Of a stretch of 64,000 nt of DNA, positions 1 through 64,000 are shown one piece after another. Made by a program: the position numbers and the translations under genes. This DNA is from Dictyobacter vulcani (lineage in GTDB: Bacteria; Chloroflexota; Ktedonobacteria; Ktedonobacterales; Ktedonobacteraceae), in the NCBI RefSeq assembly GCF_008974265.1, contig NZ_BKZW01000003.1, positions 1 to 64,000 on the forward strand. The letters are read 5' to 3'. The notes under the pieces were generated by a model that had not been told where the DNA came from, did no database searches, and saw only the letters and a program-made list of their open reading frames with translations. How positions within the stretch are numbered: position 1 is the stretch's first letter; each line of letters opens with the position of its first letter.

Positions 1-350
1 TGATATTATCAAATGGAAGATAGGAATATAGAGACGTTCTAAAAGAAGGTGGTAGTGCGTTTCCGGTCGGCAGAGCAGCGTCTCTCATTAGCCGAGCTAT
101 TGGCCACACCTGCATCCTCTTGCTGGATGAAAGCGACCAGCACCTGGACGTGGTCACAGAGCAAATGGTGGCGCAGACTTGAGCATTGCCTTGCACCAGA
201 TTTTATCGCCCACGTTTAAGTATGTTCGTCATGGCTCGAACTTGATTCTGGTCATAGGACAGGGACAATTGTCGAGAGCGGTACCGCATCAGGACCTGCG
301 CTGCAAAAGAGGCTTTATATACCAATCTGGTGAAAAACAGTGGAAGTAAG
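1..350 (+). pseudogene. C-terminal remnant of an ABC transporter ATPase
   Basis: No intact frame spans this stretch, but the pieces align in order with the end of an ABC-type ATPase of the exporter class (fused membrane and ATPase domains). At about 34-180 the frame reads VLKEGGSAFPVGRAASLISR, a decayed signature (LSGGQ) region, followed by ILLLDESDQHLD, a decayed Walker B and D-loop (normally ILLLDEATSALD), and TEQMVAQT before a stop. After frame changes, 230-350 gives LILVIGQGQIVESG and then KRLYTNLV, matching the usual exporter C-terminus. The LSGGQ motif is destroyed and there are at least two frame breaks and one stop, so it cannot make an active ATPase. The 5' part lies outside the window. 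The family call is by motif order, not by a search. Confidence 0.6.
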
Positions 351-403
351 GCTCCCGCGTCCGTTTGCTCAGAAGAATTTTAAACCAGTACCATTTACAC
401 AGG

Positions 404-1293
404 TTACAGAAGCGCCCCCTGGGTGATATTGTCAGGGGCGCTTTCTGTACCTGTGTAAAAATTTTCTTTGGCATGTATACGCAGTAAATGATCTTTAACT
501 TGTACCGGTGCGGTCACTGTTTCCTCGTGCTTCTGCTCTTTTTTCAACTGATGCTTACGCTGGAGAGCGGTCACCCAGCGATAGAGAGAGATCATCAAGT
601 ACAGCCAGAGCATTCTGAGAGATAGCCACCAAGGACATCTGTCAGCCAGTGTTCACCTTCTAATACCCGTGAATAGCCAATACCCAGGATAGCCGCAAAA
701 GCAAAGATCTGGAAAGGAATAAGGATCCAATGATAGCGCCACTCGCGAACGGCTTTGGTAAAGGTAATGTAGAGTAATGAGCCATAGAAAACCACATCAT
801 GTTCTGTATGGCGGATGGAAAACTATTAAACATGAGTGGAGTATAAACATGAATGAGTTTCCCACTTGGACGCGGGCGTACCACATAATCAGCGATTAAA
901 ATGTTGAGACCGTTGCCCAGTCCTATAGTTAACAGGAAGAAAAGAGCATCTTTCCACCAGCGAATCAGCAAGAAGAATACAAACACAACGCTGACTTCGA
1001 TGATCGAGGGCGTAATATCGTTTAAAGTGCTGAAAAATGTCAGTATCGCAAGCGCCAGGATGGATAATGAATCGCCTGTACGCTCGTGAAAAATCTACCT
1101 CACCTGGCAAGGGTCCTTTATGGGAATGAAAAAAGTAAGCGGCCCCGGCCAGAATACACAAACCAATAACCCAGAGTACTTTCTCTATGATCCGACGCAC
1201 GCGCGTATCATGTACATCTTCCCCACCCAACGTCCTGTTTTCGTCGTGCGCGTCTCGGCAAGCGTCTGCCCCAGTATCATAAGTTTCGGACAT
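404..1293 (-). pseudogene. Frameshifted PAP2-family membrane phosphatase
   Basis: Four overlapping minus-strand frames together make one phosphatidic-acid-phosphatase type 2 (PAP2) protein. The start at 1293 has a good ribosome binding site (AGGAGG). The first frame holds a membrane segment (VLWVIGLCILAGAAYFF) and then loses register near 990-1100. The next frame carries the first PAP2 motif as VRPRPSG. The second motif (normally PSGH) is broken at FPSAIQNM near 800-820, where the frame changes again. The third frame carries SRVLEGEHWLTDVLGGYL, matching the SRxxxxxHxxxD motif, and the tail WLYLMISLYRW follows in a fourth frame. PAP2 enzymes dephosphorylate lipid phosphates at the membrane. 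With three or more frame breaks and a damaged PSGH motif this is a dead gene rather than one sequencing error. Confidence 0.7.
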
Positions 1294-1555
1294 ACTGGTC
1301 CTCCTATTGAGTTATTTTATAGCTAATAAATAGCTATTGTGTACACGTTATTGCTGTGTATCAAGATGCAAAAGGAGAATTTCAGACTCGTAACTAAATA
1401 AATATTTTGCCAAAGCAGACGTATAGCAGTCTCATTGTAAGAAAGCATGCTGCTTGCTCACCTTGCATATTTCAGCGGCGCTATTATATGCTTTAACCTA
1501 CTGTCATTTAGAACGTACACCATAGCAAGTACCAGGCTGAATAGGAGGCGCTCTG

Positions 1556-2014
1556 ATGACGATTAGTATTTTGATTGTGGATGATTATCGTGTGGTTCGA
1601 GAGGGTTTACGGGCACTCCTTGTCTCTGATGAAGAACTCCAGATTGTGGCAGAAGCCAGCGACGGGCTGGACGCCGTAGAGCAGGCTCGCAGATGGCGAC
1701 CAGATGTTGTGTTAATGGATGCTGAACTACCAGCTATGGATGGTATTGAGGCTACTGCCATCATCCGACAAGATTTGCCCACGACAGAGGTGCTTGTTTT
1801 AACTGAAACCCATGCAGGACTGGACATTATCAAGGCTATTCGCGCAGGTGCAATTGGCTATCTCCTCAAAAATGCCCAGGCCACAGATCTGCGTACCGCG
1901 ATCAGGGCGGCAGCGGCAGGTCAGGTCTATCTTTCTCCCGTGAACTCCTGGCTGGCCCCAGATTTCGTCCGGCCATCCATCAGCCCATCTGGACACGATT
2001 TCTTTGCTTTGTAG
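1556..2014 (+). CDS. Receiver-only response regulator (NarL-type, output domain missing)
   Basis: This 152-residue protein is a CheY-like receiver of the NarL/FixJ type. The acidic pair D9/D10, the phosphoacceptor D55 in VVLMDAELP, T83 and K105 in GYLLKNA are all present, so the phosphorylation site looks intact. NarL proteins normally continue after GQVYLSP with a linker and a LuxR helix-turn-helix. Here the sequence departs from the family at that point and ends about 24 residues later (tail SPSGHDFFAL). The start is fixed by AGGAGG upstream of the ATG. There is no partner histidine kinase beside it, and both left-hand neighbours are decayed. It is either a truncated gene or a stand-alone receiver; truncation seems more likely because the tail matches nothing I recognise. 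The 262 bases upstream hold only an AT-rich promoter-like region. Confidence 0.75.
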   Translation: MTISILIVDDYRVVREGLRALLVSDEELQIVAEASDGLDAVEQARRWRPDVVLMDAELPAMDGIEATAIIRQDLPTTEVLVLTETHAGLDIIKAIRAGAIGYLLKNAQATDLRTAIRAAAAGQVYLSPVNSWLAPDFVRPSISPSGHDFFAL

Positions 2015-2035
2015 CGCATCCGAAGCGAGATGATT

Positions 2036-4506
2036 TTAGCCTTGATGCAGGATTAAGCACGCAATGCCTGGAATTTCCAGGGTGTGTGCAACCTGGCGTA
2101 TACCCTGCTCACTGATCTGATCGCTTGAGCCGACCAGTATCCACGTACCTGCTGGCAGCTTGAAGGGGATCGTGGCGGGGGTCGGATTATAGATCACCAG
2201 GATCTGTTTCCAGCTATCTTGATTGGCATGTGGGCCAAGTTGGAAGATCAGGGTATTGTGTGGACTATCTATAAACTTCAGGTGCTCCTGAATATCCTCT
2301 GCTGTTCGCATACGAAAGGCTGAATGGTTTTTGCGTAGCCGGATCAGCTCACGATAGTATTCAAAGACATCTTTATGGAATGCTTTACGCGTCCAGTCGA
2401 ATTGATTTACCGCATCGCCTGCATTATAACTATTGTCATTGCCTCCCTTTGAGCGTAGAAACTCTTCGCCACCCTGGAAAAAAGGAATACCCTGCGAGGT
2501 CATAATAATCGCCTGCACCAGCTTATCCATTTTAATGCAGTCTGACTCGCTGGCCTGACTATTGCTGGCGGAAATTTTATCCCAGAGCGTGAAATTATCG
2601 TGACTGGAGGCATAATTGATGGTTTCCGCTGGCCGGTCCGTGAAATCATGGATACTGCCCAGCACGCCCTTCTTCACGGCATCAATCCGACTGGGATCGC
2701 CGGTCGCAAAACCTTTGGCCTCGCGTGAAAAGACGCTACCAGTCAGTGCATTGCGCAGATGATCATTGAAGGTTGCGATATCCAGACCCCTCTGTTTGCC
2801 TTTCAAGAATACTTGCTGATCTGCTAAGGCCGATGTCCCACCTGTCCATGGTTCACCATAGAGGAGCATATTGGGGTTAATCTGAATAAGATCCTGCGCA
2901 ATCTGGCGCATCGTGTCGACTCCCAGTAATGCCATCAGATCAAAGCGGAAGCCATCGACATGGTACTCCTGCATCCAATACATCAGCGAATCCCGGATAA
3001 ACTTCTGTACCATGGGTCGCTCACTGGCCAATTCATTACCACAGCCTGAACCATTGGTGTAGTGTCCAAACGCATCTGTGCGATAATAATACTGCGGGAC
3101 AATTTTGTCGAAATCTGAATCCCCGACGGCAAATGTGTGATTATAAACGACATCCATGACGACCCCCAGTTGAGCATCATGGAGACTTTTAATCATCTGC
3201 TTATACTCATGAATCCTGGCAGTTCCATGGGGAGTCGTGGCGTACGCGCCTTCCGGTACATTATAGTTGCGTGGATCATAGCCCCAATTGTATTGATAAT
3301 CTTTAAACTCATCGACGGTGGCAAACTCATAGGCGGGTAGCAACTGGACATGGGTCACGCCCAGATCTTTTAAGCTGGTGATTCCAGTTGAAAGTTGATC
3401 TGGACTACTGGTATTGTGTTCTGTGAAGGCCAAAAACTTCCCACGGTACACCATACCGGAGCTTTCATGGATCGAGAAGTCACGTATATGGAGTTCATAG
3501 ATGATAGCATCCACGGGATTCGCCAGCGGCACATGCCGGTCAGTATCCCATCCCTCGGGCTGCGTTCCGGCCAGATCGACAATCATGGTCCTGGTTGCAT
3601 TGACTGCCAGCGCTCGCGCATAGGGATCGACCGCCGTGTGTGTTTTTCCCTGGACCGTAATCAGGTAGAGGTAATACCAGTTCTCCAGTGACTGTGCAAT
3701 GCTGGCTGTCCATGTCCCTGCTCGGCTCTCTGCATAGCAACTTGCTGGCTGATTGGCCCTGTTTCACTCTCGAAGAGGAGCAGCTGGACATCGGCCGCGC
3801 CGGGGGCCCAGAGGCGAAAGCGGGTTGTATCTGAAGTAAGGGTACAGCCCAGATCATTGCCAGCGTAGATGAAGCGTTCGGCATCCAGAATATGGCGTGG
3901 AATGATTGGCACCTCGGACATACCATGCAACTGTAACGCCAGACTATGCGTTACATCTGGAGTTGTAGCCAGGGTTATCTCTAGCAGATTTGTGGTTACA
4001 TCCATGCTAGAGGGCAAGATGGCATCAGGAGTATTAATCGAGTCATAGACATGGGGCTGCTGCGTCTGGAGATCAAATGGCACATAAGAAAAAGTCACAT
4101 GTGTATTATCGGCAGGTATGGTCAGGCCAATGTTGGTATGTGGTATGACATCACTCCAACTATTATTAAAGGCTACTTTATAATGATATCTACCGGCTGG
4201 AAGCGTGGCTGTATATTGATACAGATCAGGGTTAACCTCGTGCATGCGCGTGTGATCGTCTTCTGTACTCCAATCAGTGGCTGCACCCAGCAATTGCTGC
4301 AGATCACCAACCACACTGGCATGATAGGTATGAGCATTTTTCACTGCCCTGACTGCGAGTTGCTGGTTGCTGGTCGTATCAGTAACAGTGACATGGCTGA
4401 TCGCATACGGTAGAGGAACGCCCGTGGTCAGTGCCACCAGGAGTGTGTTATCGCCATCTAGATATGCATTCATTATTGACGGCAGGATTTTTTCAGAGGT
4501 ATTCAC
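2036..4506 (-). pseudogene. pulA: Type I pullulanase with a single frameshift
   Basis: Two frames together form an about 820-residue type I pullulanase, which hydrolyses alpha-1,6 links in pullulan and branched alpha-glucans. The N-terminal part (4506 to about 3715, GTG start) has beta-rich starch-binding modules ending in a CBM48-like segment (TRFRLWAPGAADVQLLLFE). The C-terminal part has the family signature YNWGYDP, then DVVYNHT, GFRFDLM (nucleophile Asp), YGEPW (acid/base Glu) and SSHDN. The frames join if one base is restored after the codons for EQG near 3713-3718; the repaired text continues TWTASIAQSLENWYYLYL and then VDPYARA, as expected. Everything else is intact, so this may be a sequence error or a recent mutation. 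No signal peptide is visible, which suggests cytoplasmic glycogen or maltodextrin debranching. Confidence 0.85.
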
Positions 4507-4677
4507 GTTTGTAATGTTCTCCCCAGATTCAGGAAAAGTAATTGTTCTGGTTGAATTATATCTCTATTTATGACTGAAGCACATAATTAATTGCCCCTGG
4601 TCTTTTTTGCTCATCTACTACAAATTATACGCCTGAACCGAAAAAAGTAGATGTAAAAAAAAAGGTCTCAAAAAGTA

Positions 4678-4706
4678 TTGACAAAAAAATGCTGAGCGTT
4701 TATTAT
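4678..4706 (+). promoter_or_regulatory. Sigma70-type promoter of the tRNA-Asn gene
   Basis: A perfect -35 hexamer TTGACA (4678-4683), a 17-base spacer and a -10 hexamer TATTAT (4701-4706) lie about 20 bases before the mature tRNA 5' end. The spacing and match are near ideal for a housekeeping promoter. Confidence 0.75.
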
Positions 4707-4727
4707 TATTTTCATCAGTGAGAGCAT

Positions 4728-4802
4728 TCCTCGATAGCTCAATGGTAGAGCAATCGGCTGTTAACCGATTGGTTATAGGTTCGAGTCCTATTCGGGGAGC
4801 CA
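4728..4802 (+). tRNA. tRNA-Asn (anticodon GTT)
   Basis: The cloverleaf is complete. The seven-pair acceptor stem is TCCTCGA with TCGGGGA (one T-G pair), the anticodon arm is ATCGG-CTGTTAA-CCGAT with anticodon GTT, and the T arm contains GGTTCGAGTCC. The discriminator is G and the 3' CCA is encoded. A strong promoter lies upstream and a hairpin terminator directly follows, so it is a single-gene transcript. tRNA-Asn(GTT) belongs to the class that usually carries queuosine at position 34, and the window encodes the preQ1 pathway at 26415-29321. Confidence 0.97.
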
Positions 4803-4810
4803 GCAAAAAA

Positions 4811-4840
4811 AGGGCCACTTCATAAGTGGTCCTTTTCTTT
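4811..4840 (+). terminator. Intrinsic terminator after tRNA-Asn
   Basis: The hairpin GGGCCACTT-cata-AGTGGTCC is followed by TTTTCTTTT, a standard intrinsic terminator placed nine bases after the tRNA CCA. Confidence 0.85.
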
Positions 4841-4860
4841 TGTCCGCTGGTTTATGCTCC

Positions 4861-6087
4861 TTAATTCGAGCCTTCATCTTTAACGCACCAGGCGCTGATA
4901 ATCTGCTCCAGTTTTTCCTGGCCGCTCAAGAAATGTTCAACGGGAATACTCTCATTAGGTTGATGCGCTTGAGCCAGGGCCCCAGGACCACAGATATACG
5001 AGTTTATGCCCAGGTGTTGGAAGTTACCTGCGTCGGTGCCATAAGGAGCACCAGTTACGACTTTTTTCTCCATTACCCGACTGAGCAGGGCACTGAGCGA
5101 AGTGTGCATTGGCGATTTCATCGGTGGGGTGGAATGGAGATGTTCAATCACCACATCGCATTCTGGATCAAACTCGCGCATCTTGCTGGCCACTTTCTTT
5201 TCGATGCGCTCTTTTAACGTCCCAATAATTTCTTCAGAGCTATCACCAGGTGAGACACGCAGGCTCATCTTCAATCTGCAGGTGTCCGCAATCATATTGC
5301 CCGCCAGACCGCCATTAATGATGCCGCAATTGAAGGCAGAGGGAGGACACTCAGGAAAGAGTTCGATGTTTTCTGGCGTGATGCGTTCCTCTAGCTCTGC
5401 ATCGATACCAGCAATAATCTGGATCACATCGCCCATCTTTTCAATGGCATTCAGGCCCTTTTTCGGTACGCTGCTATGGCCGCCTTTCCCATGCACGACC
5501 AGATCAAAGGTGGCATATCCTTTATGTGCCGGGAAAATCTCAAATTCTGTTGGCTCACCAATCAAGGCCACTTCTGGCATTGGTAAGGTCTCTTTAAAGA
5601 ACTGTGGGAGGATCTTGATCAACCTGCCAGAACCCTGGCCAGCTACCTCTTCATCATAGGTAAAAATAAAGAGTAGCGGCCGCTTGAAATCCTGCTGCTG
5701 TTTCAGGACCTGTTTGGCGGCGACCATTGCCTGTGCCATGGCTATCTTCATATCTGCGGTGCCGCGTCCATAGATGCGCTTGCCATCCGTCTGCATCACC
5801 TGTGGATCAGTTTTCCAGCCCGGTTGTCCATCGAAGGGAACCACATCAATATGTCCCGAAATCATCAGGCCATTGCTCACCGCCGGACCATACCAGGCCA
5901 GCACTGACGCTTTTTTTACGCCCTCTACATCATCGACAAGTATCTTTACATTAAAACCAATCTCTTTCAGATAGTTTTCAAGATAAGCGACGGCTTCCAG
6001 ATTGCTATGAGCACTGACCGTATCAAAGCCAATCAACTGGCGCGAAACTTCCCATAATTCGCTTTGTTGGATATCTGTATTACTCAA
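4861..6087 (-). CDS. argE: M20-family deacylase, ArgE/DapE type (probable acetylornithine deacetylase)
   Basis: A metal-dependent amide hydrolase of the M20 family, cytoplasmic, about 408 residues. The metal-site motifs appear in order: GHIDVVPFDG (His), YGRGTADMK (bridging Asp), TYDEEVAGQGS (catalytic and metal Glu pair), IGEPTEFEIFPAHKG (the ArgE/DapE dimerisation-domain entry) and a C-terminal AQAHQPNE His. ArgE removes the acetyl group from N-acetylornithine in arginine synthesis; without other arg genes nearby the substrate is not certain and a related N-acyl amino acid deacylase is possible. I choose the TTG start at 6087 because AAAGGATGG sits about 10 bases before it; an ATG at 6162 in the same frame gives 25 extra residues without homology to the family start. 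It is divergent from the yafY-type regulator, with 212 bases between them. Confidence 0.8.
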   Translation of the reverse strand: MSNTDIQQSELWEVSRQLIGFDTVSAHSNLEAVAYLENYLKEIGFNVKILVDDVEGVKKASVLAWYGPAVSNGLMISGHIDVVPFDGQPGWKTDPQVMQTDGKRIYGRGTADMKIAMAQAMVAAKQVLKQQQDFKRPLLFIFTYDEEVAGQGSGRLIKILPQFFKETLPMPEVALIGEPTEFEIFPAHKGYATFDLVVHGKGGHSSVPKKGLNAIEKMGDVIQIIAGIDAELEERITPENIELFPECPPSAFNCGIINGGLAGNMIADTCRLKMSLRVSPGDSSEEIIGTLKERIEKKVASKMREFDPECDVVIEHLHSTPPMKSPMHTSLSALLSRVMEKKVVTGAPYGTDAGNFQHLGINSYICGPGALAQAHQPNESIPVEHFLSGQEKLEQIISAWCVKDEGSN

Positions 6088-6223
6088 GTATATTTTCCAT
6101 CCTTTTAAAGATATGCGGGCTGCATCCTTAGTAATAGTAACACAATAGCTAAATCCAGGCATAGAAAAACACAGGTATTTTTTCTATTAAAACTTTTAAA
6201 CCTTGTAGTGTTGCTGGTGATTC

Positions 6224-6262
6224 ATGACATACGTTGTCATATTTATCTGTTAGGATTACAAT
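6224..6262 (+). promoter_or_regulatory. Promoter with overlapping palindromic operator for the YafY-type regulator
   Basis: TTGTCA (6234-6239), a 17-base spacer and TACAAT (6257-6262) form a good sigma70 promoter. The -35 box lies inside the palindrome ATGACA-tacgt-TGTCAT (6224-6240). A palindrome over the -35 of a transcription factor gene suggests autorepression (inference). It could also affect the divergent deacylase. Confidence 0.6.
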
Positions 6263-6299
6263 AGTGAAGCGAATGTATAACCATTGCGGGGAGTGTGCT

Positions 6300-7255
6300 A
6301 TGCGTGCAGATCGTTTGTTATCTATCATGTTGCTTTTGCAAGTATATCGCAGAATGACGGCTCGTGAACTGGCGCAGCGGCTAGAGGTATCGGAGCGCAC
6401 CATTCATAGAGATATGGAGGCACTCAGTATTTCTGGTATTCCCGTGACGGCCGAGCGGGTACTGGTGGTGGTTGGAGTTTGCTGGAGGAGTATCGGACCA
6501 ATCTGACCGGACTGAGCGAGCCGGAGATACAGTCCCTTTTCCTGGCTCAGCCAGCGCATCTCTTAAATGATCTTGGCCTGCACAAAGCTTCTGAGGCGGC
6601 GCTGATCAAGTTGCTGGCTGTCTTGCCTGCTATGCATCGTCGTGATGCCGAATATGTGAGCCAGCGCATACATATCGATGGGAGTGGATGGCATAATCGC
6701 GAAGAGGCTATTCCTGCCCTACCCCTTCTTCAGCAATCGCTCTGGCAAGAGTGCAAGATCTGTTTTACCTATTTACGGGGTGACAACCAGGTCGAGCGCC
6801 TGGCCGATCCGCTTGGACTGGTGGCGAAAGGGAGCACCTGGTATTTTGTGGCTGCGATTGATGAACAGATACGCAGCTATCGTGTGTCGCGGATCCAGGC
6901 GGTTCAACTATTGGAGCAAGCGTGTGTGCGGCCACCAGATTTTGACCTGGCCGCCTTCTGGAAACAATCATCCCAGAACTTTACCTCCTCACTACGTTGC
7001 TATCGAGCCAGCATCAACGCGAGTCCTGAAGCCTTGCCACGTATCTATGGATCGAGCAGATTATTTCGTATCGAGCAAACCGACATCGTCGATGCTCATG
7101 GTTGGACCACCTTTCACCTGCGCTTTGACAATGATTATGAAGCATGTGCCTATATCTTAAGCTTTGGTAACCAGGTCGAAGTACTTGAGCCTGCCGACCT
7201 CCACCAGCAAATCATCCAGCTCGCCCAATCAGTCCTGGCGTGCCGGCAGCACTAG
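6300..7255 (+). pseudogene. YafY-type HTH-WYL transcriptional regulator with a single frameshift
   Basis: The reading frame from ATG 6300 (site GGGGAG upstream) starts MRADRLLSIMLLLQVYRRMT and contains the winged-helix recognition segment SERTIHRDMEALSISGIPV. At about 6456-6459 the expected AERGTGGGWSLLEEYRTNL is broken; restoring one G in the CGGGT run joins it to the second frame, which runs to 7255. That part is the WYL ligand-binding region (DPLGLVAKGSTWYFVA and RSYRVSRI) with the usual C-terminal extension. YafY/WYL regulators are DNA-binding proteins that sense small molecules or nucleic-acid-like ligands. The repaired protein would be about 318 residues, normal for the family. The stop codon TAG lies at the IS junction at 7252-7255, so the insertion may have set the C-terminus. 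Confidence 0.85.
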
Positions 7256-8106
7256 GGCGTGTTTGCAAATAGCCGATAGAAAGGAGTATGAGAAGAGGCG
7301 AATTGAGCGATGAGCAATGGGAAAAGCTGGCCCCCTTGCTGCCGCCGCAAAAGCCCCATGTGGGTCGTCCAGCACATGATCATCGTCTGATTCTGAATGG
7401 CATTCTTTGGATTTTACGGACGGGAGCCCCTTGGAGAGATCTTCCCGAGCGATATGGTCCGTGGAGAACCGTGGCAAGCCGATTTTATCGCTGGGTCAAG
7501 GCGGGAATCTGGCAGCACGTCCTGCAAGCCCTGCAGCAACAAAGCGATGCCGCAGGCCACATTGATTGGGAAACGCATAGCGTTGATAGTACCGTGATTC
7601 GTGCCCACCAACATGCAGCAGGAGCAAAAGGGGGATCAAAATCAAGAAGCATTAGGCAAGAGTCAAGGCGGTTTCAGCACGAAAGTGCATTTGCGAGTGG
7701 AAGGTCAAGGGAAACCGATGACGGTTGTGCTTACGGCAGGACATCGCCATGAAACGACCAAATTCGAATGCCTGATGGAGCAAGGGGCTGTCAAGAGAGC
7801 AGGACGAGGCCGTCCCAAGCTACGGCCAAAGCGGGTCCTGGGAGACAAAGCCTACAGTAGTCGTAAGATCCGGCGGTACCTCAAAAAGCGAGGAATTGAT
7901 TACACGATTCCCCGCCGCAGCGACGAGACGCGCACCGGGCCATTTAACCGAGCCGTATATAAAAAGCGGAACCGCGTTGAACGCACGATCAATCGTCTCA
8001 AGCAGTTTCGGCGAGTAGCCACCCGCTATGAGAAGCGGGCGGTCAACTTCCTGGCTATGGTCACGCTTGCCTCTATTCTGCTTTGGTTATGATTTGCAAA
8101 CACACC
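7256..8106 (+). mobile_element. IS5-family element (IS427 group)
   Basis: The element is about 850 bp. Terminal inverted repeats are GGCGTGTTTGCAAAT at the left and the complement of ATTTGCAAACACACC at the right, with one mismatch. CTAG flanks it on both sides (7252-7255 and 8107-8110), consistent with a CTAG or TA target duplication. It carries one transposase gene split over two frames. Both ends and the DDE residues are present, so it may still be active. Confidence 0.85.
7288..8092 (+). CDS. IS427-type DDE transposase, made by frameshifting
   Basis: The first frame (7288-7752) begins MRRGELSDEQWEKLAPLLPP, typical of IS5-family IS427-group transposases, and holds the first catalytic Asp in HSVDSTVIRAH. 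The second frame, +1 relative to the first, is open before 7601 and runs to 8092. It carries the second Asp in VLGDKAYSSRK and the catalytic Glu in KRNRVERTINRLKQF. The DDE triad is therefore complete only in a fusion of about 268 residues. The frames cross around 7626-7641, where CAAAAGGGGG and TCAAAATC are plausible slippage sites; such two-frame organisation is common in this group. Read alone, the first frame after AGAKGGSKS departs from the family. Confidence 0.85.
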
Positions 8107-8284
8107 CTAGTAGTCTGTCAGAAATCATGTGATGGGGAGGCGGGGATGCTAGCGAGCATGCCGGGGGCATGATCAAGCGGCGAGCCCCTTGACTGGGGGA
8201 TCGGGGCTGTGCCCCGGCCATCTCCCCCATGCCGCCCGCGTAGCGGGCGCACAACTCATCACATGGAGTTTGACAATGTACTAG
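8107..8284 (+). mobile_element. MITE with IS630-like ends and a GC-rich hairpin core
   Basis: An about 175-bp non-coding element. The ends are imperfect inverted repeats: left CTAGTAGTCTGTCAGA with ATGTGATG further in, right (complement) CTAGTACATTGTCAAA with the same ATGTGATG. The tips resemble the IS630-type element beside it (TACTCTGTCA). The core has several hairpins: GCATGCTCGC-type repeats near 8143-8175, GGGGCTGTGCCCC near 8205, and CGCCCGCgtaGCGGGCG near 8234. The core is shared with the repeat at 10146-10300. Confidence 0.7.
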
Positions 8285-9513
8285 TACTCTGTCATCCTTG
8301 ATTTGATAAATGGGAACAAAAGGAGTATCCTTGAGTCACGAATCAAAAAACCGATCTCAAGGAGGCATCCATGAAGAAGTATAGCATCCAGTTAGACGCA
8401 GAACAACGCAAGCTGTTAGAGAGTATGCTCACCGGAGGCAAAGCTTCAGCGCGCAGCCAGACCCATGCGAGGATTTTACTGAAAGCCGATCAAGGAGAGC
8501 ATGGAGCGGGTTGGGAAGATCAGCAGATTGCTGAAACCCTAGGCGTGGGAACGGCAACCGTAGGACGGGTCCGTCAACGCTTTGTGGAGGGAGGGCTGCT
8601 GGATGCACTCGTGCGGCGTCCCCAGCCGGAACGACCGGAGAAACGGAAAATGAATGGGGAACTGGAAGCGCAGTTGGTCACGCTCGCGTGTAGTCAGACG
8701 GAAGGAGGGCAAAAGCGCTGGACGATGCGCATGCTCGCGGACAAATTGGTGCAGTTGGGGTACGTCGATCAGATCAGCCACCAAACGGTGTGGGTGACGT
8801 TAAAAAAAATGAACTCAAACCGTGGCTAAAGAACCAGTATTGTATTCCCCCGGAGGCTAATGCAGATTTTGTGTATCATATGGAAGATGTGCTGGAGGTG
8901 TACCAGCGTCCGTATGATCCAAAGCGTCCAAAGATCTGCATGGATGAGGGAAGTAAACAGGTGTTGGCCCATACCCGCGAGCCGATTCCGATGGAAGCGG
9001 GTGAACCCGAACGCATCGATTATGAGTACGAACGGAAAGGAGTGTGCAGCGTGTTTGTGGCGATGGAACCCGAAACCGGGACCTGTCAGGTGCGTGTGAG
9101 TAAGCGGCGCACGAAAAAGGATTGGGCACTCTTTTTGCGCGAGATCATTGACGTCCAGTATCCCCATGCGGACAAGATTGTGTTGGTGATGGACAATCTC
9201 AATACCCATACCCCCTCTTCGTTTTACGAGACGTTTGAACCAGCCGAGGCCCGCCGATTGACCGAGAAACTAGAAATCCACTACACGCCCAAGCATGGGA
9301 GTTGGCTGAATATGGCCGAGATCGAACTGTCCATTTTAGCGCGTCAATGCTTGTCCGATCGCTTTCCAAGCAGAGAGGCGCTTGCCGCTCAGGTGGATGC
9401 CTGGCAACGTGAGCGCAACCAGGCAAAAGTAACGATCAACTGGCGTTTTACCACCGCGGATGCGCGCATCAAACTCAAACGCCTTTATCCATCAATTGAA
9501 CAATGACAAACTA
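8285..9513 (+). mobile_element. IS630-family insertion sequence
   Basis: The ends are TACTCTGTCATCCTTGA at the left and, read from the right, TAGTTTGTCATTGTTCA. CTAG is present on both sides (8281-8284, 9514-9517), fitting the TA target duplication of IS630/Tc1-mariner elements. It encodes a transposase split by a -1 frame change at an A8 run. The transposase motifs are intact. Confidence 0.85.
8371..9506 (+). CDS. IS630-type DDE transposase, made by -1 frameshifting
   Basis: The first frame (8371-8829; AAGGAGG upstream) encodes the N-terminal helix-turn-helix part: IAETLGVGTATVGRVRQRF is the recognition region. The second frame is -1 relative to the first and continues to 9506 with the catalytic core: ICMDEGSKQ (first Asp), VLVMDNLNTHT (second Asp) and NMAEIELSILAR (Glu). 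The crossover is the A8 run at 8802-8809, a classic slippery site, where TLKKMNSNRG becomes TLKKNELKPWLKNQYCIPP. The fused protein is about 378 residues, normal for IS630 transposases. I infer programmed frameshifting rather than decay because both halves are otherwise intact. Confidence 0.88.
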
Positions 9514-9585
9514 CTAGCCACTGCAACCAATGGACATCTGAGCAAGAAGCGCTAAACATTGACGAGCGGAAAGGCGAAGCGTTTC

Positions 9586-9614
9586 TGGACACGTCAACGT
9601 GTGCCCTATATAAT
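9586..9614 (+). promoter_or_regulatory. Promoter of yjbQ
   Basis: TGGACA (9586-9591), a 17-base spacer and a perfect TATAAT (9609-9614) precede yjbQ by 46 bases, so the gene has its own promoter independent of the IS upstream. Confidence 0.7.
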
Positions 9615-9659
9615 TCACACGATGTTCACATCCAAAGGAGGCTTACAATCGATACGCAA

Positions 9660-10049
9660 ATGAAAACGCTAACTATTCATACCAGGAAGAAAGACGAGAT
9701 CAAGGATATTACCGAGACGGTTGAAGAATATGTACAGCAAGGCAAAAATGATAGCGGTCTCTGCATGCTCTTTGTGGCCCACACCACCTGTGCTATTACG
9801 ACAGCTGATCTCGATCCAGGAACGGACCTGGATTTTCTGGATGCTTTAAGAGCCATTTTGCCTGATCTCAACTATCGCCATCCGCATGATCCGGAACACG
9901 CTCCTGATCATATCCTCTCCTCCCTGATCGGGCCTTCCCTGGTTATTCCCTATACAAACCGTCGCCTGTTACTTGGCATCTGGCAGCGCATAGTGCTGGT
10001 TGAGCTTGATGGTCCCCGTCAGCGAACGGTCCAGATATCCTGCCTCTAA
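9660..10049 (+). CDS. yjbQ: YjbQ/UPF0047 family protein
   Basis: A 129-residue single-domain protein of the YjbQ (UPF0047) family. The characteristic FVAHTTCAITTADLDPG, the HPHDPEHAPDHILSSLIG histidine-rich region and LGIWQRIVLVELDGP near the end are all present. In E. coli the family has a weak thiamine-phosphate synthase activity, but its physiological role is unsettled. The ribosome site AAAGGAGG (about 9633-9640) is about 20 bases before the ATG at 9660, which is too far. In the same frame an ATC codon at 9648 has ideal spacing and would add four residues, so a non-ATG start is possible. It is monocistronic: its own promoter lies upstream and a terminator follows at 10071. Confidence 0.85.
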   Translation: MKTLTIHTRKKDEIKDITETVEEYVQQGKNDSGLCMLFVAHTTCAITTADLDPGTDLDFLDALRAILPDLNYRHPHDPEHAPDHILSSLIGPSLVIPYTNRRLLLGIWQRIVLVELDGPRQRTVQISCL

Positions 10050-10070
10050 CAGCATTTCGTCTATTCCTCA

Positions 10071-10108
10071 AAATCCCCGAAAGAAAGAGAAACCTTCGGG
10101 GATTTTTG
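10071..10108 (+). terminator. Intrinsic terminator after yjbQ
   Basis: The stem AAATCCCCGAA pairs with TTCGGGGATTT across a 13-base loop, followed by a short T run, 22 bases after the yjbQ stop. Confidence 0.85.
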
Positions 10109-10145
10109 CTACCCACGGTTCTGCAGATCACTCAATCGTAACTAT

Positions 10146-10300
10146 TAGACTGTCAGACATTATGTGATGGGGAGGCGGGGATGCAAGGGGCGGCGAGCCC
10201 CTTGACTGGGGGATCGGGGGCTGTGCCCCCGGTATTTCCCCCCCCCTCCCGCCCGCGTAGCGGGCGCACAGCCCATCAAACGAAGTTTGACAAAGTACTA
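10146..10300 (+). mobile_element. MITE with GC-rich hairpin core, second copy
   Basis: An about 155-bp relative of the element at 8107-8284. The left end is TAGACTGTCAGACATTATGTG and the right end (complement) TAGTACTTTGTCAAAC, imperfect inverted repeats of the IS630 type. The core has GCAAGGGGC..GCCCCTTG, GGGGGCTGTGCCCCC and CGCCCGCgtaGCGGGCG. It has no coding capacity. Confidence 0.7.
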
Positions 10301-10307
10301 TCGCTTC

Positions 10308-10443
10308 TTAGGCATGGTTCATGGTGAGCTTGAAACAATGTGACAGTTTGGAAAGTCAAAGATCATCCTTGCCAGGCTCAAAAAGCTTTTTTATGGCCTG
10401 GCACTACTGTTCAAAGTGTCACATTGATTTGAACCATGCCTTA
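10308..10443. mobile_element. 130-bp MITE with TTA duplication
   Basis: GGCATGGTTC at 10311 and its exact complement GAACCATGCC ending at 10440 bound a 130-bp non-coding segment. Further in, the arms stay partly complementary (AATGTGACAG against GTGTCACATT). TTA flanks both sides (10308-10310 and 10441-10443), which suggests a 3-bp target duplication. The bases from 10444 to 10578 are AT-rich and serve as the promoter region of the next gene. Confidence 0.65.
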
Positions 10444-10578
10444 TATTAAAAAGGAAAATGTCGATAAAATTATATTGCAATTTTAGAATATATTAATGCT
10501 TTTTTGATGAAATTTACATGCATTTTCAACTTCTAAAGCTTTATAATCCTTACAATAAATACCAGTAATATATGTGCT

Positions 10579-11481
10579 ATGACGAAAGGCTTATCTTTTA
10601 TGTTTGGATTTCGGCCTGGCAAACAGGCAATTATAGATCAAGCAGTTTCGAGGTCCGTGCAGAAAAATGGCATGAGCGTAAGGCCTTCAAATATGTCTCA
10701 TATATTTGCTAAAGATGCGAATGAGATCAAGCGTTTGGATTTTCAGCACTTTATTTTGCGCACCGCACTCGGCGGCAATTATCTGGCCCCGATTGTGGCG
10801 ATGCAGAAGCCACATATGATTCTGGATGTCGGCAGTGGCACAAATTTGTGGGGCTGTGAAGTCTGTCGCGTTTTTCCCGAGGCAAAGATCTATGGATTGG
10901 ATCTAGAGTTGGCGCCACGGCCGGATATGCCCGCGAATTATCGTTTGATAAAAGGCGATATCCGGCAACGCTTACAGTTCTCACGTGGAACATTCGATTT
11001 TATCCATCAACGTTTTGTGCTTGGCTCCGTGCCTGCTCAAGAGTGGCCTGTGATTATCAGTCATTTCTTGCAGATTACGACTCCAGGAGGATGGATTGAA
11101 CTGGTTGATACTGGCAGTGAGCCATTAAAATCTATGGGGCCAATGACCGCGCAGATGATGGATAATATGGCGCAACTGGCTCCTATCCAACGTAATGATA
11201 TGCTTTCAGGCAGTAAAATGGACGATCTCCTGAAGAGGGCGGGTATGATTAACCTGCATAAAAAGGTGGTGTATTTGCCCGTGGGAAAATGGGGAGGCCG
11301 CATGGGATCCCTGATGGCGACAAACCTGACGGCTGCTTTGCAATCCTTCAAAGATGTCTCTATGACATACTTTCACTATGCTCCCGAGTACTTTGATATT
11401 TGCCTGGCTTCCGCTGTCAGAGAATGGGATGAATATCATCTGCAATTTCCCGTCTATATATGTTTTGCCCAGAAGCCATAA
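10579..11481 (+). CDS. Class I SAM-dependent methyltransferase
   Basis: A 300-residue protein with a Rossmann-type methyltransferase fold. Motif I is ILDVGSGTNLWG (residues about 93-104), followed by the acidic strand KIYGLDLELAP, then GDIRQRLQF and FDFIHQRFVLGSV (motif IV region) and TPGGWIELVD (post-motif). This order is typical of small-molecule or lipid methyltransferases of the UbiE/Methyltransf_25 type; the substrate cannot be told. There is no good ribosome site at ATG 10579 (an ATG seven codons later is no better), so translation may be leaderless or the start uncertain. It stands alone between MITEs and the BTAD regulator. A hairpin AACCCGGACA-atc-TGTCCGGGGTT follows at 11522-11545. 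Confidence 0.8.
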   Translation: MTKGLSFMFGFRPGKQAIIDQAVSRSVQKNGMSVRPSNMSHIFAKDANEIKRLDFQHFILRTALGGNYLAPIVAMQKPHMILDVGSGTNLWGCEVCRVFPEAKIYGLDLELAPRPDMPANYRLIKGDIRQRLQFSRGTFDFIHQRFVLGSVPAQEWPVIISHFLQITTPGGWIELVDTGSEPLKSMGPMTAQMMDNMAQLAPIQRNDMLSGSKMDDLLKRAGMINLHKKVVYLPVGKWGGRMGSLMATNLTAALQSFKDVSMTYFHYAPEYFDICLASAVREWDEYHLQFPVYICFAQKP

Positions 11482-11885
11482 TCATCCTTTCCAGCTAGCA
11501 TAGAAATAACATGAGGAAGCAAACCCGGACAATCTGTCCGGGGTTGAAAAGAAAGAAAAAAGAAGTGGATGTGTTCCTTTTGTTAAAGTAGAAGGCGTTA
11601 CGTCCGTCATAATAGTACCTATTTTTTGTATTTTTCAATAAAATAGTAGTAAAATTGTTTTATGGGATAAGAAGATAGATATCAATCTGTAGATCAAGGC
11701 TGCCAGTGCGCACGATGGCGTAAAGATTGGGGCCCGAAAATATTGATGATTTTAAAATAATATGATACCTTCAAGAGTCTAGGCGTAATGCGCTCTGGTA
11801 GCAGCAATCTGTAACACCGTATCATTTTTTTGCTCTGGCAAAGATTTTGTGGCATACAAAAACGATATGGATCTGAAAGAGGAGC
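11482..11885. other. Intergenic region without a recognised gene
   Basis: Apart from the hairpin at 11522-11545 (10-base arms, no T run, so at best a weak terminator), this is AT-rich sequence with no convincing reading frame. It probably holds the promoter of the large regulator at 11886. Confidence 0.6.
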
Positions 11886-14800
11886 ATGTGGCATGACCAG
11901 CATGGTAATAGGATCACTTATCATCAGCAAGTGACGTATTGTGGTAAGCCACGGTGTCGAAGATGTCGGGAGGGGATTGGACATGGTCCATACTGGTATG
12001 CTTACCAGACGGTGAATGGGCAGACTACACGCACCTATATTGGCAAAAATCTTCCGTCCGATATGCAATCAAATCCGGAAACACCATCTACCACTGCAGG
12101 AGATAGTGCTATGGACTCAAATCTCTCTTCTGTTACCTCGCAGCCAACGGCGGCAGAGCATACAGTATTGCGTATCTCAACGTTGGGCCAGTTTCGACTG
12201 GAGGAACGTGCTCAGGCGCGTAGCAAGCAAAAAAATCGTAGCTGGCATGTCATTGATGATGCTGCCTGGCAGCAGCGTTCCGTTCGTGCCTTGCTTGCCT
12301 ATTTGATCTGTTGTCCAGGACGACGTTCGACCAGATCACAGGCTATTGTGGCCCTCTGGCCTAATGATGATGTCAGTACGGCCAGAAATACCCTGAATAA
12401 GACCCTGAATGTGTTGCGCAAAGTGTTGGGACATGCATCGGTCAAGCCTGGACAGGTGTCTCAGACTGATCAAGTTGAGCGCTTTTGGACGGATGGTGAT
12501 TGGTTTATTCTGGGTGATCAAGAGCGTGTCTGGCTGGATGTGGATGATTTTGAGAAGCTGGTAGAGCAGGTAGAGCAGACTGATAGCCAGTCACCAGGGT
12601 ATGAAGAGTTGCTCCAAAAGGCCATTGCTCTGTATAGTGGTGATTTTTTGCCTGAAGAGCGCAGTGCTGAATGGGTTATGACGCGTCGGCAGGCTCTACG
12701 CCGGAAGTGGATAGAGCTTCTCCTGACGCTCTCCAGCTGGCATATGGCGCATGATAAGTATTCGCAGGCGATCAATGTCCTGAATAGTCTGCTGGTAAAA
12801 GATCCGACTAATGAGCTGGCAATTCAGCAACTCATGATTGCGTTGATGTATCTGAAGCGCCGTGGTGAAGCTTTGCGGGCCTATCAACGTTTTGAGAATA
12901 CGTTGTCGCGTGATTACAAGGCGACGCCAGCGCCGGAGACGCTCAATCTGTATCAGGTGGTGCGTTCAGGTGAAGGCCTGACAAATGGAAATCTGCTGAC
13001 AACGTTGCCCCTCACGCTGAGTTTAAGTACAACCCCGCAGCAGGGGAAGACTTCTGAGCATGCGTCGCCTTTCTCCGGTTTGCGCCATCTCCTCACTCCC
13101 TCGGCCCCACATGAGCCGATTGGACGTATCCATTCCGGTCGGTTGATTGGTCGCGATACTGAATTGCAGCTTCTGCGGACAATGTTGCAGAACATTGAGC
13201 AGAACGCACGCTTGCAGCTGGTGGGATCGCGTCGCGCAGGCAGTATTCCATTAGATACCCAGCGCCAGCCGCAGTTGCTGTTCTTGAAGGGTGATGCAGG
13301 TATCGGCAAAACCCGTCTCGCTGAGGAAGTAGGACGCGAGGCCCAGCAAAGTGGCTGGAGCGTAATCTGGAATCATATCTATAACCAGGAGAGCGGCGTC
13401 CCTTATCGCGTCTGGATTGAGGCCCTGCGCAAGATCCTGAGCGCAAGCACTAATGTGGTATCCCTGTTAAGCATGGAGTCTTTGCGCGCACTCTCAACCT
13501 TGCCTGGATTACTGGACCTGCTTCCGGCTGGTATCGACGCGGATTCGACTCCCCATCCCCTCCTGCCTCAACAGGCCAAATATACGCTCTATAACGCGGT
13601 CAGTGAGCTCCTCAAACAGACAAGCGAGAATGGACCCCTGATGATCGTCCTGGATGATATTCAGTGGGCTGATGTGAGTAGCTACGAATTGCTAGGACAC
13701 CTGGCACGTCAGCTGACAGGCTATCCCATCGTGTTTTTCGCCACCTGCCGCGAGAGTGAGGTTCCCAAGGATGTCTCGCATCCGCTGCGTAAACTCATCC
13801 TGGAGATGCAACGCGAACACACCATCAAAACGCTGGATATCGAACCACTGTCTCGTGAGCAGATCAAGCTCCTGGTGACCAATCTCTCAACATTGTCTGA
13901 AGAGACTGTCACCCATATTCAAACGTATGCGGGCGGCAATCCCTTCTTTGCTGAGGAACTGGCCCGTTCACAAACGGCAAACTTGCCGCTGACGATTACA
14001 GAGGCCCTTGGCTATCGTATGAAGCATCTGAAGCCGAAGTGCCGTGAATTGCTTGCCCATGCGGCCGTGCTGGGAGGCTCATTCGAGCTACCAATTATTT
14101 GTATGCTGGAAACAGGTTCAGTTATCGACGAAGATGATACGATCCTGCCATTATTAGAGGAGGCTCTGGAGGCACAGGTGCTTGCGGATGAGGGGAGTGG
14201 TACCCGCATCAGCTATCATTTCTGGCATCCTTTGCTGGTCACCTATCTGTATGAAGAAGGCTTATCCTCGATGCGTCGCGCCCGTCTGCATCGCCGGGCT
14301 GCCGATGCTATTCTGCATATGAATAAGGGTCGCGAAGATGATGTGGCGGCTACCGTCACGATGCACCTGGAGAAAGCCGGAGCCGAAGCCGAAAAGATTG
14401 CTCACTATGCGGAACTGGCTGGCAATAGTGCCTATATCATTTCGGCTTATGCGGATGCAGCCACCCATTATCAAAAAGTGGTTGATTATCTGGAAGCAGA
14501 CCTGGAAGCGGAGGCGGTTCCGCGTTTGATTTCTCTGTTGGAGCGTCTGGCTGAATGTACGGTCAACAGCGGTGGCAATTATGGGCAGGTCTGCGAAATT
14601 TTTACTGGTATTCTTGAGCTGCGCCGCCGCTATACGCTACCAACTGTGGATCCTCAAGAAGAGGCACTGATTCAAGCCCTGCTCTGGGATCAAATCAGCT
14701 GGACCTGGCGCTATCGTGGGAATATCCGTCAGGCCTGGGATTGCCTGGATCAAGGCGAGCAGCTTTTATCGGCCGCTAACATTGCCGGTGGCCCTGTCTG

Positions 14801-15773
14801 GGCTCGCCTCTACTATACGCGAGGGAATCTCTATCAATCAGAGGGCTTGTATGATCAGGCGTTGAGTAGTGCGCAGGAAGCTGCTACCCTCTTTGAAGCT
14901 GATCAGACGCAACGTATCTTGCCTGTTGCCTCTAATCGCAAGATGTGCAAAACTCAGATTCAACGCATCATCGAAGGTGATCCTGAGCTATTTGGACGCA
15001 TCCAGCGGCATATGGGCGCGATTGCGGTCGATATGGGACAGCTTAGCCAGGCGCTGGCATATCATAATAAAGCGCTGGCCTTTTTTGAGCAGTCAGACGA
15101 ATTACGGCAGATTGCGCATATCTCTACCAATATTGGCTTTATCCATTTGAAAATGGCCCAGTATGAGGAAGCTAATGCCGCGCTGCGACGCGCCTTGAAC
15201 CTGGCAGAGAAAATTGGTGACCTGGCTTTAGTATCCCTGGTGCATAGTAATCTGGGAGAACTCGGGGCTGCTGTCGGCAATCTCGAAGAGGCAGAGGCGC
15301 AATACAACAGTGCCTTAAAGCTGAATAGTCTGCTGGAAGATCCGCAGTATATGAGCAAATGGAACTCGGGTCTGGCTGGTATATTACAGGCACGTGGCGA
15401 TCTACAAGGGGCCACTCGTTGTATCCGTACCGCTTTTTTTGTGGCTCGTTCTGTGTCGAATGCACCATGTATTGGACGGGCGCTGGTTGCTCTTGGCAAT
15501 ATACGGATTGCCCAGGCCATGCTGGCACGTCCAGGTCAGAAGCAGCGGACGCTCCTCCTGTCACATGCACAGCAAGATATCGAGCGTGCATTGGGTCTGG
15601 GGGTAGAGGCAGAGATCCGTATGAAGGGGGAACTGGCATTGGGCCAGATCATCTTGTTGCTTGGTCAAGCGCAAGAGGCACGAGAGGCCTTTGAGCAGGT
15701 CCGGGGAGAAGCCAGGAAGTCAGAGCATTTACAAATAGTAAAACAGGCTGAACAGCTTTTAGCGCAACTCTAA
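11886..15773 (+). CDS. BTAD (SARP-like) regulator with ATPase and TPR domains
   Basis: A 1295-residue cytoplasmic regulator. Residues 1-60 form a small Cys-containing module (CGKPRCRRCREGIGHGPYWY, then RTYIGKNLP) resembling DUF6788. About 95-205 is an OmpR-type winged helix (ISTLGQFRLEE to NTLNKTLNVLRKVLG) and 215-365 a bacterial transcriptional activation domain (ALYSGDFLPEERSAEWV and RGEALRAYQRFENTLSRDY). About 425-850 is a STAND/AAA-like ATPase with Walker A GDAGIGKTR near 467 and Walker B MIVLDDIQWADV. From about 850 to the end lie TPR repeats. SARP/BTAD-ATPase-TPR proteins are transcription activators that use nucleotide state and TPR-mediated sensing. GAGGAG lies right against the ATG, and an in-frame stop just upstream excludes a longer start. 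The gene is monocistronic; an inverted repeat (AGCAGAGCAC / GTGTTCTGCT) follows the stop. Confidence 0.85.
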   Translation: MWHDQHGNRITYHQQVTYCGKPRCRRCREGIGHGPYWYAYQTVNGQTTRTYIGKNLPSDMQSNPETPSTTAGDSAMDSNLSSVTSQPTAAEHTVLRISTLGQFRLEERAQARSKQKNRSWHVIDDAAWQQRSVRALLAYLICCPGRRSTRSQAIVALWPNDDVSTARNTLNKTLNVLRKVLGHASVKPGQVSQTDQVERFWTDGDWFILGDQERVWLDVDDFEKLVEQVEQTDSQSPGYEELLQKAIALYSGDFLPEERSAEWVMTRRQALRRKWIELLLTLSSWHMAHDKYSQAINVLNSLLVKDPTNELAIQQLMIALMYLKRRGEALRAYQRFENTLSRDYKATPAPETLNLYQVVRSGEGLTNGNLLTTLPLTLSLSTTPQQGKTSEHASPFSGLRHLLTPSAPHEPIGRIHSGRLIGRDTELQLLRTMLQNIEQNARLQLVGSRRAGSIPLDTQRQPQLLFLKGDAGIGKTRLAEEVGREAQQSGWSVIWNHIYNQESGVPYRVWIEALRKILSASTNVVSLLSMESLRALSTLPGLLDLLPAGIDADSTPHPLLPQQAKYTLYNAVSELLKQTSENGPLMIVLDDIQWADVSSYELLGHLARQLTGYPIVFFATCRESEVPKDVSHPLRKLILEMQREHTIKTLDIEPLSREQIKLLVTNLSTLSEETVTHIQTYAGGNPFFAEELARSQTANLPLTITEALGYRMKHLKPKCRELLAHAAVLGGSFELPIICMLETGSVIDEDDTILPLLEEALEAQVLADEGSGTRISYHFWHPLLVTYLYEEGLSSMRRARLHRRAADAILHMNKGREDDVAATVTMHLEKAGAEAEKIAHYAELAGNSAYIISAYADAATHYQKVVDYLEADLEAEAVPRLISLLERLAECTVNSGGNYGQVCEIFTGILELRRRYTLPTVDPQEEALIQALLWDQISWTWRYRGNIRQAWDCLDQGEQLLSAANIAGGPVWARLYYTRGNLYQSEGLYDQALSSAQEAATLFEADQTQRILPVASNRKMCKTQIQRIIEGDPELFGRIQRHMGAIAVDMGQLSQALAYHNKALAFFEQSDELRQIAHISTNIGFIHLKMAQYEEANAALRRALNLAEKIGDLALVSLVHSNLGELGAAVGNLEEAEAQYNSALKLNSLLEDPQYMSKWNSGLAGILQARGDLQGATRCIRTAFFVARSVSNAPCIGRALVALGNIRIAQAMLARPGQKQRTLLLSHAQQDIERALGLGVEAEIRMKGELALGQIILLLGQAQEAREAFEQVRGEARKSEHLQIVKQAEQLLAQL

Positions 15774-15897
15774 GTACAGCAGAGCACGACGTAGTGTTCT
15801 GCTTCTGGTCACAAACTGACCATGTATAGTAAATATCCTGCGCGATAGTAACAAGCCAGTTATCATGGTCAGGTAGCTTGTGTTGATGTTTTTATGT

Positions 15898-16779
15898 TTA
15901 GCGTTGATAGACACGAGCAACAATGGCTGTGATATTGTCGATCCCACCTTGAGCGTTGGCATATTCAACCAGGTGATACACACTTTCCTGCGGACCAAAT
16001 TGTTCCACGATACTGGTGATTTCCTGATCGGTGATCATCCCGCAGAGACCATCGCTACACAGTAGCAAGGCATCGCCTTCTTCAACTGGCTCAACGAATA
16101 CATCCACCTCCACCTCCGGGAAAGGTCCGAGGGAACGTGTAATAATATTGCGCATCGAGTGCAGTTGAGCCTCTTCCTCGGACATTTGACCCATCCGAAC
16201 CTGCTCGGCGACCCAGGAATGATCCTGCGAAATCTGTCGTACGCTGCCGCGATGAACTAAATAAGCACGGCTATCACCGACATTGGCAATATAGGCCGTC
16301 GCCCCGCGTAAGACGGCCACCACACAGGTGGTACCCATGCCGCTGTGTTGCGCATTTTCCGTGGCGCGCTGGTAGATAGTAGCATTGGCATATTGAATAG
16401 CTCTGGTGATACTGGCAGGCACATCGGTATCCGCATCCTGGTAATAAAGCGTACACACCGTATCGACAGCGATCTCGCTGGCAACCTCACCGGCCGCATG
16501 TCCTCCCATACCATCCGCCACGATAAAGAGCGCACCCTTGTGTTCCAGTAACTGCTGATCCTTAGGAATAATATATGCCACACTATCTTCGTTATGCTGG
16601 CGCTTGCGCCCAACATCTGTACGTTGCGCAACATTCAGACCGAGGGGCCTGCTTTTCTGCCTGGCCTGTAATGATTCTGACTGCTTGAAGAAGCGGTTCC
16701 GAACACGCGAGATAACACCCTGGCGTGGCTCTTTCTGTATGGATACGTCATGAATGGTATGCGAAGGAAATATCTCCAT
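15898..16779 (-). CDS. PP2C-family Ser/Thr protein phosphatase (Stp1-like)
   Basis: A 293-residue cytoplasmic PPM/PP2C phosphatase that removes phosphate from Ser/Thr residues, opposing Hanks-type kinases. The metal-site motifs are in place: QRTDVGRKRQHNEDSV (first Asp and NED), FIVADGMGGHAAGEVAS (metal Asp), GMGTTCVVAVL, YIANVGDSRAYL, LLLCSDGLCGM (Asp) and GGIDNITAIVARV (DN near the C-terminus). An about 48-residue basic N-terminal extension precedes the domain. The start has GGAG seven bases ahead of the ATG. It is encoded convergently with the BTAD regulator. A second, membrane-linked PP2C lies at 22003. Confidence 0.93.
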   Translation of the reverse strand: MEIFPSHTIHDVSIQKEPRQGVISRVRNRFFKQSESLQARQKSRPLGLNVAQRTDVGRKRQHNEDSVAYIIPKDQQLLEHKGALFIVADGMGGHAAGEVASEIAVDTVCTLYYQDADTDVPASITRAIQYANATIYQRATENAQHSGMGTTCVVAVLRGATAYIANVGDSRAYLVHRGSVRQISQDHSWVAEQVRMGQMSEEEAQLHSMRNIITRSLGPFPEVEVDVFVEPVEEGDALLLCSDGLCGMITDQEITSIVEQFGPQESVYHLVEYANAQGGIDNITAIVARVYQR

Positions 16780-17600
16780 GATGTTGCTCCAATTCCCATC
16801 ATTTATGGAATATATGTGCTATATTGCTCGCTTATTATCTACCATATAATGATTGTGATCATGCTACTCACTTAATCAAAAGAATATCACAATTGCCGCA
16901 ATTTCCAAAATTTTAGCCAGCGATCCTCTCAAAATACCAGTATACTCTTTAAACCAAGTTGAAATTATTCTATCCTTGAATCGCAGTATGCCAATGTTTA
17001 TAAGATATGCAAGCTGCGATCAAGAATACAGCAAAAATCCCGTAGGCTATACAGTATTTACGCTGATTGGTGCGTTTCTATATAGAAATATTTTATACTA
17101 CGAGGAGGTGAATTAGTATACTCTAACCCTCCCAAAGTACTACCTGTGTGTATGTTTTTGTTGCTTAGAATGATCAGGCGTCCCAAATTTTGACGATGTG
17201 CTGACACAGATTCTCGGTCACCAGGTCCAAATTTGTAATGGCTTTCTAGTTTTGCTCCGCTAGCATGCACAGGCAATTTGTAGACGAATCCGCCCCATTG
17301 CTTGCCTGCCCTCAAGTATACTTTTGACAGGGTGTGTGAATAAGAACTTGAGAAGCGTATCGGATTACTGGAACAGGTTCGCTCATTGGGTGTTTCTGCT
17401 TTCTCGTACATCATCATACGGTACACCGCTTCCTACCGCCTTACGCCTGTTAAGTTCTTTGCTCAGATTGGCTGCGCTCTAGCTATCTGAGACGCCCATG
17501 CACCCCATGATTTTTGCATATCTCATGTATTGAAATACTTCAAGTGATAGATGTTTACTCATGGTGAAAATAGTAGCTGCACTATAAGGTAGGTGTCCTT
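16780..17600. other. 820-base stretch without a convincing gene
   Basis: 16780-17057 is AT-rich, with -10-like boxes and no reading frame. 17058-17426 contains a 122-codon open frame on the minus strand whose translation matches no family I know and has low-complexity Ser-rich features. On the plus strand, 17340-17490 gives a short stretch (EKRIGLLEQVRSLGVSAFSY) that reads like protein but has stops on both sides. It may be an old gene remnant. The promoter and the site AAGGTAGGTG for the permease at 17601 lie at the right end. Confidence 0.4.
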
Positions 17601-19062
17601 GTGAAGAAATTGAAATGGCTGGCGATCATCGCCTTTGTGCTCAATACATTTCTCTTTGGCTCCTATTACTCTGTTGGAAAAGCGATGCTGGGGCGTATCG
17701 ATCCCATTGTCTTTACTTTTCTCACCATGATGACGCTGGTGCCTGCTGCGATCTGTATTTTGATTTTCTCCAGGCGACATATTACTCGCGAGGCGGTCAA
17801 GAGTGGTTTCTTATTAGGAACCTGCCTGTGCCTTGGACTCTTTTCCCTGGCGGTCGCCTTAAAATATAACAGTGCGACTGGCACTGCTTTTTTTTCCTTC
17901 GCTGAATGGTTTGCTGGCAGCGATTTTTACCTGGCTGTTCCTGCGTCAACCAATCACGAAGGCTACCTGGTTTGCTGGCATTGTCTCTGTGACCGGGGCG
18001 CTATTGTTGATGGCCAATGCATCGATGGGGGGAGCTCGGGGCGCGATTATCGCTTTTATTGGTGGCATGCTCTGTACCTTCTATGTGTTTCTGGCGGATC
18101 ATGAGCAGCGTGACCAGTCGGCTTACTGGTCGCTCTTTGGGATTGAGTTGCTGACCATGGCGCTGTGGGCGAATCTCCTGGCTTTGCTTTTCGGAGACTG
18201 GCATACGGTCAATATCTCTATGCCCTGGGATATAGGTGTGATTGCCTATATCGGTTTAGGCACTATTTTTCTGCCGACCTTATTTACGGTATTACTGCAA
18301 AAATATATCTCACCGGTCACGGTCTCTTTTATCTATATTCTGGAACCTATCTTTGGGGCCCTGGTGGCTTATCTTTATCTCCATGAAGTATTGCCGCTGG
18401 ATGGATATCTGGGTGGTCTACTGGTGGTCTCGGGTGTGCTTATTCACACCTGGGGAACAGTCGAGCGTCCGGAGCGCAGGCTCAAGAGGATGCAACAGCA
18501 GGCGTTGCTGGATGTACGTCCACAACCATCCTGGCTGCAGTCTTTCATGTATCCATTGATCCTGTGTATTCTGGGAGCCTTTGTGGTGGCCAGGCTTGGT
18601 GGTTTTCCGCCGACAGCCTGGCGGGACTTATATCGAGACTGGCCATTGCTCGCCAGTCAATTGCACAGTTCGCAACGCATGGATGCCATCTTGTTATTGG
18701 CCCAATCGCTATCCTGGTTGATGGCCTGGTTTGCTTTAGTCGTGATGGCGCTCTTAGTCTGCTATCGGGTGGGAAGCAAGCTTTTCCACACGGCCGCACC
18801 TGTTGCCGCGGTAGATGGGCGCAGTATGCGACAAATGGGGTATATGCCCTATGAACCTATTCCCCAACCAACCACACAGTATTGGGGAGAAGAAAACGAA
18901 GAATTTTTCCAACGACGCCGTCTCCATCGTCGAGTTCGTCTGGCGCATATCGAACCCAACGATGACGAAATATATGAAGCTCCAACCCATGTCCCTGGTA
19001 GACGTACGATGGTAACGCGAAAGCAGGATTACAGCGAAACAGTGAGCGATCGCTGGCCATAG
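17601..19062 (+). pseudogene. EamA/DMT-type permease with an extra C-terminal membrane domain; frameshift in a T8 run
   Basis: The first frame (GTG 17601) encodes membrane helices MKKLKWLAIIAFVLNTFLFG to YNSATGTAFF. The second, from about 17896 to 19062, continues PSLNGLLAAIFTWLFLRQPI, as in EamA-domain drug/metabolite transporters. The two join if the T8 run at 17888-17895 has seven Ts. Ten helices of the EamA core run to about residue 290 (LGGLLVVSGVLIHTWGTV). After a basic linker come two more helices with the motif GGFPPTAWRDL and then a hydrophilic tail of about 95 residues. That extra domain resembles the N-terminus of the PP2C protein at 22003. The cause may be a sequencing error, slippage on the U8 run during expression, or a true mutation. 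Substrate unknown. The gene is followed 30 bases later by the 19093 gene on the same strand. Confidence 0.75.
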
Positions 19063-19092
19063 GGGCGAGCATGGAGCTATGGAAGCGAGGGA

Positions 19093-21015
19093 ATGATGAA
19101 AAAAAATGACTCGGGTGATTTCAGTGTCTTATATGTAGAGCCAGAAGATGATAAGCTGGCGCTCTTTCCAGTTATTGCTGGTCAGAAGAAGCCAATCGTC
19201 TTGATGCTGGCTGAACAGGCTCGCACGTTCCAGCGGCCCGATGACTTTACGATGCTGAAGCATATCAAGCGGCAATATGAGCTGACGATCATTTTTGTCA
19301 TCTCCCATAGTGGTCAACTGGCCCAACTGGCAGCGAAAAATGGCTTTCCAGTCTATCAATCGATGGAGCAACTGGTGCAAGCTGTCAGTAGCGGTCAACT
19401 GGTCCGGCAGCGTGCCCTGACACGCCCCACTATTCCTCTGGAGAACCAGGTAGCAAGCGGGATCCCGACCAGGCCGCTGCAACAGCCTCCGCGGGTGACG
19501 CAACCCAATCTGCCTCCGGTGATTCCCAGCAGGCAGCCACCTGTTGTTGCCCCGCAACAGCTGTCGCCTGTAAGAACGCAGTCGGCGGCAGGGATTCCGT
19601 CCAGACCAACTTTTCGCGCGAACCAGCCCGAACCAGTGCTTCCGACCATGCAGCCTTTTCTGGCAACCTCGGCTGAGCCGATCTTCCCGACCAGTCAGTC
19701 GTCGCCTGTAGCCGCTCCACAACAGCAGCAACCATTGCCTGTTGTCACGCCACCAAAGGCGCGTTCAAAACGCTTGCCAACCATGCTGACGGTGATTACA
19801 GGGGCCTTGATTCTGGCTATCATTGGCTCTTTTTTAATCTTTTCTCATTCTTTTCAATCGATGGCTGTGCAGACACCTGCACCAACCAGTGTTGGACGGC
19901 TATCCTTTATTAGTAGCGGACAAGTGAACGAGAATACAAGTCAGGGTATCGCGGATCAAGTTGTGCTGGATGTGCACAGCCTGCCGAATCCTGGCGCGAA
20001 TAAAAAATATTATGCCTGGCTACTTGGTGATAAAAATCAGAATGATCCTACTTCTATCGCGCTCGGCGCTTTGAATGTGAGTAATGGCAACGCGCACTTG
20101 ATGTATCCAGGGGATTCGCAACACTCAAATCTGTTGCTGACAACCAGCAGAGTATTGCTGACAGAGGAAGATGCTACGGTCACGCCAATGTCGCCTTCGA
20201 TGGATACGCATAGCTGGCGCTACTATGGCGAATTCTCAAGTACTCCGATCAAGGCACCGGATAATGTGAAGAATTATAGTTATCTGGACCATCTGCGCCA
20301 TCTGCTGGCTTCTGATCCAACGCTTAATGAAGTGGAGTTGCCCGGTGGACTCAACAACTGGTTATACCGAAATACCAGTAAGATTGTTGAGTGGACTGGG
20401 AGTATGCGCGAAACCTGGGAAGATACGAAAGATAGTGCCTTTATTCGCCGTCAGACCATGCGTGTGCTGGCCTATCTGGATGGTACGACCTTTCTTTATA
20501 AAGACCTGCCACCTAAATCGCCGCTCCTGGTCAACGAACGGCTGGCCCGCGTTGGACTGTTAGAGGTCAATGGTCCTAATCAGGAGCCACCCAGCTATAT
20601 GGCCCATATTGATCATCATCTGCGTGGACTCCTGCAGGCGGATGATGCATCGGCTCCTTTGCGCAAACAGATGAACGATCTCACAACTTCAATGAGTGAT
20701 ATTAATTCCTGGCTCAGTCAGGTGCGTAGTGACGCGCAAAAGATCGTCAAGATGGATGACAATCAAATAAAGCAACCAATGACACTCACACTCATCAATG
20801 ACATGATCGCAAATTCCAATCATGCTTTCGCCGGACAACTTGATCCATCCACGAACCAGATGCGCCAGGGGGTGATCTGGCTCCATGATCACATGGAATC
20901 TCTGGCTACTTTAGATCTGACACCAGTCAAACCAGGAACCAGCAGTGTGATGCCACAGATGGTTCCTGGTCAGCTGAGTCCCAGAGCCTTTGTACCGTAT
21001 CGGGCTAGAAGATGA
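19093..21015 (+). CDS. Single-pass membrane protein with a Pro-rich linker and an anti-sigma-K-like exported domain
   Basis: A 640-residue protein in three parts. Residues 1-105 look like a small alpha/beta cytoplasmic domain (KKPIVLMLAEQARTF, LTIIFVISHSGQLAQLAAK). About 110-230 is a Pro/Gln-rich linker. One membrane helix follows a basic patch (KRLPTMLTVITGALILAI, about 230-255). The exported part starts with a domain like RskA-type anti-sigma factors (VVLDVHSLPNPGANKKYYAWLL and later LLLTTSRVLLTEED), then about 250 residues of helical sequence without a family I recognise, ending Pro-rich. No zinc anti-sigma motif is visible, so a real anti-sigma role is doubtful. The start is ATG 19093 or 19096, after GCGAGGGA. 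It sits between the permease and two further same-strand genes, which suggests an envelope-sensing operon. Confidence 0.65.
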   Translation: MMKKNDSGDFSVLYVEPEDDKLALFPVIAGQKKPIVLMLAEQARTFQRPDDFTMLKHIKRQYELTIIFVISHSGQLAQLAAKNGFPVYQSMEQLVQAVSSGQLVRQRALTRPTIPLENQVASGIPTRPLQQPPRVTQPNLPPVIPSRQPPVVAPQQLSPVRTQSAAGIPSRPTFRANQPEPVLPTMQPFLATSAEPIFPTSQSSPVAAPQQQQPLPVVTPPKARSKRLPTMLTVITGALILAIIGSFLIFSHSFQSMAVQTPAPTSVGRLSFISSGQVNENTSQGIADQVVLDVHSLPNPGANKKYYAWLLGDKNQNDPTSIALGALNVSNGNAHLMYPGDSQHSNLLLTTSRVLLTEEDATVTPMSPSMDTHSWRYYGEFSSTPIKAPDNVKNYSYLDHLRHLLASDPTLNEVELPGGLNNWLYRNTSKIVEWTGSMRETWEDTKDSAFIRRQTMRVLAYLDGTTFLYKDLPPKSPLLVNERLARVGLLEVNGPNQEPPSYMAHIDHHLRGLLQADDASAPLRKQMNDLTTSMSDINSWLSQVRSDAQKIVKMDDNQIKQPMTLTLINDMIANSNHAFAGQLDPSTNQMRQGVIWLHDHMESLATLDLTPVKPGTSSVMPQMVPGQLSPRAFVPYRARR

Positions 21016-21095
21016 AGAAACGCAAAAAATCAGATAGACTCAGAGCTTTCGAATGTTCGTTCCGTGTTTTGCATAATGATGGGGGAAAATAGCGC

Positions 21096-21926
21096 ATGAA
21101 CAAACGGTTAACCATTATCACGCTGATCATTATGCTGGTTATTGGTGGACTGATTTCGGGTCTCTATGCTGGTCCAATCCAGAAAGCCTTGACGCCAATC
21201 ATGACAAATGCGATGGGGAACAATACACCCCAGAAGCCAGCAAATGCGGGCCAGGCAACAGCTCAGCCGCAGCAGCCAGGACAGGCGAAAAATCCTAATA
21301 CAGGCGGTATGCAGAATAAGATGAATCCTAATCAGGCGAATGTGCTGGCCCAGGACTCTTTTCAGCGTACCAATCAGCAATTATGGGGTCAGTCCTCTGA
21401 TGGCCGTAAATGGGAGGGGGACGCCAATACCTTACAGGTTTTCTCGATCGCTGGTGCTACGGGACAAATGGCTAATGGACAGGGGACTGTCAATGCGGTT
21501 CTGGGACCGACGAATGATAACGTTGATGTGCTGGCCAATGGGGCGGTCAATCAGTTTGGCAATGGCGTTAATTTTGGTGTTGTTTTACGCTGGACTAACG
21601 GACAAAACTGGTATAAGGCGCTCATCGATGGCCAGCATCTGAGCATTCTCAAGCGGGTCAATGGTAAATCTACCCAGATTGGGAGTGTTACTTTTGCGGC
21701 TCAGAAAGGTAGCGTGTATAGCATACGCTTCCGTGCTATCGGGGCAATGCTTTTCGCGAAAGTCTGGCGCAGTGACACCAAAGAGCCTGATCGCTGGATG
21801 ATCGTCATCTCAGATCCAGAACTAAAAACCGGGCAGGCAGGCCTCCGCGTTGTCCTGCAGCCAACGACGGTTGTCCGCGTCACGTCATTTATCGCCACAC
21901 CGGCCGCTATGGGGAATGATCTATAA
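21096..21926 (+). CDS. Exported, membrane-anchored protein with a concanavalin-like (LamG-type) beta domain
   Basis: A 276-residue protein. Residues 5-25 are an uncleaved signal-anchor helix (LTIITLIIMLVIGGLISGLY). About 40-80 is a Pro/Gln/Asn-rich linker. From about 85 comes a beta-sandwich of the LamG/concanavalin type: LAQDSFQRTNQQLWGQSSDG is the usual entry strand for such domains, and GVNFGVVLRWTNGQNWYKALI and LKTGQAGLRVVL are typical inner strands. These domains bind sugars or serve as structural modules outside the membrane. No catalytic residues can be named. The site GGGGGA precedes the ATG by about 11 bases. It is 80 bases downstream of the 19093 gene and 76 upstream of the PP2C gene, all on one strand. 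Confidence 0.65.
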   Translation: MNKRLTIITLIIMLVIGGLISGLYAGPIQKALTPIMTNAMGNNTPQKPANAGQATAQPQQPGQAKNPNTGGMQNKMNPNQANVLAQDSFQRTNQQLWGQSSDGRKWEGDANTLQVFSIAGATGQMANGQGTVNAVLGPTNDNVDVLANGAVNQFGNGVNFGVVLRWTNGQNWYKALIDGQHLSILKRVNGKSTQIGSVTFAAQKGSVYSIRFRAIGAMLFAKVWRSDTKEPDRWMIVISDPELKTGQAGLRVVLQPTTVVRVTSFIATPAAMGNDL

Positions 21927-22002
21927 AGGATAGTATATGGAAGAGCTCAATATATGTACTGTGGTCACGTAAAAGATCTGAAGCAAAAAGTTTGGATGGG
22001 AA

Positions 22003-24090
22003 ATGATGAGCGAAAATATCAAAGAAGCCTATAGACAACAAGGCTGGATCAAGATGGTGTCACTGGTTGCCGTGGTGCTTGGGGCTTTGCTCCTCCTGGC
22101 GAGCTCAGGAGGCTTTCCACCCTGGGCCTGGCGTTTCCTGGTGCAGGTGCTACAGCAACTTCCGACTCTCTGGAAGGCCCAGGGGGCAGCAATCCTGTTA
22201 CCACTCCTGGGCCTCTGCTTGCTTTCGCTATCACTTCTCATCTTATGGATAGCGATTGGCGTGCTGGGTTTTAAAATTGGCACCCATATCCTGGCTGACT
22301 TTAAAGTTCCACCATCCTCTTTTGAGGACGATTTGCGCGAGGCAGAACTGCTGGCCGAACAGGCGCTGCAGGAGCAGGATTTTGCTGAGGATGATTTAAC
22401 CGAGCCGGTCCCGCTGCGTCCAGTGCCTGCTGCTCGGTCACAACAGAGCCAGTCATATTCACAGCCCGGGGTGCGCCGCTCCCGACCTTCGCGTCCAATC
22501 CAGGAACCACAAACACAGGCCGTCCCTGTTCCTGCTATGCGTTCGTCCGCCTATGCTCCAGCCGCGCAGGCGGTAGGGGATATTGGTTTTCCTGGTCTGT
22601 CATATCCAACTCCTATCTATCGCCAGCCAGGCAATAGCCGTGGGAGCGCGACTGGCAATCGTCAGACCACAAATCTGCGCCAACCATCTTACCCAAATAC
22701 GCAGGATAGATTTGATGAGCCTCTAGAGTATGACGATGCTCAGTCGAGACCCTCGCAAAAATCTTTGCGGGTTGTCCCGCCAACCGCGTTGCGTGAGCGA
22801 CCCGATACGTCTGAAGATGTCAATGTCGAAGCAGCTTTCGCGGAAATGGTTGAGCGCGAAGAACGTCAGCAGGCCGAACAAGCAAAGCAGCGGCAATTTG
22901 AGCGGCAGCAGGCTGAGCGTGAGCAAGCTGAACAAGCAAAGCAGCGGCAATTTGAGCAGCAACAGGCTGAATATGCCCGACAACAGCAATTGGATCAGCC
23001 GCAATTTGAATCGCCAGAAGACGAGTCACTCGACGTAGACCTCTGGGAAACACGGCCTGGAGATCTTGAAGAAGACGACCTTGACCTGGAGCAGTATGAT
23101 CCTCTGGATGATCTGGATGATACCATACCGGCCTCTGAACGCGCTGCTCGTATGCAAGCCGCTTTATTAGCTCCTGATGCCGAAGAATTTGATTTTGATC
23201 AGCAGCATCTGCCACCGGTGAAAAAGAGCAGGCCTGCTCCAGTTCCAGAGGTTAGCGAGATTGAACCTGCACCGCGTTTTGTGGTTGGCATCGGTTTAGA
23301 TCCTGGTTTGACGCGTAAGGATTCTCCCAATGAGGATAGCCTGTTTACCATTCAAGGTATGCGTGTGACCGATGAAGGATCCAAGCCAGCGGGACTCTTT
23401 ATGGTCGCGGATGGTATGGGGGGCCATGCGAATGGACGTGAGGCCAGCCGTACCGCCATCCACGCTATCAGCGATGTCATTGTGCCCGCTCTTCTGCGGG
23501 ATGTCAGCGGGAGTAGCGCGAAAGAAGAAAAGACCCTGTTCCAGGATATGCTCAAGGATGGTGTTCATCAGGCAAATCTGGCTCTTTATCGCCGTAATCG
23601 GGAGAGGACCAGGATGATGGGTACCACTCTTACGGCCGCTCTGGTGGTGGATCGGATGGCATATATTGTCAATGTTGGGGATAGCCGTACCTATCTTTAT
23701 CGCGCCAGCGAGGGTCTGACACAGATTACTCATGATCATTCAGTTGTGGCGCGCCTCGTTGAGGATGGCGTGATCACCCGTGATGAGGTCTATACCCATC
23801 CCCAGCGCAACCAGATCTATCGTTGCCTGGGCGAGCATGCGTCCGTTGAGATCGACTCATTTGCTATTCCGTTGCAAGTCAATGATATCTTGCTTCTCTG
23901 CTCGGATGGTTTATGGGAAATGGTACGCGATTCAGCCCTCGAAAAAATCATGGCTTCCTCTGCGCATAATCCATCCCAAATGAGCGCCATGCTTGTACAG
24001 GCCGCGCTTAACCATGGTGGAGCCGATAACATCAGTGTTATTGCCGTTGGCCTCACCAGTGGCGAAGATGCCGTGAACTGGATGTTATAA
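22003..24090 (+). CDS. Membrane-attached PP2C-family protein phosphatase
   Basis: A 695-residue protein. Residues 15-95 form a small membrane domain with two helices around GGFPPWAWRFLVQVL. About 110-270 is a disordered Pro/Gln/Arg linker. About 275-340 is a charged, Gln-rich coiled coil built from a duplicated 54-bp unit (EQAKQRQFE twice), then a Glu/Asp-rich stretch. The PP2C catalytic domain (about 425-690) has all main motifs: DPGLTRKDSPNEDSLF, MVADGMGGHANGREAS, MGTTLTAALV, YIVNVGDSRTYL, LLLCSDGLWEM and GGADNISVIAVGL. It should dephosphorylate Ser/Thr sites at the inner face of the membrane. The N-terminal domain is shared with the C-terminus of the permease at 17601. Start ATG 22003 or 22006. 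Confidence 0.88.
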   Translation: MMSENIKEAYRQQGWIKMVSLVAVVLGALLLLASSGGFPPWAWRFLVQVLQQLPTLWKAQGAAILLPLLGLCLLSLSLLILWIAIGVLGFKIGTHILADFKVPPSSFEDDLREAELLAEQALQEQDFAEDDLTEPVPLRPVPAARSQQSQSYSQPGVRRSRPSRPIQEPQTQAVPVPAMRSSAYAPAAQAVGDIGFPGLSYPTPIYRQPGNSRGSATGNRQTTNLRQPSYPNTQDRFDEPLEYDDAQSRPSQKSLRVVPPTALRERPDTSEDVNVEAAFAEMVEREERQQAEQAKQRQFERQQAEREQAEQAKQRQFEQQQAEYARQQQLDQPQFESPEDESLDVDLWETRPGDLEEDDLDLEQYDPLDDLDDTIPASERAARMQAALLAPDAEEFDFDQQHLPPVKKSRPAPVPEVSEIEPAPRFVVGIGLDPGLTRKDSPNEDSLFTIQGMRVTDEGSKPAGLFMVADGMGGHANGREASRTAIHAISDVIVPALLRDVSGSSAKEEKTLFQDMLKDGVHQANLALYRRNRERTRMMGTTLTAALVVDRMAYIVNVGDSRTYLYRASEGLTQITHDHSVVARLVEDGVITRDEVYTHPQRNQIYRCLGEHASVEIDSFAIPLQVNDILLLCSDGLWEMVRDSALEKIMASSAHNPSQMSAMLVQAALNHGGADNISVIAVGLTSGEDAVNWML
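22873..22970 (+). repeat. Two tandem 54-bp units inside the PP2C gene
   Basis: The unit beginning GCCGAACAAGCAAAGCAGCG at 22873 recurs at 22927 with a few substitutions and the same reading frame. It encodes the Gln/Glu-rich coiled coil. In-frame units of this kind change length easily by slippage. Confidence 0.85.
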
Positions 24091-24101
24091 GCGCCCCCTC
24101 C

Positions 24102-24179
24102 GTAGCGGCAAGCCTTGACGGCTGCGACCAGTCCACGTATAGTACGTGAAATGGCGCAGCCGTCAAGGCTTGCCGCTAC
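24102..24179. repeat. 25-bp perfect inverted repeat after the PP2C gene
   Basis: GTAGCGGCAAGCCTTGACGG and five more bases (24102-24126) are exactly complementary to 24155-24179. The 28-base loop contains a second perfect hairpin, CACGTA-tag-TACGTG. No T run follows, so this is a stable cruciform or RNA hairpin rather than a standard terminator; its sequence looks like a repeat-family member. Confidence 0.85.
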
Positions 24180-24229
24180 ATGATATTCTTGTCTGGCACA
24201 AACAGGGAAATTCAGGGGGGAAGGTCGCA

Positions 24230-24772
24230 ATGGTCCAATTGACAACTACACATCTAACGCTGCGAGAATTTGAACCGGCAGACTGGCAGGCCGTCTATGC
24301 GTATGAGACGGATCCCAGGGTGGCAGCATATATGGCCTACTCGGCCTCAACACCCGAAGAATGTCAAAGCGACCTGGATTTCCTGGCGGATCAGCAGCAG
24401 GATGCGCATCGTCTCCTCTTTCATCTGGCGGTTATTTTACAGTCCAGCCAGCGCTTAATTGGCACCTGTGGTTTAAAGATAACCAATCGTGCGGTCGGCG
24501 AAGCTGAACTGGGCTATGCTTTACATAGCGATTACTGGGGCCATGGATACATGACTGAAGCGGCACGTGCTATGGTCAATTATGGCTTTAAAACCTTGCA
24601 ACTGCGGCGTATCATGGGTACCTGTATCCCTGAAAATACAGCTTCTATCCGCGTTCTGCAAAAAATTGGCATGCAGCAGGAAGGACACTTGCGTGCAAAC
24701 AAAATTATTAAGGGCACTATCTATGATTCCCTCATATTTTCTCTTCTCACCAATGAATGGCAAATTTTTTGA
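24230..24772 (+). CDS. GNAT-family N-acetyltransferase (RimJ/RimL type)
   Basis: A 180-residue acetyltransferase using acetyl-CoA. It begins LTTTHLTLREFEPADWQAVY, typical of the RimJ/RimL branch (Acetyltransf_3). The acetyl-CoA binding part is ELGYALHSDYWGHGYMTEAA, where the loop is GHGYMTEA, followed by GTCIPENTASIRVLQKIGM and EGHLR, the family C-terminal pattern. The ATG at 24230 is preceded by AGGGGGGAAGG and begins the family domain; a longer reading from 24146 runs into the inverted repeat and is unlikely. Substrates in this branch range from ribosomal protein N-termini to small amines and cannot be told here. It is flanked on both sides by long perfect palindromes. Confidence 0.88.
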   Translation: MVQLTTTHLTLREFEPADWQAVYAYETDPRVAAYMAYSASTPEECQSDLDFLADQQQDAHRLLFHLAVILQSSQRLIGTCGLKITNRAVGEAELGYALHSDYWGHGYMTEAARAMVNYGFKTLQLRRIMGTCIPENTASIRVLQKIGMQQEGHLRANKIIKGTIYDSLIFSLLTNEWQIF

Positions 24773-24859
24773 GTCATGTCATAAAAAGAATGTGCTGCAG
24801 ATTTTTTAATATTCACTCAGAGATCACTAACAAGAGATGTTATGGGTATTAATTCAGTT

Positions 24860-24909
24860 GTGGAGTGTGTTTGGTGCGCGGCTGCAGCCGCGCACCAAAC
24901 ACACTCCAC
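24860..24909. repeat. 50-bp perfect palindrome
   Basis: The 25-bp arm starting GTGGAGTGTGTTTGGTGCGC is followed without a spacer by its exact complement, centred on CTGCAG. A small hairpin GGCGTC-gca-GACGCC follows at 24921-24935. The rest of 24773-25095 is AT-rich and contains the promoter region of the DUF2332 gene. There is no coding frame. Confidence 0.9.
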
Positions 24910-25095
24910 ACTCCACACCTGGCGTCGCAGACGCCAAAAAGCAATATTAAAAAGTCCTGAATGTGTTAGAATACAATAGCATTATTGACCAGATATCAGG
25001 TATGATTTATATGAGAAATTGTAATCTTACTTGATTACTAAGAATGCCAGGGATTATGGGATTCAGGTTCTATATGTTTGAAGGGAGTTTTTTGT

Positions 25096-26157
25096 ATGTC
25101 TCAGTCCCACCTTGCCAGTGGAATAGAAAATCTTGCGCGTCAATTTCAGGTTTTCGCTCAGCGGGAAAGCGATGTGAATCCTTCTCCTCTCTATAGTATA
25201 CTTGCCCGCAATGTTGCTAAAGATTCTACTATGCTTACCCTGGCCAGCCACGCCAGACCAGGTCAGCCGGTACCTAATATATTTTTTGCCGCTGTCCACT
25301 ATTTGTTGCTCAGCGGAACTCAGCATCCATTGGCAGCATTCTACCCAAGCCTCACTGCGCTGCCCGCTAAATTGATAGGTGTCTATCCAATTTTCCGTGC
25401 ATTTTGCCAGCAGTACGAAGATCAGTTACGTGAGATCATCAGTACACGACGCGTACAGACCAATGAAATTTGCCGCTGTGCCTGTCTCTTACCGATGTTT
25501 GAAATAGTGTCCCAGCTTGGGCGCAAACGTCCATTAGCAATTATTGAGATTGGGACCAGTGCTGGTTTAAATCTGCTCTGGGATCAGTATGGCTACAGAT
25601 ATGGGGATGTCTTTTCCGGTGGCAATAGAACTTCTGCCTTACAACTTGATTGCGAACTGCGGGGACCAAAGGTGCCGCCGCTTCCTCCAGAGATGCCCGA
25701 AGTGACGCTGCGTGTAGGCCTTGATCTGCATCCCATCAATATCAGTAATCCAGATGCTGTTCTCTGGTTGCGCGCACTGATCTGGCCGGAGCATAAAGAG
25801 CGCTTCACACGTTTACAGAATGCGCTTGAGATCGTCAGACAACAGAGGCCCCTGGTTCTGGCCGGCGATGCGCTGAAATTACTACCTACCATCATGGCCA
25901 ACGTGCCGATGGATACAACCTTATGCATCTTTCATTCTTTTACCTTCAATCAGATTCCTGAAGATGCGCGCCAGGAGTTCTCAAACATACTTATCTCTGC
26001 CAGTCGCCACAGAGAAATTTTCCGCATTGCCTATGAGGCTATTGCTGATGGAACAGATCCTACCCTGGATCTCTCCCTTTATCTACAGGGACTGGAAACC
26101 AGGCAAACACTGGCCAGGGCCGCAGCTCATGGTAGCTGGATGGAGTGGCTCGCCTAG
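25096..26157 (+). CDS. DUF2332 family protein
   Basis: A 353-residue cytoplasmic protein that matches the DUF2332 pattern: an N-terminal helical part (YSILARNVAKDSTMLTLA, ANIFFAAVHYLLLSG-like), then PLAIIEIGTSAGLNLLWDQY, which looks like a nucleotide or SAM-type glycine loop, then DLHPINISNPDAVLWLRALIWPEH, strongly typical of the family. The glycine-loop motif and the layout suggest a methyltransferase-like fold, but no activity is established to my knowledge. The ATG at 25096 has GAAGGGAG seven bases upstream and is preferred over the ATG at 25078. A short hairpin with T8 follows the gene at 26242. It is monocistronic, upstream of the que genes. Confidence 0.85.
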   Translation: MSQSHLASGIENLARQFQVFAQRESDVNPSPLYSILARNVAKDSTMLTLASHARPGQPVPNIFFAAVHYLLLSGTQHPLAAFYPSLTALPAKLIGVYPIFRAFCQQYEDQLREIISTRRVQTNEICRCACLLPMFEIVSQLGRKRPLAIIEIGTSAGLNLLWDQYGYRYGDVFSGGNRTSALQLDCELRGPKVPPLPPEMPEVTLRVGLDLHPINISNPDAVLWLRALIWPEHKERFTRLQNALEIVRQQRPLVLAGDALKLLPTIMANVPMDTTLCIFHSFTFNQIPEDARQEFSNILISASRHREIFRIAYEAIADGTDPTLDLSLYLQGLETRQTLARAAAHGSWMEWLA

Positions 26158-26241
26158 CGGCATCTCCACCGCCAGCCTGGCTTACTGGTCTGCCCTATAA
26201 AGTGAGGACTAGCCGGTGAGCAGGCCAGTAGCATGGGATAG

Positions 26242-26266
26242 GCGACAAAGAGGTCGTCTTTTTTTT
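26242..26266 (+). terminator. Intrinsic terminator before queF
   Basis: A short stem (GCGAC with GTCGT, loop AAAGAG) is followed by CTTTTTTTT. The stem is only five pairs but the T run is strong. It separates the DUF2332 gene from the que genes. I looked for a preQ1 riboswitch between here and queF and saw none. Confidence 0.55.
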
Positions 26267-26414
26267 GGACATCCGTACTAATATTGGATGCTTTGGTAGT
26301 AAAACACCCATATAACATGCTTGTTCGGGGTGATTTTTTTGGCCAAAATCTGTTGCAGGATGTGATATTGTTGATATTGGAAGAATAAATCTTTTATCTC
26401 TATGGAGGTCATTT

Positions 26415-26864
26415 ATGCAAGAGACTGAACAGGGCCGTGAACCCGGCCGCTATGGCTTTGAAGAAATTGCTGCTAACCAGCTCGAAGCCTGGCCTAATGC
26501 CTATCCTGATCGTGATTATGTCACCCATTTTGAAATTCCTGAGTTTACCTGTCTTTGTCCCCGGTCTGGCTTTCCAGATTTCGCTACTATTATTGTTGAT
26601 TATGTGCCAGATAAAAATGTTGTTGAATTGAAGAGCTTGAAGTTGTATATTAATGCCTATAGAAATCGTCAGATCAGCCACGAGGCATCGACCAATGCCA
26701 TTCTGGATGATCTGGTAGCTTTGCTTGCACCACGCTGGATCAGAATTGTGGGCGACTTTACTGTTCGTGGCAACATCAAAACGGTAATCACTACTGAGTA
26801 TGCAATCCCCGAATACCACGGTCCACGGCCCGAGTTGAGACGGTTTATGCCTGCTATTGGCTAG
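26415..26864 (+). CDS. queF: NADPH-dependent 7-cyano-7-deazaguanine reductase
   Basis: A 149-residue enzyme that reduces the nitrile of preQ0 to the amine preQ1, the last step before insertion into tRNA. The length fits the short, YkvM-type class. C48 in [11 protein letters not shown] is the catalytic Cys that forms the thioimide, the Asp of PDF follows, and [20 protein letters not shown] is the NADPH-binding signature (normally E(S/L)KSxKxYxxxxRNxxxFHE). GGAGG lies six bases before the ATG. It heads the set queF-queC-queD-queE-folE on the + strand, 45 bases before queC. QueF shares the tunnelling fold with FolE and QueD, also encoded here. Confidence 0.96.
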
Positions 26865-26908
26865 CTCTATTCTCTGTATTCATCAGCGCATCCAGAAAGG
26901 AAATTATT

Positions 26909-27661
26909 ATGCCTGCAAACAACCGGGCGGTGTTAATTGTCAGTGGGGGGATGGATAGTTGTGTCCTGGCCCATTATTATGCGGCTGCGGGTTTTCACCT
27001 GCACCTGATCTCGTTCGACTACGGACAAAAGCATGTGAAGGAGCTTACCTACGCGGAACGCTATATTGCTGATCTACGTTCACGCTACAGTCAGCTTGAG
27101 ATTGTCCATAATACTATTGATTTACCAATCGCCAGTTTGTTGACCAATTCGGATTCCGCACTGATCAATACTGAGAAGCAGATGCCTCATGGCCATTATA
27201 CCGATGACAGCATGAAGGCCACGGTTGTGCCCTACCGTAATCCCAATATGCTCCTGCAAGCGGCCACCGTTGCCTGGAACGAGCATGCCAGTGTGGTCGC
27301 CTATGCCGCGCACCAGGGCGATCATGCTCAGTATCCAGACTGCCGCAAAGTCTTTGTTGACGCCTTCAATGATTTACTGGCCGTCGCCATGGAAGGCCAG
27401 AAGATCGAGGTTGAATCGCCATTTATGCGCTTCACGAAAGCCCAGATTGCTCAGCTTGGTGCCAGCCTGAACGTTCCCTTTGATCTTACCTGGAGTTGCT
27501 ATGAAGGTGGCAACTCAGGACTGGGTGATCAGCACTGTGGTATCTGTGGTACCTGTGTCGAACGCTACGAAGCATTCAAACTCGCCGGCGTCCCAGATCC
27601 CACCAGCTACGCCAACGACCCTGAACAATACCTCCACATCCCAGGCAAACGAGAGAGCTAA
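26909..27661 (+). CDS. queC: 7-cyano-7-deazaguanine synthase
   Basis: A 250-residue ATP-dependent enzyme that converts 7-carboxy-7-deazaguanine and ammonia into preQ0. VSGGMDSCVLAHY (residues about 10-22) is the PP-loop ATP site (SGGxDS). VPYRNPNMLLQAATVAW and YAAHQGDHAQYPDC are QueC signatures. The zinc site is C-x7-10-C-x2-C-x2-C near the end (WSCYEGG, HCGICGTCVERYEAF). AAAGGA precedes the ATG. Downstream of the stop lies an unusual 44-bp tandem repeat array before queD, so queC may be transcriptionally separated from the rest of the pathway. Confidence 0.97.
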   Translation: MPANNRAVLIVSGGMDSCVLAHYYAAAGFHLHLISFDYGQKHVKELTYAERYIADLRSRYSQLEIVHNTIDLPIASLLTNSDSALINTEKQMPHGHYTDDSMKATVVPYRNPNMLLQAATVAWNEHASVVAYAAHQGDHAQYPDCRKVFVDAFNDLLAVAMEGQKIEVESPFMRFTKAQIAQLGASLNVPFDLTWSCYEGGNSGLGDQHCGICGTCVERYEAFKLAGVPDPTSYANDPEQYLHIPGKRES

Positions 27662-27667
27662 GTGTAA

Positions 27668-27955
27668 GACAGACAAGCGGGATCGTTAAGAGCCGCCTAT
27701 TCACATTTTGACCAGGCAAGCGGGAATGTTTAAGGACAACACCTTAGCGTCTCGACCAGGCAAGCGGGAATGTTTAAGGACAACACCTTAGCGTCTCGAC
27801 CAGGCAAGCGGGAATGTTTAAGGACAACACCTTAGCGTCTCGACCAGGCAAGCGGGAATGTTTAAGGGCAACACCTTAGCGTCTCGACCAGACAAGCGGG
27901 ATTGTTAAGGGCAACAACTTAACAATTCGACCAGACAAGCGGGATTGTTAAGGGC
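27668..27955 (+). repeat. 44-bp tandem repeat array between queC and queD
   Basis: Units start at 27710, 27754, 27798, 27842 and 27886; the first three are identical, the fourth differs by one base, the fifth is 43 bases and more diverged. Further diverged copies lie at 27668-27709 and from 27929. Each unit begins GACCAGGCAAGCGGGA and contains a small hairpin TAAGG-acaaca-CCTTA. The units are contiguous with no unique spacers, so this is not a CRISPR array. It has no long frame and separates queC from queD by 439 bases. Confidence 0.92.
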
Positions 27956-28031
27956 CGCGGCCCTTAACCTGGGGTCCGGGGCTGCGCCCCGGTTCACTCT
28001 CCCCTCCCCCGCCACCGCAGGTGGCGTGTCA
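27929..28031 (+). repeat. GC-rich multi-hairpin cassette (third copy)
   Basis: After AAGCGGGATTG comes the perfect 20-base palindrome TTAAGGGCCGCGGCCCTTAA, then CCGGGGCTGCGCCCCGG, a pyrimidine tract (CTCTCCCCTCCCCC) and GCCACCgcaGGTGGC. The order (AAGCGGG start, hairpin, GGGGCTGyGCCCC hairpin, pyrimidine tract, final hairpin) is the same as in the cores at 8107-8284 and 10146-10300. Here it is joined to the tandem array rather than to IS630-like ends. Confidence 0.7.
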
Positions 28032-28100
28032 CAACCTTAATAGAGGAAGATCGTAGGGAAGTGCTTACAGACCATAGAAAACATCATGCGAGGAAATCTG

Positions 28101-28556
28101 ATGACTAAATACGCAATTATCACCAAAGAATTTGCTTTTGAAGCCGCCCATCACCTACCAGGTCATCGCGGCAAATGTCGTCGTCCTCATGGTCACTCCT
28201 ATCGCCTCCAGATTTCCTTGCGCGGCCCCATTATCGCAGCGCCAGGAGAATCCAGTGATGGAATGGTCATGGATTTCGACGACCTGAAAAGCATCGTTAA
28301 TGCAACGATTATCGAGAAGCTTTCGGATGCTGTACCCCGTGGCGAGGCTGCTGATCCGCTGCTAAAAGGCGGTATGGACCATAATGACCTGAATGCTGTG
28401 ACGGGTATTCGTACCACCGCTGAAAATCTTGTGCACTGGATGTGGGATGCCCTGGTGGCAGGTGGGATACCCGATGTGCTCCTTTACCGCATCAGATTAT
28501 GGGAAACAGAAAAAGGTTATGTGGAGATTACACACGACGAGCGGGGGGAGGCATAG
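28101..28556 (+). CDS. queD: 6-carboxy-5,6,7,8-tetrahydropterin synthase
   Basis: A 151-residue enzyme of the tunnelling fold that turns dihydroneopterin triphosphate (the FolE product) into 6-carboxytetrahydropterin. FEAAHHLPGHRGKCRRPHGH carries zinc His residues and the catalytic Cys in GKCRRPHGHSY. MVMDFDDLKSIV and MDHNDLNAV (catalytic His/Asp) follow, and TAENLVHWMWD and VRLWET-like RIRLWETEKGYVE close the domain. I choose ATG 28101 because GAGGAAA lies seven bases upstream; ATG 28086 has no site. The stop is only three bases before queE, so the two are translated from one message. Confidence 0.96.
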   Translation: MTKYAIITKEFAFEAAHHLPGHRGKCRRPHGHSYRLQISLRGPIIAAPGESSDGMVMDFDDLKSIVNATIIEKLSDAVPRGEAADPLLKGGMDHNDLNAVTGIRTTAENLVHWMWDALVAGGIPDVLLYRIRLWETEKGYVEITHDERGEA

Positions 28557-28559
28557 CGG

Positions 28560-29321
28560 ATGACACAAACCATTGAAAATAATCGCGTGCGCACCAAAAC
28601 GATCCAGATCTCTGAGATCTTTGGTCCAACCATTCAAGGGGAAGGGGCGCTGATCGGCAAACCGACCGTGTTTGTCCGCACCGGTGGATGTGACTACCGC
28701 TGCTCCTGGTGTGACAGCCTCTATGCTGTATTACCCGAGCATAAAGCTGAGTGGGCGGCTATGGATAGCCAGCAGGTTTTTGCTGAGATCCAGCGCCTCT
28801 CAGGGAATACACCGCTTCTGGTGACGCTTTCAGGGGGAAATCCTGCGATGCAGCCGCTTGAAGCCTTGATCAATCTGGGTCATGAACATGGCTATACCTT
28901 TGCCATTGAGACCCAGGGGAGTATTGCTCAGCCCTGGTTTGCTAACCTGGATTACCTGACTCTTTCTCCCAAGCCACCAAGCAGTCATCAAGTGACGCGC
29001 TGGGAGCGCCTGGACCGTAGTATATTATATGCAACGGCCAATAAGTACGATCATGAAATACAGATCTGCCTCAAGATTGTTATCTTTGATGAGGAAGACT
29101 ATGCCTATGCCAGATCTGTCGCGGAACGCTATCCTGCTTTACCCATGTACTTGCAAGCAGGAAATCATACGCCACCGCAACAAGCCAAAGAGATAGACAT
29201 ATCTGGTATCCTGGATCGTATGGATTGGCTCATCCAGCGCACTATTACAGATCGCTGGTATGAGGTGACAGTGCTTCCACAATTACACACGCTTTTGTGG
29301 GGAAACAAGCGAGGCGTATAA
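28560..29321 (+). CDS. queE: 7-carboxy-7-deazaguanine synthase (radical SAM)
   Basis: A 253-residue radical-SAM enzyme that contracts 6-carboxytetrahydropterin to 7-carboxy-7-deazaguanine. FGPTIQGEGALIGKPTVFVR is the QueE substrate-loop signature. The [4Fe-4S] ligands are in GGCDYRCSWCDS (CX3CX2C). TLSGGNPAMQPLEALI supplies the GGE-like SAM motif, here GGN. YLQAGNHT and the C-terminal VLPQLHTLLWGNKRGV are family features; the final HxxLWGN is a good QueE mark. It follows queD by three bases and precedes folE by 50 bases. Confidence 0.96.
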   Translation: MTQTIENNRVRTKTIQISEIFGPTIQGEGALIGKPTVFVRTGGCDYRCSWCDSLYAVLPEHKAEWAAMDSQQVFAEIQRLSGNTPLLVTLSGGNPAMQPLEALINLGHEHGYTFAIETQGSIAQPWFANLDYLTLSPKPPSSHQVTRWERLDRSILYATANKYDHEIQICLKIVIFDEEDYAYARSVAERYPALPMYLQAGNHTPPQQAKEIDISGILDRMDWLIQRTITDRWYEVTVLPQLHTLLWGNKRGV

Positions 29322-29371
29322 CCCCTGATGAGGCAACGCAGCGAAATGCACTGAAATGAGGATAAATAAAT

Positions 29372-30052
29372 ATGGTATTGCACTTAGATCGGGATCACTC
29401 TATGAACAATGGCCACGCTCAGAATAATGGGCACCGGAAAGACGTCCCCCTTTTAGAACAAGAGCAAGAGCAGGCTGTTGTTGTTGAGGGTCAGCCAGCT
29501 ATTCCGCAGGTTGATTATCCTCGCTTGCTGGAATTAGGGCGCGAGCTACTTGTCGCTCTGGGAGAAAATCCCGATCGCGAAGGATTAGACGGTACACCTC
29601 GCCGCTGGGCCGATTGGTGGCGCGAGTTTATCGAATATGATCCAGGGAAGACAGAGACAACATTTAGCTCTGACGCGACTGACCAGATTGTATGTGTCTC
29701 AGGTATGCGGGTCTTTTCACTGTGTGAGCATCACCTGCTACCCATGTGGTGTGATGTCGCCATTGGCTATATCCCCACCGACAAAGTCCTGGGACTCTCA
29801 AAGTTCGCGCGTATCGCCCACCAATTTGCGCATCAACTGCAGATTCAAGAGCGGTTGGGACAGCAAATTGCTGATGAGGTCAGTCGGATTACTGGGACCA
29901 ATCATGTCGCCGTCATTGTCAAAGGCGAACACCTTTGTATGTCAGCACGTGGTATTCGCACACCAGGTGTCATGACGACATCCGTCATGCGTGGTACTTT
30001 CCGCAATGATCGTGACCTGCGCAAGGAATTCATGCAAATGATTCAACCATAA
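29372..30052 (+). CDS. folE: GTP cyclohydrolase I
   Basis: A 226-residue enzyme that opens GTP to dihydroneopterin triphosphate, the common start of folate and deazapurine synthesis. FSLCEHHLLPMWCDVAIGY carries the zinc Cys and His residues, GLSKFARIAHQFAHQLQIQERL is the core helix and VIVKGEHLCMSARGIRTPG brings the third zinc ligand (Cys) and the GTP-binding Arg. The first about 45 residues are a Gln/Glu-rich extension not typical of FolE. GAGGAT sits eight bases before ATG 29372; ATG 29402 is an alternative. The position right after queE suggests it feeds preQ1 synthesis. A terminator follows, so the ECF genes start a new unit. Confidence 0.96.
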   Translation: MVLHLDRDHSMNNGHAQNNGHRKDVPLLEQEQEQAVVVEGQPAIPQVDYPRLLELGRELLVALGENPDREGLDGTPRRWADWWREFIEYDPGKTETTFSSDATDQIVCVSGMRVFSLCEHHLLPMWCDVAIGYIPTDKVLGLSKFARIAHQFAHQLQIQERLGQQIADEVSRITGTNHVAVIVKGEHLCMSARGIRTPGVMTTSVMRGTFRNDRDLRKEFMQMIQP

Positions 30053-30070
30053 GCGTGGTGAAAATAAAGC

Positions 30071-30108
30071 AAGTGGTTTGCGTTGATATAGCGTGAACCA
30101 CTTTTTTA
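30071..30108 (+). terminator. Intrinsic terminator after folE
   Basis: AAGTGGTT pairs with AACCACTT around a 17-base loop and runs into TTTTTT. It closes the que-fol unit 18 bases after the folE stop. Between here and ecfT is a TATAAT box (30293-30298) that could drive the transporter. Confidence 0.85.
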
Positions 30109-30342
30109 TTGCCAGCCCTTGCGCCGCTAGGTCGTAGCGACCAGCGCTGCCGGTACGGTAGGTCGCAGAGGGACTTCTGTCCGAAAACATGAGGAAACGT
30201 TGTTTGTTTTTATATACTGCTAACTGCAATCAGGTAAACCCCTGCCTGGATAAGCTCGTTGCTGGTGATACGTTCATGTTCCAGGTATAGCGTATAATTT
30301 GTATGTATCAAGTCGTTTCATCGCGTGTGGAGGCCAGATAGA

Positions 30343-31431
30343 TTGTTTCATCAAAAGTCGCTGTATGCCATATCTGAGGAGGCTCCATATCTGCAACCGC
30401 CTCCAGGACGTCGTTATGTACGTTCGTTTCTATTTTCGCGCCGGGTAGATGCGCCAGTCGCTCGCGTGCACCTGTTGCTGCGTATCCTGCTGGTATTGTG
30501 CTTATCGGCGGCCCAGTTGCGGGCCATGAATATGACACCCCCTGATCTGGTGGGCGCACTGGTGTTGTGGATCCCCAGCATCGCCATATTTTTTCTGAGT
30601 GGCATGCATGGCAAGGTAGTACGTATCTACTTACTGCTAATCCTGCCGACCATGGTGAGCCTGTTCTTATCCTGGACAGTGCTGAATCCTATTGCCGGAA
30701 AAATGGTTTTTGTACAGCAGCCGATCTATCCCGGTTTTCTGACCCTGAGTCTGGCTGTCTGGCAATTGATCTGGCTGGCGGTTGTGATTGGATATTATAG
30801 ATGGAAGCGCGGCATCGTGAACGGTATGGTTCTGGCCACGATCGTCTCCATCATCCTCTCCTATCTCCTGCCGCTACCATCCTGGACCTTTGCCCATATT
30901 CCGCTGTTTCATCCACTGACCATCTATATCAGTGATCAAGGGCTGATCATGGCTATCACCAAGGTTGTCAGCTATTCAGGCATGATGCTTTTAACCGTGG
31001 CCCTGGTGGTAACCAGTCGTGATATTGAGCTGATGGGAGCCATGCGCCAGTTGCGTATCCCTAATCCGATTATTTTCTTTTTAAGCACAGTCTTTCGAGC
31101 TTTAAATCTGGCTTTAACCGATTTTGAGACCATCCGTCAGGCGCAAATTGCGCGCGCGGTCGATGCCCGGCCACGTAGCTTTATCAGGCGTCTACGCGAC
31201 CTTGCCAGTATCGCGGTCCCCATGGTGGCGATGATGATTCGCCGCTCAAGCGAAATTGGCGATGCCTTGTTGGCACGCGGCTATAACTTACGGCACAAGG
31301 ACGTAGATTTCTATGAGAAGAGTCCTTTCAGACTGCTCGATGGCTGCGTGCTGGTGATCTGTCTCGTCTTGTTGTATATGGCTGTTGGTCCGTATCCTGG
31401 TCTGACGGCGCTATTTCAGAGATGGTGGTAA
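30343..31431 (+). CDS. ecfT: ECF transporter transmembrane component (EcfT)
   Basis: A 362-residue membrane protein (five or more helices) that couples the ATPases of an energy-coupling-factor transporter to an S subunit. The two coupling motifs are present: AQIARAVDARP and ALLARGYNL, matching the two Ala-Arg-Gly-type signatures in the cytosolic helices of EcfT. I choose TTG 30343 because GGAGG (30329-30333) is nine bases upstream; GTG 30325 would place the site inside the gene. The first about 45 residues are a hydrophilic N-terminal extension. It is three bases from ecfA, so the two are co-expressed. No S-component gene lies next to it. Confidence 0.88.
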   Translation: MFHQKSLYAISEEAPYLQPPPGRRYVRSFLFSRRVDAPVARVHLLLRILLVLCLSAAQLRAMNMTPPDLVGALVLWIPSIAIFFLSGMHGKVVRIYLLLILPTMVSLFLSWTVLNPIAGKMVFVQQPIYPGFLTLSLAVWQLIWLAVVIGYYRWKRGIVNGMVLATIVSIILSYLLPLPSWTFAHIPLFHPLTIYISDQGLIMAITKVVSYSGMMLLTVALVVTSRDIELMGAMRQLRIPNPIIFFLSTVFRALNLALTDFETIRQAQIARAVDARPRSFIRRLRDLASIAVPMVAMMIRRSSEIGDALLARGYNLRHKDVDFYEKSPFRLLDGCVLVICLVLLYMAVGPYPGLTALFQRWW

Positions 31432-31434
31432 ACG

Positions 31435-33261
31435 ATGGTGGCACAAGATTTTAGCGAAAAGCCGTTTTCCAGTCTACAGATAGAGCCTGATGCAGTGAAT
31501 CCAGCCGTTCCGAGCGCCATCAAGACTACCAGTCTATGGTGGCGCTATCCAACCTTTAGTGAGAAGGCCGGTGCCTGGACCTTACGCGCAATTGACCTGG
31601 ATATCAAGCAGGGTGAGTGCTTTGGTATTACTGGTCCCAGTGGAGCAGGAAAAACCACGCTCTGCCGGGCCTTGATGGGTATTATTCCGCATACGACGCG
31701 CTTAACTAAAGAGCAGCAGCCACATCATTATCGAGGCCAGGTTGACATCCTTGGAGAGCCTGTTACCCCTGAGACAGCGACTTCGCACAAAATAGGTATG
31801 GTGTTACAGGATCCAGAGAATCAATTCTTACGTATGAGCCTTCTGCACGAACTGGCGCTGGGATTGCAGATTCAGGGTGTCTCCCAGGAAGAGATTCTGC
31901 AGCGTATCTATATCGCGCTGCAATGGGTGGGACTACAAAAGCTCTGGCATGGTGCGCTGTATCTGCATCCTTCCGATCTTTCGGGTGGACAGAAGCAGCG
32001 TATCGCTATTGCGGCCTTTTTAGCGCTGCGGCCAGAAGTGCTTATTCTTGACGAACCGACCAGTGATCTGGATCCAGTGGGGAAGCGCGAGGTTATCGAG
32101 ACCATTGCGCGCCTGCGCCAGGATTATCAGATGACCGTGGTCCTGGTTGAGCAGGATTCCGATATCCTGGCTACCTTCTGTGATCGCATTGCTCTCCTCC
32201 ATGAGGGACGCATCCAATTGCAGGCTCCTCCAGCTGAATTTTATGCTCAGCAGGACATCCTGGAGCGCTGTGGGGCCTCCGTTGGCGAACTGGCTCGTAT
32301 CTCCTGGCTAACCAACCATACCTACCAGGGGCGGCCACCGCTCAACCTTGCGGAAGCTGAAGCCGCCTTTGAGCCAGTCATTAAGCAGCGTCAGCTCGTA
32401 TCCATACTTCCTATAGCTACTCCCACGACCCAGGCAGAGGCAGTCGTGCAGGCGAAAGATGTGATCTATAACTATGGGGATGGCTCGCTGGCCCTTAAGG
32501 GTGTCAATCTGACGCTGTATCGGGGTGAGATGCTGGCGCTGCTGGGACCAAACGGAAGCGGCAAAACCACGCTGGCCAAAATCATTGCCGGTATCTATCG
32601 AGCCACGGGGGGCCAGTTACATGTCTTTGGACAGGATGCCGCCAGACGTAAAGTGCGGTCCCGCCTGCCAGGCTCGGTCGGCTATGTCTTTCAAAATCCA
32701 GATCACCAACTCTTTTGCCGCAAAGTCAGCGATGAGATTGAGTATGGTTTAAAGAATCTCGGCATCGATGCCCGGAAGCGGCGTATTATTGTTGAGGAAA
32801 CCCTGGAAGCAGTGGGCCTGACAAGCTATGCCGATGAAGACCCCCTCTTCCTGAGCAAAGGCCAGCGCCAACGCCTGGCCGTAGCAGCCGTCCTGGCCAT
32901 GGGACCTGAGATACTGGTGGTAGACGAACCAACCACGGGACAGGATCATCGCTCAATCCTGGGGATTATGAGTTTGCTGTGCGAGTTGCAACGGCAGGGC
33001 AAAACTATCCTGGTGATTACCCACGATATGACCCTGGTTGCTGAATACTGCCAGCGCGTTGTTGCCTTCCGTGACGGCGAACTCAGCTTCACCGGAACGC
33101 CAGCGGAACTGTTCAACAGCGTCGAGATCCTCCAGCGCACAGGACTCCGCCCACCAGCCGCCGCCGCTCTGGCCACCCGCCTGCGCGCCCGGCAGCCAGA
33201 ACTACCATCCCTGTTGACCGCACAACAATGGAAAGAAGCACTCTATCCATTCCATGCGTAA
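31435..33261 (+). CDS. ecfA: ECF transporter ATPase, two ABC domains fused (EcfA1-EcfA2)
   Basis: A 608-residue cytoplasmic protein with two complete ABC ATPase domains, replacing the usual separate EcfA1 and EcfA2. Domain 1: Walker A GPSGAGKTTL (about residues 72-81), Q-loop MVLQDPENQF, signature DLSGGQKQRIAIAAF, Walker B VLILDEPTSDLD. Domain 2: Walker A GPNGSGKTTLAKII, Q-loop YVFQNPDHQLF, signature LSKGQRQRLAVAAVL (LSKGQ rather than LSGGQ), Walker B ILVVDEPTTGQD. The Q-loops are characteristic of vitamin and metal ECF ATPases. It drives uptake of a micronutrient bound by an S subunit. Both sites look active. Location next to the deazapurine genes suggests a queuosine precursor or pterin, but this is only positional. 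Confidence 0.92.
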   Translation: MVAQDFSEKPFSSLQIEPDAVNPAVPSAIKTTSLWWRYPTFSEKAGAWTLRAIDLDIKQGECFGITGPSGAGKTTLCRALMGIIPHTTRLTKEQQPHHYRGQVDILGEPVTPETATSHKIGMVLQDPENQFLRMSLLHELALGLQIQGVSQEEILQRIYIALQWVGLQKLWHGALYLHPSDLSGGQKQRIAIAAFLALRPEVLILDEPTSDLDPVGKREVIETIARLRQDYQMTVVLVEQDSDILATFCDRIALLHEGRIQLQAPPAEFYAQQDILERCGASVGELARISWLTNHTYQGRPPLNLAEAEAAFEPVIKQRQLVSILPIATPTTQAEAVVQAKDVIYNYGDGSLALKGVNLTLYRGEMLALLGPNGSGKTTLAKIIAGIYRATGGQLHVFGQDAARRKVRSRLPGSVGYVFQNPDHQLFCRKVSDEIEYGLKNLGIDARKRRIIVEETLEAVGLTSYADEDPLFLSKGQRQRLAVAAVLAMGPEILVVDEPTTGQDHRSILGIMSLLCELQRQGKTILVITHDMTLVAEYCQRVVAFRDGELSFTGTPAELFNSVEILQRTGLRPPAAAALATRLRARQPELPSLLTAQQWKEALYPFHA

Positions 33262-33341
33262 CGGCAGCTCTTGCGCCCAATACCTTTCGGTTAAGCCTTT
33301 TTATGGCTGCGAAAGACGTTATGGAGAAAAGCAGCGAATCA

Positions 33342-33626
33342 TACGTGGAGAGGGCGTCACACGCGGAGCCCGGCATGCGGCGTGATGGTGGAGCGAGGTG
33401 CTCAACGAACATCGCATGCCTGTGGCGCCTACACCGAGACGGATCCTGTTTCGTGATCCTTTGCGCACCGGTACGAGGATCCACGCGCTCTCCCACCACG
33501 TTGCTGCGCGAGCAGGCGACGGCACACACGATCCCTGTAGGCGCCACAGCACTGCGCGTCGTGCTTGCACGCTGGCCTGCGCAAACGCAGCAGTGCGGCC
33601 TCCGCGTGTGGCGCCCTCTCCACGTA
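33342..33626. repeat. 285-bp imperfect inverted repeat (possible non-coding mobile element)
   Basis: The left end TACGTGGAGAGGGCGTCACA is matched by the complement of the right end with one or two changes, and complementarity continues inward in blocks (GTGGCGCCTACA at 33421-33432 against TGTAGGCGCCAC at 33535-33546). It is GC-rich compared with its neighbours. Open frames across it contain no protein family and are a by-product of the GC content. It lies in the gap (33262-33890) between ecfA and the convergent tetR-type gene; the rest of that gap shows nothing else. Confidence 0.75.
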
Positions 33627-33890
33627 CACATGGCTTGCTGGTCACGTCGAACCATCTCTCCAGGACTCATCACCGATACCAATCCCACGATTGTGGCTGG
33701 TGCAGCCATTCAAGCTGTATGGTCAGCTGTAGATTACACGCCAGCGGCTGAAGAACAGGCTTTGGTAGAACAGCTTATATTCCAAAGTTGGACGTACCCA
33801 CCCGATACCATTCCTGATTTTGGTATGTAGATGTTGTGATTGATTAAAAGATCTGGTCTGCAGGCAAGCTTTGTATTTTGCTTACTTTGG

Positions 33891-34607
33891 TTACAGCACC
33901 TGTTCCTCTTGCTGTTCAGTGGGTGACACCAGCCATGGCGAGATTTCTTCGTGCCAGGGACGCTGCAGGCAATGCTCCGGTGCTCCCAGCAAGCGTTCTA
34001 TCGCATCCGTAGTAGCAGACGTGATGCGTTCGAGTTGTGGCAGGTCATCAGGTGTGTGTTCTTCTGTCAGGAGTAGCTCAACTGTGGCATAGCCTATGTC
34101 TTCAAAGAGGGAAAGGATCATTCTGGCCGTCTGCTCAGGATAGGGTGTATGAAAGACGTCTTCTTGAATGCCCTGGCGGATTATCTCCTCCAACTCTGGC
34201 GTGAGTCGCTGAACTTTGGAGGCATAGAGCTTGTGCCGAAAGATGGCATTATCATCAGCATACCAGATGCGCATATACGCGAACACCAACCGCTTGTGGG
34301 AGAGTTTCCATTGGTCAAGTGCGCTGAAGAAGCGTTGCAGTTTGTCGAGGGCGTTGAGTGTGGGGTCCTGAACGATGGGGAGCAAGCGCTGATCTATCTG
34401 TTTTCCCAGGCGTTCGACAAGCGCCATCAGTAATGCTGGTTTGGAGTCGAAGTAGTGATAAAACGCTCCGGAAGAAATCCGTAGCTCGCTCAGTAGATCA
34501 GCAATCGCCATCTGCTCATAGCCTTTGGTAATAATGGCTTGCTGGGCTACATCCAGAATAGCATTACGCCTGGCAGTGTGGGCTGCTTCATTGACGATAC
34601 GTGCCAT
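33891..34607 (-). CDS. TetR/AcrR-family transcriptional regulator
   Basis: A 238-residue repressor-type protein. The N-terminal helix-turn-helix is AILDVAQQAIITKGYEQMAI with ISSGAFYHYFDSKPALL, the near-universal TetR recognition helix. The rest is an all-helical ligand-binding and dimerisation domain, with an about 30-residue extended tail. The ATG at 34607 has AAGGAG seven bases upstream; a longer reading would run through the operator repeats. A palindrome and direct repeats just upstream probably bind this protein. The ligand and the target genes cannot be told; the adjacent Nudix and dehydrogenase genes are oriented the same way but lie upstream of it. Confidence 0.9.
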   Translation of the reverse strand: MARIVNEAAHTARRNAILDVAQQAIITKGYEQMAIADLLSELRISSGAFYHYFDSKPALLMALVERLGKQIDQRLLPIVQDPTLNALDKLQRFFSALDQWKLSHKRLVFAYMRIWYADDNAIFRHKLYASKVQRLTPELEEIIRQGIQEDVFHTPYPEQTARMILSLFEDIGYATVELLLTEEHTPDDLPQLERITSATTDAIERLLGAPEHCLQRPWHEEISPWLVSPTEQQEEQVL

Positions 34608-34623
34608 AGTCTCCTTCTTTATG

Positions 34624-34672
34624 TTGATAAACAGAGTATCATATTGATAAACAGAGTATCGGTTTATCAATA
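34624..34672 (-). promoter_or_regulatory. Probable TetR-type operator
   Basis: TATTGATAAAC (34642-34652) and GTTTATCAATA (34662-34672) are a perfect 11-bp inverted repeat with a nine-base spacer, the size of a TetR-family operator. The left part with its spacer, TTGATAAACAGAGTATC, is repeated at 34624-34640, exactly 20 bases away, suggesting two dimers on one DNA face. It lies just upstream of the tetR-type start, consistent with autoregulation (inference). Confidence 0.7.
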
Positions 34673-34740
34673 TACTAGTATAACATCATGCAACTACAAG
34701 CGTCAATGTAACAAACATACTGTCCATCATGTCATGCTAA

Positions 34741-35373
34741 CTACAATTTTGTGCGCAATAGTTGTTCTGCATGATGCAGTATAGCCTGATAATACTCGGG
34801 ATTGTGCGGACAGAAATCTGTAATTTTATAGCTAGAATGTGTTACTTGTTGTATATTATCCTGATCGCTGAGATAGTTATGGCCTGGAATGGTGTGGACT
34901 TTTTGCTGGAGTAATTGTGCAAAATCTTCTACTGTAATTTGTACGATAGCTGCAACTTCATCGCGCTGTAAGATCAATGCTGTAATCGGTTGCGTCAGCT
35001 TATAGAGATAGACATGGCAGAACTCGCGATCCAGAAATGATCCCAGCAGTATTGGATCCTGGATGATGCCTGCTGGAAAGAGGTCAGTAAACGTGAGTGT
35101 AAGCCCTAGCTCTTCCTGTATTTCTCGTACGCCATCACGTGGCGTCTCATAGGACAGCAAGTGTCCGGCGGCCGTGATATCGAGCAAAGCAGGAAAATCT
35201 TTCTTTTGGGCTGCGCGTTGTTGAAAGAGCAGATAATGTTTGCCATCCACTTCCTGTACAAACCAGCAATGAAATGTTTCATGCCAGGATCCCTGTGCAT
35301 GTACCTCAGCCCTGCTCTGGACGCCAATGCGTTCCATCTGCTCCGTAAAGATCGCCAGCTGTTCTGTTTCCAT
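34741..35373 (-). CDS. Nudix hydrolase
   Basis: A 210-residue protein of the Nudix superfamily, which cleaves nucleoside diphosphates linked to other groups. The Nudix box appears as GHLLSYETPRDGVREIQEELGL in two parts: G-x5-E (GHLLSYE) and REIQEELGL with the metal-binding Glu residues. The spacing between them is six residues rather than the seven of the strict consensus. The N-terminal HETFHCWFVQ and LFQQRAAQKKDFPALLDITA pattern resembles the branch near isopentenyl-diphosphate isomerase. Substrate unknown. The start has weak upstream purines. It is followed by the tetR-type gene 133 bases downstream on the same strand. Confidence 0.88.
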   Translation of the reverse strand: METEQLAIFTEQMERIGVQSRAEVHAQGSWHETFHCWFVQEVDGKHYLLFQQRAAQKKDFPALLDITAAGHLLSYETPRDGVREIQEELGLTLTFTDLFPAGIIQDPILLGSFLDREFCHVYLYKLTQPITALILQRDEVAAIVQITVEDFAQLLQQKVHTIPGHNYLSDQDNIQQVTHSSYKITDFCPHNPEYYQAILHHAEQLLRTKL

Positions 35374-35398
35374 AAATGCTCTTGATATCCTTTCAATA

Positions 35399-35436
35399 GC
35401 AAGTCACGAACCCCATCGCGTAGGTTCGTGGCTTGC
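35399..35436. repeat. Inverted repeat, member of a dispersed GTGGCTTG repeat
   Basis: GCAAGTCACGAACC and GGTTCGTGGCTTGC form 14-pair arms with one G-T pair. The right arm and its continuation (GTGGCTTGCCCACGATTG) recur with one change at 39628-39645, after the mannosyltransferase gene. Confidence 0.65.
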
Positions 35437-35448
35437 CCACGATTGCCG

Positions 35449-36471
35449 TTACACGTTGAAGTTTTCCAGCACTATTTTGCCGATGGTTTTGCCGGATTCT
35501 AGTCTGGCATGTGCGGTACGCAGGTTGGCGGCGTTGATGGGTGAGAGTGTTTCAGTCAGGGTGGTTTTGATTGTTTGCTGCTCGATCAGTTCGGCCAGGG
35601 CGTCCAGGATCTTATGCTGTTCGATCATGTCGCTGGTCTGGTACATGGAGCGCGTAAACATAAATTCCCAGACAAAGGTGGCGCTTTTAGATTGGAGCGC
35701 ACTCAGATTAAGCGGGCCATGGGTTTCCACGATCGAGCAGATCTTGCCCTGAGGGGCAATGATCTCGACCATCTGGTCCCAGTGCTTATCGGTGGCATTG
35801 AGACAAAAGATGTAATCGACGTTGTCTATACCCAGCGCTTTTAGCTGTTCCGCAAAGCCTTTGTGGTGATCGATCGTTTGTCTGGCACCGTGATCTCTGG
35901 CCCAGCTAATCGTCTCAGGCCGGGAGGCGGTACCAATCACGTTCAGGCCTGCCATTGCGGCTAGCTGGGTTGCGATCGAGCCTACGCCGCCGGCGGCACC
36001 GATAATTAAAATACTTTTGTTATTATTGTTGATGGGCGTGTGGTCGATTTCCAGGCGATCAAACAAGGCTTCCCAGGCTGTAAGCGCGGTTAATGGTAGA
36101 GCTGCTGCCTCGGCGAAATTCAAGCATTTAGGTTTATGTCCGACTATATATTCATCGACCAGATGAAACTGGCTGTTGGCGCCCGGGCGCGTCATGCTAC
36201 CAGCGTAATACACTTCATCGCCAGCTTTAAATAAGTGGCAATCAGGACCAACCTGCTCTACTACGCCCGCTACATCCCAGCCCAGGATTTTTGGTGTTTT
36301 TTCTTGCTGTGGTTTGGGGGCACGTACTTTGGTATCGACTGGATTCACCGAGATGGCTTTCACTCTGACCAGCAGGTCTCGACCTGTGGGAGTAGGTGTA
36401 TCGACTTCTATATCGATCAGGCTTTCAGGATCCTGAATGGGCAAATAGCGCTGTAATCCGATAGCTTTCAT
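35449..36471 (-). CDS. Zinc-independent alcohol dehydrogenase/quinone oxidoreductase family protein
   Basis: A 340-residue MDR-superfamily oxidoreductase, closest in pattern to the ZADH/quinone oxidoreductase branch. It opens MKAIGLQRYLPIQDPESLID with VKAISVNPVDTKVRA, and ILGWDVAGVVEQVGP is the usual catalytic-domain signature. The zinc Cys and His of true alcohol dehydrogenases are absent. The NAD(P)H-binding motif is ILIIGAAGGVGSIATQLA. These enzymes reduce quinones or conjugated carbonyls using NADPH; the substrate is open. A purine-rich GGAGGG site precedes the ATG. A 24-bp-arm hairpin lies upstream, between it and the lipoprotein gene. Confidence 0.9.
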   Translation of the reverse strand: MKAIGLQRYLPIQDPESLIDIEVDTPTPTGRDLLVRVKAISVNPVDTKVRAPKPQQEKTPKILGWDVAGVVEQVGPDCHLFKAGDEVYYAGSMTRPGANSQFHLVDEYIVGHKPKCLNFAEAAALPLTALTAWEALFDRLEIDHTPINNNNKSILIIGAAGGVGSIATQLAAMAGLNVIGTASRPETISWARDHGARQTIDHHKGFAEQLKALGIDNVDYIFCLNATDKHWDQMVEIIAPQGKICSIVETHGPLNLSALQSKSATFVWEFMFTRSMYQTSDMIEQHKILDALAELIEQQTIKTTLTETLSPINAANLRTAHARLESGKTIGKIVLENFNV

Positions 36472-36620
36472 TGTATAACCCTCCTGTTAACAACAATGGT
36501 CTGTTCGTGACTGTACCTTCTTTGTAGGCACGTTTGATGGCGCCATCGCGTCTCAATAGCGTTCGAGCTTAAGAACTTAAGAACATAAGAGCTTAAGACA
36601 TTTGTTGCGTTTACCCCATG

Positions 36621-36675
36621 AGCAATATAAATCACCCTCTCTATGGGTTAGATAGAGAGGGTGATTTATATTGCT
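36621..36675. terminator. Long hairpin between the lipoprotein and dehydrogenase genes
   Basis: 24-base arms (AGCAATATAAATCACCCTCTCTAT and its exact complement, in two halves) surround the loop GGGTTAG. It lies directly downstream of the minus-strand lipoprotein gene. There is no long T run, so termination is only probable; a repeat or mRNA-stabilising role is possible. Confidence 0.55.
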
Positions 36676-36693
36676 GGCTATGATGCCGTCTGA

Positions 36694-37323
36694 TTATTCA
36701 GATGCGCCATCATATTGGCTGGATTTTGGCATCTTGTTATAGACATCTAACCAGTTGTTTGCGATCTCGGTCTGGGCGGTTTTTAATGAGATCTTGCCAT
36801 TACAAACCTGTGCATGTAAGTAATTCTCAACTTTATCTTTTTCGTGGAAACCAGGTTTGGGACTGGCAAGTTCAGGCCAGAGATTTGAGATATCATTGGA
36901 GCCACCCAGTTCCAGGCTTATCAGGTGGTCAACTTCATACTGGCCGGCTGTATGATGGGAGATACCATATGAGGCATAAACCTGGTTTTTTTCACTGACA
37001 GGCACATTGCGTACAGATTTCGAGTAGCCCTGCACACAGATTTTTGCTGCGGTCGCACTGGCAATAATTGCGCCTGGTGTGCACTCTTTATCCTGTATGC
37101 CTCCGCTGGCTCTACATCCGCTGGTTTTGGTTTGTTTACCCCAGTTAGCCTCGCCCGTTGACGTGTTCGATGAGCCTGACGAAGAGTTGTTGCCTGATTG
37201 GCTTCCACCATACGACTGATTGCCATTTGGATTGGTGCCAACACTGATTGAACTGCCGCTACAACCACTGAGTATCAGGGCCAACAGGCAGACCAGCCAG
37301 AGCCATTTAATTCCATGCTTCAT
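36694..37323 (-). CDS. Lipoprotein with an HNH-like domain
   Basis: A 209-residue exported protein. It starts MKHGIKWLWLVCLLALILSG and the following Cys completes the lipobox (LILSGC), so it should be lipidated and anchored on the outside of the cytoplasmic membrane. About 25-60 is a Ser/Gly/Asn-rich linker. The C-terminal domain contains YEVDHLISLELGGSNDISNL, an HNH-type motif (DH, N, then a His in KPGFHEKDKVENYLH), the layout of a widespread small HNH-like family; nuclease activity is not established for it. Four Cys in the region before it may form disulfides. The ATG at 37323 with AAGGAGG upstream is better than ATG 37407, which lacks a signal start. It follows the DUF1963 gene by 49 bases on the same strand. 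Confidence 0.75.
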   Translation of the reverse strand: MKHGIKWLWLVCLLALILSGCSGSSISVGTNPNGNQSYGGSQSGNNSSSGSSNTSTGEANWGKQTKTSGCRASGGIQDKECTPGAIIASATAAKICVQGYSKSVRNVPVSEKNQVYASYGISHHTAGQYEVDHLISLELGGSNDISNLWPELASPKPGFHEKDKVENYLHAQVCNGKISLKTAQTEIANNWLDVYNKMPKSSQYDGASE

Positions 37324-37372
37324 AAGAATGCGACCTCCTTGTGATGAATCCGTTAAAAATTTTCCAATGAAT

Positions 37373-38233
37373 TTATGCTGATTGAGATACCAGCCAGATA
37401 TGATCAAATTTTTGCGCTTTTAAATCTGCCAGCTTGATCCAATAGTAGAGCATACCAGAACCGGGCCAGTTCATGCCAGTTCTTTCATCGCTATCGACTT
37501 GCAATAGCAGGTGCCAGTCGTTGGCGTCTTTGGATAGTGCTTTGACCTTTGGATCCTCGATATCGGTTACCCCATTGGTCATCATCTGGCACTGCAGCCG
37601 CATATCATCCTGCAGGGTGTCCGGGTGACCAAACATGAGATGACGGGGTTGTGTTTTATCTTTCGCATCGTTGAATTGCCCATAGACAGTATCATAATGC
37701 TCCTGGTCAGTATCGCTCCATTTTAGCTGCGTGACCTCCAGTTGAGGCTGCTGGGCCATGGTTAAATCTGATTTGAGCTTAACTGTACAGGCTTTGAAAC
37801 GTGCTTCTTTTGGCAATTTATCTGGTACCGTTGCACGTTCGAGATGTTGTGTATCTGCGCTATAGAATACCTGCCAGCCACCAGCATTTTTGGGATCGTC
37901 ACCATACGTCTCTTGTTTGGCATCATAAAAGAACCAGAGCATCCCCTGTTGTGGCAGCCAGTGATTGGCATCAGCAGCAGTGACATCTGAGAGCCGAATC
38001 TGTGCTACAAATGATTGTGGAAGACCGTTCCACTCCGGCCACTTCTGCCCCGGTGGTAGATCGGGCACGCCCCCAATTTTAGAAATTCCCAGTTCCAGCT
38101 TTGCTTCCGCACCTGCATCGGTCACTGGTGTAGCCTCAAGCTGAATAGCAGGTTGCAGCAATACATCAGTATATTGCGTCAAGCGTTCCAGGCCTTCTTT
38201 TTGCAAGGCACTTTTTGTAGCCGAAAGATCCAT
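37373..38233 (-). CDS. DUF1963 (YwqG-like) family protein
   Basis: A 286-residue cytoplasmic protein. The pattern SKIGGVPDLPPGQKWPEWNG with FVAQIRLSDV is the DUF1963/YwqG opening, followed by GMLWFFYDAKQ and HLMFGHPDTLQDDMRLQCQM (usually LLGxPxxxQ) and, near the end, LLLQVDSDERTGMNWPGSGM with YYWIKLADL. No function is known for the family as far as I can say. Of two ATGs, 38233 is nine bases from GGAGG while 38242 is only one base away, so I prefer 38233. Co-oriented with the HNH-like lipoprotein gene 49 bases downstream. Confidence 0.85.
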   Translation of the reverse strand: MDLSATKSALQKEGLERLTQYTDVLLQPAIQLEATPVTDAGAEAKLELGISKIGGVPDLPPGQKWPEWNGLPQSFVAQIRLSDVTAADANHWLPQQGMLWFFYDAKQETYGDDPKNAGGWQVFYSADTQHLERATVPDKLPKEARFKACTVKLKSDLTMAQQPQLEVTQLKWSDTDQEHYDTVYGQFNDAKDKTQPRHLMFGHPDTLQDDMRLQCQMMTNGVTDIEDPKVKALSKDANDWHLLLQVDSDERTGMNWPGSGMLYYWIKLADLKAQKFDHIWLVSQSA

Positions 38234-38277
38234 TTTATTCATCCTCCATCACAGACCATTCAATCGTGTGAGCCATG

Positions 38278-38342
38278 CTAGTACTCTGTCAAAGTTGATG
38301 CGAAAGGCAGAACCTTTTCGATGTCGTCTGACAGAGTACTAG
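38278..38342. mobile_element. Short MITE with IS630-type ends
   Basis: CTAGTACTCTGTCA and its exact complement bound a 65-bp segment; the inner end TACTCTGTCA equals the left tip of the IS630-type element at 8285. CTAG on both sides fits TA duplication. The middle has a small hairpin CGAAAGG-cagaa-CCTTTTCG. Confidence 0.75.
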
Positions 38343-38698
38343 TCGCGCTTGAGCGGCGTTCACGATTGTTTTCTTATCAGTATTTTATAAAAAATTATCC
38401 TGGCCGCTGCATGAGCAGAGTTGTTTGTGTCATTAATCGGTAGGATAGTGCTATATATAGCTTACTGCTACCGTAGAAAACATACTCTTATAGTACGTTG
38501 GACGCGAGTGTTTTGTGCCAGCTTTTCAGGGCATACGTCATTCTCGGGACTTTTCCCCGCGGGACCGGGATAGCAGTTTTTAGGGAAAATTTTGTGCGAG
38601 CAGTAAACTTTGTTGTGAAGCTGAATATCTTTGTTTAGCGTTGTGTTGAACAGAGTCTTATTGTTAAAGGTAACGGCAGCAAAAGGAAAATACAATAC
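38343..38698. other. Intergenic region before the mannosyltransferase gene
   Basis: No coding frame is convincing here. It contains AT-rich promoter-like tracts and a GC hairpin around CCCCGCGGG near 38555. The site AAAGGA for the next gene lies at the right end. Confidence 0.5.
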
Positions 38699-39586
38699 AT
38701 GAAGACGCTGATTATCATTCCCACATATAATGAGGCCGAAAATCTGCCCTCACTTTTGCATGGTATTTTCTCGTATCTTCCACATACCGACGTACTGATT
38801 GTGGATGATAATTCTCCTGATGGCACAGGTCAGCTTGTCGAAGACATGCGTAAACAGAATCAGCAGATTCATATTTTGCATCGACCAGGCAAACTGGGTT
38901 TAGGGACGGCCTATATTACTGGTTTTAAGTATGCTTTGCTCCATAATTATGCGGCTATATTTGAGATGGATGCAGATTTCTCCCATGATCCACAGTATCT
39001 GCCCGCGTTTATTGCCGCTATTGAGGAGGCCGATCTGGTCATTGGTTCCCGTTATATTCCCGGTGGCAACACGCCCAACTGGTCATTGTTGCGCCGACTG
39101 ATCAGCGGCAGTGGTAATATCTTTGCTCGTGAGGTGCTACATATCCCAGTCAGAGATTGTACCGGAGGTTTTCGCTGTTATCGACGCCAGACCCTGGAGG
39201 CGCTGGATCTGGACGCTATAAAATCCCGCGGCTATGCCTTCCAGATTGAGATGACATATCGTGTCCTGCGCCAGGGCCTCAAAGTCGTGGAGACCCCGAT
39301 TATTTTTGTGGATCGGCGCCTTGGACAATCCAAAATGTCCCGTAAGATTATGCTGGAAGCCTTTACATATGTCATCAAAACACGGATAGCCAGCCTGCTG
39401 ATGCGCCGCAACCGCGCCCGCATCGCCTATCACCATAAAATCTTACCACTGGGGCCATTGCCACAGCGCATAGAAGCTTCCATACCCGCGAACCAGCCAG
39501 CCAGCATCAATAAGCAAAAAACAGAAACCAGAGCAAACAGCAGAAGCACTCCTTTTCATATTCCCAATCGCCCGACACGGTCCTGA
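38699..39586 (+). CDS. GT2 glycosyltransferase, polyprenol-phosphate mannose synthase type
   Basis: A 295-residue enzyme that transfers a sugar, most likely mannose from GDP-mannose, to a polyprenyl phosphate at the inner face of the membrane. LIIIPTYNEAENLPSLL is the GT-A start, LIVDDNSPDGTGQL the nucleotide-binding loop, FEMDADFSHDPQYL the metal DAD-type motif, and DLVIGSRYIPGG and DCTGGFRCYRR are signature blocks of DPM1-like proteins. There are no C-terminal membrane helices, as in the soluble DPM1 class; instead a basic, disordered tail of about 50 residues follows RIASLLMRRNRAR. AAAGGA precedes the ATG. It ends before a strong shared terminator. Confidence 0.9.
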   Translation: MKTLIIIPTYNEAENLPSLLHGIFSYLPHTDVLIVDDNSPDGTGQLVEDMRKQNQQIHILHRPGKLGLGTAYITGFKYALLHNYAAIFEMDADFSHDPQYLPAFIAAIEEADLVIGSRYIPGGNTPNWSLLRRLISGSGNIFAREVLHIPVRDCTGGFRCYRRQTLEALDLDAIKSRGYAFQIEMTYRVLRQGLKVVETPIIFVDRRLGQSKMSRKIMLEAFTYVIKTRIASLLMRRNRARIAYHHKILPLGPLPQRIEASIPANQPASINKQKTETRANSRSTPFHIPNRPTRS

Positions 39587-39663
39587 CGCTCTTTTGTATC
39601 GGCCGCGCGAAAGATGACATGTAGATTCGTGGCTTGACCACGATTGGCCCTGATTATGATAAT

Positions 39664-39726
39664 GTTCCCAAAAAAACCACCCCGCCAGACATGCATCGTG
39701 TCTGGCGGGGTGGTTTTTTTGGGAAC
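39664..39726. terminator. Bidirectional terminator between convergent genes
   Basis: Perfect 28-bp arms starting GTTCCCAAAAAAACCACCCC surround the loop TGCATCG. The A7 on one side and T7 on the other make it a terminator in both directions, placed between the mannosyltransferase (ends 39586) and the S-like membrane protein (ends 39745). Confidence 0.88.
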
Positions 39727-39744
39727 TGGCCACGAGGGCTGCCG

Positions 39745-40449
39745 TTATCGGAGGGCGTCGCGAATGGTGAGTCCGAAGCGCTCGACAATGGGGCCTAGCT
39801 TGGCAAGCAGGACAGAGCCAATCACCAGTGTGACAATGATGTTAACGGAGGACCAGCTGATCCAGCCTACAAAAAACTGATTGGCGGGCTCCTGGCCCAT
39901 TACCAGCAGGATAAAGTTGCCGTAGAGGCCACCAAGGATATTGGTTGGAATAACGGCGCAGAGCAAGAAAAAGATAAAACCGCGCAAGGTGAAGACGTCT
40001 TTACCGATCGGGTTGACTCCGAAGCGATAGGCCAGGAAGCGGTATAACAGCATTGGAATACAGAGCTGAATAAAGTCAGCGGCACCAAACGGAATGGCGA
40101 CGAGTGGTGGGGTGCCTGACATGAGACCTGCTCCGATAAAATTACCGATGTAAGCAATTACAAAAGCCCAGCCGCCGAACCAGATGGCGAAAGGAATACC
40201 GAAACCGATGGCGACAAAGAATGAGCTTACGCCCAGCACAGGACCTGGCAATGAGAGCGAGAGCCAGGATAAGACGGTGTAGACGGCCGTAGCTACAGCG
40301 ACTGCCACTAGCTGCGAGAGATTGGGCCAGCCGGTGAAGCGGAACGAATAACGGACCGTGGTTGATTCGCTACCAGCAACTTGTGGTGGCTCATCGGGAT
40401 AATCATGAGCAATGTTGACGCGTTCTGGCTGTTTCAGTGAATCTTCCAT
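39745..40449 (-). CDS. Six-helix membrane protein, candidate ECF S component
   Basis: A 234-residue protein with a 40-residue hydrophilic start and about six membrane helices: LVAVAVATAVYTVLSWLSL, VSSFFVAIGFGIPFAIWFGG, AFVIAYIGNFIGAGLMSG, ADFIQLCIPMLLYRFLAY, GFIFFLLCAVIPTNILGG and VNIIVTLVIGSVLLAKLG. The GNFIG-x-LxSG block followed by a DFIxxxIPxLLYR helix resembles ECF substrate-binding subunits of the vitamin and pyrimidine type, but MASE1-like sensor domains are an alternative. The EcfT/EcfA pair in this window lacks an S subunit. The amidohydrolase upstream, 82 bases away, is on the same strand, so the two may be co-transcribed. The call is from helix pattern only. Confidence 0.45.
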   Translation of the reverse strand: MEDSLKQPERVNIAHDYPDEPPQVAGSESTTVRYSFRFTGWPNLSQLVAVAVATAVYTVLSWLSLSLPGPVLGVSSFFVAIGFGIPFAIWFGGWAFVIAYIGNFIGAGLMSGTPPLVAIPFGAADFIQLCIPMLLYRFLAYRFGVNPIGKDVFTLRGFIFFLLCAVIPTNILGGLYGNFILLVMGQEPANQFFVGWISWSSVNIIVTLVIGSVLLAKLGPIVERFGLTIRDALR

Positions 40450-40531
40450 TATGGAAAAGTCCTTTCTTTTTCATGGTGCAAAAATAATGCTCTGACCATA
40501 ACAATAAATAGAGTGGTTCAATAATAAAGAA

Positions 40532-42097
40532 CTACAATCCTTGATTTTTCTGTAGAATCAAGTGACGTAATTTATCAAGTTGGGCGAGAACTGCGTCGGT
40601 ACTGGCCAGTAACTTGCTTGCGTTAGCTACTGGTTTGAGGGCAAACCGACATTGTTCTCTGATTTCTTGTCGCAGAGCCTGTTCGTCTACATTATGTAGC
40701 TTCCCATGTTCTACCACAACTTCTCCATTTACGATTACACTATCAATAGCGGTACCGCGTTCGCAATAGATCAAATGGAGATATGGATCGCGCAATGGTA
40801 GAAAGGCATCCGCTTCCAGATCTATTAGCAGGAGATCCGCTAACTGATTTTCTTCAATGCGACCAAGCTCTGCTGACAGTCCCAGGGCTGCGGCTCCGCC
40901 TTGCGTGGCTGCCTGCAAAATCTGGGTCGGTTGTGGCCATTGGTGATAATCTAGCTCTGGCAGATTATGCATCAGGCCTGTTTGTTTCAGCACGTCGAAC
41001 ATGTTCTGGCGATCATTGCTCGCCGAACCATCACTCCCCAGCGCCATCATCACGCCCTGATCGAGCGCATCCGCTAAAGGAAAACGGCCGCTGCCCAGAC
41101 GTAGATTACTGATTGGATTATGCACGACCGTCGTACCAGTGTCTGCCAGGATGCGCAGGTCGCCGGGTTCCAGCCAGATCGTATGTGCCAGCGAGGTACC
41201 AGGACGGAGTAGCCCCATCTGCTTTAGATAGCGGATCCCGCCCTGTCCAAGCTTGTCCCGAATGACTGCCGCCTGTAACTCTGTCTCAACCGCATGCAGG
41301 TGCATACCGGTATGATAGCATTCAGAAATTTCCAGGCAGGTCTCTAACAGCTCTGGACTACACCAGTGGATGCCGCTTGGACCAACCAGACAGCGCAGGC
41401 GTCCATTGGATGTGTTATCCCAGGTTGAGATAAATTGTTCCATGGCCGTTACCTGGCGGCCAATCGGTGCCCATTCTTTAAAGCGATCAGTAAAGGGATG
41501 GCTTGGAAATGTCATGCCATATTGACTGCCTGCTTCAAGCACGAGATCCTGATCCTCAATCGATGGTGCCACGGCCGCGCGAATGCCAGCATCCTGATAA
41601 GCGTGCATCGTTGCATCCAGATATTCAGTTGAAACTCCAGCATTGGTCCAGAGGTGATCCAGCACAGCCGTTGTCCCGGTTTTTAACATTTCTAAAGCAC
41701 CTAGCAACGTGCTAAGATACACTAAATTTGGCGACCATTCAAGTGTGTCTGCAAACAACGGCACCAACCATAATTCCAATGGCACCGACAGCGAGGTCGC
41801 CTTCATGAGATTTTCCAGCGAATGTGTATGCGCATTGATCAGACCAGGTACCACCAATCGATTCTTACCTGTAATGACTCTTTGCACCCGCTGTGGATTA
41901 AATGACAGGGTGCCAGTTGGACCAACTGCGGCGATTCTTTGACCCGCGATCAGGATATCCTGGTCATGCAATAATTTTCCTGGTTCATCGGGTGCCAGTA
42001 AACTACAGCCACGAATCAGTAAATACTGCAGGTTTACTCGAGGATTCTCTACCGCAGTTCCAGGTGTATATGATGGTAAGCGTGGAAGTGTTTGCAT
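40532..42097 (-). CDS. Amidohydrolase, TRZ/ATZ or SAH/MTA deaminase type
   Basis: A 521-residue metal-dependent hydrolase of the cytosine/adenosine/guanine deaminase branch. VVPGLINAHTHSLENLMKAT gives the HxH metal site, MHLHAVETELQA the third His and the acidic general acid, SLAHTIWLEPGDL the fourth His region and LGSDGSASNDRQNMFDVLK the metal Asp. The C-terminus VIVNGEVVVEHGKL is family-typical. These enzymes deaminate or dechlorinate ring amines (SAH, guanine, triazines); the substrate is not fixed by these motifs. GAGGAG lies about seven bases before the ATG. It precedes the S-like membrane protein on the same strand, which suggests uptake and processing of a heterocycle. Confidence 0.85.
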   Translation of the reverse strand: MQTLPRLPSYTPGTAVENPRVNLQYLLIRGCSLLAPDEPGKLLHDQDILIAGQRIAAVGPTGTLSFNPQRVQRVITGKNRLVVPGLINAHTHSLENLMKATSLSVPLELWLVPLFADTLEWSPNLVYLSTLLGALEMLKTGTTAVLDHLWTNAGVSTEYLDATMHAYQDAGIRAAVAPSIEDQDLVLEAGSQYGMTFPSHPFTDRFKEWAPIGRQVTAMEQFISTWDNTSNGRLRCLVGPSGIHWCSPELLETCLEISECYHTGMHLHAVETELQAAVIRDKLGQGGIRYLKQMGLLRPGTSLAHTIWLEPGDLRILADTGTTVVHNPISNLRLGSGRFPLADALDQGVMMALGSDGSASNDRQNMFDVLKQTGLMHNLPELDYHQWPQPTQILQAATQGGAAALGLSAELGRIEENQLADLLLIDLEADAFLPLRDPYLHLIYCERGTAIDSVIVNGEVVVEHGKLHNVDEQALRQEIREQCRFALKPVANASKLLASTDAVLAQLDKLRHLILQKNQGL

Positions 42098-42180
42098 ACA
42101 AAAACTCCTCTATATCTCGACCACGTACAATAGGCAGTGGCATGGTCAATGCTGGTCGTCAAAAAGTGTGATCGTCAGTG

Positions 42181-43668
42181 TCAGCGCACACTGGAATGTA
42201 GCTGATCAGCGCGGTCATAGCAATCCATGGCTTCACGATGTCGCCCCATGGCATCCATGGCGGTGCCGCGGTTGATCCAGATTTGTGGATCACTGGGATC
42301 GATGTGCATGGCCTGTTCATAAGCCATCAGCGCTTCTTTGTAGCGCTCAAGCGCGAAATAAGTATCACCCAGCGCCAGCCAGATATGCGCCTTTTCTGGA
42401 TGCACTTCAATGGCGCGATGATATGCTTTCAGCGCTTCCTCATAGTCCCGTAAGGTAAATAGCTTATCGCCGCGCTTCTCCCAATCCTCGGCCGTTAAGG
42501 GCGTGGCTGGTGTAAGTGGCGTCGCAGGTAAAGCCGGTGTCAGTGGACCAGATATCAAGGCCGGTACTGGTGTTACTGGCGTATTGTAGCTATGTGAGCC
42601 ACTGGATCCTCTGGATGCCTGGGACTGTACACGTGGCAATGAGCCCGATGATGCCCGACCTGGTTCGGTATTCAGCGTTGGTCGTTTAAATTGCTGTCCC
42701 GCCCTGGATGCGCTTGGGCGACCAAGCAACGTCACCAGATCCTGTACCAGCAGATCCAGCGAAGGATAGCGCCGCTCTGCTTTTTGATGCATGCCACGAT
42801 TGAGGACCGGCAGTAATGGTTCACATTCATGGCGCTGCAAGATCTGTGGGAACAACTGATGGCACAACACTGCGAACATATATTGATCGCTGGCTGGATT
42901 GGTTGCGTTCCAATAGGCCTGTACATTACCCTGTTGTGCGGCCTGTGCCGCTCGATATAATTCCGGTGCCAGATACGGAGCTGGTGGTGGCTGCAAGCGT
43001 GCCAGGCCAAAATCAGCGATCCAGGCCCGCTCATGGCTAGAGAATAAGATATTGCCAGGTACCAGGGCACCATGGCTGAGTCCACGCGCATGAGCCGCCG
43101 CCAGGCCTGTTCCCAGTTGTTGTAAGATGCGTGTCAGTACCATTCCAGGCGAGCTGCCCTGCTCATAGAGTGAGCGCAGGTTGTCATTAGTCTGTAGATA
43201 GGTGACAAAATGTTGGATCGTGCCAGGAATATACTGACAGAGCGTTAATAGATAGGCCTGGGAACCTGTATCCAGGCGCTCGAAAAACGCGCCACTACCG
43301 CCGGTTGGCTGTTCAGGTGACCAGGTGCTACAGCTAAAAACGGAGAGGATTGAGTCGTGGCGTAACGTGGTTGCTACACGCACTTCACGCCGGGCCGCCT
43401 GCCATAGCTCAGGATTCGCTGTATGGGCTGCAAATAACTTGATCGCTACAGGTTGACCGGAGCGTTGATGATGGGCCAGATAGGCATGACCGCTTCTTCC
43501 AATACCCAGAAGTGTTTGGACCTGATAGATCCCCACAGTGGTATAAGCTGCCAGCGCGCCACATACGCGGCAAATGACCTCCTCCGGCTGCAGCGCGTGT
43601 GAAGGATGGCCAAGACAAAATGGAGCCATTTGTTTGCCCTGTGGCTCGTATTGTGTGTTGTAATCCAT
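42181..43668 (-). CDS. Pseudokinase-TPR protein (Hanks-type fold without the catalytic Asp)
   Basis: A 495-residue cytoplasmic protein. Residues about 45-320 follow the Ser/Thr protein kinase fold: LLGIGRSGHAYLAH (P-loop), VAIKLF (ATP Lys), REVRVATTLRHDSIL (helix C Glu) and WIADFGLARL (DFG). The catalytic loop reads LSHGALVPGNILF where active kinases have HRDxKPEN; the catalytic Asp is Ala and the following Lys is Val. It is therefore very probably an inactive pseudokinase. A zinc-ribbon-like CxxC is near residue 35. A Ser/Pro/Thr-rich linker (about 325-395) leads to three TPR repeats (EKRGDKLFTLRDYEEALKAY and following). It should serve as a scaffold or ATP-binding switch. GAGAGG precedes the ATG. 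It follows the 43787 membrane gene on the same strand. Confidence 0.8.
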   Translation of the reverse strand: MDYNTQYEPQGKQMAPFCLGHPSHALQPEEVICRVCGALAAYTTVGIYQVQTLLGIGRSGHAYLAHHQRSGQPVAIKLFAAHTANPELWQAARREVRVATTLRHDSILSVFSCSTWSPEQPTGGSGAFFERLDTGSQAYLLTLCQYIPGTIQHFVTYLQTNDNLRSLYEQGSSPGMVLTRILQQLGTGLAAAHARGLSHGALVPGNILFSSHERAWIADFGLARLQPPPAPYLAPELYRAAQAAQQGNVQAYWNATNPASDQYMFAVLCHQLFPQILQRHECEPLLPVLNRGMHQKAERRYPSLDLLVQDLVTLLGRPSASRAGQQFKRPTLNTEPGRASSGSLPRVQSQASRGSSGSHSYNTPVTPVPALISGPLTPALPATPLTPATPLTAEDWEKRGDKLFTLRDYEEALKAYHRAIEVHPEKAHIWLALGDTYFALERYKEALMAYEQAMHIDPSDPQIWINRGTAMDAMGRHREAMDCYDRADQLHSSVR

Positions 43669-43786
43669 CTCATTCTGCCTCTCTTCTGAGATATTGGAAG
43701 CCTGCTTAAAAACACATTTTTGATCAGGTGGGATATTCTCAGTTGCTAAAGCCTCCAGGAATATCCCTCAACATACGTACTTTTAA

Positions 43787-45961
43787 CTATTCATCTGAAT
43801 GCATTTGCTCTAAATGGTGTGATTGTTGCAGCTGCCGACTAAATGTATTTTGATTGTTCGGTTGCAAGGCACGTGCCAGACCTGCATCAGGTGAGAGCAC
43901 CGAGCGCACTGGATGGGCCGCATCAGTCCTGGGTTGTCGAACTGGTGATTTCTGCTGAATATCATCGGTCTTTCTCGGCTGCTCCTCACGTTGTGCATTG
44001 TGGGAGACCTGTCCAATGATATTATTTTGCTGTTCGGATAGGAGATCGACCTCACGAATAACGCGATCCAGAACCATACGCTCGAAACTGGCATTTGTCT
44101 GACCCTGAAAGAGATTGGAATGTTTGATCTCATTCAACGCTTCATGGATGCGGCTCGTCAGCGTGCTGATGGATGCCAGTGCGCTTGAGATACGGCGCCA
44201 CTGACCTTCCTGGCGGCGCTGGATATGTGCCAGTCCCAGATAGACCGAGCGCATTTCAGCTGCACCCTGTGGCATCTGCTGATTAGGAGCCCATGGCGGC
44301 AATCCCTGTCCCAGTCGATCTACACCTTCTTGTAACACCCGGCACTCATGTGCCAGCTGATCATATCTGGCACCGCGCTGAGAGAGAGCACTGATACGAT
44401 CCAACATCAGATTCAAGCTCATGGCGATTGGTAGCAATGGACCACTTACCGTTGGGGCGCGAGCGACCATATCGCCGCGAGCCACCCGTGCATGGACCTC
44501 ACGCAGCGCGGCAATCCCTTCTTCCATGATCTGTTTATCCTGAGCTGAGCGGGTGGCTTCATCCGCCTCACGCCGGCTCACCTGTAACTCACGGCGCGAG
44601 ATAACCAGTTCGCCGCGCATCTGCATCGTCAGGCGGTTATTTTCTAGCAACGTCATCGCCTGGCGGGCAATAACGATCAGGATCAAGGCCAGGGCTACCA
44701 GATCTGCCAGCAGCAGGACTGAGCCACCGCGACGTGCCACGTCCGTTAAAAGGATGGCGCAGGTCCCCAGGACCAGGATGAAGGGAGCAATTGTCTGTGC
44801 CGTCATACTAAACTGTGTCAGGCGATTCGGCATCAAATGGGAGCTACCCGTCAGGCGTACATTTTTCAGGCGCTCATCTTGCTCCTGCTCACGAGCCACA
44901 CTGCGTGGATACTCGACCGCCGCCAGACCAATCAGCGAGAGACTTAATGGCCAGAGCACATCTTGCAGGGTGCCAGTATTGAAACTGCCCGAGAGATTAT
45001 AGAAGGCCAGCAGACTATCGGTGACCGCCAGAAAGAAAAGTCCCATGCACAGGAGAATAAAGACAGGTTGCTGGGCGCGATTCGCCAGCGGACTGAACAT
45101 TAAGAAGGCACCGATGGCGACCAGAAACAGGTCTCCAGTTGGAAAGTAGATCGAGAGAATTGAGACGCCGGCGCTCGGCGACTGGGCCAGGCCAGCGATC
45201 AACGGACTCAACAGGTAGAACCAGGAGAGCGCTAATGCTGTACCGATAACCGCCAGTGCATCTAACAGGAGCCGGGCCCGGCCGACAGAGGCTTTATTGC
45301 GGCGCGTCAGGAAAAGTGTACCCAGCAGAAAGAAAGGATACGAAGCTACAAAACCGATATCATAGAGACCAGGAAACGGTACATCGGCACTATTCATGCG
45401 TATATCGTAGCTGGTCCAGATCGCCTGGCCGCTGGCATAGAGTGCGATGGCACAGGCCAGACATGCCCAGGCCAGAAACGCTCGCCGCGCTGCCTGTGCC
45501 TCATTATGGATATTGGCCAGCTCATTGGCTGTGCGACGCTCAGCCTTTTGTTGAATCAGCTGATGGCGTACCTGGTTAGAAACCTTATATAAACGCAGCG
45601 CGATACGTGCACAGAAAAAGAAACCAATACCCTCACCAAGAAACTGGAAGATATCAGAGGCGCTCTTCAAAGAAAAACTCTTGCCAGGTACCTGTCCAAA
45701 TAGCACCATAATTACCAGGAAAAGCGAGAAGGCAGCCGAAAATCCCAGTACAATCCAGGGTCCATTCTTCTCGGACCAGAAGTCTCGCGCCAGAGCCTCA
45801 CCATGGAAGAATGACATATCCTGAGCTTTATTCGGTCCAGCGCCGGGGAATTGTTCCTGATGAAAGGCAGGTCCAGCATTTTGCATCATCGGATTGGGCG
45901 TTTGCGAACCCGCCGATCCACCCAGGTAGCCCGAAAATTGAGATGCTTCATTGTAAGCCAT
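43787..45961 (-). CDS. Multi-pass membrane protein with a C-terminal HAMP-like coiled coil
   Basis: A 724-residue protein. After an about 70-residue soluble start come two helices (NGPWIVLGFSAAFSLFLVIM and a second around GEGIGFFFCARIAL), a charged segment, then about eight more helices to about residue 440 in a pattern like sensor membrane domains. From about 450 there is a long coiled coil (VISRRELQVSRREADEATRS), followed by a HAMP-like segment ALREVHARVARGDMVARAPTVSG to SLNLMLDRISALSQ, and further helices with a disordered Gln-rich tail. No kinase, phosphatase or cyclase domain follows. I choose ATG 45961 (GAGAGGATC upstream) over ATG 45985. Function unknown; the layout suggests a receptor subunit acting through protein contacts, perhaps with the pseudokinase. 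Confidence 0.7.
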   Translation of the reverse strand: MAYNEASQFSGYLGGSAGSQTPNPMMQNAGPAFHQEQFPGAGPNKAQDMSFFHGEALARDFWSEKNGPWIVLGFSAAFSLFLVIMVLFGQVPGKSFSLKSASDIFQFLGEGIGFFFCARIALRLYKVSNQVRHQLIQQKAERRTANELANIHNEAQAARRAFLAWACLACAIALYASGQAIWTSYDIRMNSADVPFPGLYDIGFVASYPFFLLGTLFLTRRNKASVGRARLLLDALAVIGTALALSWFYLLSPLIAGLAQSPSAGVSILSIYFPTGDLFLVAIGAFLMFSPLANRAQQPVFILLCMGLFFLAVTDSLLAFYNLSGSFNTGTLQDVLWPLSLSLIGLAAVEYPRSVAREQEQDERLKNVRLTGSSHLMPNRLTQFSMTAQTIAPFILVLGTCAILLTDVARRGGSVLLLADLVALALILIVIARQAMTLLENNRLTMQMRGELVISRRELQVSRREADEATRSAQDKQIMEEGIAALREVHARVARGDMVARAPTVSGPLLPIAMSLNLMLDRISALSQRGARYDQLAHECRVLQEGVDRLGQGLPPWAPNQQMPQGAAEMRSVYLGLAHIQRRQEGQWRRISSALASISTLTSRIHEALNEIKHSNLFQGQTNASFERMVLDRVIREVDLLSEQQNNIIGQVSHNAQREEQPRKTDDIQQKSPVRQPRTDAAHPVRSVLSPDAGLARALQPNNQNTFSRQLQQSHHLEQMHSDE

Positions 45962-46016
45962 AAATGATCCTCTCAGACTACGCATACACTATCCGTTGCA
46001 GCCAGTGCTGCTCCGG

Positions 46017-46628
46017 TCATCGACCTGGCCGGAGCCAGCGATCCAGGCTAAGATACTGACCCGCGTTGCTTAGCAGCAGGCCAACAAACACCAGTAGAAA
46101 CACCACCATTACTCCTACATCAAATGAGCCCTGGCCAAAGAAACCGTTCAGCAGACCGGTTCCCATACCGCCCAGTAGTGTCAGGAAAATGCCGCCACCA
46201 CATGTGAGCCTGGTCATAGCTCCGCAGATAAGACCGACGCCCAGGCAGATTTCGAGCAACATCACGATCGCTACAAACGCATGAGCATTCAACTGCGCGA
46301 TGTGTAGCCAGCTGTCAAACCAGATACTTGTAACCGGCGTCTGGCTACTGGCAGCATGGGTTAGTAGTGAAAGATAAGCACTTTCAAAGTTGGTATGCCA
46401 CTTCAGCCAGGCATCTCCAACACAAAAGCAGCCCATCAGAACCCGCAACAGAACAATAATCCGCCAGCGCCATGCTACCAGCTCCACATTTGCGACTGGG
46501 CGAGAAACGGTCCGTGCCAAGGTAGAATGTGAAGTTGAGCCAGGCCTGGCAGCATCTGTTTTTACCAGAAATGGTTTTTCCGCTATCCTACGATCCTGTT
46601 GCAACTCTAAAATTGATTTGTTTTTCAC
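46017..46628 (-). CDS. DoxX-family membrane protein
   Basis: A 203-residue protein of the DoxX/SURF4-like four-helix family. After a 55-residue soluble N-terminus the helices are RIIVLLRVLMGCFCVGDAWL, HAFVAIVMLLEICLGVGLI, LTCGGGIFLTLLGGMGTGLL and VGVMVVFLLVFVGLLLSN; the sequence LEICLGVGLICGAMTRL with a short loop is the DoxX signature. Members are linked to thiol or quinone redox in some bacteria; the role here is unknown. GTG 46628 is chosen because GGAGGGAG is six bases upstream. The gene is 56 bases upstream of the 45961 membrane protein on the same strand and may be the first gene of that group. Confidence 0.8.
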   Translation of the reverse strand: MKNKSILELQQDRRIAEKPFLVKTDAARPGSTSHSTLARTVSRPVANVELVAWRWRIIVLLRVLMGCFCVGDAWLKWHTNFESAYLSLLTHAASSQTPVTSIWFDSWLHIAQLNAHAFVAIVMLLEICLGVGLICGAMTRLTCGGGIFLTLLGGMGTGLLNGFFGQGSFDVGVMVVFLLVFVGLLLSNAGQYLSLDRWLRPGR

Positions 46629-47429
46629 AAATACTCCCTCCAGGCACGCCGCTCTTGCATGCATAAGAGGTTAAAACTTCAACTACAATTGCCATCTACC
46701 CTGACAGAAGAGATCGATCCAGGTAAAGAGCCAGATGCCGCTTCCCGCTCAGTCTGGCTCTACTTGCTTTTCCGTGTGGTTGCAGGAAAAGTGTCTTCTC
46801 ATCCAGGTGATATCACTACAGGTACAAAATCTATGTTGAGTATAGAGTCTCAAGCTTTCGATCATCTCCCAAATTTCTCCGGCCTCATCTTTATGCTGCC
46901 TTAATACAGGCCGGGTGAGCTCATAAAAGAGCGCAAAAATATCAGGCCGCAACACCGCAGAATGAGATCTTGCGTGCACGTATTGTGCTATGCGCGGCAA
47001 AAAAGCTGAGGATAGGGCCACAGTAGTGGCAGACCATCAACCTGAAAGGCGAAAATGAGGATATTTATAGCTGCGGATAAATAAAATTCAGGAGCTACGT
47101 ATAAGAAAAGACAAATGTCTTGTACCTGATAAATAGTGTCCGGCAGAAAAAAAACTTTGTCTTATACCAGTCTTACGCGCTTCACTTTATCACTAAGAAC
47201 AGTAAAGATGTCTTATTCCATCATGGAATGATAGCGATGATAGGTAGGGGAGCTGATTAAGAATCTGGTTACTGCTAAATGAGTGTATAAGAGTTAAAAT
47301 ATGAAGTGATCTTACCCATTATATGAAATTTATCTTTTGTTGTTGACAAATTCACAGAGCGAAACTACTATACATAACAGGTATTATTGTGACTGAAATT
47401 TCATATGTAGATTCTCGCAGGAGCACCTG
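46629..47429. other. 800-base divergent intergenic region
   Basis: It separates the doxX-type gene from the kinase-NACHT gene. Two short frames (81 codons on the plus strand at 46659, 90 codons on the minus strand at 46749) overlap each other and match no family; I do not call them genes. The right half is AT-rich (about 47050-47430) and contains the promoter listed at 47343. Confidence 0.55.
47343..47371 (+). promoter_or_regulatory. Probable promoter of the kinase-NACHT gene
   Basis: TTGACA (47343-47348), a 17-base spacer and TACTAT (47366-47371) lie about 59 bases before the ATG at 47430. Confidence 0.5.
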
Positions 47430-50400
47430 ATGGTTGATCACGTTGGTGAATGTATTGGTAGTTATCAATTAATAAGGCTGCTGGGACAAGGAAGTTTCGG
47501 TAACGTTTATCTGGGTCAACACGTTTATCTTGATCGGCAGGCTGCTATTAAGATGCAGTTGCCATTCTCTCTCTCTCAAGATCATCAGATCTTTTTAACT
47601 GAGGCTCGCACCATTGCGAAGCTCGATCATCCACATATTATCCACTTACTCGATTTTGGTGTAGAGTCACACCAGGGTATTCCGTTTCTGGTAATGGAAT
47701 ATGCTCCTTACGGTAATTTACGCCAGAAGTATCCTTCAGGTAGTTATCTCTCTTTGCATGAAGTTGTCGACTGCGTGAAACAGATTGCCGCTGCTCTGCA
47801 ATATGCACATGACAAAGGTGTGATTCATCGAGATGTCAAACCAGAAAACGTTTTGATTGGGCAACAAGAAAAAATCCAACTGAGCGATTTTGGTATCGCG
47901 GTTGTTTTACGCAGTTCATTTGAGGAGAGCGAGCAGACAATCGGGGGAACCATTACCTATATGGCTCCTGAACAATTGCAAGGTAAGCCGGTTGCGGCCA
48001 GCGATCAATATGCCCTGGCTATACTTACCTACGAGTTGCTGGTCGGAACTCCTCCTTTTACCGGTACAAATTTTGAGGTTGGCAGTCAGCATCTTTTTGC
48101 TCCTGTTCCTCTACTGCATGAGAAGAATGGACAGCTTTCCCAGGGTGTGAACGATGTAATACAAACGGCCCTGGCAAAAGATCCTGCTCAACGTTTCTCT
48201 TCTGTTGAAGCTTTTGCGCAGGCTTTAGAACAGGCCGCGTCCACTTCAGTCGAAGTATTTTATGAGAGTCAGGCTCAAAGTGATGTGGTACAAAAGCCAG
48301 CCTCAACCTTCTCCAACCTTTTATTGCCTCCTCCGGCTTCAGTAAAACGTTTGACCAATTGGATTGAACTACAGGTACAGCGTAATTTTTCCGGTACACA
48401 CAAGCTCTATTGTCAATATTTAAGTTATCAACATCGTGATCTGGATGTAAAAGGCCTTGGCACTCAGAATGTCTATACACTGGCCTTAGATCAAGTTTTT
48501 GTTGAACTGCGTATCGTTCCTACGCCTCTGCATGCTCTCTCTACTAATCCATTGCAAATAGATAACGAGCTCCAGAGTGGAAAAATGGGAATCTGGGATT
48601 TCCTGGCCGCTTCGGCTTTGAGTCAGCAGCATTTTGTGTTGATTGGTGTACCTGGAAGTGGCAAAACGACGCTGCTGAAATATATTGTGCTGGCGCTTGT
48701 GGGTGAGCGTAAAGGTAATCAGCAGGTGGCGCTTCCTCCGCTCTTACCACTCCTTCTTTTCCTGCGGGATCATGTTGAGCGCATCAAACTGCAACCTGCG
48801 CAGTATTCACTGGAAGATGCAGCTGCTGATCATCATAAAAAATACTGGAAACAGCAGATGCCAGATGGCTGGCTTCACCAGCGGCTCCAGCATGGTCAAT
48901 GTCTGATTCTCCTCGACGGTCTGGATGAAGTTGCAGATCCAGCTGCCCGTACACTGGTAGTGGATTGGGTACAACAACAGATGCTGGTCTATGGCCAAAA
49001 CAGGTTCATTATTACTTCACGTCCTTTTGGGTATAAAAGCAATCCACTTACCAGCGTCACGGTGCTGGAAGTGAACGCTTTTACGCAGGAGCAGATTGAA
49101 CAGTTTATTCAGCACTGGTATCAGGCGAATGAGATTATGAGTGCGCAACGCGATGATCCTGGTGTGCGTATGAAGGCTCGCAGCGGGGCGGATGATCTTT
49201 TGGGCCGGCTTTATGATGTGCCAACACTATTCGCGCTGGCAGTCAATCCATTATTACTGACCATGGTCGCGACGGTGCATCGCTATCGCGATACCTTGCC
49301 TGGTAAGCGTGTGATGCTTTATTACGAGATTTGTGAGGTTTTCCTGGGAAAAAGGCAAGAAGCCAAAGGTATGAAGCTGGATTTTACCGTTGCGCAGAAG
49401 CGTCAGGTGCTGCAGTCACTGGCATTTGCCATGATGTGTCAGGGCCTGCGTGATATTCATTTGCAGCAGGCCAGCCAGATTATTGCTGCCCCGCTGGCCC
49501 AGATTAGCTTGAAGATGCAGCCGGCGGCCTTTTTACGTATGATTGAGGATAGTAGTGGTTTATTGCTGGAACGCGAGCAGGATGTCTATAGCTTCGCCCA
49601 TTTAACCTTTCAGGAATACCTGGCTTCAGCATATGTGAAAGATGAAGGATTGGATCATGTCCTGATTGAACAGAGGCATAGCAGTTGGTGGCATGAGACT
49701 ATTCGCTTATACTGTGCTCAAGCAGACGCAACTTCGCTACTCACGGCCTTTTTAAGCGAACAACCTGTTTCGATCAGTGTCTTAACGTTAGCGCTTGAAT
49801 GCCAGCAAGAGGCACTCAAAGTGCAGCCATCTGTAAGGGAACAGCTAGATGTGTTGCTTGATCGTGGCATTGAAGATGGCGATCCTGAACAGAGCCGTTT
49901 AGTTGGCAGTGTGTTGCTGACACGGCGCTTGCTCCAGATGGTCCACCTGCATGGTGAAACCTACATTGATACATCCTTTGTGATGTGTGGTGAATACCAA
50001 CTCTTTCTAGATGAGCAGGAAGCTTCTGGCCATAATTTTCATCCTGACCACTGGCAAGTGCGCCGCTTTCTGCGAGGACAGGGCCATGTTCCCCTTTTAG
50101 GTTTGCGCTCCTCGGATGCTCTGGCCTTTTGTGACTGGCTCAATGAACGTGAACACAATTCCTGGTCTTACCGTTTACCGACGCTGTATGAAAGCCAGAT
50201 GATTGTGTCTAATAGCATGCTTACCTCTCAATTAGCTGTGCATACCGGCTACTGGACTGCCAGTAAACAGGTCCTTGCTCCAAGTACTCCTGCTATGCTT
50301 AGCGCCGAAGAGAAAAGGCTGCTCATGGTAGGTATTTTTGACCAGGATTATGCACGTGTACAAACACTGAATCAAGATCTGGTCCAATATTTGAACGTGG

Positions 50401-51284
50401 CGCTGGAGAGTGCTCGCACTCTTGCGAGCGATTATCAGTTGGAGGCAGCGCAACGTATCCTGGATACAATTATCTATGTTCTTGAGCATGATTTTCCTCT
50501 TAAACTGTTGATTGATGCTGCGCGTACCTTTCACCTGCTTCGTGCAGATAGCGAACAACTCACGGATTCCTTGTTGCGTGTATTCACCAGAGCCTCATCT
50601 CTGGCTAATGTCAGGGATAATGGACGCGCCCATGAACGCGTACGCATGGCTCAACGTGCCTGGGAACTGTCAATAGCACTCAAGCATGCTATTCTAGCCA
50701 CCTATATTCTGGCATCAGCCAGTAGTCTTAGCCTTGAACAAATACGGCCTCTTGATCTGGATGATTTTTTTGCCCTTGCCTGTACACGTAACAGTGTCTG
50801 TAACCTGGACCTTGGATCTGCCTTTGCCACGACACTTTCCTTTACGAATCAGTATGCAGGAGATTTTGTGCGCAAAAATGCCCATGAAAAAGACCGTGTC
50901 CACGAACTTGTCAACGAGCTCAAAAATGCACTGGAATATATCTTAGATCGTGCCCACTTGTTTCCTGAAACTGGTGATAATGCCATGCTACAGCAGAATG
51001 ATCGCATCCTGTTCCGCTGGTATATTCGCATCATTATTCAAGCCCTGACTATCTGTGTCTACAATTGGTGGTCTCGTTCAACCACGTCGTCAACATCCTT
51101 AGAAAAAGCGCGTACGTTTATGCAGGCAGAGAAGAGCAGTAGTCAAGATAGTCTGGGAGAGGAGGCTCTTCACAATTATCTGGATTTGTATGTTACTTTT
51201 GCACTGTTAGAAAAACGCATTCAGGACCATGCAGAAGCTACTGAAGGGCTTATTCTAGTGAAAGAGCGGCATAAGATTATATGA
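47430..51284 (+). CDS. Ser/Thr protein kinase fused to NACHT NTPase and FGE-like domains
   Basis: A 1284-residue cytoplasmic protein. Residues about 11-270 are a Hanks-type kinase with all active residues: LLGQGSFGNVYLGQH, K41, HRDVKPENV (D135), SDFGIAVV (D153) and GGTITYMAPEQLQG. About 270-395 is a linker. The NACHT/STAND NTPase starts at about 400: Walker A GVPGSGKTTLL (406), Walker B LILLDGLDEVAD (492), RFIITSRPFGY (sensor) and later FAHLTFQEYLAS, the end of the NACHT helical part. About 835-960 resembles a shortened formylglycine-generating-enzyme (FGE)/C-type-lectin-like fold: YQLFLDEQEA, RSSDALAFCDWLNERE, WSYRLPT. The rest is helical. NACHT proteins in bacteria include antiphage sensors; here a kinase would be the effector or signal output (inference). 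GGAGCACC precedes the ATG. Confidence 0.9.
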   Translation: MVDHVGECIGSYQLIRLLGQGSFGNVYLGQHVYLDRQAAIKMQLPFSLSQDHQIFLTEARTIAKLDHPHIIHLLDFGVESHQGIPFLVMEYAPYGNLRQKYPSGSYLSLHEVVDCVKQIAAALQYAHDKGVIHRDVKPENVLIGQQEKIQLSDFGIAVVLRSSFEESEQTIGGTITYMAPEQLQGKPVAASDQYALAILTYELLVGTPPFTGTNFEVGSQHLFAPVPLLHEKNGQLSQGVNDVIQTALAKDPAQRFSSVEAFAQALEQAASTSVEVFYESQAQSDVVQKPASTFSNLLLPPPASVKRLTNWIELQVQRNFSGTHKLYCQYLSYQHRDLDVKGLGTQNVYTLALDQVFVELRIVPTPLHALSTNPLQIDNELQSGKMGIWDFLAASALSQQHFVLIGVPGSGKTTLLKYIVLALVGERKGNQQVALPPLLPLLLFLRDHVERIKLQPAQYSLEDAAADHHKKYWKQQMPDGWLHQRLQHGQCLILLDGLDEVADPAARTLVVDWVQQQMLVYGQNRFIITSRPFGYKSNPLTSVTVLEVNAFTQEQIEQFIQHWYQANEIMSAQRDDPGVRMKARSGADDLLGRLYDVPTLFALAVNPLLLTMVATVHRYRDTLPGKRVMLYYEICEVFLGKRQEAKGMKLDFTVAQKRQVLQSLAFAMMCQGLRDIHLQQASQIIAAPLAQISLKMQPAAFLRMIEDSSGLLLEREQDVYSFAHLTFQEYLASAYVKDEGLDHVLIEQRHSSWWHETIRLYCAQADATSLLTAFLSEQPVSISVLTLALECQQEALKVQPSVREQLDVLLDRGIEDGDPEQSRLVGSVLLTRRLLQMVHLHGETYIDTSFVMCGEYQLFLDEQEASGHNFHPDHWQVRRFLRGQGHVPLLGLRSSDALAFCDWLNEREHNSWSYRLPTLYESQMIVSNSMLTSQLAVHTGYWTASKQVLAPSTPAMLSAEEKRLLMVGIFDQDYARVQTLNQDLVQYLNVALESARTLASDYQLEAAQRILDTIIYVLEHDFPLKLLIDAARTFHLLRADSEQLTDSLLRVFTRASSLANVRDNGRAHERVRMAQRAWELSIALKHAILATYILASASSLSLEQIRPLDLDDFFALACTRNSVCNLDLGSAFATTLSFTNQYAGDFVRKNAHEKDRVHELVNELKNALEYILDRAHLFPETGDNAMLQQNDRILFRWYIRIIIQALTICVYNWWSRSTTSSTSLEKARTFMQAEKSSSQDSLGEEALHNYLDLYVTFALLEKRIQDHAEATEGLILVKERHKII

Positions 51285-51295
51285 TACCAGGAATA

Positions 51296-52480
51296 CTACT
51301 TTGCGGGGAGGAGATTGAGGCAAAAGCGGCTACCTTCTCCCGGGCGGCCTGAACTCTCGATCCAGATGCGGCCTTTCATTGCTTCAACCAGTTGCTTACA
51401 GATGTAGAGTCCCAGTCCGGTTCCGCGTGTGGAGCCGCCCAGATCTCGTTTAAGACGCACAAATCTCTCAAAGATCATCGGCTGTTCAGCGACGGGAATA
51501 CCAGGACCGGCATCCTGTATATGTAGATATACCATTGCAGAAGGATCGACTTGTGTGGCCTCGATGTGGACCTCAGTCTGTCCGGGCACATATTTAAAGA
51601 TATTAGAAAAGAGATTACGTAGTACCTGACGTAGAAACTGAGGATCCGCCCAGACCATGATCTGCTCGGAAATCTGTAGACAGATCGTATAGTTGGTCAG
51701 ATCTTGTTGCGATAGATGGGCAAGTACTTGCTGTAGCAGGTGTTTGAGATTGATGGCTTCCGAATGTGCGCCGGGAACATCCCCAACGATCTCTGTCGCA
51801 TCTAGCACATGATCAACCAGCGCCACCAGGTCTGCCTGGCTCTCAAGGGCCTTTTGCAAAAAATGTGCTCGCTTCATTGCGTCTAACTGTTCGCCAAACT
51901 CATAGAGTAGTTCCAGGGAACCTCCTAATACGGTCAGCGGGGTACGCAACTCGTGACTTACATTCAGCAGGAATTGATCTTTTAACGCATTTATCTTACG
52001 CTGCTGTTCATAGGCGAGCGTGATCTGTTGTTCCTTCAATAAGATGCGCAGCCGTTCTTGCTCTGCCGCAAGTGCCTGCTGACGAGCCACCTGTACCTGA
52101 TCAACGGCTGCGCGCAGCCAACAAATGATTATACCCAGTCCCAACGAGGTGACAAAACCAACGATGCCTCCTTCTACGAATGCTTGATCTGGCAACATTC
52201 CACGCAAGAGGAAGATGTACATCAATTGGAATGCAATGCCATTGAGGAAAAGACTGATCAGCAGGCCTCGATAGCGAAAAAGCCAGCAAGAGGTGACAAT
52301 AGGCAAAAACATGCTGGCCCCATTATGGGTTGGAGGAAACAAGAGCCAGATGCCGACAATTCCTAGTCCATAGGAGAACGCAATGAGGAGTAGTTGAGAA
52401 CCTCGTGAGAGATTAAGCCAGTTTAGTGGCACTGTGCTTAGTCGATATCGCAGGAGGTGGCAGCGCTCAAGATATTTCAT
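51296..52480 (-). CDS. Sensor histidine kinase with an integral membrane N-terminus
   Basis: A 394-residue membrane kinase. About five helices (LLLIAFSYGLGIVGIWLLF to GFVTSLGLGIIICWL) form a small membrane sensor without an extracytoplasmic domain, like the DUF4118/KdpD-type group. A coiled coil (VARQQALAAEQERLRILLKE) leads to the H-box LLNVSHELRTPLTVLGGSLE, then the ATPase boxes NLFSNIFKY (N), DAGPGIP (G1), FERFVRL (F) and GTGLGLYI (G2). The kinase autophosphorylates the His of SHELR and passes phosphate to a response regulator; none is adjacent. ATG 52480 has GGGGGGAAA ahead; ATGs further upstream have no site and no family sequence. The gene ends convergently with the kinase-NACHT gene, 12 bases apart. 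Confidence 0.9.
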   Translation of the reverse strand: MKYLERCHLLRYRLSTVPLNWLNLSRGSQLLLIAFSYGLGIVGIWLLFPPTHNGASMFLPIVTSCWLFRYRGLLISLFLNGIAFQLMYIFLLRGMLPDQAFVEGGIVGFVTSLGLGIIICWLRAAVDQVQVARQQALAAEQERLRILLKEQQITLAYEQQRKINALKDQFLLNVSHELRTPLTVLGGSLELLYEFGEQLDAMKRAHFLQKALESQADLVALVDHVLDATEIVGDVPGAHSEAINLKHLLQQVLAHLSQQDLTNYTICLQISEQIMVWADPQFLRQVLRNLFSNIFKYVPGQTEVHIEATQVDPSAMVYLHIQDAGPGIPVAEQPMIFERFVRLKRDLGGSTRGTGLGLYICKQLVEAMKGRIWIESSGRPGEGSRFCLNLLPAK

Positions 52481-52714
52481 TGGCGCTTTCCCCCCATCGC
52501 ATGTTCCCTTCATCGCATGTCCATTGCCATCTGTCCCGAGCAAAGCGCAATAGCGCAGAGGGGACATAGATTTGCGTCTGCAGTATCTGCGTGAGTTTTG
52601 TAGGCATCGATGGTGGTTTTACCATGCAAAATAATGTCCTTGTGCGAAAAGAGCCAATAGTATCATTGCCTGGCATATTTACTGCTCAGTATACCTGTGC
52701 ATGTTGTAATTGTC

Positions 52715-52745
52715 AAAAAACCATCTGATTGGATCAGGTGGTTTT
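52715..52745 (-). terminator. Intrinsic terminator of the BKACE gene
   Basis: Read on the minus strand, AACCACCTGAT pairs with ATCAGATGGTT and is followed by TTTT, 49 bases after the stop at 52794. The remainder of 52481-52793 shows only a short direct repeat (CATCGCATGT at about 52494 and 52512) near the histidine kinase start and no gene. Confidence 0.75.
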
Positions 52746-52793
52746 CAGCAGGAATTGAAAATAGAGCGCATGCTGTCGGCCTGGCCGAATGTG

Positions 52794-53513
52794 CTAAGAG
52801 ACGAATTGCTTCATGACAGCAGAGACAAGTTCGGCATTACCCTGAGTCTGATTTCCATCTGGCAGGGTCAGGGTATCTTCAAGGCCGATACGTGTATCAT
52901 AGCTATGGGCAAGCGCCAGCTTGAGCACGGTCCAGGTTGTACTATCGACACCATGGAGCAATCTTGGTGTGAGTATATTCGCTTGATTGAGCGCATGGAT
53001 TATCTCTGCTGTATTGTTGAGAGCGGCTTCCGTGTCTGTCTCTTGCGGCTCGATCAAAATGCGCAGGCACTGTTCACGCAGGCCAAGTTTCTGCAGCAGT
53101 TGCACCTCTGCCGTGCTTGAGAGACCTGCTTCTATTCCAATACCCAGTTCACGTAGCGTGTGACAGAGATCATCTGCCCCTGCTTCAGAAAAGTTGACTG
53201 AAGCAAAATCGGGCAAGACTTTCCACTCGCGTACTTTACGCAGCCGCTGCGCGACATCTGGCTCGATCCAGATACCCGTACTCACACCGATTGCAATACC
53301 AGGACAGCGAGTACGAATGGCCGTCAGCGCCGCCGTTATATCCTGCGCGTTGAGTGATTGTTTGCCATCCGCCTGGCGAGGATGAATATGGAGTGCCTGC
53401 GCTCCCGCTGCCACAACGCGTTCAGCATCGCTGGCTAACTCCTCAGGCGTCAAAGGAAGTGCTGGATGTTCTCCAGGTTCGCGGCTTCCATTAAGACAAG
53501 CTTGAATGAGCAA
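52794..53513 (-). CDS. BKACE (DUF849) family beta-keto acid cleavage enzyme
   Basis: A 239-residue TIM-barrel protein of the DUF849 family, which condenses a beta-keto acid with acetyl-CoA and cleaves it. IQACLNGSREPGEHPALPLT is the family start with a metal-binding region, then GAQALHIHPRQADGKQSL (two His metal ligands), IAIGVSTGIWI, FASVNFSEAG and GIGIEAGLSS (the Glu) are present. It is somewhat shorter than the typical 270-300 residues, the C-terminal region being reduced. TTG 53513 is the start because GGAGG is six bases upstream. Substrates vary widely across the family; no pathway partner is adjacent. Confidence 0.8.
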   Translation of the reverse strand: MLIQACLNGSREPGEHPALPLTPEELASDAERVVAAGAQALHIHPRQADGKQSLNAQDITAALTAIRTRCPGIAIGVSTGIWIEPDVAQRLRKVREWKVLPDFASVNFSEAGADDLCHTLRELGIGIEAGLSSTAEVQLLQKLGLREQCLRILIEPQETDTEAALNNTAEIIHALNQANILTPRLLHGVDSTTWTVLKLALAHSYDTRIGLEDTLTLPDGNQTQGNAELVSAVMKQFVS

Positions 53514-53965
53514 ATAACACCTCCTTTTTTTTTCATACTGTATGCAGAAGCTCATTATATTGATTAGTTTACAACTGAACTATGCTATGGCATTTTCTTC
53601 ACCCAAAAGCATACCCGATTTTTATGAAATCCGCAACAAAGGAGCCAGACTGGCAGGGTTTTTCAGCACGCAAGGGCCTTTGAAGCGAGGTGACAGAGAG
53701 AATATGCTTGATGTGCTAATGGGTCAGTATAAGCATGCTATAATGGACATACATGTATAAATGTATAGGACTGTAAGAAGCATGATAGCTGTCTATAATC
53801 GGCGTAAATCTCTAGAGAAGATTCTGCAAGAACATCCCCAGGCAGCCATTTTTGATATGACTTCTCGTAGCTGGATCGCTTGAGCGATGAATAGCTATCA
53901 ACATTCAGTCTACTGATTACTGTTTTGAGTGATGAATAAAGCTACAGCATAAATGAAAGGCATCT
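53514..53965. other. Intergenic region with a short gene remnant
   Basis: 53514-53781 has no supportable gene. An inverted sequence ACATACATGTATAAATGTAT lies near 53747. From 53782 a short frame begins and stops early (separate entry). The rest is AT-rich and includes the upstream region of the gene at 53966. Confidence 0.5.
53782..53883 (+). pseudogene. Short N-terminal gene remnant
   Basis: A 33-codon frame MIAVYNRRKSLEKILQEHPQ, then AAIFDMTSRSW, then a stop. From memory it resembles the opening of a small uncharacterised protein family that normally continues well beyond this point. Only this opening is visible, so I read it as a truncated remnant. The family identity is uncertain. Confidence 0.3.
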
Positions 53966-54877
53966 ATGGATATATCTCTGGCCGTACAAAAGAGTATTGT
54001 TGCACACATTCAACAGTTCTTGCAGATCAGAAGGCGTAGATGGACAGGTATGCAGGCTTTTCTTGCTGAAAGCCAGCTGTCGCGTCCAGAGCTTTTCCTG
54101 TTACGTGCCCTGGATGGCGAAACTGTCAGCGAACAAAGTTTGACGGTGCCACAGATGCGCGCAGACCTCTTTAATCCTTACGCGACAGAGTGGTCGATTC
54201 TGGATTATCTTCCACATCTGGTTGAGCTCGATTATCTTCAACAGCAGGATAATGGATATATTGTTACAGAGGCAGGGCGTACGCTGATTAATCGCATGGA
54301 GCTTGCGGCTCGTGCTTATCTGGGGTCGCTTGAGGTGCCAGCTTCAATAGCTTTATCTGAATTAGCGGAGGCGTTGGTTGAGCGCGTGCATCGTTCCTGG
54401 CAGGCGGCAGAGCCGGTCATCAAAGCGCATCAAGCCCGCACCCAACGGCGCTTACCTGTTCAGGATGCTCCGGCACTGGTGCAAATTGATTGGGCAATTT
54501 TAGGCTTGTGGGAAGCTCGTGACGACGCCCATATGGCTGCATGGCGCGCCCGAGGATTCTCCGGACCCGTCTTTGATCTTCTGAGTCGCATCTGGGCGCA
54601 TGAAGCGCACACGCTCTCCAGTCTGGTTTCCCTTCTGACCGACTCCCAGACGCCCGCTGATATCCAGCAAGGCCTGCAAGAACTTACCGGATTGGGATTA
54701 ATTACTACTGCCGCAGATCAACTTGAACTTACCCCGCAAGGACAGCAGTTACGAGACGATATTGAGCGAGAGACTGACCGCATCTTCTTTGCTTCCTGGG
54801 ATCAAGTAGATAACAATAAAGCGAACTGGCTCGTCGGGCAGCTAAGCCAGCTATGTGCTTATTTTAGAGAAAGATAG
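53966..54877 (+). CDS. Helix-turn-helix protein (SCO6745-like), two winged-helix repeats
   Basis: A 303-residue cytoplasmic protein. Two similar all-helical units: residues about 60-115 (WSILDYLPHLVELDYLQQQDNGYIVTEAGRTLINR) and about 225-270 (LQELTGLGLITTAADQLELTPQGQQLRDDIERETDRIFF). Both end in the beta-wing pattern of MarR/PadR-like winged helices. The overall layout and the FFASWDQ-type C-terminus resemble SCO6745-type proteins of Actinobacteria. These are probably DNA- or ligand-binding, but the function is not established. The start at ATG 53966 has GAAAGGC upstream. It is convergent with the GNAT gene 54905, 27 bases apart. Confidence 0.65.
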   Translation: MDISLAVQKSIVAHIQQFLQIRRRRWTGMQAFLAESQLSRPELFLLRALDGETVSEQSLTVPQMRADLFNPYATEWSILDYLPHLVELDYLQQQDNGYIVTEAGRTLINRMELAARAYLGSLEVPASIALSELAEALVERVHRSWQAAEPVIKAHQARTQRRLPVQDAPALVQIDWAILGLWEARDDAHMAAWRARGFSGPVFDLLSRIWAHEAHTLSSLVSLLTDSQTPADIQQGLQELTGLGLITTAADQLELTPQGQQLRDDIERETDRIFFASWDQVDNNKANWLVGQLSQLCAYFRER

Positions 54878-54904
54878 CAGTAAAATAATGCTTCAATACA
54901 TTAT

Positions 54905-55885
54905 TTACTGCTGAGGCGTTGCTATATCCTGTTCCCAGACTTCTAGCGTACGGATGGCTTCAAAGCCGATAGAACGATAGAGAGTGACAGGTGCAACGGC
55001 ACCACCATCCACACCGAGTGTGACGGAGCTGGCTCCTTGCTTGCTGAGATAGTTTAATGCTACGGTCAGCAGCATGCGTCCCAGTCCTTTGCCACGTTGG
55101 GAGGGATCAACGGTGAGATTGGAAATCCAGGGATCGGACTCATCGCTTGAGCGGTCAAATAGCACATGAACGGTACCCAGCATCCGTGTGTCATCTGTTT
55201 GATCAACGGCCACAAAGAAACTGTCATAATTATCTTTTAGATCATCGAGGAGCGCTTCCATCGTGATCGGATGAAAATTCCATGTATTGGCCCAGGCGCG
55301 GTTCAATGTCTCCAGGAGCTGTGGCTCCTCGCCTGTCCGTAAGGAGCGAACGTGAATGCCTTCGATCTCACTGAATGGGAGCGGTGTGGCTGAGATGGGG
55401 CGCGACATCATATGTCCTGTGCGCAATAAAGAGAAATTTTGCTGTTGTATGGTGGATTTTACCCAATCTGCGGTCGCAGAAGTCGCGAGGATGAGCCGTG
55501 CTTTGTGCTGTGTTTGCGCCACGGACCGTACCTGCTTCACCAGTAATAGAGCCAGTGAGGTTTGGCGGAATGCAGGCAGGAGGGCAAGTCGGGCCTCGGC
55601 TTTGTCATCATCTGGCGTATAACGAATGGCTGCAACCCCAACAGGTGTTCCATCCTTCACCAGCAGCCAGCTAGCAGTGGCCCAGTCATGGAGCGACCAC
55701 CAGCCATTGCGTGGCCGAAAGGCTACATCATCAGCATCCTGAGATGCTGACCAGATACTCTCAAGCGTGGTGACAGCGCTCTCATCTGAGACATGCATCA
55801 TCTGTGTGCCATCCTGTTCCGATGTGTGGGTGAAAATTTGCGCAGCCTGTGCTCTATCCTCATTGTCTTTTGTAGTGCTATCCAT
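54905..55885 (-). CDS. Tandem GNAT-domain acetyltransferase (MshD-like layout)
   Basis: A 326-residue protein with two GNAT folds. The N-terminal unit (about 35-150) has LLVKDGTPVGVAAIRYTPD and DKAEARLALLPAFRQTSLALL, a degenerate acetyl-CoA loop. The C-terminal unit (about 170-320) has the full motif: ISNLTVDPSQRGKGLGRMLL (Q/R-x-x-G-x-G/A) and GVDGGAVAPVTLYRSIGFEA. The arrangement resembles mycothiol synthase (MshD) and related two-domain acetyltransferases, in which only the second domain is active. AAGGAG lies 13 bases before the ATG, a little far. No mycothiol genes are near, so the substrate is open. Confidence 0.8.
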   Translation of the reverse strand: MDSTTKDNEDRAQAAQIFTHTSEQDGTQMMHVSDESAVTTLESIWSASQDADDVAFRPRNGWWSLHDWATASWLLVKDGTPVGVAAIRYTPDDDKAEARLALLPAFRQTSLALLLVKQVRSVAQTQHKARLILATSATADWVKSTIQQQNFSLLRTGHMMSRPISATPLPFSEIEGIHVRSLRTGEEPQLLETLNRAWANTWNFHPITMEALLDDLKDNYDSFFVAVDQTDDTRMLGTVHVLFDRSSDESDPWISNLTVDPSQRGKGLGRMLLTVALNYLSKQGASSVTLGVDGGAVAPVTLYRSIGFEAIRTLEVWEQDIATPQQ

Positions 55886-56069
55886 TCTTTATGTATTACT
55901 CCTTATTGTATTGATGCTTTTTGATAGATGTTTTTATAAGAGCTACCATTGAAAAAGATGTGGCATGTGGATCTCTATATATCGTATCCTTTACATTTAT
56001 ACGCGCACCCCGTGGGAGGGGGTCTAAAAAAACTTTATCACAAGCACCCGGAAAACACAAGTGACGAGC

Positions 56070-56221
56070 GTGTGATGGCAGTGCTATCCAATTCTGGTTG
56101 CAAGCGGGGATGCAAGGGGCGGGCCAGCCCCTTGCCGGAGCACGAGGCGTCCTCGCATCTCCTCCCTCTTCTCCCGCCGAAGGCGGGACAAAAAGAGAAT
56201 TGGAAAGCCCTGCGTGTGATG
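56070..56221. mobile_element. 136-bp MITE with 8-bp target duplication
   Basis: Inverted ends GCAGTGCTATCCAATTCT (56078-56095) and, from the right, GCAGGGCTTTCCAATTCT (16 of 18 match). The flanks are GTGTGATG on both sides (56070-56077, 56214-56221), an exact 8-bp duplication. Inside is a relative of the GC-rich cassette (CAAGCGGGGATGCAAGGGGC, GCCCCTTGCCGG, then CCCGCCgaaGGCGGG). 55886-56069 otherwise has no gene. Confidence 0.8.
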
Positions 56222-56240
56222 GAAAGATTGATGAAGAAAT

Positions 56241-56268
56241 AAAAAAAGAGCAGTTTTAAGACATGCTC
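56241..56268 (-). terminator. Probable terminator of the DEAD-box helicase gene
   Basis: Read on the minus strand: GAGCA-tgtcttaaaac-TGCTC followed by TTTTTTT. The stem is short (five pairs) but the T run is long. It lies about 36 bases after the helicase stop. Confidence 0.5.
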
Positions 56269-56303
56269 AGGTCGTTGGGGATTTTTAGTGCTGATACAGC
56301 AGC

Positions 56304-57881
56304 TTAGCGGCGGCCGGAACGGTTAGCGGCAGCGGCACGGCGTGCTGGATTTGATGTTGTGACTTTGCTCTTTTTTTGTGGAGCCTGAAACTGTGACTCA
56401 GGAACCGCAAAGGCGTGGTCTTTTTCTTTATAGGTGCTCTGATTGCGGCCGAAACGAGCTGGTCGACCGGTACCTCTTCTGCCATTTCTGGCACTGCCCG
56501 CACCAGGATGCTGTGGCCGTGAGAAGTCCTCTGACTGCCATTCAGGTGTATAGGCTGGTACCTCATTGACAACATGCTTGCGGGGCACGCGCACTGTATC
56601 GGTATCTGCATAGCTGTCCTGCATGGGTCTTGTGCGTGGTCGGCGCTCCTGTGTGGAGAATGATGGTTTACGTCCACCACGTCCGGCTGGCTGTTCGCGT
56701 CTCTGAACTGGCTCTGCAATAGCTACCGGGGCGGCTGGGCGAACGAATGGTTTCGCCACCATGGCATCCTCAGCAATTGGGAGTCGCTCTAACGAGACTG
56801 CCTGACCCAGATTCTGGGACATGCGTCGCCATTTACGGACATCAGATGGCACCAGGAGTGTAATCGCTCGACCCTGACGGCCCATACGACCTGTACGCCC
56901 GATCCGGTGTGTAAAGAGTTCACTGGATTCTGGCAGCTCGTAGTTGATAACCTGAGTGATACCTTGAATGTCCAGTCCACGGGCGGCCACATTGGTTGCC
57001 AGTAATGTCTGTACCTGACCATGGCGGAATGCGCTGAGAACCTCTTCACGGGCCCGCTGGCTCTTGTTACCATGCAGGGTGCCAACCGTAAAGCCGAGTT
57101 TGCTTAGCTGTTTGCCGAGTTTCTCAACGCCAAACTTGGTTTTACCAAAGATCAGGCTGCTCTCGCCTTCGGCTGAATTAAGCAGAGTACAGAGTGCGGC
57201 CATTTTCTGTTCCTGTGGAACCTGATACGCAATCTGTTCGATCGTGCTCTGAGCGCCGTCTGCGGATGTAATAGAAACTTTGACTGGATCTTTCAGGAAT
57301 TTCTCCTGAATTTTCGCGACCCAGGTTGGCATCGTGGCTGAGAATAAGGCCATCTGTCGGGTGTCGGGTGTGGTGGTCAGAATCTCTTCGATCGCTGGTG
57401 CAAAACCACTATCCAGCATCTGATCTGCCTCGTCCAGTACGCAGATACGTAATTGACTGAGGACAAGACTACCGCGCTCCAGATGGTCCTGGATACGTCC
57501 CGGAGTGCCAACGATGATCTGTGATCCATATCTTAGAGCAGACATCTGGCTATTATAGGGGCGTCCTCCAACCAGGAGAGCTGTGGTCATGCGACGGCTG
57601 GCGGCCAATCTGCTTAAGACGGTATTGACCTGAACGGCCAGTTCGCGAGTAGGTACGATAACCAGGGCTTGCACTACACGTCTGTCACTGAGTCGCTGTA
57701 CTAATGGCAGGCTATAGGCCAGTGTTTTACCGGAGCCAGTCGCGGACTGTCCGACGAGATCACGGCCGTCCAGCAAAGCTGGAATCGCTTGAGCCTGAAT
57801 GGGGGTTGGTTCTTTAATGTCCATTTTCGCTAATACCGAGCGTGTGGCAGCATGCAATGGAAAATCCTGAAATGATGGCAT
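56304..57881 (-). CDS. DEAD-box RNA helicase
   Basis: A 525-residue ATP-dependent RNA helicase. All motifs are in order: F-x-DFPLHAATRSVLAKM and PTPIQAQAIPALL (Q motif), SATGSGKTLAYSLP (I), IVPTRELAVQV (Ia), VGTPGRIQDHL (Ib), LDEADQMLDSG (II), FSATMPTW (III), SLIFGKTKFGVEKLG (IV), TLLATNVAARGLDIQG (V) and THRIGRTGRMGRQG (VI). The C-terminal about 150 residues are basic and Arg/Pro-rich, typical of RNA-binding tails in cold-shock and ribosome-assembly helicases. I choose ATG 57881 because AAAGGA is about eight bases upstream and the helicase begins there; the long open frame before it is leader. A strong promoter at 58138-58166 implies a leader of about 250 bases. Confidence 0.95.
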   Translation of the reverse strand: MPSFQDFPLHAATRSVLAKMDIKEPTPIQAQAIPALLDGRDLVGQSATGSGKTLAYSLPLVQRLSDRRVVQALVIVPTRELAVQVNTVLSRLAASRRMTTALLVGGRPYNSQMSALRYGSQIIVGTPGRIQDHLERGSLVLSQLRICVLDEADQMLDSGFAPAIEEILTTTPDTRQMALFSATMPTWVAKIQEKFLKDPVKVSITSADGAQSTIEQIAYQVPQEQKMAALCTLLNSAEGESSLIFGKTKFGVEKLGKQLSKLGFTVGTLHGNKSQRAREEVLSAFRHGQVQTLLATNVAARGLDIQGITQVINYELPESSELFTHRIGRTGRMGRQGRAITLLVPSDVRKWRRMSQNLGQAVSLERLPIAEDAMVAKPFVRPAAPVAIAEPVQRREQPAGRGGRKPSFSTQERRPRTRPMQDSYADTDTVRVPRKHVVNEVPAYTPEWQSEDFSRPQHPGAGSARNGRRGTGRPARFGRNQSTYKEKDHAFAVPESQFQAPQKKSKVTTSNPARRAAAANRSGRR

Positions 57882-58207
57882 GAAAAAAAATCCTTTCGAC
57901 CATATGCGCCTTTTGTGGACGCGCAACAGCTCCCTGGAGTAATAAGTGTCAGCAGGGAGTATCAGGAGCAGGCCGTAGCAGGATACGGGAGCAATGCTGC
58001 TAGCTGATATCAGGTACGAACGTGAGTGCAGGAAGAGTTTATCTATAGAGGATTGCTCAAAGCCCTTTAGTGTCTTTACCGGGGAACAGTAGTGCGAGCA
58101 GTCTGTTCCAGGCCATGCAAACATTCATAACTCTGCGAGTATATATTATTGCATGTGGTTTGTCAAGCAAAGGAAGAGGCGTAGGGCCAATTATCTGGCC
58201 CTATTCC
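57882..58207 (-). promoter_or_regulatory. Promoter and long 5' leader of the helicase gene
   Basis: On the minus strand TTGACA (58166-58161), a 17-base spacer and TATACT (58143-58138) form a near-consensus promoter. Transcription should start near 58131, leaving a leader of about 250 bases before the ATG at 57881. The leader can fold (for example CTCCCT with AGGGAG around 57952 and 57975). Long leaders on DEAD-box helicase genes are known to support cold-dependent or autogenous control in some bacteria. Confidence 0.65.
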
Positions 58208-59224
58208 TCAGGAATTGCTGACTATCTGGTTGATGTTTTGCAGTTCATCCGGACTGAATTCTACATGGTCAAGTGCGGCAACGTTCTCTTCGATCTGTTC
58301 GATGCGTGAAGCCCCGATCAGGACACTGCTGACAGCAGGATGTTGCAGGCACCAGGCGATAGCCATCTGGGGGAGTGTCTGGTCGCGTTGCCTGGCAAGT
58401 GTATTGAGGCGGCGCACTTTCTCGCGTTTTTCCTGGCTGGCTACATTTTCAAGACTTTTTTTGCCCCATACATTGGTGGCCCGTGAGTCGATTGGTAGCT
58501 CCTCTCCCAGATATTTGTCGGATAGCAAGCCTTTTGAGAGTGGACTAAACGCAATCACACCGATGCCATTGTTCTGAGTATGTTCAAATAAATCCTGTTC
58601 ACAGCGGCGTTCAAAGATGTTGTAGCGTTGCTGATGGAGCAGGATTGGTGTGAGCGCCAGGCGTTGGGTGACCTGGATAGCTTGCTCGAGTTGTGCGCCT
58701 GAAAAATTACTGATCCCGATGTAGAGTGCTTTGCCCTGGCGAACGATCAGATCGAGGGCGCCCATGGTTTCCTCTAATGGTGTCTGGGGATCAGGTCGGT
58801 GTGCATAAAAGATATCAACATAATCAAGTTGTAAGCGACGCAGGGATTGATCCAGACTGGCGACCAGGGATTTCTTCGAGAGCCATTCTCCATAAGGTCC
58901 TTCCCACATGTGGTAGCCAGCTTTCGTCGAGATCAACAGTTCATCGCGGGGCATCGCCCGCAAGATTTTTCCGACCAGTTGTTCAGCGGCTCCTGGTGGA
59001 CGACCATAGTTGTTGGCCAGATCAAAGTGAGTAATACCCAGATCAAAAGCACGATAAAGACAGGAACGGGCCGAGGCTTCATCGCGATAACTCCCATAGG
59101 TCTCATGGGCCCCTAGCGAGATCGCTGGCAACTGTAGTCCTGAGCGCCCACACCGATTATAGTGCATCTGCTCATAGCGGTTCTCATTAAATACTTCCGG
59201 CTGCCCTGCAAGTACTTGTTCCAT
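58208..59224 (-). CDS. Aldo/keto reductase (YghZ/Gpr type)
   Basis: A 338-residue NADPH-dependent reductase, TIM barrel. The catalytic Tyr is in DLANNYGRPPGAAEQLVG, the Lys in LLISTKAGYHMWEGPYGEW and the His in YVDIFYAHRPDPQTP. GISNFSGAQLEQAI and PLSKGLLSDKYLGE, then AWCLQHPAVSSVLIGASRIEQIEENV are family blocks. The GYHMWxGPYGEW segment is characteristic of the YghZ branch, which reduces glyceraldehyde-3-phosphate or methylglyoxal. AAAGGAG lies five bases before the ATG. It is upstream of the helicase gene on the same strand, but the helicase promoter lies between them. Confidence 0.92.
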   Translation of the reverse strand: MEQVLAGQPEVFNENRYEQMHYNRCGRSGLQLPAISLGAHETYGSYRDEASARSCLYRAFDLGITHFDLANNYGRPPGAAEQLVGKILRAMPRDELLISTKAGYHMWEGPYGEWLSKKSLVASLDQSLRRLQLDYVDIFYAHRPDPQTPLEETMGALDLIVRQGKALYIGISNFSGAQLEQAIQVTQRLALTPILLHQQRYNIFERRCEQDLFEHTQNNGIGVIAFSPLSKGLLSDKYLGEELPIDSRATNVWGKKSLENVASQEKREKVRRLNTLARQRDQTLPQMAIAWCLQHPAVSSVLIGASRIEQIEENVAALDHVEFSPDELQNINQIVSNS

Positions 59225-59512
59225 GTGTTCTCCTTTATGGGGATAGAACTTAATGCCCGGTTCAATGGAAAAATATGCTCCCTTTTACTGTACACCTGAG
59301 TCCAAAGTCGCCTGATACAACAATAAATGAGTGCTGCAGGTGCGAGGCTTTATAGCGAGAAGCTGAGCACAGTATGAGGTCCATCTCACAGAAATACTCA
59401 GTAAGCAAACTCCAACTTTTGGTTGAGGGTATTTGTGTTTTTATGTACTACTATATTTGAGTAGTAGCTAGTTGTTTTTGTAGTTTTACATTCCCATCTA
59501 AGGAGAAAAAAC

Positions 59513-60049
59513 ATGGCCGTACAGCCTGATAAAAACAATCAACTGGTTGTCAGTGTGTTTGATAATATCATGAAAGCCAAGCAGGCTCAGAAAGATATAG
59601 AACTGTGGGATGAGGCGCAAGCCGCTATAAAGCTTGGTGGTAGCGCTATTATCTATAAAGATACAGTTGATGGGAAGATTAAGCATGAGCAGAGTGCGAA
59701 GTTTGACTGGAAAAAAGGAGCTTTGATTGGTCTGCTGTTGGTTCCACTGACAGGTGGACTCTTACTACCAGTCTTTGGAGCGGCGGCTGGCCTGGCAACT
59801 ACGTGGTTAAAAGGGATCAAACGAGAAGACATTGATAAGATTGCTTCGCAGGTCAACGCAGGTAAGGCTGCCCTGGCAGTTCTTTGTGATGAACATGAGA
59901 TGCCGATGGTATCCGCGGAACTGACGCGGTTAGGTGGAACAACCATTACCGGTTATAAAATTCCTGATAAGACGGCTGTAGATGTGCAAAATGCGGTGCA
60001 GAGTGCGGCGGATAAAGGGCAGATCGGTTCGCATGGTAGCGTAAGTTAA
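59513..60049 (+). CDS. DUF1269-like small protein with a glycine-rich membrane hairpin
   Basis: A 178-residue protein. The first about 70 residues have an alpha/beta pattern (QLVVSVFDNIMKAKQAQKDI, ELWDEAQAAIKLGGSAIIYKDT). A hydrophobic Gly-rich stretch (GALIGLLLVPLTGGLLLPVFGAAAGLAT) would form a membrane hairpin. The C-terminal part repeats an alpha/beta pattern (INAGKAALAVLCDEHEM-like, LTRLGGTTITGYKIP). This resembles DUF1269-type proteins, of unknown function, sometimes stress-linked. AGGAG precedes the ATG by seven bases. Monocistronic. Confidence 0.6.
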   Translation: MAVQPDKNNQLVVSVFDNIMKAKQAQKDIELWDEAQAAIKLGGSAIIYKDTVDGKIKHEQSAKFDWKKGALIGLLLVPLTGGLLLPVFGAAAGLATTWLKGIKREDIDKIASQVNAGKAALAVLCDEHEMPMVSAELTRLGGTTITGYKIPDKTAVDVQNAVQSAADKGQIGSHGSVS

Positions 60050-60063
60050 GCTGATGCTAGCGA

Positions 60064-60095
60064 CTCCTTCCCTTATACCAGGGAAGGAGCCTTAT
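60064..60095. terminator. Hairpin between convergent genes
   Basis: CTCCTTCCCT and AGGGAAGGAG form perfect 10-bp arms with a six-base loop (TATACC), between the convergent genes at 59513 and 60125. The downstream T content is modest (CCTTATTCTGTT). Confidence 0.65.
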
Positions 60096-60124
60096 TCTGT
60101 TCCCCTTCACGCATGCTGGAAAGA

Positions 60125-61216
60125 TTAATTATCCCATGGCTGGCGTTTGGGTGGAGTTGAGTTCGAGGAGGATGGCAATAGATTGCTTCCAATGAGTTCG
60201 CTGATCAGAGGATCAAGATCGGTTCCACCGGGCATGTGATAGAAGGTCATGTGTGTGCGTTTGGTTTCACGTACGCCCTGGATCATGCGCGCCAGTTCGC
60301 TCTTTATTTTTTTTAGTTCTTGTTCATTGACGGCTGTACGCTGTAATCGTGTGATGAGCATGTTGACCGCACTACCAACTTGCCAGAGTACGTTTTCCTG
60401 ACTGTAAGGCGCGCGCACATTAAGATTACCATTGGCGGCTTCTACCAGCGTTTGCAGCAATATTTGAATACCGATGTCCAGCTCTTTTTTCTGCTGGACC
60501 ATCTGGCTTTCTAATTGGGCGATAAGTTCGGCCTGATTAGCGCGCTCAATGGCCCTGGTGGCATTACGTACCCACAGATAGGTGATAAAGGCCACAATGA
60601 TCTGAATGGCGATTGGACGCAGGAGTATCGTATAGTCAGTCTCGGTCAATACCTGGTGTAAGTCGGGAGTATGTGGCTGGAATATCAGATCCAAACAGAT
60701 GAATGCGCAATTGAAAAGTGCTATATAAATAACGTTTCTGGCTGGAAGAAATGATACTGCGATAATGATGGATAGAACAAATAAATCATAGATTGGCAGA
60801 GAGTTCTGAGTGAGCTCAAAATGTGGATAAGATAACATGATTGAGATCAGCGCTGCATCCACTGCAATAACGAGCGTTATGCCCAACCATCTGATTTTCC
60901 CTTGCTTATTGAAGATCATTGCAAGAAATGTGGCTATGATCAAACCGATGACTGCTGGTAATACATGATAATTGGTGCTGGTTAGACCCGCAGGTATAAA
61001 TGCAGCACAGGCGAGAAAGGAGATTAACAGGAAAATACTGGCTATCCGTGTACGGTTAAGGGGATCATCTTCAATTTTCACCTTCCGCTTGTCTGGTTCA
61101 ACCAGGTGATACCACCAGGACAAGAAGCTTTTCTCTTCTTGCTCTTTCATCACAAAAGCTGCTGAATCTGGCAAGTTCGCGTAGTGACGATTGGCTGTTG
61201 ATCTCTTTACATCCAT
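60125..61216 (-). CDS. Membrane protein with a C-terminal HAMP-like segment
   Basis: A 363-residue protein. After a 55-residue soluble start there are about six membrane helices (IASIFLLISFLACAAFIPAG, VLPAVIGLIIATFLAMIF, WLGITLVIAVDAALISIML, LPIYDLFVLSIIIAVSFL, IYIALFNCAFICLDLIF, IAIQIIVAFITYLWV). A coiled coil (RAIERANQAELIAQLESQMV) leads to a HAMP-like segment GIQILLQTLVEAANGNLNVR with NVLWQVGSAVNMLITRL. There is no output enzyme domain. The same layout is seen, in longer form, at 43787. AAGGAG lies about 10 bases before the ATG. Function unknown. Confidence 0.65.
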   Translation of the reverse strand: MDVKRSTANRHYANLPDSAAFVMKEQEEKSFLSWWYHLVEPDKRKVKIEDDPLNRTRIASIFLLISFLACAAFIPAGLTSTNYHVLPAVIGLIIATFLAMIFNKQGKIRWLGITLVIAVDAALISIMLSYPHFELTQNSLPIYDLFVLSIIIAVSFLPARNVIYIALFNCAFICLDLIFQPHTPDLHQVLTETDYTILLRPIAIQIIVAFITYLWVRNATRAIERANQAELIAQLESQMVQQKKELDIGIQILLQTLVEAANGNLNVRAPYSQENVLWQVGSAVNMLITRLQRTAVNEQELKKIKSELARMIQGVRETKRTHMTFYHMPGGTDLDPLISELIGSNLLPSSSNSTPPKRQPWDN

Positions 61217-61549
61217 GCCAAGAGCACTCCTTGTTGTTTGTATGTAGCTGTTAAATAGACACTAGCATGCTCTCTCCTTATTTACCACTTTTTCTTTAGC
61301 AGGATCACGAGAGAAAAATAAGTGGATATAGTATGAGAGAAAAACAGGCTACTGTTGTTCGTTTGACGGTAAAAAGACCAGTTAAAATTCAGGCGTGGAT
61401 AAAATAAGTGCTTCATCGCGAATACTATCAATAAATTATATTTTTGTCAATAGTTATAGGATGTAGTACTTGATTATAAATTAAGTTTATCGCATGGTTT
61501 TTGCATAAAATTCAAGTTTATGCTCTTTGACATACGCTGCTATAAAAGA
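61217..61549. other. Intergenic region, AT-rich
   Basis: I see no gene or strong structure here. It contains upstream sequences for the membrane protein at 60125 (minus strand) and the 3' region of the FUSC-type gene at 61550. Confidence 0.5.
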
Positions 61550-63787
61550 TTACGCGCTGGCCAGATCTCCTGTCTGTTTCGCTTCAATTTGAGTATAAAG
61601 TAATTGTTGCATCGCATGGATGTTAGAGATGATGAGCCTGGACTCAAAAAGAACGAAGCTTAAGCGGGCCGAGGCGATTTTATCTTGTGTGCGTAGTTTA
61701 CTGCGCTTTGCTTCGAGCTGTCTCAAGATAGAATCTACATCTGGCACTGAAGTGTTTGTCTGTTCGCCACGTAGTGTGGCGCTCAAGGATTCCAGCATGC
61801 CGGCAATTGCGGCTTCCAGCGGTGCGAGCATGGGTAAAGGAGGATGTGATGGCATATTCAATAAATAGGCTTCGAGTGAGATGATATTTTCGGCTATCTG
61901 CTCAGCATTGGTGAGCATACATTGGGTGGTGTTTTTATCAAAAGGATATTTTTCTGGTTCTTTCAGGGCTTGATTAACCGAAGCCTCAGCATTGGTTCGT
62001 GCCAGGCGTGCCTGCTTGCGGCATTCGAGAATGCTGGCGGGATCATAGTTATCCGGATCAATATAAGCGTTTATGACTTCGATATAATAATAGTTTAATG
62101 CTTCGAGCCTGTCTGCGATGCGCGTAGATATCCTGAGATGTTCCCAGGTGGGCCAGAGCAGATAGACTATCAGTGCAAGCATACCACCAATAATTGTATC
62201 GACGGTGCGATAAATTCCTAGCTCAATCGTATGTTTATCAACAAAGTTTAAGAGGACAATAATTTCTATCGTCATAAAATAGGAAAACATCCCATAGTTG
62301 GCGATGAGCAGGGCATAGGCACCGAAAGTTACGATGACTTCTATAATGAGCAGTGTTGTATAAGTGGGAGGTAAGATATCCAGTAGCAATGAAATCGATA
62401 ATGCGCCCAGCATGGTGCCGAGCAAACGTGCGATGCCACGTGTGAATGTGGTGGTAAAGTCTGGTCGCAGCACCAGTATCGCGGAAATCGGGATCCAATA
62501 GCTACGCTCAAGGGGTGAAAAGCGATAGATCATAGAGGCGATGACCATCACAATCGCCAACCTGATGGCGTGCCGAAAAACAGTAGATTGGAGGGTGAGG
62601 TTGGCCTGGATCGTGCTCAAAGGATTTTTGAGTTGAACTCGGGTATGGGCTTTCAGCTGTACGCGCCATTGTGGTAGCTGTGGACGCCAGGCAAGTACTG
62701 GTCGGCTTTTATGTGTTGAGCGGTTGAGTTTGTCTGCGTTACGTAAATGGGCGCGCAGGGATTTGTAATGAATTTGAATCTGTTGCAGTTTGTAGTTATC
62801 AGGTTCATGCTGAACGAGCTCTTTGATCAGTCTATCTATATACTCATAACGCTGTGTTTGTTTATCCGCTAGCGCTGTCTGTGTAATATCTTCGGCCATA
62901 GCATTCAGGATATTTTTTAGCTCTTTTCTGATTTCGGCCGCTGTTTGTTCGTATTGTTCTCCCCCTTGTTCGATGAATAGTTGTAGCGTGTCGGACATGA
63001 TTGTCAGTCGCAGGCGAATACTGCCTGCTTGTTCAAAAAGGCGATAAAAAATTTTAGCTTTTTTCCCAACAGGCTTATTTGTCGTGAAAATATCCTCGGC
63101 TCGCCTCAAATCGCTACTTATCTGACGTATATTATCAATGTCATTCGGATCTTCTGCATAATCTGCCAGGGACTGATAGATAGTGATGAGTAGCTGGCTT
63201 TCTGAGCCGACCTTTTGTCTGAATGGGATAACTGAGAGCATGATCTGGAGAAGGGCTCCGATAAACATCAACAGCGCTTGCAGCAGGGCCTGGACAGGAC
63301 TGAGCGTGAAGTGGGTCAGAATAATCATGGCGATGGTGGATTGGAGTCCAATGATCATTGCATTCTGATTGATCGCCAGGAGGAGTCCTGTGGCAAAGCT
63401 CCAGATGCCAATGGTCAGGATCGAAAGCCAGGGATAGGGTTCGGTCAGGGCACCTATACAAGCCGAGATGGCTACGCCCAGTCCAACTAAGATCATGGTA
63501 CGCAGGCGGATACGATGAGTAGACGTCAGGCTCACACTCCCCAGGCTTGATGCTCCACCAGCAATCGAGACGCCCTCAATAATATGTCCTGTGATTACAC
63601 CGAGGACTAATGGTAGAACAAAACCGATGGTGCTAACAATTGAACGAATAATAACAAGCTGTGAACGATCAAAACGAAAAACCATTTTCCATGCGTGCTT
63701 GAGCGCTTTTAGCCATGATTGACTTTGAGCACGTAGATTGGCTTTGGATGCTTGCTGCTGTCGGGTGGATCTTGTTGTTGACGCCAT
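61550..63787 (-). CDS. FUSC-family membrane transporter (aromatic acid exporter type)
   Basis: A 745-residue inner-membrane protein with the duplicated FUSC layout. About residues 45-185 hold six helices (IIRSIVSTIGFVLPLVLGVI to LLQALLMFIGALLQIMLSV). About 190-390 is a cytoplasmic helical domain with coiled coils. About 400-555 is a second six-helix block starting FRHAIRLAIVMVIASMIYRF, with SYWIPISAILVLRPDFTTTFTRGIARLLGTMLG, the FUSC_2 signature. A C-terminal helical domain follows. Such proteins export aromatic acids or stress compounds in other bacteria; the substrate is open. No good ribosome site is visible at ATG 63787. Monocistronic at the right end of the window. Confidence 0.85.
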   Translation of the reverse strand: MASTTRSTRQQQASKANLRAQSQSWLKALKHAWKMVFRFDRSQLVIIRSIVSTIGFVLPLVLGVITGHIIEGVSIAGGASSLGSVSLTSTHRIRLRTMILVGLGVAISACIGALTEPYPWLSILTIGIWSFATGLLLAINQNAMIIGLQSTIAMIILTHFTLSPVQALLQALLMFIGALLQIMLSVIPFRQKVGSESQLLITIYQSLADYAEDPNDIDNIRQISSDLRRAEDIFTTNKPVGKKAKIFYRLFEQAGSIRLRLTIMSDTLQLFIEQGGEQYEQTAAEIRKELKNILNAMAEDITQTALADKQTQRYEYIDRLIKELVQHEPDNYKLQQIQIHYKSLRAHLRNADKLNRSTHKSRPVLAWRPQLPQWRVQLKAHTRVQLKNPLSTIQANLTLQSTVFRHAIRLAIVMVIASMIYRFSPLERSYWIPISAILVLRPDFTTTFTRGIARLLGTMLGALSISLLLDILPPTYTTLLIIEVIVTFGAYALLIANYGMFSYFMTIEIIVLLNFVDKHTIELGIYRTVDTIIGGMLALIVYLLWPTWEHLRISTRIADRLEALNYYYIEVINAYIDPDNYDPASILECRKQARLARTNAEASVNQALKEPEKYPFDKNTTQCMLTNAEQIAENIISLEAYLLNMPSHPPLPMLAPLEAAIAGMLESLSATLRGEQTNTSVPDVDSILRQLEAKRSKLRTQDKIASARLSFVLFESRLIISNIHAMQQLLYTQIEAKQTGDLASA

Positions 63788-64000
63788 AGATTTTTAATTC
63801 TTGCTAGCAAATACTACCTACTTCTTTCTCTACCTTCTATCCTTTTCACGGTGATTAGTTGACTAATGATACAAACAGAGTTGCCGTGATAATCTGCTTG
63901 ATTCCATCCCAGGATGATGATGCAGCTATCCCTTCATGAACCACGTGTGGCCTTGCCTGGCATGTCTTGCCAGTTAGCAAATTACAGCATACAATGAGCT
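63788..64000. other. Window end, upstream of the FUSC-type gene
   Basis: Short intergenic sequence that should hold the FUSC gene promoter. I see no gene, repeat or RNA in it. Confidence 0.4.

Follow-up and report, generated by a model that had tools for sequence, protein, structure and literature searches.

The gap between queC and queD in the soil bacterium Dictyobacter vulcani (Chloroflexota) carries a tandem array of 44-bp units within the queuosine pathway cluster, raising the question of whether it is a regulatory device of that pathway or something that arrived from elsewhere. Analysing the 64,000-nt stretch that holds the locus (the window), the rest of the genome and related genomes, we put a probability of about 0.85 on the following reading: one copy of a dispersed REP-like element, non-coding and with three hairpins, landed between the two genes in this lineage, and the array is its 5′ tail.

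The array between queC and queD

Using Pfam, we recovered the surrounding genes as the initial annotation had named them, together with a queF-like gene upstream; further cluster genes encode a radical SAM protein (in the QueE position) and GTP cyclohydrolase I. The distance from the queC stop to the queD ATG is 439 nt, as had been reported, and direct reading of this gap gave an array of seven units (27669–27971). The features, all on the forward strand, are as follows.

26415–26864, forward: queF-like gene (Pfam QueF, 7e-34)
26909–27661, forward: queC (Pfam QueC, 7e-55)
27669–27709, forward: decayed first unit, 41 bp, with the element 5′ end AGCGGGATCGTTAAGAGC followed by unrelated sequence (direct reading, pattern searches)
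27710–27841, forward: three identical 44-bp units, GACCAGGCAAGCGGGAATGTTTAAGGACAACACCTTAGCGTCTC (TRF, direct reading)
27842–27885, forward: fourth 44-bp unit, with one change (direct reading)
27886–27928, forward: 43-bp unit, closest to the 5′ end of the full element, with an 11-bp stem (direct reading, folding)
27929–27971, forward: last unit, 43 bp, running on into the full element (direct reading)
27938–28026, forward: complete 89-nt three-hairpin element, the 'GC-rich cassette' (covariance model R2, trained on 17 sequences with this copy among them; 101 bits, E 1.8e-18 in the window)
28101–28556, forward: queD, with start ATG at 28101 and upstream GAGGAAATCTG conserved in sister species (Pfam PTPS, 1e-28)

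The tandem structure is real. TRF reported 27710–27953 with a period of 44, 5.6 copies, 95% matches and a score of 397, and lag-44 identity reached 57% across the whole gap, against a best value of 35% at any lag of 20–149 in 500 mononucleotide shuffles. Direct reading confirmed the three identical 44-mers, for which recent local expansion, as first proposed, is the natural reading. The units are contiguous, with no unique spacers between identical repeats, in agreement with the earlier exclusion of CRISPR. The hairpin TAAGG-acaaca-CCTTA occurs in the three identical units and the fourth has gcaaca; its folding surpasses that of shuffles only weakly (z −1.35). The stretch 27891–27933, by comparison, folds as an 11-bp stem with z −4.7.

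Apart from the decayed first unit, all units share the element 5′ end, (GACCAGRCA)AGCGGGAWTGTT(T)AAGG, and the second half of the 44-bp unit reads AACAACTTAACAATTC. The array thus repeats just the 5′ end of the element and the arm of its first hairpin, and its last unit is the full element. Accordingly, although the units do lead into a GC-rich cassette, the two are not separate features but one repeat (27938–28026), and the range first given for the array, to 28031, takes in the whole 89-nt element, whose last base is 28026.

We next compared the locus with that of relatives. Among ten relatives with an adjacent queC–queD pair, the gap measures 15–221 nt and none of the ten has an R2 match in it; in the two closest, D. 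kobayashii and the Dictyobacter genome G003, it is 32–33 nt. The ribosome-binding region of queD, GCGAGGAAATCTGATG, is the same as in D. kobayashii. Because the relatives' gaps are free of the element, its presence here is a lineage-specific insertion and the array is no conserved component of the queuosine pathway, which also rules out a conserved que-specific leader. With the gap as nucleotide query, matches within the same genus and family fell on its 3′ part, the element, rather than on the whole gap. Separately, the family is represented in the que locus of D. arantiisoli by an independent copy (L053:648-740), which lies upstream of queC and on the opposite strand.

A dispersed three-hairpin family

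The element consists of a first hairpin, H1 (GTTAAGGGC/GCCCTTAAC), a second, H2 (CCGGGGC/GCCCCGG), followed by a pyrimidine tract, and a third, H3 (CGCCACC/GGTGGCG). Across 17 aligned copies, 95% of cells in the three helices are paired and 9 pairs have changed on both sides. The covariation score of 0.227, compared with 0.103 in shuffles, was reached by 0 of 500 shuffles, and slid controls collapsed. These comparisons support a structure kept as either single-stranded DNA or RNA. At six loci (L258, L259, L244, L261, L253 and L046), H3 is lengthened to 15–20 bp with arms that vary between copies yet stay complementary; such arms might stem from fold-back DNA synthesis or mean that the hairpin serves as a terminator.

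A search of the genome for the unit elsewhere, as the initial annotation had proposed, found the element of which the unit is the 5′ part: there are at least 104 R2 matches at E ≤ 0.001 among the 108 candidates scored. Contig C3 (719 kb) alone holds 27, which extrapolates to roughly 280 genome-wide. All 26 C3 copies analysed lie outside ORFs of ≥150 amino acids, even though such ORFs make up 78% of the contig. The element is therefore shown to be an abundant extragenic family. D. arantiisoli carries at least 108 copies (R2, E ≤ 0.001), and among the matches listed there are 102 in G003, 72 in D. kobayashii and 61 in Ktedonosporobacter rubrisoli. Another genus member, G002, has 3 among the matches listed, so that numbers within the genus range from 3 to more than 100 per genome. 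Two genomes of one genus in the wider order (G025 and G034) gave 50 and 25 weak matches, with best E values of 9e-6 and 7e-5. In a 250-genome sample of the phylum, searched at a stricter threshold and with fewer candidates scored per genome than the own genome, the matches listed were confined to the same family, apart from one small genome that gave two weak hits. The open-licence literature that we searched contained no description of repeats of this kind in Ktedonobacteria, and this REP-like family is apparently undescribed.

Many copies are cargo of mobile elements. On C3, 16 of the 26 copies lie between both ends of IS630-type MITEs and 4 between ISAs1-type ends (20 of 26 in total). The window holds three such MITEs and one autonomous relative, listed below with the autonomous IS4-like element found elsewhere in the genome.

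8107–8285, forward: IS630-type MITE with a diverged core (8151–8249)
8281–9520, forward: IS630-family insertion sequence with matching ends, no core and its transposase in two frames
10142–10302, forward: IS630-type MITE with a diverged core (10174–10266)
56079–56212, forward: ISAs1-type MITE with a core (56103–56188)
C1:2776979, C1:3102116, C1:3212499, C1:3629751, C2:1099457, C3:234924 and C5:114467: IS4-like copies L292-L298

The IS630-family insertion sequence directly adjoins the MITE with matching ends at 8107–8285, and an autonomous ISAs1-family element with ends matching the ISAs1-type MITEs lies at C3:657575-658909; R2 found no match inside either autonomous element. We found no terminal inverted repeats flanking the window copy and rejected simple MITE status for it; of the copies sampled in G003 and D. 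kobayashii, most are without IS630- or ISAs1-type ends. Since copies of the core are found between unrelated inverted repeats as well as with none, the core is not simply the deletion product of one insertion sequence. The core at 10174–10266 recurs with its flanks, letter for letter, on C2 (L214, about 5000–9000), which suggests that the window segment of about 8000–10300 may be duplicated there.

Seven copies of the 1516-bp IS4-like element are present; they are identical, show 12-bp target duplications and in five cases have inserted into the H1 loop of a core. The element encodes a DDE_Tnp_1 domain, for which the closest NCBIfam model is IS4, with a score below the cut-off of that model. 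In D. arantiisoli, a MITE with IS4-like ends, itself holding two inverted cores, also sits in H1 loops. A RAYT/Y1 transposase was considered as the mover and is unsupported: only 1 of 18 Y1_Tnp loci in the own genome has a copy within 1.5 kb, and D. arantiisoli has one Y1 hit against at least 108 copies.

One-sided tails and the origin of the array

Arrays comparable to that in the window occur at other loci. In the own genome, four truncated copies of about 77 bp each precede a full element at C2:1061178-1061510, 23-bp partial units do so at L213 and L222 and 31-bp units at L224 (minus strand), while at L308, 23-bp units stand ahead of a core that the IS4-like element has since interrupted. 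Three loci of D. arantiisoli (L300, L301 and L302) have three 52–53-bp units and then one core each. At the loci checked, the partial 5′ modules lie upstream, on the first-hairpin side, and arrays of partial 3′ modules downstream were not found, although a few neighbouring full copies give 3′-end matches; this polarity was checked on about 90 copies with a test that counts 20-mer matches rather than events. Complete tandem copies exist too, of 93 bp in D. kobayashii and about 112 bp in L205. The window also has a 54-bp tandem duplication at 22864–22970, in a coding region (Gln/Glu/Ala-rich; 695-aa ORF 22003–24090).

On the reading that we favour, one copy of the element would have entered the queC–queD gap of this Dictyobacter lineage. 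Slippage or unequal recombination at H1 would then have lengthened its tail, which may be why partial units pile up on the first-hairpin side. Another route to the same outcome starts from a MITE that inserts repeatedly into the H1 loop; deletion between the long 3′ halves would afterwards leave only 5′ units. Several observations speak for such a route: an autonomous IS4-like element of the same genome targets exactly this loop (five of seven copies), the core has about 20 nt 5′ of the loop and about 65 nt 3′ of it, so that loss of 3′ copies would be favoured, and the 52–53-bp units of D. arantiisoli run from the IS4-like left end to the target in the loop. Because those units start and stop at these points, the D. 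arantiisoli arrays suggest a loop insertion and then a deletion between two long 3′-half copies; nested insertion without collapse does not apply, as the arrays have no 3′ counterparts on the opposite side. In the window array, however, the units have no recognisable IS4-like end, and other tails (the 23-bp units, L308) resemble products of simple slippage at microhomology of a few bases. We regard the route as unlikely here. That the array, or its copy number, is an assembly artefact is far less probable still: identity of three units over 132 bp in a genome assembled in 7 contigs might raise the suspicion, but the flanking units differ from one another as well as from the three identical units, and tails of an analogous kind occur at other loci and in the assemblies of other species.

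The initial annotation had proposed that the array attenuates expression of queD-queE-folE. In that reading it would be an RNA attenuator or stability element tuning these genes relative to queF-queC, in keeping with its location in a co-directional gene cluster, the many hairpins in the predicted fold of the gap and the mRNA stabilisation and attenuation reported for REPs (PMC12306157). Yet folding of the complete gap is only slightly better than that of shuffles (z −1.32). We found no terminator-like (GC-rich hairpin and T run) or promoter-like site in 27500–28200, with 0 terminators on both strands. Rfam gave no match up to E 5 in 26800–28300, and hence none to a preQ1 riboswitch; at gathering score it gave nothing but a tRNA in the whole window, and on nine loci with copies of the element it gave chance-level matches at most. 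The element is moreover absent from the gaps of ten relatives and present at many unrelated loci. Attenuation therefore finds no support in these searches, and we consider a dedicated attenuator improbable. Because the element is scattered in more than 100 copies through the genome and occurs in relatives, the array looks like debris of a repeat family, and not like a switch dedicated to queuosine synthesis. Hairpins in the que operon RNA would be at most a passive modifier, through exonuclease slowing or mild polarity, and probably not a purpose-built attenuator. The tandem, non-CRISPR and recently expanded nature of the array thus stands from the earlier interpretation, which had missed its identity as a dispersed repeat.

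More tentatively, the core may be a DNA module that propagates separately or is selected, adopted independently as MITE cargo by the IS630-type, ISAs1-type and IS4-like families. The H1 loop would then be the IS4-like landing site, with insertion, and then collapse between the long 3′ halves, acting as a ratchet that builds one-sided arrays, that in the queC–queD gap among them. We hold this broader scheme to be possible rather than probable.

Relation to known repeat systems

These findings correct a tempting regulatory reading, as the array in the queuosine operon would be the stuttered end of a repeat spread across the genome, and define a REP-like family of Ktedonobacteria that is abundant and apparently undescribed. 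Its anatomy is unusual, combining three hairpins, carriage by unrelated MITEs, a landing site for an insertion sequence and one-sided tandem tails. Such loci provide natural replicates for how palindromic repeats grow tandem arrays and affect the operons they land in.

REPs and BIMEs comprise GTAG- and CGTC-tagged palindromic repeats (PMC3733652). The present family has the general features of REP-like repeats (high copy number, extragenic location, palindromic sequence, singles and clusters), and like REPs and BIMEs it is patchy between related species and occurs as singles, inverted pairs and tandem clusters with flanking DNA segments (PMC3733652). In contrast to REPs, which are 20–40 bp with one hairpin, the element is about 88–89 nt with three. 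Inspection of the ends of the aligned copies revealed no GTAG or CGTC tag, the conserved 5′ end being AGCGGG(G)AT, and the element is without the association with a Y1/RAYT transposase gene, flanked by the repeats, that marks GTAG-type REPs. The layout therefore resembles that of REPs and BIMEs, while both defining marks of the GTAG/CGTC classes, tag and Y1 association, are missing.

As with MITEs, most C3 copies lie in short elements bearing the terminal inverted repeats of autonomous insertion sequences of the same genome; unlike MITEs, the core is also found with unrelated inverted repeats or with none, as in the window copy.

The IS4-like target site may also resemble that of IS231A, GGG-N5-CCC, which is symmetric, flanked by G/C and associated with a long target duplication. 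REPs themselves serve as targets for insertion sequences, including IS621 of the IS110 family and ISRm22 of the IS4 family, the latter inserting at the palindrome axis (PMC1525189). The IS4-like element likewise inserts in the middle of a dispersed repeat that is palindromic, but it differs from IS621 and ISRm22 in involving a new host lineage and a new repeat, with a 12-bp target duplication inside the H1 loop.
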